Of a stretch of 26,492 nt of DNA, positions 1-26,492 are shown in pieces. The stretch lies in the NCBI GenBank assembly GCA_019746355.1, contig JAIESC010000259.1:1-26492 (forward strand), given 5' to 3'. The translations under genes and the position numbers were made by a program. The DNA is from Xanthobacteraceae bacterium. GTDB lineage: Bacteria; Pseudomonadota; Alphaproteobacteria; Rhizobiales; Xanthobacteraceae. Numbering within the stretch: position 1 is the first letter of the stretch; each line of letters starts with the position of its first letter. Below the pieces are notes generated by a model, which was not told where the DNA came from, ran no database searches, and saw only the letters and a program-made list of their open reading frames with translations.

Positions 1-173
1 GCGATGAAGATGCCGTCGATGCCGAGCTCGTCGACCCAGTGCCGCAGGTTCCTGCGGAAGCCCTTCTCGTCGATCGTGAGGTCCTCGTTGAACGGCACCA
101 GCGCCGCCGCCCAGATGCCTTTCATGTGGATCCTGGCGAATTCCTTGGCTTCGGCACGGCGGTACTGCTGCAT
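1..173 (-). CDS. DapA-family (dihydrodipicolinate synthase-like) aldolase, 5' end only
   Basis: This is the N-terminal 57 codons of a minus-strand gene that runs off the left edge of the window. The readable protein contains MKGIWAAALVPF followed by an acidic loop and a segment ending in DELGIDGIFIA. That is the first strand and helix of the DHDPS/NAL class I aldolase TIM barrel (substrate strand, then the GxDGIxxxG region). The family makes or cleaves alpha-keto acid adducts through a Schiff-base lysine, but that lysine lies outside the window, so the substrate cannot be inferred. I chose the ATG at 173 because AGGAG (plus-strand ctcct, 185-189) lies 11 nt upstream. An internal ATG at 125 (residue 17), preceded by AGGA, is an alternative that would fit the shorter members of the family. 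Confidence 0.75.
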   Translation of the reverse strand, partial: MQQYRRAEAKEFARIHMKGIWAAALVPFNEDLTIDEKGFRRNLRHWVDELGIDGIFI

Positions 174-386
174 GGCGGCTGTTGCTCCTGATTGGGACGC
201 ATCATGCCTCAATTCGAACGTTGCGCGAACCGCCGTTTGCGTATCGCTGCCAGACCGCGCGAAGTGCCCCAAAATGCGTCACAAAGGCTGGGAATTAACG
301 ATAACCGGATATGGAACATTCTAATTGCCTCGGTAAATTGCCATTAGTCAGTGCGAGTCGGCGTCTTTCCTTGGGGAGAACAGACG
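174..386. promoter_or_regulatory. Divergent intergenic region, DapA-like / L,D-transpeptidase
   Basis: These 213 bp separate two divergently transcribed genes and must hold both promoters. The stretch from about 290 to 345 is AT-richer than its surroundings and contains two closely spaced copies of AATTGCC (around 320 and 334). I could not identify convincing -35/-10 pairs, so no promoter position is claimed. Confidence 0.35.
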
Positions 387-2090
387 ATGAAGCGCGCTGC
401 GCTGGTGGCGGGCGTTTCCGCCACTGCCCTGATCTGTGCCTTCACCGCCTGCGCGGCGGCGGCACCGGCAGCGACGCAATATTCATCGTCGCGCTTCGGC
501 TTCTTCAGGCCGCGGGCGGTCGAGCAGCCGGTCAGGCCGCCCGAGAAGAAATCAAGACATCTCGACGGCAAGCCGGCCAAAGAACCGTCCAAGTCCGCGC
601 TTCACGACATCGACAAGACCCCGCCGATCCCCAAAGGCCCGCTGCACATCATCGTCTCGATCGACAGGCAGCGCGCCACGCTCTACGCCGATGGCCAGGT
701 CGTCGCGCAGACCAAGATTTCCTCGGGCACCGCAACCCATCCGACGCCGATGGGCGTGTTCAGCGTGCTGCAGAAGAACCGGCATCACGTCTCCAATCTC
801 TACGACGCCAAGATGCCCTATATGCAGCGGATCACCTGGTCGGGAGCCGCGCTGCACGAAGGCCCCCTGCCCGGCTATCCGGCGTCACACGGCTGCGTCC
901 GCCTGCCGAACGAATTCGCGCAGCTTTTGTGGAAGGTCACCAAGATCGGCGCGCGCATCATCATCAGCCGCGACGAAGCGGTGCCGGTCGAGATCGCGCA
1001 TGAGCGGCTGTTCGCGGCCAAGGCGCGGACGGAAGAGCCGAAGGTTGAGTCCAGGCCTGAGATCAGGCGTGAGCCTGCTCCCGAGACTAAGCCCGAGCCC
1101 AAGCTCGAGATCATCTCGGAGCGGAAGGCCGTGCCGGCCCGCAGCGGCGAGACGATCGAGACCCGCGCCGCGATCGCGATGGTCAAGACGGCGGACGCGA
1201 CGGGCTCGCTGCGCGGCCCGATGTTGCCCGACGTGGCCGTCAAGCCACTGGTCCCCCATGCGGCGCGCAACACCGCGGCCGCCGAGCAGCCGACCAAGCT
1301 GCCTTTGCACGGCGACGTGGACGAAATCGCGATGCCGCCCGCATCGGCCGCCAAGAGCGCAACCACGATGGCCCAGCGCCCCGTGCCGGCCGTCGCCGAC
1401 CGCCCTGCGCCGGTTGTCGCCGAGCGCGCACCGGCCACCCTGGCAGATGCGATGGCGAAACAGGACCGGACCGGGCCGCCGGTCGCGCCGGCCGTTGCGC
1501 CGGTCGCCGCTGAAGCGCCGGCTCCTGTGACGGTCGCGGCCGAGCCGCCGCGCCGCAAGGGCACGGTGTCGGTGTTCGTCAGCCTGAAGGAAAACCGGGT
1601 CTACGTCCGCCAGAACATGGAGCCGCTGTTCGACGCGCCGGTGTCGGTCGCACGGCCGGGCGAGCCGATCGGCACCCATGTCTACACGGCGATGGGCGCC
1701 AAGCCCGACGGCAGCATGCGCTGGACCGTGGTGTCGATCCCGAGCACTTATAAGTCTGAGCCCAAGATCGAATCCAAGTTCGAGCCCAAGGCCGCTGACG
1801 CCGGCCGCAAGCCGCACAACGAGAAGGCAATCAAAGCGGTCGAGCCGGCGCCCGCTCCGCTGCCGAGTGCAAGCGCAGCGCTCGACCGCATCGTGATGCC
1901 TCAGGACACGGTGGAGCGGATCGCTTCACTGATCACGCCCGGCGCCTCGCTGATCGTGTCCGACAACAAGCTGAGCGGCGAAACCGGCGCCACCACCGAC
2001 TTCATCGTCGAGACGCGGCCGATGTCAGACGCCGCCGACGGACTGGCGCGCCATCAGCCGCGACGGCTTCCGCCGCGGCAATACTACTGA
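387..2090 (+). CDS. Exported L,D-transpeptidase (YkuD) with a second, catalytically degenerate YkuD-like domain
   Basis: Periplasmic enzyme expected to form 3-3 peptidoglycan cross-links or attach proteins to peptidoglycan. The start at 387 has GGGGAGAA six nt upstream and gives a 567-residue protein. Residues 1-25 form a signal peptide; FTAC near residue 21 is a poor lipobox, so lipidation is uncertain. The YkuD domain spans about residues 84-190 and keeps the full active-site signature: His157, then Ser167-His168-Gly169-Cys170 (SHGC, nucleophile Cys170), followed by VRLP. A Pro/Ala/Glu/Lys-rich linker covers about 205-390. A second domain starts near residue 392 (GTVSVFVSLKEN, then RPGEPIGTHVYTAMG) and runs to about 545. 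It resembles the strand core of YkuD but has no HGC. Such two-part proteins occur in related rhizobial genomes. The last 66 nt overlap the convergent flavoprotein gene. Confidence 0.88.
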   Translation: MKRAALVAGVSATALICAFTACAAAAPAATQYSSSRFGFFRPRAVEQPVRPPEKKSRHLDGKPAKEPSKSALHDIDKTPPIPKGPLHIIVSIDRQRATLYADGQVVAQTKISSGTATHPTPMGVFSVLQKNRHHVSNLYDAKMPYMQRITWSGAALHEGPLPGYPASHGCVRLPNEFAQLLWKVTKIGARIIISRDEAVPVEIAHERLFAAKARTEEPKVESRPEIRREPAPETKPEPKLEIISERKAVPARSGETIETRAAIAMVKTADATGSLRGPMLPDVAVKPLVPHAARNTAAAEQPTKLPLHGDVDEIAMPPASAAKSATTMAQRPVPAVADRPAPVVAERAPATLADAMAKQDRTGPPVAPAVAPVAAEAPAPVTVAAEPPRRKGTVSVFVSLKENRVYVRQNMEPLFDAPVSVARPGEPIGTHVYTAMGAKPDGSMRWTVVSIPSTYKSEPKIESKFEPKAADAGRKPHNEKAIKAVEPAPAPLPSASAALDRIVMPQDTVERIASLITPGASLIVSDNKLSGETGATTDFIVETRPMSDAADGLARHQPRRLPPRQYY

Positions 2091-3740
2091 ACAATACGGC
2101 GTCGGGATCGGCGTCCTGCTGAACGCCGGCCCGTTGCCGCCTTCGGCCACGTCGACCCAGACCAGCCAGTTGTCGTCGTCGCGGGCGTCGTGGTCCTCGC
2201 GGAAGTGGCTCAGGCGCGACTCGGTGCGATAGAGCGACGCGCCGAGGATGAAGCGCGCGGCGAGCAGCATCGCCTCGGTTTCCTTCAACCGCACCAGCTC
2301 ATGGGTGTGCGGCGCCGAGATATTCTTGAACTCGTCGGCGAGCCGCGACACCTGCTCCAGCGCGTTCTGCAGCCGGTCCTCGCGCTTGAGGATGCCGATG
2401 TCGTAGGCGAACATCACGCCCTGAAGGTCGCGCAGGATGCGATCGGATTCCGCCTTCGATTTCTCATTGAGCGGCGCACGGACCTCGGCGTGCAGCGCCC
2501 GCACCTCGGCGGGGTCGAGCCTCGGCGCGGGCGTCCGGTCGAGATCCTCGATCGCGCTGCGCCCGGCGATCCAGCCGTTGCCGACGCAAAGCCCGATATG
2601 GAAGCCCGCGAAGTGGTTGGCGCAGCCCGACTGCGCCAAGCCCGCGGACAGCAGTCCCGGCACGTCCGAGCGGCAATCCGCACCGGTGCGGATGCCCATC
2701 TTGGTCATCTGGTTCAGTGCGTAATACGGCGTCTTGCCGAACATGTCGGTCTTGGCTTCGTCGCCGAGCTTGCGGAAGAAGTTGTCCATCCATTTGACTT
2801 TGCTCTGGATGAAATAGTCGCGCAGGTGCTCGGGGATCGCCGACATGTCGAGATAGAGCGGCGTGTTGCCTTTGCGGTTCTCCATCGCCATCGCCCGGGC
2901 GATGCGCGGCACATCGGCCTCGTCGCCCCACTCCGGCTCGTAGCTCTGCATGAACGCCTCGCCCTTGGCGTTCACCCATTGCGCACCCTCCTGAATGGCG
3001 AAGGTGATGCCCTCGAAATAGAACTTCGGCGTGCCGGGCCGCACGTAGGAGAATTCCGCGTTGCGCAGCGCCGCGCCCGCGCGATAGGCGAGCAGCGTGC
3101 CGGTGCCGGTGATGTCGCGCACGAAGCCCGAACGGAAGGTGATGGCATTGGTCGCAACGATCGTCGCGCGCGCCTTGATGACGTTGAACGCGCCGGTGCG
3201 GCTGTTGATGCCGACCGCGCCGGTGATCCGCTCGCCCGCGCCGCCACGCATCAGCCCGGTGACGAACAGCCGGTCGATGAGCCGTACGCGCTCGAGCGCG
3301 AGCCGCTGCTTCCAGGCGAATTCGAGCCCGCCGCCCTCCGGATACATTACGCGGGCAAGGTCGAGGCCGCGAGTCGGCCGGCGCTTGTAGCGGCCCTCCT
3401 CGTCCTTGCCGAAGTGCATGCCCATCGCCTCGAAGTCCTTGAGGCGGGCATGCGAGTCGATCAGCGATTGGCGCACCAGCTCCTGGTCGGCAATGCCGTC
3501 ATTGCCGGCGACGATCTCGTGCAGGATGCCGTCGATGTCGTCGCCCGGCAGCGCGACGATGGTCCAGGCGTTGGAGAACGCCGTGTGCCCGGTGCGGCCG
3601 ATCAGCCAGGAGTCCACCAGCGTCACCCGCGTGCCGGGCGCCCCGTTGCGCTTGGCCGACAGCGCCGCCATCAGCCCGCCCGCGCCGCCGCCCACCACCA
3701 GCACGTCGGTGTCGATCAATGTCCCGTCGAACCGGTCCAT
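2025..3740 (-). CDS. FAD-dependent oxidoreductase of the succinate dehydrogenase/fumarate reductase/APS reductase alpha superfamily
   Basis: A 571-residue flavoprotein. A Rossmann dinucleotide-binding motif lies at residues 13-22 (VLVVGGGAGG), followed by an acidic residue and the RTGHTAFSNAW loop where the fumarate reductase family binds FAD. The C-terminal cap contains DCRSDVPGLLSAG, FAGFHIGLCVGNGWIAG and a helical tail, as in that superfamily. It lies 18 bp downstream of a 2x[4Fe-4S] ferredoxin gene on the same strand, an arrangement like aprBA (adenylylsulfate reductase). There is no sat, qmo or apr accessory gene in view, and the protein is somewhat short for AprA, so I call the superfamily and not the enzyme. 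Electron transfer from the ferredoxin to FAD is inferred. The start at 3740 has only a weak purine-rich RBS, suggesting coupling to the ferredoxin gene. Confidence 0.8.
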   Translation of the reverse strand: MDRFDGTLIDTDVLVVGGGAGGLMAALSAKRNGAPGTRVTLVDSWLIGRTGHTAFSNAWTIVALPGDDIDGILHEIVAGNDGIADQELVRQSLIDSHARLKDFEAMGMHFGKDEEGRYKRRPTRGLDLARVMYPEGGGLEFAWKQRLALERVRLIDRLFVTGLMRGGAGERITGAVGINSRTGAFNVIKARATIVATNAITFRSGFVRDITGTGTLLAYRAGAALRNAEFSYVRPGTPKFYFEGITFAIQEGAQWVNAKGEAFMQSYEPEWGDEADVPRIARAMAMENRKGNTPLYLDMSAIPEHLRDYFIQSKVKWMDNFFRKLGDEAKTDMFGKTPYYALNQMTKMGIRTGADCRSDVPGLLSAGLAQSGCANHFAGFHIGLCVGNGWIAGRSAIEDLDRTPAPRLDPAEVRALHAEVRAPLNEKSKAESDRILRDLQGVMFAYDIGILKREDRLQNALEQVSRLADEFKNISAPHTHELVRLKETEAMLLAARFILGASLYRTESRLSHFREDHDARDDDNWLVWVDVAEGGNGPAFSRTPIPTPYCSVVLPRRKPSRLMARQSVGGV

Positions 3741-3758
3741 GCTGCTCGTTCTCTCGCC

Positions 3759-4007
3759 TCACCAGGGCCGCGGGCGGTTCTTCACCGACGGGTGCACATC
3801 GACGATGTGCTCCGGGCAGAAGATTTCGCAGCTGAAGCAGGTGATGCAGTGCTCGCGGAACTTGATGACCGGAAGCAATTTGGTCTGCCGCAGCCCATCC
3901 ATCTCGGCGCTCACCGGCTGCGCCTCCATGTGGATGACGTCCGCCGGGCAGACGACATCGCAGATGCCGCAACCCGTACATTTTTCCAGTTCGATGCGTT
4001 CGATCAT
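3759..4007 (-). CDS. 2x[4Fe-4S] ferredoxin, partner of the downstream flavoprotein
   Basis: An 82-residue dicluster ferredoxin. Cluster I ligands are Cys10, 13, 16 and Cys20-Pro (CTGCGICDVVCP). Cluster II ligands are Cys54, 57, 60 and Cys64-Pro (CITCFSCEIFCP). The loop of about 33 residues between the motifs is longer than in clostridial ferredoxins and resembles AprB-like or oxidoreductase-associated ferredoxins. There is no signal peptide, so it is cytoplasmic. It is the first gene of a two-gene minus-strand operon and probably passes electrons to or from the FAD protein 18 bp downstream. An in-frame TGA lies just upstream, so the ATG at 4007 is the only possible start of this type; the RBS is poor (AGGAG is too far, about 25 nt). 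Confidence 0.88.
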   Translation of the reverse strand: MIERIELEKCTGCGICDVVCPADVIHMEAQPVSAEMDGLRQTKLLPVIKFREHCITCFSCEIFCPEHIVDVHPSVKNRPRPW

Positions 4008-4183
4008 GCCGTGTCATAGCAAACGGCGGCGCTCCTGACAGCCGACCGGTGAAAGCACGAACGCCATATCGCCCAAACACATGGGAGCCCTGCGCGGGCC
4101 GCTGCGCCCGGCCTCATTGGATCGTTGTCCCGGTTTTCCCGCTTTGGCAGCATCCGATGGCTTCTGCATCGGAGGAAAGCGCC

Positions 4184-5626
4184 ATGCGTAGCCATCAACG
4201 TACCCGAACCCTGGACCGCCCCGATTTTCTTGGGCGCCTGACGCTGGCGGGCGCCGCCGTTGTTGCCCCCGGCACCAGCACCGCCCGCGAGCCCGGGCCG
4301 GATGCTCCGGTCAGGCTTGCGCAAGCCGGATCGACCGCATCGGCACCGCCAGCAGCCCCGGTCGTCAAGGCCGCCGAGCGCGTCGCCGGCAGCGCGGTGA
4401 ACCACGCCTACGCGGTCAAGGCGGGACCGTGGGTCTTCCTCAACGGCCACGAGGCGTACGACTTCGAGAAGGGCCTCGCACCCGAGGTCGAGGGGCCGCC
4501 CGGATATCCGCTGAGCGGGCGCCCGCCGCTGCGTCGCGAGGCCGACTACATCCTCAAACGCATGCGCGTCATTCTCAAGGAATTCGGCGCAGATCTGACC
4601 AACGCCGTGCGGGTCGATCAGTTCTACACGCAGGGTCCCGCGGTGTCGGCCTATCACCTTTCGCGGTTCGCCGAGTTCGGCGGCTATATCCCGCCGAGCA
4701 CGTCGATCATCATGGAACGCTGCTTCACCGGCCGCACCAACACGCATGCGACCTTGCTTGCCGCGGTGCCCGGGCCGAACTGGGAGATCGAAAAGTTCAC
4801 CCTGCCCGGCCAGCCGATTTCCGCATCCGGGTACTTCCCCGCGGTGGCGGTCAACGACTTCGTGTTTGTGGCCGGCAACATGGCGCTGCTCGACAGCGGC
4901 GAGCTGCCGCCCGCGGTGCGCATCCGGCCGACGGCGCGCTGGGGCGGACAAACCGGCTTCCGCCGCCAGGTGGCCTACTGCATCAAAGAGAGGCTCGAAC
5001 CGTCGCTCAAGGCCGCCGGCTCGTCGCTCGACAACTGTCTGAAGGCGCAAGCCTACGTCCGCGGTACCGACAACTTCCCCGATTTCATGGACGTCTGGTC
5101 ACAGCACTTCAAGGACATTCCCTGCGCCCTCACGGTGGTGCCGGCCAAGGACTACGCGAGCTCCGAAGGGTTGATCGAGATCAACCTGATCGCGCTCAAG
5201 AACGGCGCGGCGCGCCGCAAGCAGGTGGTGTCCGTGGACATGCCGGAGCTGGCCACGTTCGGTCCCTGCGTCCGCGCCGGCGAGCTGGTGTTCCCGTCGG
5301 GCATGATGGCGGTCGGCCGCGACGGCGCGGTGCCGGCGGCCGGACAGGCTTCGGCGTTCGACGGTCTTTCGCTCGCGGGCCAGGCGCAAGGCGCCATGCT
5401 GCTGTCTTACGCCGAAGCGGTGTGCAAGGCCGTCAACGTGCCGATCCGCAATGTCGTGCGGGCGCAGTATTTCCTGCACGACATGCGCGACTTCGCCGGC
5501 GTCGCCGCGGCCTGGTCCGACCGCTACGGCAAGACACCGCATCCGTTCGCCTGCGTTCAGGTCCCGGGGCCGTTGTTCGCAGCGGGCGCGGCGGCGATCG
5601 CCGACTTCTGGATCTACGCCGGCTGA
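4184..5626 (+). CDS. Exported protein with three tandem RidA/YjgF-like domains
   Basis: A 480-residue protein; start fixed by GGAGG (4171-4175) eight nt before ATG. The N-terminus (DRPDFLGRLTLAGAA, residues 11-25) looks like a decayed twin-arginine signal with only one arginine, so export is plausible but unproven. Three consecutive RidA-fold units can be read at about 70-197, 213-338 and 355-480. Each has the early turn (NGHEAY, AGNMAL, SGMMAV), a mid strand (VRVDQFYT, LKAQAYVRG, VVRAQYFLHD) and a closing strand before the C-terminal segment. RidA enzymes hydrolyse reactive imines using an arginine in the closing strand. Here the equivalent segments read PSTSIIMER, IPCALTVVP and HPFACVQVP, with no arginine at that site. 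The protein is therefore probably a binding or structural homologue, or has another activity. Three fused units could form the usual RidA trimer within one chain (inference). Confidence 0.8.
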   Translation: MRSHQRTRTLDRPDFLGRLTLAGAAVVAPGTSTAREPGPDAPVRLAQAGSTASAPPAAPVVKAAERVAGSAVNHAYAVKAGPWVFLNGHEAYDFEKGLAPEVEGPPGYPLSGRPPLRREADYILKRMRVILKEFGADLTNAVRVDQFYTQGPAVSAYHLSRFAEFGGYIPPSTSIIMERCFTGRTNTHATLLAAVPGPNWEIEKFTLPGQPISASGYFPAVAVNDFVFVAGNMALLDSGELPPAVRIRPTARWGGQTGFRRQVAYCIKERLEPSLKAAGSSLDNCLKAQAYVRGTDNFPDFMDVWSQHFKDIPCALTVVPAKDYASSEGLIEINLIALKNGAARRKQVVSVDMPELATFGPCVRAGELVFPSGMMAVGRDGAVPAAGQASAFDGLSLAGQAQGAMLLSYAEAVCKAVNVPIRNVVRAQYFLHDMRDFAGVAAAWSDRYGKTPHPFACVQVPGPLFAAGAAAIADFWIYAG

Positions 5627-6844
5627 TCAGGCGGTCCGCGGCGCCGCCCCCGCGACGACGTGCGCGACCGATGCCCGTTCCGGCACCGGATGCAGCGAGG
5701 CGATCTCGACGCGGTTCCTTCCCCGCTCCTTGGCGCAATAGAGCGCCTCGTCGGCGCGGCCGAGCAGCGCCGGAATATCGATGACGCCCGGCTCCGCGAT
5801 CACCATGCCGACGCTGACCGTGCCGCCGACCGGACGGCCGTCGACCTCGGCCGCGGCGGCCTCGAAGGCCAGACGGATGCCCTCGGCGGTGGCTTGGCCC
5901 TGCTCGCGGCCCGCGTCATAGAGCACGATCGCGAACTCCTCGCCGCCAAGCCGGCCGAACAGATCGTTCGGCCCGAGCTTGCCGGCCACGACGGCCGAGA
6001 ACATTTGGAGCACCCGATCGCCGGCCGCATGACCGAACTGGTCGTTGATCGACTTGAACCGGTCGAGATCGGCCAGCAGCACCGCGACCGGGCGCACGTC
6101 TGCGCCTTGCTGCTGGCCCAGCGCCCTCACGCCCTCGAGGAAGGCGCGGCGGTTGGCAATGCCGGTCAGCGGATCGATCAGCGCCGCGGTCTTGTGGCGA
6201 AGCTCGGTGCGCTCCTTGGCCATCGCCAGCAGGATGAAGGCGATGGCAATGGTGAACAGCAGCGCCTCGAAGCTCAGCACCGTGAGCCAGACGCTGTCGA
6301 ACACCTGGGCATCCGGCGACCAGGGCAGCACCTGCGACAGCGGCGTCCGCGACAGGAACAGCGCGCCATGCGCGAACAGCATGAAGATCGCGGGCCAGCG
6401 CGACACCAGCGGTTCGCCGCGGCCGCGCCAGAATTCGTAGGCGGTCGCCCAGGTGTAAGCGGTGATGATGCCGGAGGAGAGCAGCACCTTGGCGTCGAGC
6501 GAGCCGGCAAGCCACGGCGTGCGGCTGAGGAGAAGCCATAAGACCGCCCCGCCGACCAGATACAGGGGCTCGACCGGGCGTCCGTCGAACACGCGCGCGC
6601 CCGACCACATCACGGCGAAAGCGGTGAACAGCACGGCGTTGGCGAGATCGATGGAGATCGCGTCCGGGACCGAGCCATACAGGCCGAACAGCGCCACGGA
6701 GGCGGCACGCAGCAGATGCGCGCACGCCCACCAGGCCACCGCATGAATCGACGAATTCTGAATCCAGGCGAACAGCAGCAGCAGGCCCAGCATCGCCTCG
6801 ACATAAATGGTGACGAGAAACAGCGTGTTGACGTCGAGTCCCAT
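5627..6844 (-). CDS. Membrane-bound diguanylate cyclase (GGDEF, GGEEF variant)
   Basis: A 405-residue protein. Residues 1 to about 210 contain six or seven hydrophobic segments forming a membrane sensor region. A short linker (AKERTELRHKTAALIDPLTG) leads into a GGDEF domain at about 218-385. The active site is intact: DPLTGIANRRAF, LLADLDRFKSIND with the metal-binding Asp, and Gly300-Gly301-Glu302-Glu303-Phe304. It should make cyclic-di-GMP from two GTP. The inhibitory I-site (RxxD five residues before GGEEF) is incomplete: Asp294 is present but position 291 is Gly, so product inhibition through this site is unlikely. No EAL domain is present. Its stop codon abuts the stop of the convergent RidA-like gene (TGATCA). 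The RBS before ATG 6844 is weak. Confidence 0.9.
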   Translation of the reverse strand: MGLDVNTLFLVTIYVEAMLGLLLLFAWIQNSSIHAVAWWACAHLLRAASVALFGLYGSVPDAISIDLANAVLFTAFAVMWSGARVFDGRPVEPLYLVGGAVLWLLLSRTPWLAGSLDAKVLLSSGIITAYTWATAYEFWRGRGEPLVSRWPAIFMLFAHGALFLSRTPLSQVLPWSPDAQVFDSVWLTVLSFEALLFTIAIAFILLAMAKERTELRHKTAALIDPLTGIANRRAFLEGVRALGQQQGADVRPVAVLLADLDRFKSINDQFGHAAGDRVLQMFSAVVAGKLGPNDLFGRLGGEEFAIVLYDAGREQGQATAEGIRLAFEAAAAEVDGRPVGGTVSVGMVIAEPGVIDIPALLGRADEALYCAKERGRNRVEIASLHPVPERASVAHVVAGAAPRTA

Positions 6845-7055
6845 CGATTTTCATCCGCAAAAGAAGCAACGGCCGGCGAGCTTCCCTATCCGGCGATCCT
6901 GCGCTGCAACAGAAAAGAAGTGGTGAAACCGATGAGTCCGCCCACAGCCGTTGCCCCGTATGGTTTCAACGACATTGCGAATTTTCCCACAAATGCAGCG
7001 AACCGCCGCCGCGATGTGGTGAAAGGCGGCGAAATCCAATAGGGATGCCGGCCGG
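6845..7055. promoter_or_regulatory. Divergent intergenic region, diguanylate cyclase / photolyase
   Basis: These 211 bp hold the promoters for both genes. GTGGTGAAA occurs twice in the same orientation, near 6929 and 7015, about 86 bp apart. I cannot place a promoter with confidence and see no open reading frame of its own here. Confidence 0.3.
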
Positions 7056-8474
7056 ATGGTTGAAAAGCCCGAAAAGGCCGGCTCCGCCGCCCCGACGCTT
7101 GTCTGGTTTCGGGACGATCTGCGCGTCGCCGACCACCCGGCGCTGGCGGAGGCCGCCAAAACCGGACGGCCGGTCATCTGTCTCTATGTGCTCGACGAGA
7201 CGCCCGCGTTGCGGCCGCTCGGCGCGGCGGCGCGCTGGTGGCTTGCCGGCTCGCTGCGGGCGCTGTCTGAGGCGCTGGCCAAGCGCGGCGCGGCGCTCGT
7301 GCTCCGGCGCGGACCGGCTCTCGAGATTGTCGCAAAGCTCGCGAAAGAGAGTGGAGCCACGGCGGTGCATTGGAACCGCCGCTACGGCCCCGGCGAGACC
7401 GTCGACGCGGCGCTCGAGCAAAAGCTCAAGCGGCAAGGCGTCAGCGTTGCGACCTTCCAGGCCAATGTGCTGCACGAGCCGCCCGTGCCGGGAAAAAGCG
7501 GCAATCCGCTCACGGTGTTCACGCCATTCTGGCGCACCGCTCAGGCCCGGGGCGCCCCACGCGCGCCCATGCCCGCGCCGCGCAAGATCGAAGGCGTAAA
7601 GGGCTCAGCGTCGGACGATCTCGCCTGCTGGAAGCTCGAACCCACCGCGCCGGACTGGGCCGCCGAAATGCGCGACACGTGGGTCCGCGGCGAAGCCGGT
7701 GCGCAACAGCGGCTCGGCGAATTCCTCGACCGCGAGCTCACGGGCTACACGACACGCCGCGACCGTCCCGACCTGCCCGGCACATCGCGGCTGTCGCCGC
7801 ACCTGCGGTTCGGCGAGGTGAGCCCGTTTCAGGTCTGGCATTCAATGCAGCTCGCGGCCCATGTTGCGGACCAAGGCGGGCGAGGCCAGCGTCCCCGCGC
7901 AGCCGACGCCGAGAAATTCCTGTCGGAGATCGGCTGGCGCGAGTTCTGCTATCAGCTTCTGCACCTCAATCCCGATCTTCACACCCGCAACGTTGACCGC
8001 CGCTTCGACCGCTTTTCGTGGCGCAAGGACCTCAAAGCGCTGCGCGCCTGGCAGAAGGGCATGACCGGCTCCCCGATCGTCGACGCCGGTATGCGCCAGC
8101 TCTGGCGCACCGGCTGGATGCACAACCGCGTGCGGATGGTGGTCGCGTCGTTTCTGGTGAAACACCTGCTGATCGACTGGCGCGACGGCGAGGCGTGGTT
8201 CTGGGACACGCTGGTCGATGCCGACCCGGCGAACAATCCGGCCAGTTGGCAATGGGTCGCGGGCTGCGGCGCTGATGCCGTGCCCTATTTCCGCGTGTTC
8301 AACCCGACGATCCAGGCGGAAAAATTCGACCCGGACGGCAGCTACGTGCGCGCCTTCGTGCCGGAGGCATCGGACGCCGGCGGCCTGTTCGGCGGCCGCT
8401 ATCCCGCACCGATGGTCGATCACAAGGCGGCGCGCGAGCGTGCGCTCGCGGCGTTTGCGACGATCAGGAACTAA
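7056..8474 (+). CDS. phrB: Deoxyribodipyrimidine (CPD) photolyase, class I
   Basis: A 472-residue light-dependent DNA repair flavoenzyme that splits cyclobutane pyrimidine dimers using reduced FAD. The N-terminal alpha/beta photolyase domain (antenna-chromophore binding) begins LVWFRDDLRVADHPAL near residue 15. The helical FAD domain carries the family motifs: TSRLSPHLRFGEVSP, FLSEIGWREFCYQ, TGSPIVDAGMRQL (337-349), WMHNRVRMVVASFLVKHLL, PASWQW, and PYFRVFNP (410-417). Length and motif order match E. coli PhrB (about 470). AGGG lies 11 nt before the ATG at 7056. An ATG at 7045 is in another frame. The gene ends in a 4-bp tail-to-tail overlap with the amine oxidase gene, whose product is unrelated. 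A cryptochrome function cannot be excluded from sequence, but the match to repair photolyases is close. Confidence 0.94.
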   Translation: MVEKPEKAGSAAPTLVWFRDDLRVADHPALAEAAKTGRPVICLYVLDETPALRPLGAAARWWLAGSLRALSEALAKRGAALVLRRGPALEIVAKLAKESGATAVHWNRRYGPGETVDAALEQKLKRQGVSVATFQANVLHEPPVPGKSGNPLTVFTPFWRTAQARGAPRAPMPAPRKIEGVKGSASDDLACWKLEPTAPDWAAEMRDTWVRGEAGAQQRLGEFLDRELTGYTTRRDRPDLPGTSRLSPHLRFGEVSPFQVWHSMQLAAHVADQGGRGQRPRAADAEKFLSEIGWREFCYQLLHLNPDLHTRNVDRRFDRFSWRKDLKALRAWQKGMTGSPIVDAGMRQLWRTGWMHNRVRMVVASFLVKHLLIDWRDGEAWFWDTLVDADPANNPASWQWVAGCGADAVPYFRVFNPTIQAEKFDPDGSYVRAFVPEASDAGGLFGGRYPAPMVDHKAARERALAAFATIRN

Positions 8475-10084
8475 CTACGCTTTGTCGCGGCCTTCGCCAT
8501 CCGGTCGATCGAAGCGACCGCAGCATGGGCGCTGATCAGCGCGCCCTCCTGCCAGGCGCTCCAGTGCGTGAGCTGATCGCCGGCCATAAGGAAGCGGCCC
8601 TGCGGCTCAGACAGAACCTTGGCGTTGTCGGCGAAAGCCGGAGCGCCTTCGTTCGCCCAGGCCATCCGCAGGAATTCCATGTTGCTCCAGCCGATGGCGA
8701 GGCCATGCTCGACATATTTCGAATAGCCGTCGTGCAGCCTGTCGCCCTGCTCTTTCGCAAGCCGCAGCCGCTCCGCCACCGGCTGCGCGTTGAAGCGCGC
8801 AGCGGCCGCGCCATACATGTACGCGCCGGTGAGCGCGCCCTTGCGGCTGAGGAAGCCGCTCGACGGATACCAGATCTGGGTGATGACATCGGTGGTCCAC
8901 GAGATGCCGCCGTAGATCTGGTCTTTCGTCTCCCAGAACCGCTCGGCCTGCCAGCCGACCTTGCCCGCGTCCTGCACCGGCAGTTTTGCGGCCGCCTCCA
9001 TGTAGGCCGCCGGCAGGTTGGTCTTCAGTCTCGCGAAAATCGGTGCGGGAATGGTCGAGATGCAATGGTCGGCCACAAGCGTTCGCGGCTTGCCGCCTTG
9101 CTCATAGGCGACCGTCACCTTGTCCGCCGTCACCTCGATCGCGGTGACCTTCGCGCCGGCGCGCACGAGCTTGCCGACGACACCGCCCTTGCGCGCCGGC
9201 TGCCGCAGGAACCCCTTGAAGAAGTTGTCCATGCCGCCGACCGGTTCGAGCAGCGAGGTCTGCCAGAAATATTCCGCGTCGCGGAAGATGTAGTCGTTCC
9301 AGACGTTCGAGCGCAGGATCTCGTCGAGCGCCATCGGGCTCAATGGCCGGCCGGACTCGTTGGCGAGGCCCGGCTCCGCCTCGTAGCCGGCGCGGCCGCC
9401 CCCGTTGCGATAGACATAGGCGGTCTCACCGTTGCGCTCGATCTTCGTGAGATCGCCGAACTTCGACAGCATGTCGCGGAACGTCGCGAGCTCGTTCGGC
9501 GAGATCGGCAGATCCATGCCAGGCTTCACCGCGCACTTGTCGAGCAGTTCGGCGATCTGCCCCTGCAGGTCGTAGTAGACGCGGCGCAGCTGCATGGTGC
9601 GGCCGTTGCCGAGCCGGTCCGTGTGCACGAGGTTTGCGCGGCTCGTGAAGATGTAGGGCTGCAGCGCCACGCCGAACCTGCGGCAATAGTCGATCACGTG
9701 CACATGATGGTGCGGAATGCGGCCGGGGCCGGCGTTGAACGACAGCCCCTCGTCGAAGCGGCATTGCTGCAGCGGACTGTTGAGCTCGCGAAGCGTGTCG
9801 CCACGGCGCAGCGTCAGACTGCGCCCGCCCGCCCGGTTGCTCGCCTCGAGCACCGTGCAGTCGTACCCGGCGCGATCGAGCTCATAGGCCGCGCAAAGCC
9901 CGGCGACGCCCGCACCCAAGATCGCCACCGTTTTGCCGCCGCCGGAATTCCTCGCAAGCTCGAACGGCGCCGCCATCGCCGGCGGCGCCTTGAGAAACTC
10001 CCAGGCGGTGAGCGCCTCATACACGGCCGCCGCGCCGCCAAGCCGCGCCATCGCGTTGATCAGCTTCCGACGCGTGATCGCCAT
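8471..10084 (-). CDS. Tat-exported flavin monoamine / L-amino acid oxidase family protein
   Basis: A 537-residue FAD amine oxidase. The ATG at 10084 was chosen because GGGAGAA sits just upstream and because it yields a clear twin-arginine signal: TRRKLINAM at residues 4-12, a hydrophobic stretch, and PPAMAA near 34-39. The protein should therefore fold with FAD in the cytoplasm and be exported. The FAD-binding Rossmann motif is GAGVAG (57-62), followed by Glu80 and the RAGGR motif (84-88). The C-terminal FAD/substrate motif is MAGDQLTHWSAWQEGALISA (500-519). Family members oxidise amines or L-amino acids to imines with release of H2O2, and the substrate cannot be read here. It is divergently transcribed from cysK with 104 bp between starts, and converges on the photolyase gene. 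Confidence 0.85.
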   Translation of the reverse strand: MAITRRKLINAMARLGGAAAVYEALTAWEFLKAPPAMAAPFELARNSGGGKTVAILGAGVAGLCAAYELDRAGYDCTVLEASNRAGGRSLTLRRGDTLRELNSPLQQCRFDEGLSFNAGPGRIPHHHVHVIDYCRRFGVALQPYIFTSRANLVHTDRLGNGRTMQLRRVYYDLQGQIAELLDKCAVKPGMDLPISPNELATFRDMLSKFGDLTKIERNGETAYVYRNGGGRAGYEAEPGLANESGRPLSPMALDEILRSNVWNDYIFRDAEYFWQTSLLEPVGGMDNFFKGFLRQPARKGGVVGKLVRAGAKVTAIEVTADKVTVAYEQGGKPRTLVADHCISTIPAPIFARLKTNLPAAYMEAAAKLPVQDAGKVGWQAERFWETKDQIYGGISWTTDVITQIWYPSSGFLSRKGALTGAYMYGAAAARFNAQPVAERLRLAKEQGDRLHDGYSKYVEHGLAIGWSNMEFLRMAWANEGAPAFADNAKVLSEPQGRFLMAGDQLTHWSAWQEGALISAHAAVASIDRMAKAATKRS

Positions 10085-10188
10085 CGCCGTTCTCCCGATC
10101 CGGAGCAGGTTTTTCTCACAAGTCGCGCGGCCTTGTCCGCAAGGGTGGCCTCCACTACGTTCTCCCGACGGAACAAGGCCGGACAATC

Positions 10189-11229
10189 ATGCAAATCCGC
10201 GACAATGTCGTCGACGCCATCGGCCACACGCCGCTGATCAGGCTCGAGCGCGCGTCGGCGCTGACCGGCTGCACCATTCTCGGCAAGGCCGAGTTCATGA
10301 ACCCCGGCGGCTCGGTGAAGGACCGCCCCGGCCGGCAGATGATCTTGGAGGCCGAGAAACGCGGCGACCTGAAGCCCGGCGGCCTCGTGGTCGAGGGCAC
10401 CGCGGGCAACACCGGCATCGGGCTCGCGGTCGTTGCGGCGGCGCGCGGCTACCGCACGCTGATCGTCATCCCCAACACCCAGAGCCAGGAAAAGAAGGAC
10501 ATGCTGCGGCTCTGCGGCGCCGAGCTGATCGAGGTGCCGGCGCTACCCTACAGCAATCCGAACAACTACCAGCACGTCGCGCGCCGCCTTGCCGATCAGT
10601 TGCGCAAGACCGAGAAGAACGGCGTGCTGTTCGCCGACCAGTGGAACAACCGCGACAACCGCCTCGCGCACTATCTTTCGACCGGCCCGGAAATCCTCGA
10701 GGAGACCCAAGGCAAGGTCGACGCCTTCATCTGCTCGGTCGGCACCGGCGGCACGCTCGCCGGCGTTTCGATCTATCTGCGCGAAAGGAAGAAGGACATC
10801 GTCATCGGCTGTGCCGATCCGCGCGGGGCGGCGATGTACAACCTGTTCACCACCGGCGAGGCGAAGGCGACCGAAGGCGGCTCGATCACCGAAGGCATCG
10901 GGCTCGGCCGCGTGACGCGGATCATCGACGACATCAAGGTCGACAAGGCCTATCTCATTCCCGACGAGGAGGCCGTCCCGGTGATTTTCGATCTCCTGGA
11001 GCACGAAGGCCTGTGCCTTGGCGGCTCGTCGGGCATCAACGTCGCGGGCGCGATCAGGCTTGCCAAGGAGCTAGGCCCCGGCAAGACCATCGTCACCGTC
11101 CTCGCCGACAGCGGCACCCGCTACCAGTCGAAGCTGTTCAACCCGGAATTCCTGCGTTCGAAGAAGCTCCCGGTCCCGGCCTGGATCGAGAAGAAGCCGG
11201 ATATCGAAATCCCGTTCGAGAAGGTCTAG
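10189..11229 (+). CDS. cysK: Cysteine synthase A (O-acetylserine sulfhydrylase), PLP-dependent
   Basis: A 346-residue fold-type II PLP enzyme that makes L-cysteine from O-acetylserine and sulfide. The PLP lysine is Lys44 in NPGGSVKDR. The substrate loop is GTAGNTG (70-76), where most CysK proteins have PTSGNTG. The phosphate-binding loop is SVGTGGTLAG (183-192), and GGSSGIN lies in the C-terminal PLP pocket. The C-terminus has an extension of about 25 residues beyond the usual CysK core (ending IEIPFEKV). AAGG about 11 nt before ATG 10189 serves as a modest RBS. The following intergenic space carries a large inverted repeat and no linked gene, so it is probably transcribed alone. A cystathionine beta-synthase-like role is less likely because there is no CBS domain. 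Confidence 0.9.
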   Translation: MQIRDNVVDAIGHTPLIRLERASALTGCTILGKAEFMNPGGSVKDRPGRQMILEAEKRGDLKPGGLVVEGTAGNTGIGLAVVAAARGYRTLIVIPNTQSQEKKDMLRLCGAELIEVPALPYSNPNNYQHVARRLADQLRKTEKNGVLFADQWNNRDNRLAHYLSTGPEILEETQGKVDAFICSVGTGGTLAGVSIYLRERKKDIVIGCADPRGAAMYNLFTTGEAKATEGGSITEGIGLGRVTRIIDDIKVDKAYLIPDEEAVPVIFDLLEHEGLCLGGSSGINVAGAIRLAKELGPGKTIVTVLADSGTRYQSKLFNPEFLRSKKLPVPAWIEKKPDIEIPFEKV

Positions 11230-11244
11230 GCTGCCGCCTCACCG

Positions 11245-11421
11245 CGGTCATTCCGGGGCGCGCCCGCCAGCGCGTTCACGCGCGTCTTCGACGCGCTATG
11301 GGCGCGAGCCCGGAATCCAGTCGCAAAGAAAGTCCCTGCGGTACTGGATTCCGGGCTCGCTCGCTTAGCGCGTCGAAGACGCGCGTAAACGCGCTGATGC
11401 GCGAGCGCCCCGGAATGACCG
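11245..11421. repeat. Long imperfect inverted repeat (77-79-bp arms, about 21-bp loop)
   Basis: The left arm (11245-11321) starts CGGTCATTCCGGGGCGC and ends CGAGCCCGGAATCCAGT. The right arm (11343-11421) is its reverse complement at about nine positions in ten, differing mainly in two short patches. Each arm contains a smaller hairpin core, GCGCGTC-TTC-GACGCGC. A 35-bp stretch of the left arm (11267-11301) recurs exactly at 15409-15443. It lies between cysK and alaX, both on the plus strand, and encodes nothing recognisable. It could act as a terminator or RNA-stabilising structure, and looks like a member of a dispersed palindromic repeat family. Confidence 0.85.
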
Positions 11422-11455
11422 TGGAGAGAATCGTCGCAACACGCTAAGAATAGGC

Positions 11456-12184
11456 ATGCCCACCGACTGCCTGTTCCGCGAGGATTCCTACCTGAAGGAC
11501 TGCGAGGCGAAGATCGTCGCGATCGCGCCGGACGGCGGCATCGTGCTTGACCGCACGGTGTTTTATGCGGCCTCCGGCGGCCAGCCCGCCGACAAGGGGT
11601 CGCTCGTGGCGCAGTCCGGCGCGTCGCTCCCGGTCGCCAACGTCGTGTTCACCGATCCCGGCAAGACCGAGATTGCCCATATTGCCGCAAATGTGCCGCC
11701 GCCCGGTTCGCCTCCGCTTGCCATCGGCGACACCGTGACTGCGGCGATCGACTGGCCGATCCGCCATGCCCGCATGCGCATGCACACGGCGCTGCATCTT
11801 CTCTCCGCGGCGCTGCCCTACCCGGTCACCGGCGGCTCGATCGGCGAGAGCGAAAGCCGGCTCGACTTCGACATTCCCGAAGCCGGCCTCGACAAGGACG
11901 CGATCACCGCAAAGCTCGCTGAGATGATCGCGGCCAACGCCGCCGTCACCAGCCGCTGGATCACCGACGCCGAGCTCGAAGCCAATCCCGGCCTGGTCAA
12001 GACCATGTCGGTCAAGCCGCCGATGGGCACCGGCCGGGTGCGGCTGATCGAAATCGCGGGCCTCGACCTGCAGCCCTGCGGCGGCACCCATGTGCGCGCC
12101 ACGGGCGAAATCGGGGCCGTACGCGTCACCCAGGTCGAGAAGAAGGGCAAGCAGAACCGCCGGGTGCGGATCGCGCTGGTCTAG
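11456..12184 (+). CDS. alaX: AlaX-type trans-editing alanyl-tRNA deacylase
   Basis: A 242-residue free-standing homologue of the AlaRS editing domain, which hydrolyses Ser-tRNA(Ala) and Gly-tRNA(Ala) so that misacylated tRNA does not reach the ribosome. The N-terminal small barrel contains TVFYAASGGQPADKG (34-48), the conserved SGGQP signature. The zinc site is seen as His110-x3-His114 (RMHTALHLL) plus Cys208 and His212 (QPCGGTHVR). It lacks the AlaRS aminoacylation and C-Ala domains, and its length matches the medium AlaX class. The RBS is short (AGG, about 3 nt before ATG 11456). Its TAG stop overlaps the stop of the convergent gene at CTAG (12181-12184). Confidence 0.88.
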   Translation: MPTDCLFREDSYLKDCEAKIVAIAPDGGIVLDRTVFYAASGGQPADKGSLVAQSGASLPVANVVFTDPGKTEIAHIAANVPPPGSPPLAIGDTVTAAIDWPIRHARMRMHTALHLLSAALPYPVTGGSIGESESRLDFDIPEAGLDKDAITAKLAEMIAANAAVTSRWITDAELEANPGLVKTMSVKPPMGTGRVRLIEIAGLDLQPCGGTHVRATGEIGAVRVTQVEKKGKQNRRVRIALV

Positions 12185-12498
12185 GCCTCCCGCGTCTCTC
12201 GCACCTCGAAGTGCTCCGCCATGTCGCTGAAGCCCTTGAGCAGCGCGCGGGCCGCCGGCGGCACCACTGCGACCTCGTAACGCGCCCCGGCAAAGGCCTT
12301 CACCGCGTCCAGGCTGTCGAACCACATGGTGGTGACGAACTCGACCTCGTCGCCGTCCGGCCATCGGCCCAGCTCGATCTTGCGGAATCCTGGGATTTTC
12401 TTCGCAACAATGCCAGGGAAAATCTCGGTCTTGAGGAGCTTTTCGTAAGCGTCGGCGTTCTGGTTGGTGGTCCAGCCATACCAGATGCGGCTGATCAT
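12181..12498 (-). CDS. Small ABM-like (dimeric alpha/beta barrel) protein
   Basis: A 105-residue protein starting MISRIWYGWTT with the pattern expected of antibiotic biosynthesis monooxygenase-like ferredoxin folds: strand 1, a helix (ADAYEKLLKTEIFPGIVAK), IPGFRKIELGR, a strand EVEFVTTMWFDSLDAVKAF and a final strand AEHFEVRET. Members are often small haem- or quinol-related oxygenases or simply stress-induced proteins, and no catalytic residue can be assigned here. AGGGA lies about 9 nt upstream of the ATG. It is divergent from sseA with 75 bp between starts and tail-to-tail with alaX. Function unassigned; the fold call is by pattern only. Confidence 0.75.
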   Translation of the reverse strand: MISRIWYGWTTNQNADAYEKLLKTEIFPGIVAKKIPGFRKIELGRWPDGDEVEFVTTMWFDSLDAVKAFAGARYEVAVVPPAARALLKGFSDMAEHFEVRETREA

Positions 12499-12573
12499 GA
12501 TTGCGCGTTCCCTGTCGATTGGCGATGCTGCCGCCTATGTAGCCATTCAGGCGCCTGCCCGCACGGAGAAAAC

Positions 12574-13434
12574 ATGGCCGAGACCCGCCCGCCCGCAAGC
12601 AAGAATCTCGTCACCACCGAATGGCTCGCAGCGCGGCTCGGCGAGCCCGAGGTCTCGATCGTCGACGGATCGTTTTACCTCCCGGCGCTGAAACGCAACG
12701 CCAGGGAGGAGTTCCTCGCCGCGCACATCCCGGGCGCGGCGTTCTTCGACATCGACGCCATTGCCGACCATTCCACCGAGCTGCCGCATATGCTGCCCGG
12801 CGCGACCCAGTTCGCCAAAGAGGCGGGCGCGCTCGGCATCGGCTCCGACGACACCATCGTGGTCTATGACGGCACAGGCCTCGGCGGCGCGCCGCGGGTG
12901 TGGTGGACCTTCCGCATCTTCGGCGCCAAGAACGTCTACATCCTCGACGGCGGCCTGCCGAAGTGGAAGGCCGAGGGCCGGCCGACCGACCAGGGACCAT
13001 GCCGGCGTACGCCCCGGAAATTCAACGCCGAGCTGAACACCGCGGTGGTCGCGGGCGTCGCCGACGTGCAGATGGCGCTGCTCGACAGAACCACCCAGGT
13101 GGTCGATGCGCGGCCCGCCACGCGCTTCCGCGGCGAAGACCCTGAGCCGCGACCGGGCATCCGCTCCGGCCACATGCCGGGCGCCAAGAACGTGCCGGTG
13201 ACCGGGCTCATCGAAGACGGCCGGCTGATTGCCCCCGACAAGATCAGGGAGCGGTTCACCGCCGGCGGCGTCGATCTCGACCAGCCGGTCATCACCAGCT
13301 GCGGCTCGGGCGTCACCGCGGCGACCCTGTGGTTCGCGCTCGACGCCATCGGCAAGGCGCCCAAGGCGCTCTACGACGGCTCGTGGACCGAATGGGGCGG
13401 ACGGCCGGATCTGCCCGTGGCCACGAAAGACTGA
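12574..13434 (+). CDS. sseA: 3-mercaptopyruvate sulfurtransferase (tandem rhodanese)
   Basis: A 287-residue protein with two rhodanese domains. The N-terminal, inactive one spans about residues 12-140 (SIVDGSFYLP ... AHIPGAAFFDID ... VVYDGTGLGGAPRVWWTFRIFG ... ILDGGLPKWKAEG). The catalytic one spans about 160-285 (VVDARPATRFRGEDPEPRPG ... SGHMPGAKNVP). Cys243 in the loop CGSGVTA is the persulfide-carrying residue; CGSGVT is typical of mercaptopyruvate sulfurtransferases, whereas thiosulfate rhodaneses have CRKGVT. It transfers sulfur from 3-mercaptopyruvate to thiol acceptors. I chose ATG 12574, with GGAG five nt upstream, over longer in-frame starts that run back through the antisense ABM gene. 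It heads a run with the SDR gene (2 nt gap) and the persulfide dioxygenase gene. Confidence 0.93.
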   Translation: MAETRPPASKNLVTTEWLAARLGEPEVSIVDGSFYLPALKRNAREEFLAAHIPGAAFFDIDAIADHSTELPHMLPGATQFAKEAGALGIGSDDTIVVYDGTGLGGAPRVWWTFRIFGAKNVYILDGGLPKWKAEGRPTDQGPCRRTPRKFNAELNTAVVAGVADVQMALLDRTTQVVDARPATRFRGEDPEPRPGIRSGHMPGAKNVPVTGLIEDGRLIAPDKIRERFTAGGVDLDQPVITSCGSGVTAATLWFALDAIGKAPKALYDGSWTEWGGRPDLPVATKD

Positions 13435-13436
13435 CG

Positions 13437-14198
13437 ATGGCGCGATCGCGGACGCGCGCGCCGGCGCGGGCGGCTCGCCCGGTTGCGCTGGTCACCGGGG
13501 CGGCGAAGGGCGTCGGCCGCACCATTGCGCTGCATCTGCTCGACGCCGGCTGGTGCGTGACCGCGTTCGATCTGCCGAAGACGCGGCTCGCCCAGCAATT
13601 CCGCGGCTGGGCGCGGTCCTCCGCCACCATCGAGGGTGACGCCGCCGACGAGGACGTGGTGCGCGAGGCGGTGCGGCTTGCGCTCGAGCGCTTCGGCCGG
13701 CTCGATGCCGTGGTCGCCAGCGCCGACATCCAGCTGCGGCGTCCGCTGCGCCGCCTCACGCTCGACGACTGGCACCGCGTGCTCGATACCAATCTCACTT
13801 CGACGTTTCTTCTCGCACGCGAAGCACAGCGCGCGCTGCGCGCCGCCAAGGGCGCGATCGTCACGGTCGCCTCGAGCCGCGCGCTGATGTCGGAGCCGAA
13901 CACGGAGTCCTATGCGGCGTCCAAGGGCGGGCTCGTCGCCCTCACCCATGCGCTCGCCATCAGCCTCGGCCCGGACGTCCGCGTGAACTGCGTCAGCCCC
14001 GGCTGGATCGTCACCAAGGACTACAACAAGCTCAAGCGCCGCGATCACCTGCAGCATCCCGCCGGCCGCGTCGGACGGCCGCAGGACGTCGCCGAAACCG
14101 TGGCTTTCCTGCTCGACCGCGAAAAAGCCGGGTTTATCACCGGGACGAACGTCACGGTGGACGGCGGCATGAGCCGCAAAATGACCTATATGGAGTGA
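13437..14198 (+). CDS. Short-chain dehydrogenase/reductase with altered NNAG motif
   Basis: A 253-residue classical-type SDR. The cofactor loop is TGAAKGVG (20-27), the helix 4 Asn is Asn119 (LDTNL), and the catalytic residues are Ser146/147, Tyr159 and Lys163 (SYAASKGG). The C-terminal segment has VNCVSPGWI and the usual GTNVTVDGGMS ending. The NNAG structural motif after strand 4 is replaced by ASAD (residues 94-97), which is uncommon. The start lies 2 nt after the sseA stop without its own clear Shine-Dalgarno, so translation is probably coupled. The basic N-terminus (residues 1-15) precedes the fold. Substrate unknown; its place between sseA and a persulfide dioxygenase suggests, but does not show, a role in sulfur or related metabolite handling. 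Confidence 0.85.
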   Translation: MARSRTRAPARAARPVALVTGAAKGVGRTIALHLLDAGWCVTAFDLPKTRLAQQFRGWARSSATIEGDAADEDVVREAVRLALERFGRLDAVVASADIQLRRPLRRLTLDDWHRVLDTNLTSTFLLAREAQRALRAAKGAIVTVASSRALMSEPNTESYAASKGGLVALTHALAISLGPDVRVNCVSPGWIVTKDYNKLKRRDHLQHPAGRVGRPQDVAETVAFLLDREKAGFITGTNVTVDGGMSRKMTYME

Positions 14199-14249
14199 AG
14201 CCGGCGGGCGCGCTATCTTTTCGCCGGAATCCGGCCGGAGGATTCGCCG

Positions 14250-15287
14250 ATGCTTTTCCGTCAGCTTTTCGACCAGACGTCTGGCACCTACTCGTACCTG
14301 CTCGCCAGCCGCCGCGGCGGCGAGGCGCTGATCATCGATCCGGTGCTGGAGAAGGTGGACCGCTACCTGGCGCTGGTGAAGGAGCTCGACCTGCACCTGG
14401 TCAAGGCGGTCGACACCCACATGCATGCCGACCACATCACCGGATTGGGTGCACTCCGCGACAAGACCCATTGCATCACCGTGATGGGCGAGCAGACCAA
14501 GGCCGACGTGGTGTCGATGCGGCTATCCGACGGCGACAGGCTCACCATCGAGGGGCTCAGCCTCGACGTGATCTACACCCCCGGCCACACCGACGACTCC
14601 TACAGCTTCATCATGCCGGACCGGGTGTTCACCGGCGACACGCTGCTCATCCGCGGCACCGGCCGCACCGACTTCCAGAACGGCGACCCGCGCGCGCAAT
14701 ACGAGTCGATCTTCGGCCGGCTCCTGAAGCTACCCGAGGCGACGCTGGTCTATCCGGCGCATGACTACAAGGGCGACACGGTTTCCACCATCGGCGAGGA
14801 GAAGGCCTTCAATCCGCGGCTCCAGGTGAAGTCGGTCGACGAATACGTCGCGGTGATGAACAACCTGAAGCTCGCCAACCCAAAGATGATGGACGTGGCG
14901 ATCCCGGCCAATATGAAGGTTGGCCTGCATCAGGAGGAGGTCGCGCGCCGCGGCTGGGCGGTCAGCGCCGCGGAGGCGCTGAGCCTCGTCGGCAAGCCCG
15001 GCATCGCCCTGATCGATCTGCGCGAGAAAAGCGAGCGCGAGCGCCACGGTACCATTCCGGGCTCGCTGCACGTGCCCTATCCGAGCCTGCTGGAAAACAT
15101 CAGCTCCGGCGGCACGCTGCACGAGCTTGCGAGGTCCACCAGCAAGCGGCTGCTGTTCTACTGCGCCTTCGGCGAGCGCTCGGCGATGGCGGTTCAAGCT
15201 GCGCAGGATGCGGGCCTTGCCAGCGCCTGCCACATCCAGGGCGGCATCGACGCCTGGAAGAAGGCCGCAGGACCGCTGGTTCACTGA
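14250..15287 (+). CDS. Persulfide dioxygenase (ETHE1-like) fused to a C-terminal rhodanese domain
   Basis: A 345-residue fusion. The metallo-beta-lactamase domain (1 to about 235) carries THMHADHITG with His57, His59, Asp61 and His62, then His113 (TPGHTDDS), Asp130 (FTGD) and His171 (PAHDYKG). The segment IRGTGRTDFQNGD is the hallmark of ETHE1-type persulfide dioxygenases, which use mononuclear Fe(II) on the equivalents of His57, His113 and Asp130 to oxidise glutathione persulfide to sulfite. The rhodanese domain (about 238-345) has DLREKSER and the catalytic Cys305 in CAFGERS. The fusion, known from bacterial PRF-type proteins, can couple persulfide oxidation to sulfur transfer. GGAGG (14237-14241) lies 8 nt before ATG. 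It follows the SDR gene by 51 bp, probably in one operon with sseA. Confidence 0.93.
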   Translation: MLFRQLFDQTSGTYSYLLASRRGGEALIIDPVLEKVDRYLALVKELDLHLVKAVDTHMHADHITGLGALRDKTHCITVMGEQTKADVVSMRLSDGDRLTIEGLSLDVIYTPGHTDDSYSFIMPDRVFTGDTLLIRGTGRTDFQNGDPRAQYESIFGRLLKLPEATLVYPAHDYKGDTVSTIGEEKAFNPRLQVKSVDEYVAVMNNLKLANPKMMDVAIPANMKVGLHQEEVARRGWAVSAAEALSLVGKPGIALIDLREKSERERHGTIPGSLHVPYPSLLENISSGGTLHELARSTSKRLLFYCAFGERSAMAVQAAQDAGLASACHIQGGIDAWKKAAGPLVH

Positions 15288-15401
15288 ACCAGGCAGACGG
15301 CAGCAGACCTCCGGCGCATCGGCCACAGGCCTAGTTGCGCACTGCCCGAGACTCAGCACTCATGCGCCGATCCGTGGAATGACTTCTGCAGGGTGAGCAA
15401 A

Positions 15402-15447
15402 GGCGCCACCAGCGCGTTCACGCGCGTCTTCGACGCGCTATGGCGCC
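15402..15447. repeat. Palindromic repeat sharing a 35-bp core with the cysK-alaX repeat
   Basis: Outer arms GGCGCCA (15402-15408) and TGGCGCC (15441-15447) and inner arms AGCGCGT (15411-15417) and ACGCGCT (15433-15439) make a nested hairpin around GCGCGTC-TTC-GACGCGC. Bases 15409-15443 are identical to 11267-11301. This is a second copy of the same dispersed element about 4.1 kb away. Confidence 0.85.
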
Positions 15448-15487
15448 GTGCCCACGCGTTCTTGCGCGGCGTAAAGACGTGGGCACG
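15447..15487. repeat. Hairpin with CGTGCCCACG / CGTGGGCACG arms
   Basis: CGTGCCCACG (15447-15456) is the exact reverse complement of CGTGGGCACG (15478-15487), with a 21-nt loop that itself contains GCGCGGCG. It adjoins the preceding palindrome, sharing one base. A partial further copy of the motif (ATGGGCACG) follows at about 15494. It is probably part of the same composite repeat. Confidence 0.7.
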
Positions 15488-15559
15488 TAATGACATGGGC
15501 ACGCCGCTTCGCGGCTTTGTCCTACTGCGTCAGAAGAAGCCGAAGCGCTTGTTGTTGCG

Positions 15560-15701
15560 CCCTCTCCCAGAGGGAGAGGGCTACGCTGAACGCGCAGCAT
15601 AAAAGACAGGGTGAGGGGTTACGGTCCATCGATGGACCGCAACCCCTCACCCATTCGCGTGTATTGCACAGTCAATGTAGCCCTCTCCCACAAGGAGAGG
15701 G
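15560..15701. repeat. Symmetric 142-bp palindromic element
   Basis: The element is mirror-symmetric about 15630.5. A central 44-bp palindrome (15609-15652, GGGTGAGGGGTT at one end, ATCGAT at its centre, AACCCCTCACCC at the other) has one mismatched pair. It is flanked on each side by a 28-nt spacer and then by a hairpin: CCCTCTCCC-AGA-GGGAGAGGG at 15560-15580 and CCCTCTCC-CACAA-GGAGAGGG at 15681-15701. The spacers are of equal length and match at about half of their positions when one is reverse-complemented, so the whole unit looks like an ageing perfect palindrome. It lies between the 3' ends of two convergent genes and could terminate both. Confidence 0.85.
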
Positions 15702-15774
15702 CACAGTAATAAACGGCGGCGTTTTTTGACGCAGTAGAGTTTGCCCACCCTACCAAAACCGGCACCAAAAATTC

Positions 15775-16725
15775 TCAACGCGCGCCAAACCCAGCGCGCT
15801 TGATGGCGTCGGCATTGGCGATCGAATCCTCGTCGAACGTGGCGCGGAACTGGTCACCCGGCAGATAGCGCGGCTCGGCACCCAGCCGGTCGACGATGGC
15901 CTTGTATTCCGGCGCGGCCGCCGCCGTGGCGCAGGCCTTTTCGAGCACGCCCGCGACCCCGTCGGGCGTCTTGGCCGGCGCGATCAGGCCGCCCGCGCTG
16001 AAGCCGATCGCCGGATAGCCAAGCTCCTTCATCGTCGGCACGTCCGGCAGGCTCGCGAGGCGTTCCGCCGAAACCGCGGCCAGGACCGGCAGGTTGCTCG
16101 CCTTCGCCACCGGCGGACTTTCCGTGATCGCCATGATCGTGCCGCCCAGCAGCGCGTGCGACATCGGCCCCGCCCCCTGGAACGGCACGCCGAGCCCGTC
16201 GACACCGACCGCCTTGAGTACGCCTAGCATCACGAGATGCGGCTGGCTCGCGACGCCGGGATGACCGTAGACCAGGTTCTCGGGCTTGGCCTTCGCGAAG
16301 CTGACGAACTCGGCGAAGGTCTTGAACGGCGCCTGCGGGCCGGCGATCAGCACATAGGGCGTGTAGTAAGTGAGGCAGATGTAGCGGAACGTGTCCATGC
16401 CGAACCGCAGGTTCGGCTGCATGTGCGGCTGCGCGGTGACCGGATTGTTCGGGGTGAGCGCGATGGTGTAGCCGTCGGGCTCGGCCTTCACGAGATCGAG
16501 CAGGCCGATGGTGCCGGCCGCGCCGCCCTTGTTGCTGATGATGACCGACTGGCTCAAGGCCTTGGACAATTCGGTCTGAAGCGCGCGGGCCATCAGGTCG
16601 GTGTTGCCGCCCGGCGGAAACGGCACGACCATGGTCACCGGCCGCGACGGATAGGTCTGAGCGGAGGCGGCGGACACGGCACCGGCAAGCGCGGCGGCGA
16701 CGAGCAGCAGCAGCGAACGACTCAT
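15775..16725 (-). CDS. Bug-family (tripartite tricarboxylate transporter) substrate-binding protein
   Basis: A 316-residue periplasmic receptor. The signal peptide ends at about residue 22 (VSAASA, then QTYPSRP). The mature protein has the family pattern: YPSRPVTMVVPFPPGGNTD, a segment NKGGAAGTIGLLDLVKAEPDGYT, the ligand-loop region VPFQGAGPMSHALLGG, and SLPDVPTMKELGYP near 235-250. These proteins bind carboxylates and similar small molecules through two backbone-water bridges, so the ligand cannot be predicted. No TctA or TctB membrane subunit is nearby, as is common for the very numerous orphan Bug proteins. GGGAGGG lies about 5 nt upstream of ATG 16725. It is divergent from the Ntn-hydrolase-like gene, with 51 bp between starts. 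Confidence 0.92.
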   Translation of the reverse strand: MSRSLLLLVAAALAGAVSAASAQTYPSRPVTMVVPFPPGGNTDLMARALQTELSKALSQSVIISNKGGAAGTIGLLDLVKAEPDGYTIALTPNNPVTAQPHMQPNLRFGMDTFRYICLTYYTPYVLIAGPQAPFKTFAEFVSFAKAKPENLVYGHPGVASQPHLVMLGVLKAVGVDGLGVPFQGAGPMSHALLGGTIMAITESPPVAKASNLPVLAAVSAERLASLPDVPTMKELGYPAIGFSAGGLIAPAKTPDGVAGVLEKACATAAAAPEYKAIVDRLGAEPRYLPGDQFRATFDEDSIANADAIKRAGFGAR

Positions 16726-16776
16726 GGTACCCTCCCGTATGCGACGAATCTGCCGGCGTCCTCGCAGGTGATTGAG

Positions 16777-17598
16777 ATGACCATTGCCATTGTAGCCAAA
16801 GCCGTTGATGACATCTTTATTTGCGTTTCGGACAAAATGGTTTCGTTTGGCGACATCTCACAAGCCGACGAGAACGCCACTATAAAGTCGCCCAGCTTGG
16901 GACCAAACTGGGGAGTCGCATACTCGGCCAGCGACCTAAACCTAGTATATCCGATCTTAGACTCAATCAGATTGAAAATGGCTGGTTCAGCTTACTGGGA
17001 GATCGCTCAAGTCCAGAGTTTTTGTGCAACCGCATACGTTGAGAAATTTCATCAAGAGTTCATCGCCAAGAGACTGTGCCGCTATGGCTACACCACAATC
17101 GAACAATTCCGAAAGGAAGGGCGTGCTGATCTCGGTGATCAATTCTACGAACTTTGTCGTGACCTTGAAAAATTCGATCTTGGGGTACAATTCTTAGTTT
17201 ACGGGTACGACTCCAATAAAGCTCCTACTATTTTCGAGGTGTCTAATCCTGGATACATAACTGACCACGATGTTCTCGACTATGCAGTAATTGGCAGCGG
17301 CTACTATATGGCGACAGCTTCCTTACGAAGACGCCCGCTTAAATATCACCTCGAATCCACAATATATCGGTTGTTAGAGGCCAAATTCTCCGCTGAAACC
17401 GCCAGCGGAGTAGGTAAAGCGACAACTCTGTTGTTGATGAGCAGCGGCGGTGCGCTGTCGCTCGTAGACGATCCGTCAGTGGAACGTATTCGTCGCATCT
17501 GGAGCAGCGCAGTGAATGCTCCAGACCCAGAAGATGCGTTAGATATCATCGCCAATCTTAACGGTGTTAGAAATGTCTCCGATGGCGGAGAGCGCTGA
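16777..17598 (+). CDS. Orphan proteasome/HslV-like Ntn-hydrolase candidate, foreign base composition
   Basis: A 273-residue protein with no signal peptide. I cannot assign a named family, but the pattern fits the proteasome beta/HslV fold. Met1 is followed by Thr2, which Met removal would expose as an N-terminal nucleophile. A strand and turn (TIAIVAKAVDDIFICVSDK) then place Asp19 where proteasome subunits have Asp17, counting from the Thr. Lys37 (ATIKS) falls near the catalytic Lys33 position. Next comes a strand GVAYSASDLNLVYPILDSIR, then a basic helical insert (about 72-135) absent from HslV. DYAVIGSGYYMATASL (168-183) resembles the AIGSGG helix of HslV, and AKFSAETASGVGKATTLLL (202-220) the following AE-A helix. 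It is longer than HslV (about 175). AGG lies 8 nt before ATG 16777. GC is about 45-50% in sampled lines against about 63-67% in neighbours, suggesting transfer. It ends 14 bp from the convergent aapP stop. Confidence 0.6.
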   Translation: MTIAIVAKAVDDIFICVSDKMVSFGDISQADENATIKSPSLGPNWGVAYSASDLNLVYPILDSIRLKMAGSAYWEIAQVQSFCATAYVEKFHQEFIAKRLCRYGYTTIEQFRKEGRADLGDQFYELCRDLEKFDLGVQFLVYGYDSNKAPTIFEVSNPGYITDHDVLDYAVIGSGYYMATASLRRRPLKYHLESTIYRLLEAKFSAETASGVGKATTLLLMSSGGALSLVDDPSVERIRRIWSSAVNAPDPEDALDIIANLNGVRNVSDGGER

Positions 17599-17612
17599 CT
17601 TCTGCATTCTCA

Positions 17613-18410
17613 TCAGTGCAGTATCTGGCTCAGAAACAGCTTGGTCCGCTCGTGCTGCGGATTGTCGAAAAACGCCTTCGGCTCGTTCGCCTCGACGATC
17701 TGGCCTTCGTCCATGAACACGATGCGATTGGCGACCTGCCGCGCGAAGCCCATTTCATGGGTGACGCACAGCATCGTCATGCCGTCCTGCGCGAGCTGAA
17801 CCATCGTGTCGAGAACCTCCTTGACCATCTCCGGGTCGAGCGCCGAGGTCGGCTCGTCGAACAGCATGATCTTCGGATGCATGCAGAGCGCGCGCGCGAT
17901 GGCGACGCGCTGCTGCTGGCCGCCGGAGAGCTGACCGGGATACTTGCCGGCCTGCTCGGGGATCTTGACGCGCCGCAAGTACTGCATCGCGACCTCGTCG
18001 GCGTCCTTCTTCGGCAGCTTGCGGACCCAGATCGGCGCAAGCGTCAGGTTCTCCAGCACAGTGAGATGCGGGAACAGGTTGAAATGCTGGAACACCATGC
18101 CGACGTCGCGGCGCACCTCGTCGATCTTCTTGAGATCGTTGGTCAGCTCCGTGCCGTCGACGACGATGCGGCCCTGCTGGTGCTCCTCGAGCCGGTTGAT
18201 GCAGCGGATCATGGTCGACTTGCCCGAGCCCGACGGGCCGCACACCACGATGCGCTCGCCCTTGGTGACCCGCAGGTTGATGTCGCGCAGCACGTGGAAA
18301 TCGCCATACCACTTGTGCACGCCGACCATCTCGATGGCGACCCCGGTTTTGAGCGGCGCGGGCTTCAGCGCAGAGTTTACCGGTTGCTCAGCCGATTTTT
18401 GCTCTACCAT
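17613..18410 (-). CDS. aapP: General L-amino acid ABC transporter ATP-binding protein
   Basis: A 265-residue cytoplasmic ATPase that drives amino acid uptake through the AapQM pore. Walker A is GPSGSGKST (58-66), the Q-loop lies in [12 protein letters not shown], the ABC signature is LSGGQ (161-165), Walker B is IMLFDE (181-186), the D-loop is SALDPE and the switch His is His218 (VTHEMGF). Length and motifs match the polar amino acid (PAAT/HAAT) family: HisP, GlnQ and rhizobial AapP. It is the last gene of the aapJQMP operon, 10 bp downstream of aapM. The N-terminal 20 or so residues are a short polar extension before the domain. Confidence 0.95.
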
Positions 18411-18420
18411 GGGCAGCGCC

Positions 18421-19566
18421 TCATCGCTTGTCGCCCGCGGCCAGGCGGGCTTCGACCATGCGCGAATAGCGCGACAGGCCGTAGCAGAAGATCAGATAGA
18501 ACACCGCGGCAAAGGCGTATCCGGTGGTGCTGGTCCCCGGCGTCGCCCAGTTCGGATCGATGCGCGCGGCCTCGATGGTGCGCAGGAAGTCGAAGATGCC
18601 CACGATGAAAACCAGCGTGGTGTCCTTGAACAGCGCAACGGTGGAGTTGACAATGTTGGGAATGGTGATGCGAAGCGCCTGCGGCAGCACGATCAGCCGC
18701 ATGGTCTTCCAGTAGCTCAGGCCCACCGCCATCGCCGCCTCGTACTGGCCCTTGGGGATCGCCTGCAGACCGGCGCGCACCACCTCGGCCATATAGGCCG
18801 CGGAGAACAGCGCCACGCCGACCAGCGCCCGCAGCAGCTTGTCCGGCGTCCAGGCCTCCGGCACGAACAGCGGCAGCATGACGCTGGCCATGAACAGCAC
18901 GGTGACCAGCGGCACGCCGCGCACGAACTCGATGAACAGCACCGAGAACAGCCGCACCGCGGGCATCCGCGAGCGGCGGCCGAGTGCAAGCACGATGCCG
19001 AGCGGCAGCGAGGCAACGATGCCGACCGCTGCGACCACGATGGTGACAAGGACGCCGCCCCATTGCGTGGTCGACACCCGCGGCAGCCCGATCTGGGGAA
19101 ATCCCAACAACAGGACGATGGAGGCGACCGGCATGACGATGAAAAAATAGAGTGCGCCGATGTCGCGCCGCGGCGCATCGAGCCACGCCATCCAGCCGAT
19201 GCCGAAGGCCAGCAGCGCGAAGAACGCATCGACCCGCCAGCGCTCCTCGACCGGATAGAAACCGTAGGTGAAGAAGTTGATGCGGTCGATGACGAAGGCC
19301 CAGCAGGCGCCGACCTCCGGATGCTCCGGCCGCGGCAGGCAATCGACGCGGCTTGCGCCGTCCCAGATCGCGTCGATGATCAGGAATTTGACGAGCGGCG
19401 GCACGATCCAGACGATCAGCAGGACGCTCGCCACCGTCAGCGCGATATTGAGCGGGCCGGAGAACAGGTTGTCCTTGAGCCAGCCGACCGGGCCGGAATG
19501 GCGGCCCGGCGGCGGCGTCGCCGCGACCGGGCTCGTGCGCACGAAGGCTGTGGCGGCGTTGCTCAT
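18421..19566 (-). CDS. aapM: General L-amino acid ABC transporter permease
   Basis: A 381-residue inner-membrane permease. After a polar N-terminus there are several hydrophobic helices. A long N-terminal half (PEHPEVGACWAFVIDRINFF and following segments) distinguishes Aap-type permeases from the roughly 230-residue HisM/GlnP type. The C-terminal half carries the EAA loop, EVVRAGLQAIPKGQYEAAMA followed by GLSYWKTMRLIVLPQALR, which contacts the ATPase. It forms the heterodimeric pore with AapQ. Its ATG directly follows the TAG of aapQ with no intervening base, indicating translational coupling. Confidence 0.94.
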   Translation of the reverse strand: MSNAATAFVRTSPVAATPPPGRHSGPVGWLKDNLFSGPLNIALTVASVLLIVWIVPPLVKFLIIDAIWDGASRVDCLPRPEHPEVGACWAFVIDRINFFTYGFYPVEERWRVDAFFALLAFGIGWMAWLDAPRRDIGALYFFIVMPVASIVLLLGFPQIGLPRVSTTQWGGVLVTIVVAAVGIVASLPLGIVLALGRRSRMPAVRLFSVLFIEFVRGVPLVTVLFMASVMLPLFVPEAWTPDKLLRALVGVALFSAAYMAEVVRAGLQAIPKGQYEAAMAVGLSYWKTMRLIVLPQALRITIPNIVNSTVALFKDTTLVFIVGIFDFLRTIEAARIDPNWATPGTSTTGYAFAAVFYLIFCYGLSRYSRMVEARLAAGDKR

Positions 19567-20763
19567 CTAACGCTCCACCACGGCGACGGAGCGGTTGTAG
19601 AGATTCATCAGACCCGAGGTGGCGAGGCTGATGGTGAGATAGACCGCCATGGTGATCGCGATCACCTCAACCGCCTGGCCGGTCTGATTGAGCACCGTGC
19701 CGGCGAAGATCTGCACCAGATCCGGGTAGCCGATGGCGACCGCCAGCGTCGAGTTCTTGGTGAGGTTGAGATACTGGTTGGTGAGCGGCGGCACGATCAC
19801 CCGCATCGCCTGCGGCACCACGACAAGCCGCAGGGTCGGGCCAGGGCGAAGTCCCAGCGAATAGGCCGCTTCGGTTTGCCCCTTCGCGACCGAGAGAATG
19901 CCGGCGCGCACGACCTCGGCAATGAACGCCGCGGTGTAGATCACCAGCCCGAACAGCAGCGCCATGAACTCGGGCAATATCTCGATACCGCCGCGGATGT
20001 TGAACCGGCCCGATTCGGGATAGTTGAACTGAACCGGCAAGCCGGACAGCGCGAAAATCGCAAGCGGCAAACCAGTGACAAGGCCGAGCGTCACCCACAG
20101 CACCGGCGACTGCTGGCCGGTCCGACGCTGCTGCCGTCCCGCCCAGATGCGATAGCCGATGGCGGCAACTGCACCGACCACGATTGCGACCATCGCAAAT
20201 CGCGCCACCGGCAGGAACACCGGTTGCGGCAGGAAAAGCCCGCGGTTGTTGAGGAAGCCGCCTCCCGGAATGACGATGCTCTCGCGGATGCCGGGCAGCG
20301 CCTTGAGCACCGCGTTGTACCAGAACAGGAGCTGCAGCAGCAGCGGCAGGTTGCGGATGATCTCGACGTAGCAGCCGGCAAGCTTCGCCACGAGCCAGTT
20401 CTTCGACAGCCGGGCGATGCCGATGACGAAGCCCAGGATCGTCGCGAACACAATTCCGATGCCGGCTATCAGGAGCGTGTTGATAAGGCCGACCCAGAAC
20501 GCGCGACCGTAAGTCGAGGTCGTCGAATACTCGATCAGCGACTGGGAAATGTCGAAGCCCGCGGTGTTGTCCCAGAAGCCGAAGCCGGAGGCGATCTTGG
20601 CGCGGGCAAGATTGTCCACCGCATTGGTGATCGCGCCCCAGGCGAGGAACGCGATGATCGCGCACAGCACCGCCTGGTAGGCGATGCCGCGCACCTTCGG
20701 ATTGTAGATCAGCGGCGTCTTCGGCGCGGGACTTACAGCAGATGCAGTCTGCGCCGTCGTCAT
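19567..20763 (-). CDS. aapQ: General L-amino acid ABC transporter permease
   Basis: A 398-residue inner-membrane permease, the second pore subunit. It has a hydrophobic N-terminal helix (VLCAIIAFLAWGAITNAV), a periplasmic stretch, then helices including LINTLLIAGIGIVFATILGFVIGIA (about 110-135) and the EAA loop EVVRAGILSVAKGQTEAAYS with GLRPGPTLRLVVVPQAMR. The length is as expected for AapQ. The RBS before ATG 20763 is only AAAGAAAAG-like, and a stem-loop lies in the 68-bp gap from aapJ, so expression is probably lower than that of the binding protein (inference). Confidence 0.94.
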   Translation of the reverse strand: MTTAQTASAVSPAPKTPLIYNPKVRGIAYQAVLCAIIAFLAWGAITNAVDNLARAKIASGFGFWDNTAGFDISQSLIEYSTTSTYGRAFWVGLINTLLIAGIGIVFATILGFVIGIARLSKNWLVAKLAGCYVEIIRNLPLLLQLLFWYNAVLKALPGIRESIVIPGGGFLNNRGLFLPQPVFLPVARFAMVAIVVGAVAAIGYRIWAGRQQRRTGQQSPVLWVTLGLVTGLPLAIFALSGLPVQFNYPESGRFNIRGGIEILPEFMALLFGLVIYTAAFIAEVVRAGILSVAKGQTEAAYSLGLRPGPTLRLVVVPQAMRVIVPPLTNQYLNLTKNSTLAVAIGYPDLVQIFAGTVLNQTGQAVEVIAITMAVYLTISLATSGLMNLYNRSVAVVER

Positions 20764-20799
20764 GAGCTTTTCTTTGGGCCCCTCGCCGGGCGTCTCATG

Positions 20800-20825
20800 G
20801 GCTTCCGCCCTTCATTGCGGAAGCC
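20800..20825 (-). promoter_or_regulatory. Stem-loop between aapJ and aapQ
   Basis: A perfect 9-bp stem, GGCTTCCGC (20800-20808) against GCGGAAGCC (20817-20825), with an 8-nt loop, just after the aapJ stop in the transcribed strand. No T-run follows on the minus strand, so it does not look like a full intrinsic terminator. In binding-protein-dependent transporter operons such structures protect the upstream message or slow read-through, raising the ratio of binding protein to permease. That role here is inferred. Confidence 0.65.
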
Positions 20826-20831
20826 GCGCGC

Positions 20832-21848
20832 TCAGCGGATCGGCGGCGCGTATTGCAGCCCGCCCTTGTTCCACAGCGCGTTGAGGCCGCGCGCGATCTT
20901 CAGCGGCGAACCCTGCCCGACATTGCGCTCGAACACCTCGCCGTAGTTGCCGACGTGCTTGATGATCCGCACCGCCCAGTCGCTGGTGAGGCCCAGGCCC
21001 TCGCCGTGCTTGCCTTCGGCGCCGAGCAGGCGCTTCACGTCCGGATTGTCCGACTTGAGCTGGTCGTCGACATTGGCCTTGGTGACGCCGAGCTCCTCGG
21101 CATTGACCATCGCGAAATGCGTCCACTTGACGATGTCGAACCACTGGTCGTCGCCGTGGCGCACGGTCGGGCCGAGCGGCTCCTTGGAGATCACCTCCGG
21201 CAGGATGATGTGGTCGTTGACGTTGGCAAGCCGCAGCCGCTCGCCGGCGAGGCCCGAGGCATCGGTGGTGTAGGCGTCGCAGCGCCCGGCGTCGTAGGCC
21301 TTGATCGCCTCGTCGGCGGTGGCGAAGGTCACGGTCTTGAGCTTCATCTTGTTGGCGCGGAAGTAGTCCGCGAGGTTGAGCTCGGTGGTGGTGCCCTGCT
21401 GCACGCAGACCGCGGCGTCGTTCAGCTCGAGCGCCGAGTTCACCTTCAGCGCCTTGCGCACCAGGAAGCCCTGGCCGTCGTAATAGTTGATGCCCGTGAA
21501 GTTCAAACCGAGCGAGGTGTCGCGCGACGAGGTCCAGGTGGTGTTGCGGGCGAGCACGTCGACCTCGCCGGATTGCAGCGCGGTGAAGCGGTCTTTCGCC
21601 GTGAGCGGAACGAACTTGACCTTGTTGGGGTCGTTGAAGATCGCAGCCGCGATCGCCTTGCACAGATCGACGTCGAGGCCAGTCCAGCGGCCTTGCGAGT
21701 CCGGCAGGCCGAAGCCCGCGAGCGTGCCATTCGACCCGCAGTTGAGCACGCCCCGCGATTTGACGGTGTTGAGAGTTTGAGCCGAAGCCGCCGAGGCGGC
21801 CATGCCGAGAGCCGCGGCAAGCGCGACGCGGATGACGACGCTGGTCAT
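20832..21848 (-). CDS. aapJ: General L-amino acid ABC transporter periplasmic binding protein
   Basis: A 338-residue secreted receptor that captures a broad range of L-amino acids and delivers them to AapQMP. The ATG at 21848 is preferred because GGGAG lies 9 nt upstream and because it gives a clean signal peptide ending MAASAASA (residue 23), before QTLNTVKSRG. A longer in-frame start at 21920 would spoil the signal peptide. Family features include GVLNCGSNGTLAGFG, GRWTGLDVDLCKAIAAAIF, the ligand-contact region ARNTTWTSSRDTSLGLNF and the closing segment GNYGEVFERNVG. It is the first gene of the operon, and 175 bp separate it from the divergent metC-like gene. Confidence 0.94.
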   Translation of the reverse strand: MTSVVIRVALAAALGMAASAASAQTLNTVKSRGVLNCGSNGTLAGFGLPDSQGRWTGLDVDLCKAIAAAIFNDPNKVKFVPLTAKDRFTALQSGEVDVLARNTTWTSSRDTSLGLNFTGINYYDGQGFLVRKALKVNSALELNDAAVCVQQGTTTELNLADYFRANKMKLKTVTFATADEAIKAYDAGRCDAYTTDASGLAGERLRLANVNDHIILPEVISKEPLGPTVRHGDDQWFDIVKWTHFAMVNAEELGVTKANVDDQLKSDNPDVKRLLGAEGKHGEGLGLTSDWAVRIIKHVGNYGEVFERNVGQGSPLKIARGLNALWNKGGLQYAPPIR

Positions 21849-22023
21849 GTCACAAATCTCCCAAAAAATGCAGGCTGGCAGGCCGCACATCCCGTGTGAC
21901 CACGCCGCATCCCGCTTCATCCCCTCTATATCGCATCACAGAACGGCCCGTGATTGAGGTCAAGGGGTTGCGACTTTCGGTTCCGACGCCGTAAATGACC
22001 CAAATGGCGGAAATTTCATTGCG
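21849..22023. promoter_or_regulatory. Divergent promoter region, aapJ / metC-like
   Basis: These 175 bp contain the start signals for both operons. On the minus strand a TTGACC hexamer near 21960 and an AT-rich ATATAGA near 21927 are suggestive of an aapJ promoter, but their spacing (about 27 bp) is too large for a sigma70 pair, so positions remain open. Confidence 0.35.
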
Positions 22024-23223
22024 ATGAACAGGCCCGAAGACGGCAAGCCTGCACGCCCTGCTCTAAAGCCCGACACCCAGGTGACCGTGGGCGGCCGCGA
22101 TCCGCAGGCGCATCACGGCTATGTGAACCCGCCGGTCTATCATGCCTCGACGCAGCTCTACCGCACGGCGCAGGAGTACATCGCCCATGACGGCCCATAT
22201 TTCTACGGCCGCCTCGGGACGCCCACGTCGGAAGCGCTGGAAAAGGCAATCCAGCAGATCGAGGGACCGGCCTGCGCCGGCGTAGCTTTGGTACCGTCCG
22301 GGCTTGCGGCGATTTCGACGGCGCTGCTGTCGGTGCTGAAGTCCGGCGACCATCTGCTGATGACCGACAGCGTTTACGGTCCGGCGCGCCGGTTCTGCGA
22401 CGGCGTGCTGGCACGCTTCGGCATTGCGACGACCTATTACGAGCCGTTGATCGGCGATGGTATCGCAAGCCTGATGCAGCCGAACACGCGGGTGGTTTAC
22501 ACCGAGGCACCGGGCTCGCTGACGTTCGAGATGCAGGATATCCCGGCCATCGCCAGGGCCGCGCATGCCGGAGGCGCGCTGGTGCTGACCGACAACACCT
22601 GGGCCACGCCGCTTCATCGCAAGGTGCTGGAGCATGGCGCCGACCTGTCGATCCAGTCCGGCACCAAATATCTCTGCGGCCATTCCGACACGATGCTCGG
22701 CACGGTGTCGGCCAATGCGAACACGTTGCCGCGGCTCAAGGAGACGGTCACCGGCATGGGCCTGTGCGTCGGTCCCGACGACATGAACCTCGCGTTGCGC
22801 GGCTTGCGGACGCTTGCGGTGCGTCTCGCGCGTCATCAAGAATCTGGCCTCATCATCGCGCGCTGGCTCGAGCAGCGGCCCGAGGTGCTGAAGGTGCTGC
22901 ACCCAGCGCTGCCGAGCCATCCCGGTCATGCCGTCTGGAAACGCGATTACACCGGGGCGTGCGGCCTGTTCCCCATCGTCCTTAAGCCGGTGCCGGAAAG
23001 GGCGGTGCTGGCCTTCCTCAATGGGCTCACACTGTTCGGCATGGGCGCGTCCTGGGGCGGCTTTGAGAGCCTTGCCATTCCGGTCGATATCACGGGCGCC
23101 CGCACCGCCACGACGTGGACACCGGGCGGACCTGCGGTCCGCTTTCACGTCGGCCTCGAGGACGTGGACGATCTGATCGCCGACCTGGAGCGCGGCTTTG
23201 CATCGCTCGCCGCGGCGTTGTAG
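22024..23223 (+). CDS. metC: Cystathionine beta-lyase / Cys-Met metabolism PLP enzyme
   Basis: A 399-residue fold-type I gamma-family PLP enzyme. YGR at residues 61-63 (FYGRLGTPT) is the phosphate-binding tyrosine/arginine pair from the neighbouring subunit. VPSGLAAIST (90-99) binds the cofactor phosphate, Asp190 (VLTDNTW) contacts the pyridine nitrogen, and Lys215 in SGTKYLCGHSD is the Schiff-base lysine. The overall sequence resembles MetC, which cleaves cystathionine to homocysteine, pyruvate and ammonia, and often has cysteine desulfhydrase side activity giving sulfide. Family members with lyase, synthase or gamma-lyase activity are hard to tell apart by sequence. The RBS before ATG 22024 is weak. 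An amidase gene follows after 9 bp, so the two are probably co-transcribed. Confidence 0.87.
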   Translation: MNRPEDGKPARPALKPDTQVTVGGRDPQAHHGYVNPPVYHASTQLYRTAQEYIAHDGPYFYGRLGTPTSEALEKAIQQIEGPACAGVALVPSGLAAISTALLSVLKSGDHLLMTDSVYGPARRFCDGVLARFGIATTYYEPLIGDGIASLMQPNTRVVYTEAPGSLTFEMQDIPAIARAAHAGGALVLTDNTWATPLHRKVLEHGADLSIQSGTKYLCGHSDTMLGTVSANANTLPRLKETVTGMGLCVGPDDMNLALRGLRTLAVRLARHQESGLIIARWLEQRPEVLKVLHPALPSHPGHAVWKRDYTGACGLFPIVLKPVPERAVLAFLNGLTLFGMGASWGGFESLAIPVDITGARTATTWTPGGPAVRFHVGLEDVDDLIADLERGFASLAAAL

Positions 23224-23232
23224 GTCAGGCAC

Positions 23233-24678
23233 ATGTCCAAGCCCTCCGACATCGTCATGATGGATGCCGTTGCGTTGTCGCGCGCCATCCACGCCAAAGA
23301 AGTCTCATGCGCCGAAGTGATGGGCGCCTATCTCGACCAGATCGACGCGCTCAATCCCAAGGTCAACGCCATCGTCTCGCTGCAGGACCGCGGCGATCTG
23401 ATGCAACAGGCCAAGGCCCGCGACGCGCAACTGGCGCGCGGCGAGGACTGCGGCGTCATGCACGGCTTCCCGCAGGCGGTGAAGGACCTGACCGCGACCA
23501 AAGGCATCCGCACCACGCAGGGCTCGCCGATCTTCAAGGACTTCGTGCCGACGGCGGACGCCATCATCGTCGAGCGCGTCAAGCGCGCCGGCGCGATCGT
23601 CATCGGCAAGACCAACACGCCGGAATTCGGGCTCGGCACCAACACCTATAACGACGTGTTCGGCCGCACGCTCAACGCCCACGACCAGACCCGGACCGCC
23701 GGCGGATCGAGCGGCGGCGGCGCGGTCGCGGTCGCGCTGCATATGCTGCCGGTCGCCGACGGCACCGACCACGGCGGCTCGCTGCGCAATCCCGCAGCCT
23801 ACAACAACATCTTCGGCTTCCGCCCCTCGTTCGGCCGCGTGCCGGCGCAGCAGCTCGACGGCTTCTACGCGGTGATGGGCACGCCGGGACCGATGGCGCG
23901 CAATGTGCCGGACCTCGCGATGCTGCTCTCGGTGCAGGCCGGCTACGACCCCCGCGCGCCGCTGTCGAACGAGCAGGATCCGGCGCAGTTCGCAGGCTCG
24001 CTCGAGCGCAACTTCAAGGGCGTCCGCATCGCCTGGGCCGGCGATTTCGGCGGGCACATCCCGTTCGATCCGGGGCTGCTCGAGCTCTGCAAATCCGCGC
24101 TGAAGGCGTTCGAAGCGTTGGGCTGCACGGTCGAGGAAGCGATCCCCGACTATCCGATCGCCGAGGTCTGGGAGAACTGGAAGGTCCTCCGGGCCTGGCA
24201 GTCCGGCTCGGCACTGAAGGCGCATTACGCCGATCCGCCGAAGCGCGCGCTGCTCAAACCGGAAGCGCAGTTCGAGGTCCAGAGCGGCGAGAAGCTCAAG
24301 GCCTACGATATCTACGACGCCAACGTGGTGCGCACCGGCTGGTATCAGGCCGTGCGGGCCCTCTTCGAGCGCTACGACTACTGGCTGATGCCATCGGCGC
24401 AGGTGTTCCCGTTCGACGCCATGATCGACTGGCCGAAGACGGTCGGCGGCCGCACCATGGACACGTACCATCGCTGGATGGAGGTGATGATCCCGGTGAC
24501 GATGTCGAGCTGCCCGTCGCTCAGCGTGCCGGTCGGCTTCAACGCTGCCGGCCTGCCGATGGGCATGCAGATCGTCGCAGCGAACCACGGCGAGCTCGCC
24601 TGCCTGCAGCTGGCCCACGCCTATGACCAGGCGACGCGGTGGGTCGAAAAGCGGAAGCCGAAGCTGCTCGGCCTCTAA
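23233..24678 (+). CDS. Amidase signature family hydrolase
   Basis: A 481-residue cytoplasmic enzyme of the amidase signature family, which hydrolyses C-N amide bonds. The Ser-cisSer-Lys triad is visible: Lys84 in GFPQAVKDL, Ser159 in the glycine/serine signature GGSSGGG (157-163), and nucleophile Ser183 in GTDHGGSLRNPA. The residue before GGS is His where many relatives have Thr. GatA of the tRNA amidotransferase is unlikely because no gatB or gatC is nearby and the C-terminal half differs in pattern; the substrate is unknown. Its start overlaps nothing and lies 9 bp after the metC-like gene, with AGG as a minimal RBS. The TAA stop is 3 bp from the stop of the convergent LAB_N gene. Confidence 0.9.
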   Translation: MSKPSDIVMMDAVALSRAIHAKEVSCAEVMGAYLDQIDALNPKVNAIVSLQDRGDLMQQAKARDAQLARGEDCGVMHGFPQAVKDLTATKGIRTTQGSPIFKDFVPTADAIIVERVKRAGAIVIGKTNTPEFGLGTNTYNDVFGRTLNAHDQTRTAGGSSGGGAVAVALHMLPVADGTDHGGSLRNPAAYNNIFGFRPSFGRVPAQQLDGFYAVMGTPGPMARNVPDLAMLLSVQAGYDPRAPLSNEQDPAQFAGSLERNFKGVRIAWAGDFGGHIPFDPGLLELCKSALKAFEALGCTVEEAIPDYPIAEVWENWKVLRAWQSGSALKAHYADPPKRALLKPEAQFEVQSGEKLKAYDIYDANVVRTGWYQAVRALFERYDYWLMPSAQVFPFDAMIDWPKTVGGRTMDTYHRWMEVMIPVTMSSCPSLSVPVGFNAAGLPMGMQIVAANHGELACLQLAHAYDQATRWVEKRKPKLLGL

Positions 24679-24681
24679 TGT

Positions 24682-25014
24682 TTATGCGGCGGCTGCGCTC
24701 TGCTTGCGGTCGCGCAATACGAAATAAAGATTGCGCAGATAGACGAACACGCCGAAGCCCTGCCCGGCGATGAACACCGGGTCACGGCGGTAGAGCGCAT
24801 AGACGAACAGCAGCAGGCCGCCGCCGATCGAGAACCACCAGAACGCAATCGGGATCACGCTTTTGCCGACGCGCTCGGAGGCGATCCACTGCACGACGAA
24901 CCGCATGGTGAAGAACGCCTGCGCGGCAAAGCCGAGCAGCACCCACCAGTCGAGGCGCACCACGAACACGTCGTGCAGATAGTCGCCCACCACATTCGCC
25001 AGATCGATGAGCAT
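24682..25014 (-). CDS. LAB_N (lipid A biosynthesis N-terminal domain) small membrane protein
   Basis: A 110-residue integral membrane protein with about three helices: VLLGFAAQAFFTMRFVVQWIA, IPIAFWWFSIGGGLLLFVYAL and GQGFGVFVYLRNLYFVL. The motifs FxMRFxVQWxxSE, IPxxFWWFS and RNLYF are those of the LAB_N family, which is often encoded beside glycosyltransferases of envelope lipid modification. Its precise role is unknown in the family. The ATG at 25014 immediately follows the TAG of the glycosyltransferase gene, so translation is coupled. It is the last gene of the minus-strand run and ends 3 bp from the amidase stop. Confidence 0.88.
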   Translation of the reverse strand: MLIDLANVVGDYLHDVFVVRLDWWVLLGFAAQAFFTMRFVVQWIASERVGKSVIPIAFWWFSIGGGLLLFVYALYRRDPVFIAGQGFGVFVYLRNLYFVLRDRKQSAAAA

Positions 25015-25752
25015 CTAGACCTCCGAAATTTCCGGCACGCGCTTGCGACGGCGGATCAGCCACCAGACTCCGGCGAGATCAAGGATGCCGATCCAAAGAC
25101 GGTCCCAGAAGCCGTAATTCGACACGCCGTGCTGGCGCGGCCGGTCGACCACGTCGACGTAGCCGATGTCCTTGCCCTCGCGGCGGACCCGCGCCGGCAG
25201 AAACCGGTGCAGCCCGTCGAAATACGGCAGCACCAGGCCCACTTCGCGCGGAAACGCCTTCAGCCCGCAGCCGGAATCGCGCGTGCCGTCCTTCAGGATC
25301 GAGCCGCGCACGGCGTTGGCCACCCGCGACTGGAATTTCTTGAAGCCCGTGGCCTTGCGGCCGACGCGCTGGCCGGCGATCAGGCCCACTTTGGGGGCGC
25401 CCTGCTCCAGCGCGTCGATCAGCTTGGGCAGGAACACCGGATCGTTCTGGCCGTCGCCGTCGAGTGTGACAATGACATCGCCGCGCGCGGCGCGAACGCC
25501 GGTTCGCAGCGCCGCCGACTGGCCGCAGGACTGCGCGTGCCTGACCTGGCGCAGCCACGGATACCTGGCCTTGAGCGCGTCGAGCTCGGCCGCGGTGCCG
25601 TCGGTCGAGCCGTCATTGACGTAGACCACCTCGAAGCGGCGGCCGGACAGCGCCGCCGCGATCTCCTCGACCAGCGGCGCGATGTTGCCGGCCTCGTTCC
25701 GGACCGGAACGATGACGGAAACCGCGGGCGGGTGCGTCAAGGCGTCGCTCAT
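25015..25752 (-). CDS. Family 2 (DPM1-like) glycosyltransferase
   Basis: A 245-residue GT-A glycosyltransferase expected to transfer a sugar to a polyprenyl phosphate at the inner membrane face. The start PAVSVIVPVRNEAGNIAPLVEE begins the Rossmann-like core. Asp47 lies in YVNDGSTDG, and the metal-binding DxD is Asp98-Gly-Asp100 in TLDGDGQND. The acceptor-loop region DSGCGLKAFPRE is typical. The C-terminus has one hydrophobic stretch (LWIGILDLAGVWWLI) then basic residues, as in short DPM1-like proteins that lack the two-helix anchor. I chose ATG 25752 because earlier in-frame sequence runs antisense through the PAP2 gene. It begins 11 nt after the PAP2 stop, in one operon with the LAB_N gene. 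Confidence 0.9.
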   Translation of the reverse strand: MSDALTHPPAVSVIVPVRNEAGNIAPLVEEIAAALSGRRFEVVYVNDGSTDGTAAELDALKARYPWLRQVRHAQSCGQSAALRTGVRAARGDVIVTLDGDGQNDPVFLPKLIDALEQGAPKVGLIAGQRVGRKATGFKKFQSRVANAVRGSILKDGTRDSGCGLKAFPREVGLVLPYFDGLHRFLPARVRREGKDIGYVDVVDRPRQHGVSNYGFWDRLWIGILDLAGVWWLIRRRKRVPEISEV

Positions 25753-25763
25753 GCCGCGTGCTT

Positions 25764-26492
25764 CTAGGCAGCGTGCCGGCGGCGGGCAAGCGCTTTGACG
25801 ATGCGCGGGAGGCCGGGGCCCGGCATCGGCCGCACCGCGCCGCTCGCGGTCATCGCAAACCCCAGGCCCCGGGCGGCGAACCACTGCTGCACCAGCCAGG
25901 CGCCCGTCGCGCCGGCCAGGGCGCCGGCCACCACGTCGCTCGGATAATGTGCCGTCAAGACGATCCGGCTGAATGCGATCAGCACGGCATAGATCCACAT
26001 CAGCGCCCGCGCCTGCGGAAAGATCGCACCGATGGCGAAGAGCGCCGCGAAGGCGGTCGTGGCATGGCCGGACGGCAGGCTCGCATAGTCGACCTTCCAG
26101 CCGAACGGCACGAAGGCCATGGTGTCGAGGCCCGCGACCCGCGGCCGGGCGCGGCCGATCAGCCGCTTGACGATGGTGACAAACAGGCCGGGCACGGCGA
26201 TCGCGGTGAACACGAAGCCGAGCCGCACCGCCCAGGCCGCGAGCACGAGGCGCGACATGCGCGGCAGCGTCGATGTGCTGAGAAGGGCGAGCGCAATCAG
26301 CGCGAGCCCCAGCGGCCAGAGAAAGAAGCCGCCCTTGCCCAGATCCGTAAAGCGGTCGAACGCCTCAACCAGCCGTGCCGGCAGCCGCGGCACCTGGGCG
26401 ATGGCCCAGGCGTCGACGGTCACCATGACGGCGAGCACGGCAACCGCTGCGCCGGCGACGGCCAGCGCCATCTGGCCCGCGCTCGGCCACGG
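25764..26492 (-). CDS. PAP2-superfamily membrane phosphatase (5' end may lie outside the window)
   Basis: A multi-helix membrane phosphatase. All three catalytic motifs are present, numbered from the ATG at 26471: KRLIGRARP (Lys102 to Pro110), LPSGH (132-136) and SRIVLTAHYPSD (Ser168, Arg169, His175, Asp179). Substrates in this family include lipid A, undecaprenyl diphosphate and phosphatidic acid. Placement before a DPM1-like glycosyltransferase and a LAB_N gene favours an envelope-lipid substrate. The reading frame remains open upstream of the ATG at 26471 to the window edge, and no Shine-Dalgarno is seen before that ATG, so the true start could be beyond 26492. The minimum protein is 235 residues. 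Confidence 0.88.
   Translation of the reverse strand, partial: PWPSAGQMALAVAGAAVAVLAVMVTVDAWAIAQVPRLPARLVEAFDRFTDLGKGGFFLWPLGLALIALALLSTSTLPRMSRLVLAAWAVRLGFVFTAIAVPGLFVTIVKRLIGRARPRVAGLDTMAFVPFGWKVDYASLPSGHATTAFAALFAIGAIFPQARALMWIYAVLIAFSRIVLTAHYPSDVVAGALAGATGAWLVQQWFAARGLGFAMTASGAVRPMPGPGLPRIVKALARRRHAA

Follow-up and report, generated by a model that had tools for sequence, protein, structure and literature searches.

The window analyzed here is a stretch of 26,492 nt from a Xanthobacteraceae bacterium. In the gap between the start of a gene for a TctC-type receptor (16725) and the end of a gene for an ABC transporter ATPase (17613) sits a gene whose product begins with Met-Thr. The locus is made up as follows.

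15775..16725, minus strand: left neighbor, TctC-type solute receptor, diverging, host-like composition
16766..16772, plus strand: Shine-Dalgarno-like AGGTGAT, a 7-nt anti-SD match ending 4 nt before ATG 16777
16777..17598, plus strand: CDS for a proteasome-like N-terminal-threonine hydrolase, 273 aa, G+C 48.2%
17613..18410, minus strand: right neighbor, ABC transporter ATPase (amino-acid type), converging, host-like composition

The start codon that places Thr at position 2 is well supported, because AGGTGAT lies 4 nt upstream and such a signal is rare among the ATGs of the window: an anti-SD match of at least 6 nt at a spacing of 4–9 nt precedes 8 of the 715 ATG triplets on both strands of the whole window. 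The frame is open upstream to 16237, with the greater part of that extension antisense to the left neighbor. No promoter above chance was found, and the window holds no tRNA. A Pfam scan of the 27 other window frames found no AAA+ unfoldase, transglutaminase, ATP-grasp, or alpha-subunit gene, bearing out the statement in an earlier note on this DNA that no ATPase, transglutaminase, or ATP-grasp partner lies nearby. This lack of partner genes agrees with Fuchs, Alva, and Lupas 2021 (PMC8665760; cited here and below from the available part of the text), in which telling genomic contexts were not found for new proteasome homologs. The neighboring ABC ATPase shares 80–85% identity with proteins from Bosea, Shinella, Sinorhizobium, and others, Roseateles among them (plasmid records; best 15 of at least 5000), which gives a rough indication that the host probably belongs to the Hyphomicrobiales.

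Elsewhere in the window, an imperfect palindrome (15546–15715, 85-nt arms, 74% complementary) occupies the gap left of the TctC gene and contains two copies of GCCCTCTCCC...GGAGAGGGC. At 8471–10186, a minus-strand flavin amine oxidase frame is overlapped by an equally long plus-strand open frame with no Pfam match, and the amine oxidase reading is probably the real gene. A 525-aa frame at 4049–5626 contains two stretches matching endoribonuclease L-PSP (PF01042, profile length 121).

Predicted fold, active site, and family

The predicted structure of the window protein matched 20S proteasome chains, consistent with the Ntn fold proposed in the earlier note. The model, and the model only, has a beta-sheet core with helices H1 (54–67), H2 (76–103), H3 (176–185), and H4 (192–206), as in the PF00227 family. 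H3 and H4 are linked by 6 residues, and there is no helix between residues 19 and 53. The residues and helical elements on which the comparison turns are listed below, with conservation counted across the family.

16780..16782, plus strand: Thr2 codon, proteasome Thr1 (nucleophile); Thr in 103/103 where the residue is present; residue 2 of the model pairs with chain residue 1 (or 301)
16831..16833, plus strand: Asp19 codon, proteasome Asp17; Asp in 108 of 109, Glu in one
16885..16887, plus strand: Lys37 codon, proteasome Lys33; Lys in 119 of 120, Val in one
17098..17172, plus strand: helical insert after H2 (helices 108–119 and 122–132) at the pore-loop position, from model secondary structure; position named after Fuchs 2021
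17296..17298, plus strand: Ser174 codon, proteasome Ser129 (IGSG); Ser in 127, Thr in 3 (n = 130)
17395..17397, plus strand: Glu207 codon, proteasome Asp166 position; Glu in 129 of 130, Ala in one
17404..17406, plus strand: Ser210 codon, proteasome Ser169 position; Ser in 63 and Thr in 37, together 100/130, with other residues in the remainder
17470..17583, plus strand: C-terminal helices within residues 232–269 (H5-like plus two short), from model secondary structure

The counts cover 130 family members, made up of the sequence-search rows and the 120 listed of the 152 profile-search rows, and exclude P0096 and P0097, which represent a sister family. The 27 members missing from the Thr1 column are gaps caused by late start calls or fragments. 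Thus the triad by which proteasome-like families are recognized (Thr1 or Ser1, Asp17, and Lys33) is conserved. All of the sequence features listed in the earlier note were present (the 273-aa frame, Thr2, Asp19, Lys37, VIGSG at 171–175, and AETASGVGKATT at 206–217), and no homologue with a residue at position 2 has the departure from Thr, Ser, or Cys that the note had named as refuting; Asp19 and Lys37 are nearly invariant. Glu207 and Ser210 were placed by sequence alignment alone, matching E-T-A-S-G with D-T-A-T-G in a bacterial beta-like subunit and with D-S-A-S-G in its archaeal counterpart; this assignment is less sure than that of the triad because the HMMER pairing in the PDB profile search shifted there. 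The insert had been described as basic, which does not hold overall: residues 93–133 have a net charge of 0 (family median 0, n = 126), and residues 96–120 have a net charge of +3 (family median +2). At the structure level, 19 viral proteasome-like folds also matched at E ≤ 0.001.

The window protein scored 28.7 bits against Pfam PF00227 (Proteasome subunit), above the curated cut-off of 22.4. The earlier note had called the gene an orphan; a sequence search instead returned 97 proteins at E ≤ 0.001, the window protein included, and a profile search returned 152. The most distant family members share about 30% identity with the window protein. One of the 130 rows has an organism name, a Hyphomicrobiaceae MAG (P0124), and four (P0022, P0036, P0061, and P0124) have "ncbi" as their source; the others are mostly labelled jgi, lgn, or ena, and we regard these as environmental assemblies for the most part. 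P0046 and P0051, both long, carry no second Pfam domain, and their tails look frameshifted. PADLOC and PHROGs gave no match at E ≤ 10. We found no paper naming the family in the literature, with most subscription journals lying outside our reach.

Scanning 84,980 species genomes with one peptide pattern gave a single locus, in a Spartobacteria MAG, and this undercounts the family because the pattern is present in 94 of the 130 members. Within the family of that MAG (83 genomes) and its phylum (387 genomes), profile searches recovered the MAG itself only, and PF00227 misses the family member in its genome. The Spartobacteria relative retains all four of Thr, Asp, Lys, and Glu; its Ser129 position is occupied by Val (IGVG). 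Its gene stops 82 nt short of an ORF that carries an IS1-type transposase domain. The same MAG also holds a prcB/prcA-like pair (TIGR03690 at 167.6 and TIGR03691 at 88.7 bits, both below cut-off), and what we take to be an Anbu-like gene.

Place among proteasome-like groups and a candidate leader

The earlier note gave HslV, Anbu, and BPH as the bacterial proteasome-related groups; these are known groups, though the list was incomplete, as Fuchs 2021 (PMC8665760) adds 22 new prokaryotic clusters of proteasome-like proteins to HslV, Anbu, BPH, and connectase. Its proposal of a further lineage is supported, with the qualification that, because of those 22 clusters, this would be one lineage among many, and that one of them, PHI, is similar in layout when compared by description.

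With 20S beta subunits (bacterial PrcB and archaeal PsmB), the window protein shares the fold, the N-terminal Thr, the Asp17, Lys33, and Ser129 positions, and a D/E-[ST]-A-[ST]-G motif ahead of the last core strand. It differs in the Glu that its family has for Asp166, and in the helical insert after H2, and in the window frames scanned neither an alpha partner gene nor an unfoldase ATPase accompanies it. Against the 20S beta equivalog TIGR03634 (archaeal beta), the window protein scored 15.1 bits, far below the cut-off of 224, and TIGR03690 was not listed for it in NCBIfam. When 58 members were compared, 24 matched TIGR03634 at E ≤ 1 (best 5.3e-9) and four matched TIGR03690 (best 0.031). HslV was the top match in the PDB profile search (9.3e-5), but the window protein differs from it by the insert and the C-terminal helices, and no hslU is found in the window frames scanned. 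Identity as HslV was rejected: NCBIfam gave no HslV match for the window protein at E ≤ 10, and at E ≤ 1 the 58 members hit 20 families of which HslV is not one.

The Anbu operon genes (transglutaminase, ATP-grasp, and Alpha-E) are absent from the window frames scanned, an operon that is frequent and not universal in Anbu (PMC5666114, available part). BPH shares an extended pore loop, the lack of a known unfoldase, and the lack of a propeptide, but its loop is acidic and its nucleophile is Thr or Ser (PMC5777263, available part), whereas the window insert is helical with a net charge of 0; BPH also belongs to the compact group I (PMC8665760), whereas the window protein has C-terminal helices. 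A connectase layout was rejected, as the window model has H1 and H2, lacks a helix at residues 19–53, and has its insert after H2. PMI-2 to PMI-6 were rejected as well: their H3 and H4 are separated by an insertion (PMC8665760), whereas a 6-residue link joins these helices in the model.

Among the clusters of Fuchs 2021, the layout of PHI is the best fit to the modeled window protein, as compared by description. PHI is likewise rare and scattered, with a longer helical insertion after H1/H2, as formed in our model by helices 108–119 and 122–132, and no insert between H3 and H4. Membership of PHI, which would concern the family and is compatible with our preferred account of the protein, is possible, and we give it a minority share of our confidence. 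In its favor, the insert after H1/H2 and the short H3/H4 loop match the PHI text and not that of PMI-2 to PMI-6, and a sister family, that of P0096, shares the layout up to residue 221. Set against this, PHI already comprised 53 sequences in nr90 in August 2020 (PMC8665760), whereas the window family was probably hardly visible at that date, because only four of its 130 rows come from "ncbi." The available part of Fuchs 2021 also does not describe a conserved leader before the Thr for PHI.

The P0096 family, of 350 proteins, is the nearest relative that we found (hhalign probability 99.7, E 1.3e-26), and the alignment runs through the helical insert and the AK..SE.A.GVG motif. Identity to the window protein is 24% for P0096 and 26% for P0097. 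Thr2, Asp20, and Lys40 are invariant in 24 aligned members. Proteins of this sister family are about 225 aa long and end near the last core strand without C-terminal helices. Organism names appear on three of its 120 listed rows: Dehalococcoidales, Dehalococcoidia, and Chloroflexota. On our preferred reading, the window family is a rare clade, few of whose members come from named organisms.

Many homologues carry residues before the catalytic Thr. In 40 of the 64 with at least 12 such residues (a number that includes the fragment P0088), P[TSN]xx[EDQ][LFMWYI]Gxx[VML] runs up to the Thr, and 59 of the 69 with at least 6 match the shorter [EDQ][LFMWY]Gxx[VML]; Gly is found at -4 in 58/64. Members with the motif directly before the Thr include P0002, P0030, P0018, and P0124. 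The substitutions within it (Glu/Asp, Leu/Phe/Met, and Ala/Ser) look like selection on protein. Residue -1 is Val in 61, Met in 7, and Leu in 4 of the 72 internal cases, after dropping P0088, a C-terminal fragment wrongly matched with a single Asp at -1; 31 further members are called as starting at the -1 codon itself (25 Met and 6 Val), and 26 of the 130 have no identifiable Thr in this count. Val, Met, and Leu can all be encoded by start codons. In a quick tree of 103 family members, four outgroup rows, and the Spartobacteria protein, from which P0088 was excluded, leader-bearing and Met-Thr members were mixed (27 changes of the leader label, against a shuffled mean of 33.3), partly, we think, because start choice varies between gene callers. 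For P0030, which bears a leader, VIA pairs Thr16 of the model with residue 1 (or 301) of the top-matching chains, and the pose of the leader is unreadable because residues 1–13 have pLDDT under 50. The motif is absent in frame before the Met of the window gene, where LPASSQVIE is found.

We tentatively put forward, at clearly less than even odds, that the family is an unnamed branch that spreads as a single-gene module and has a switch of its own. Here, a conserved leader of about 14 residues directly before the Thr, [RK]P[TSN]x[AS][ED][LFM]Gx[DEN][VML], would be a propeptide or an optional extension whose last codon serves as an internal start. Propeptides are reported only in 20S beta and HslV in the available part of Fuchs 2021 (PMC8665760).

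Foreign composition and proposed action

The window gene has a G+C content of 48.2% and a GC3 of 50%, against 61.9–71.6% and 64.6–91.3% in the 20 other ORFs. Its codon divergence from the rest is 0.87 and that of the others 0.13–0.64, measured against a reference that includes an ORF at 8525–10237 that is probably not a gene. The next highest values belong to the ORF antisense to the amine oxidase frame (0.643) and a 110-aa gene (0.54), while the ABC ATPase, similar in length to the window gene, has 0.23. No direct repeat of at least 7 nt or inverted repeat of at least 8 nt occurs between 16700–16800 and 17570–17680, and a transposition footprint was rejected on this ground. A phage or plasmid origin was rejected on sequence searches that gave no plasmid relatives of P0001 (the window protein), P0030, or P0121, no phage relatives of P0001 or P0030, and no viral-contig relatives of P0001 or alignment A1. 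Since no repeat bounds the gene, it is composition and the scatter of relatives that point to a probable horizontal transfer, and the possibility of such an acquisition, raised in the earlier note, gains support from composition.

At a probability of about 0.7, the best explanation as a whole is a competent Ntn hydrolase of a rare clade, activated by Met1 removal and acting as an ATP-independent peptidase gated by its insert, encoded by a gene transferred singly. Its computed basis is the predicted fold, the near-invariant catalytic residues, the alien composition, and the lack of a nearby partner. A methionine aminopeptidase would remove Met1, a removal demonstrated for Anbu (PMC5666114, available part), and expose Thr2, so that the self-activation proposed in the earlier note would not apply to this copy: the Thr would be freed by Met removal and not by self-cleavage. 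The Thr2 hydroxyl would then attack the peptide bond as Thr1 does in 20S beta, helped by Lys37, Asp19, and Ser174 and probably also by Glu207 and Ser210. The helix pair at the pore-loop position may restrict access to the active site, and the protein, as a monomer or a homo-oligomer, would act without ATP on peptides or loose chains. The gene would have reached this genome on its own, by horizontal transfer. Judged from its residues, the window protein is probably catalytic, and most likely a peptidase rather than a ligase; an ATP-independent peptidase is favored because no dedicated unfoldase lies beside the gene and the insert would limit access.

The fold does not fix the reaction, because connectase is a ligase and the function of Anbu is not known (PMC8665760); the same source gives limited clues for the new homologs. 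Also counting against the best explanation are the Val at the Ser129 position of the Spartobacteria relative, a protein that PF00227 misses, and the Ser169 position, where Ser or Thr occurs in only 100 of 130 members. The main functional rival is a connectase-like enzyme, in which Thr2 would form an acyl-enzyme with a specific protein or peptide and pass it to an acceptor, as a ligase or transpeptidase. A lone gene with no unfoldase nearby in the window frames scanned would suit such an enzyme, as would an added helical element, which in connectase adds to specificity (PMC8665760). Connectase, however, has no H1/H2, and its two-helix insert lies between S3 and S4; the window model differs on both counts, so we consider this reading unlikely. 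Very improbable is a degenerate, non-catalytic, alpha-like subunit, which the earlier note had allowed for and which draws on weak alpha-subunit matches in the PDB profile search; it was rejected on the near-fixed Thr1, Asp17, Lys33, and Ser129 columns, which hold down to about 30% identity and make selection for activity the simplest reading. There is similarly little chance that the low-G+C gene is an assembly chimera and not part of the genome, for although this protein is known from one contig and composition shifts sharply at both ends, the ORF is intact, fits between its two neighbors, and has its ribosome site in host-like sequence.

Proteasome-like enzymes include proteases and also a protein ligase that serves as a laboratory tool. 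The competent hydrolase that we favor would add an apparently intact, rarely seen clade to them, one in which the proteasome triad is preserved and a near-fixed substitution, Glu for Asp166, lies elsewhere. It is small and encoded by a single gene, and thus easy to test. The family may also carry a leader peptide that has not been reported for such lone homologs. If that leader acts as the switch proposed above, some cells would make both a masked pro-form and a ready Met-Thr form from one gene, and copies such as that of the window would have lost the leader and be always on.
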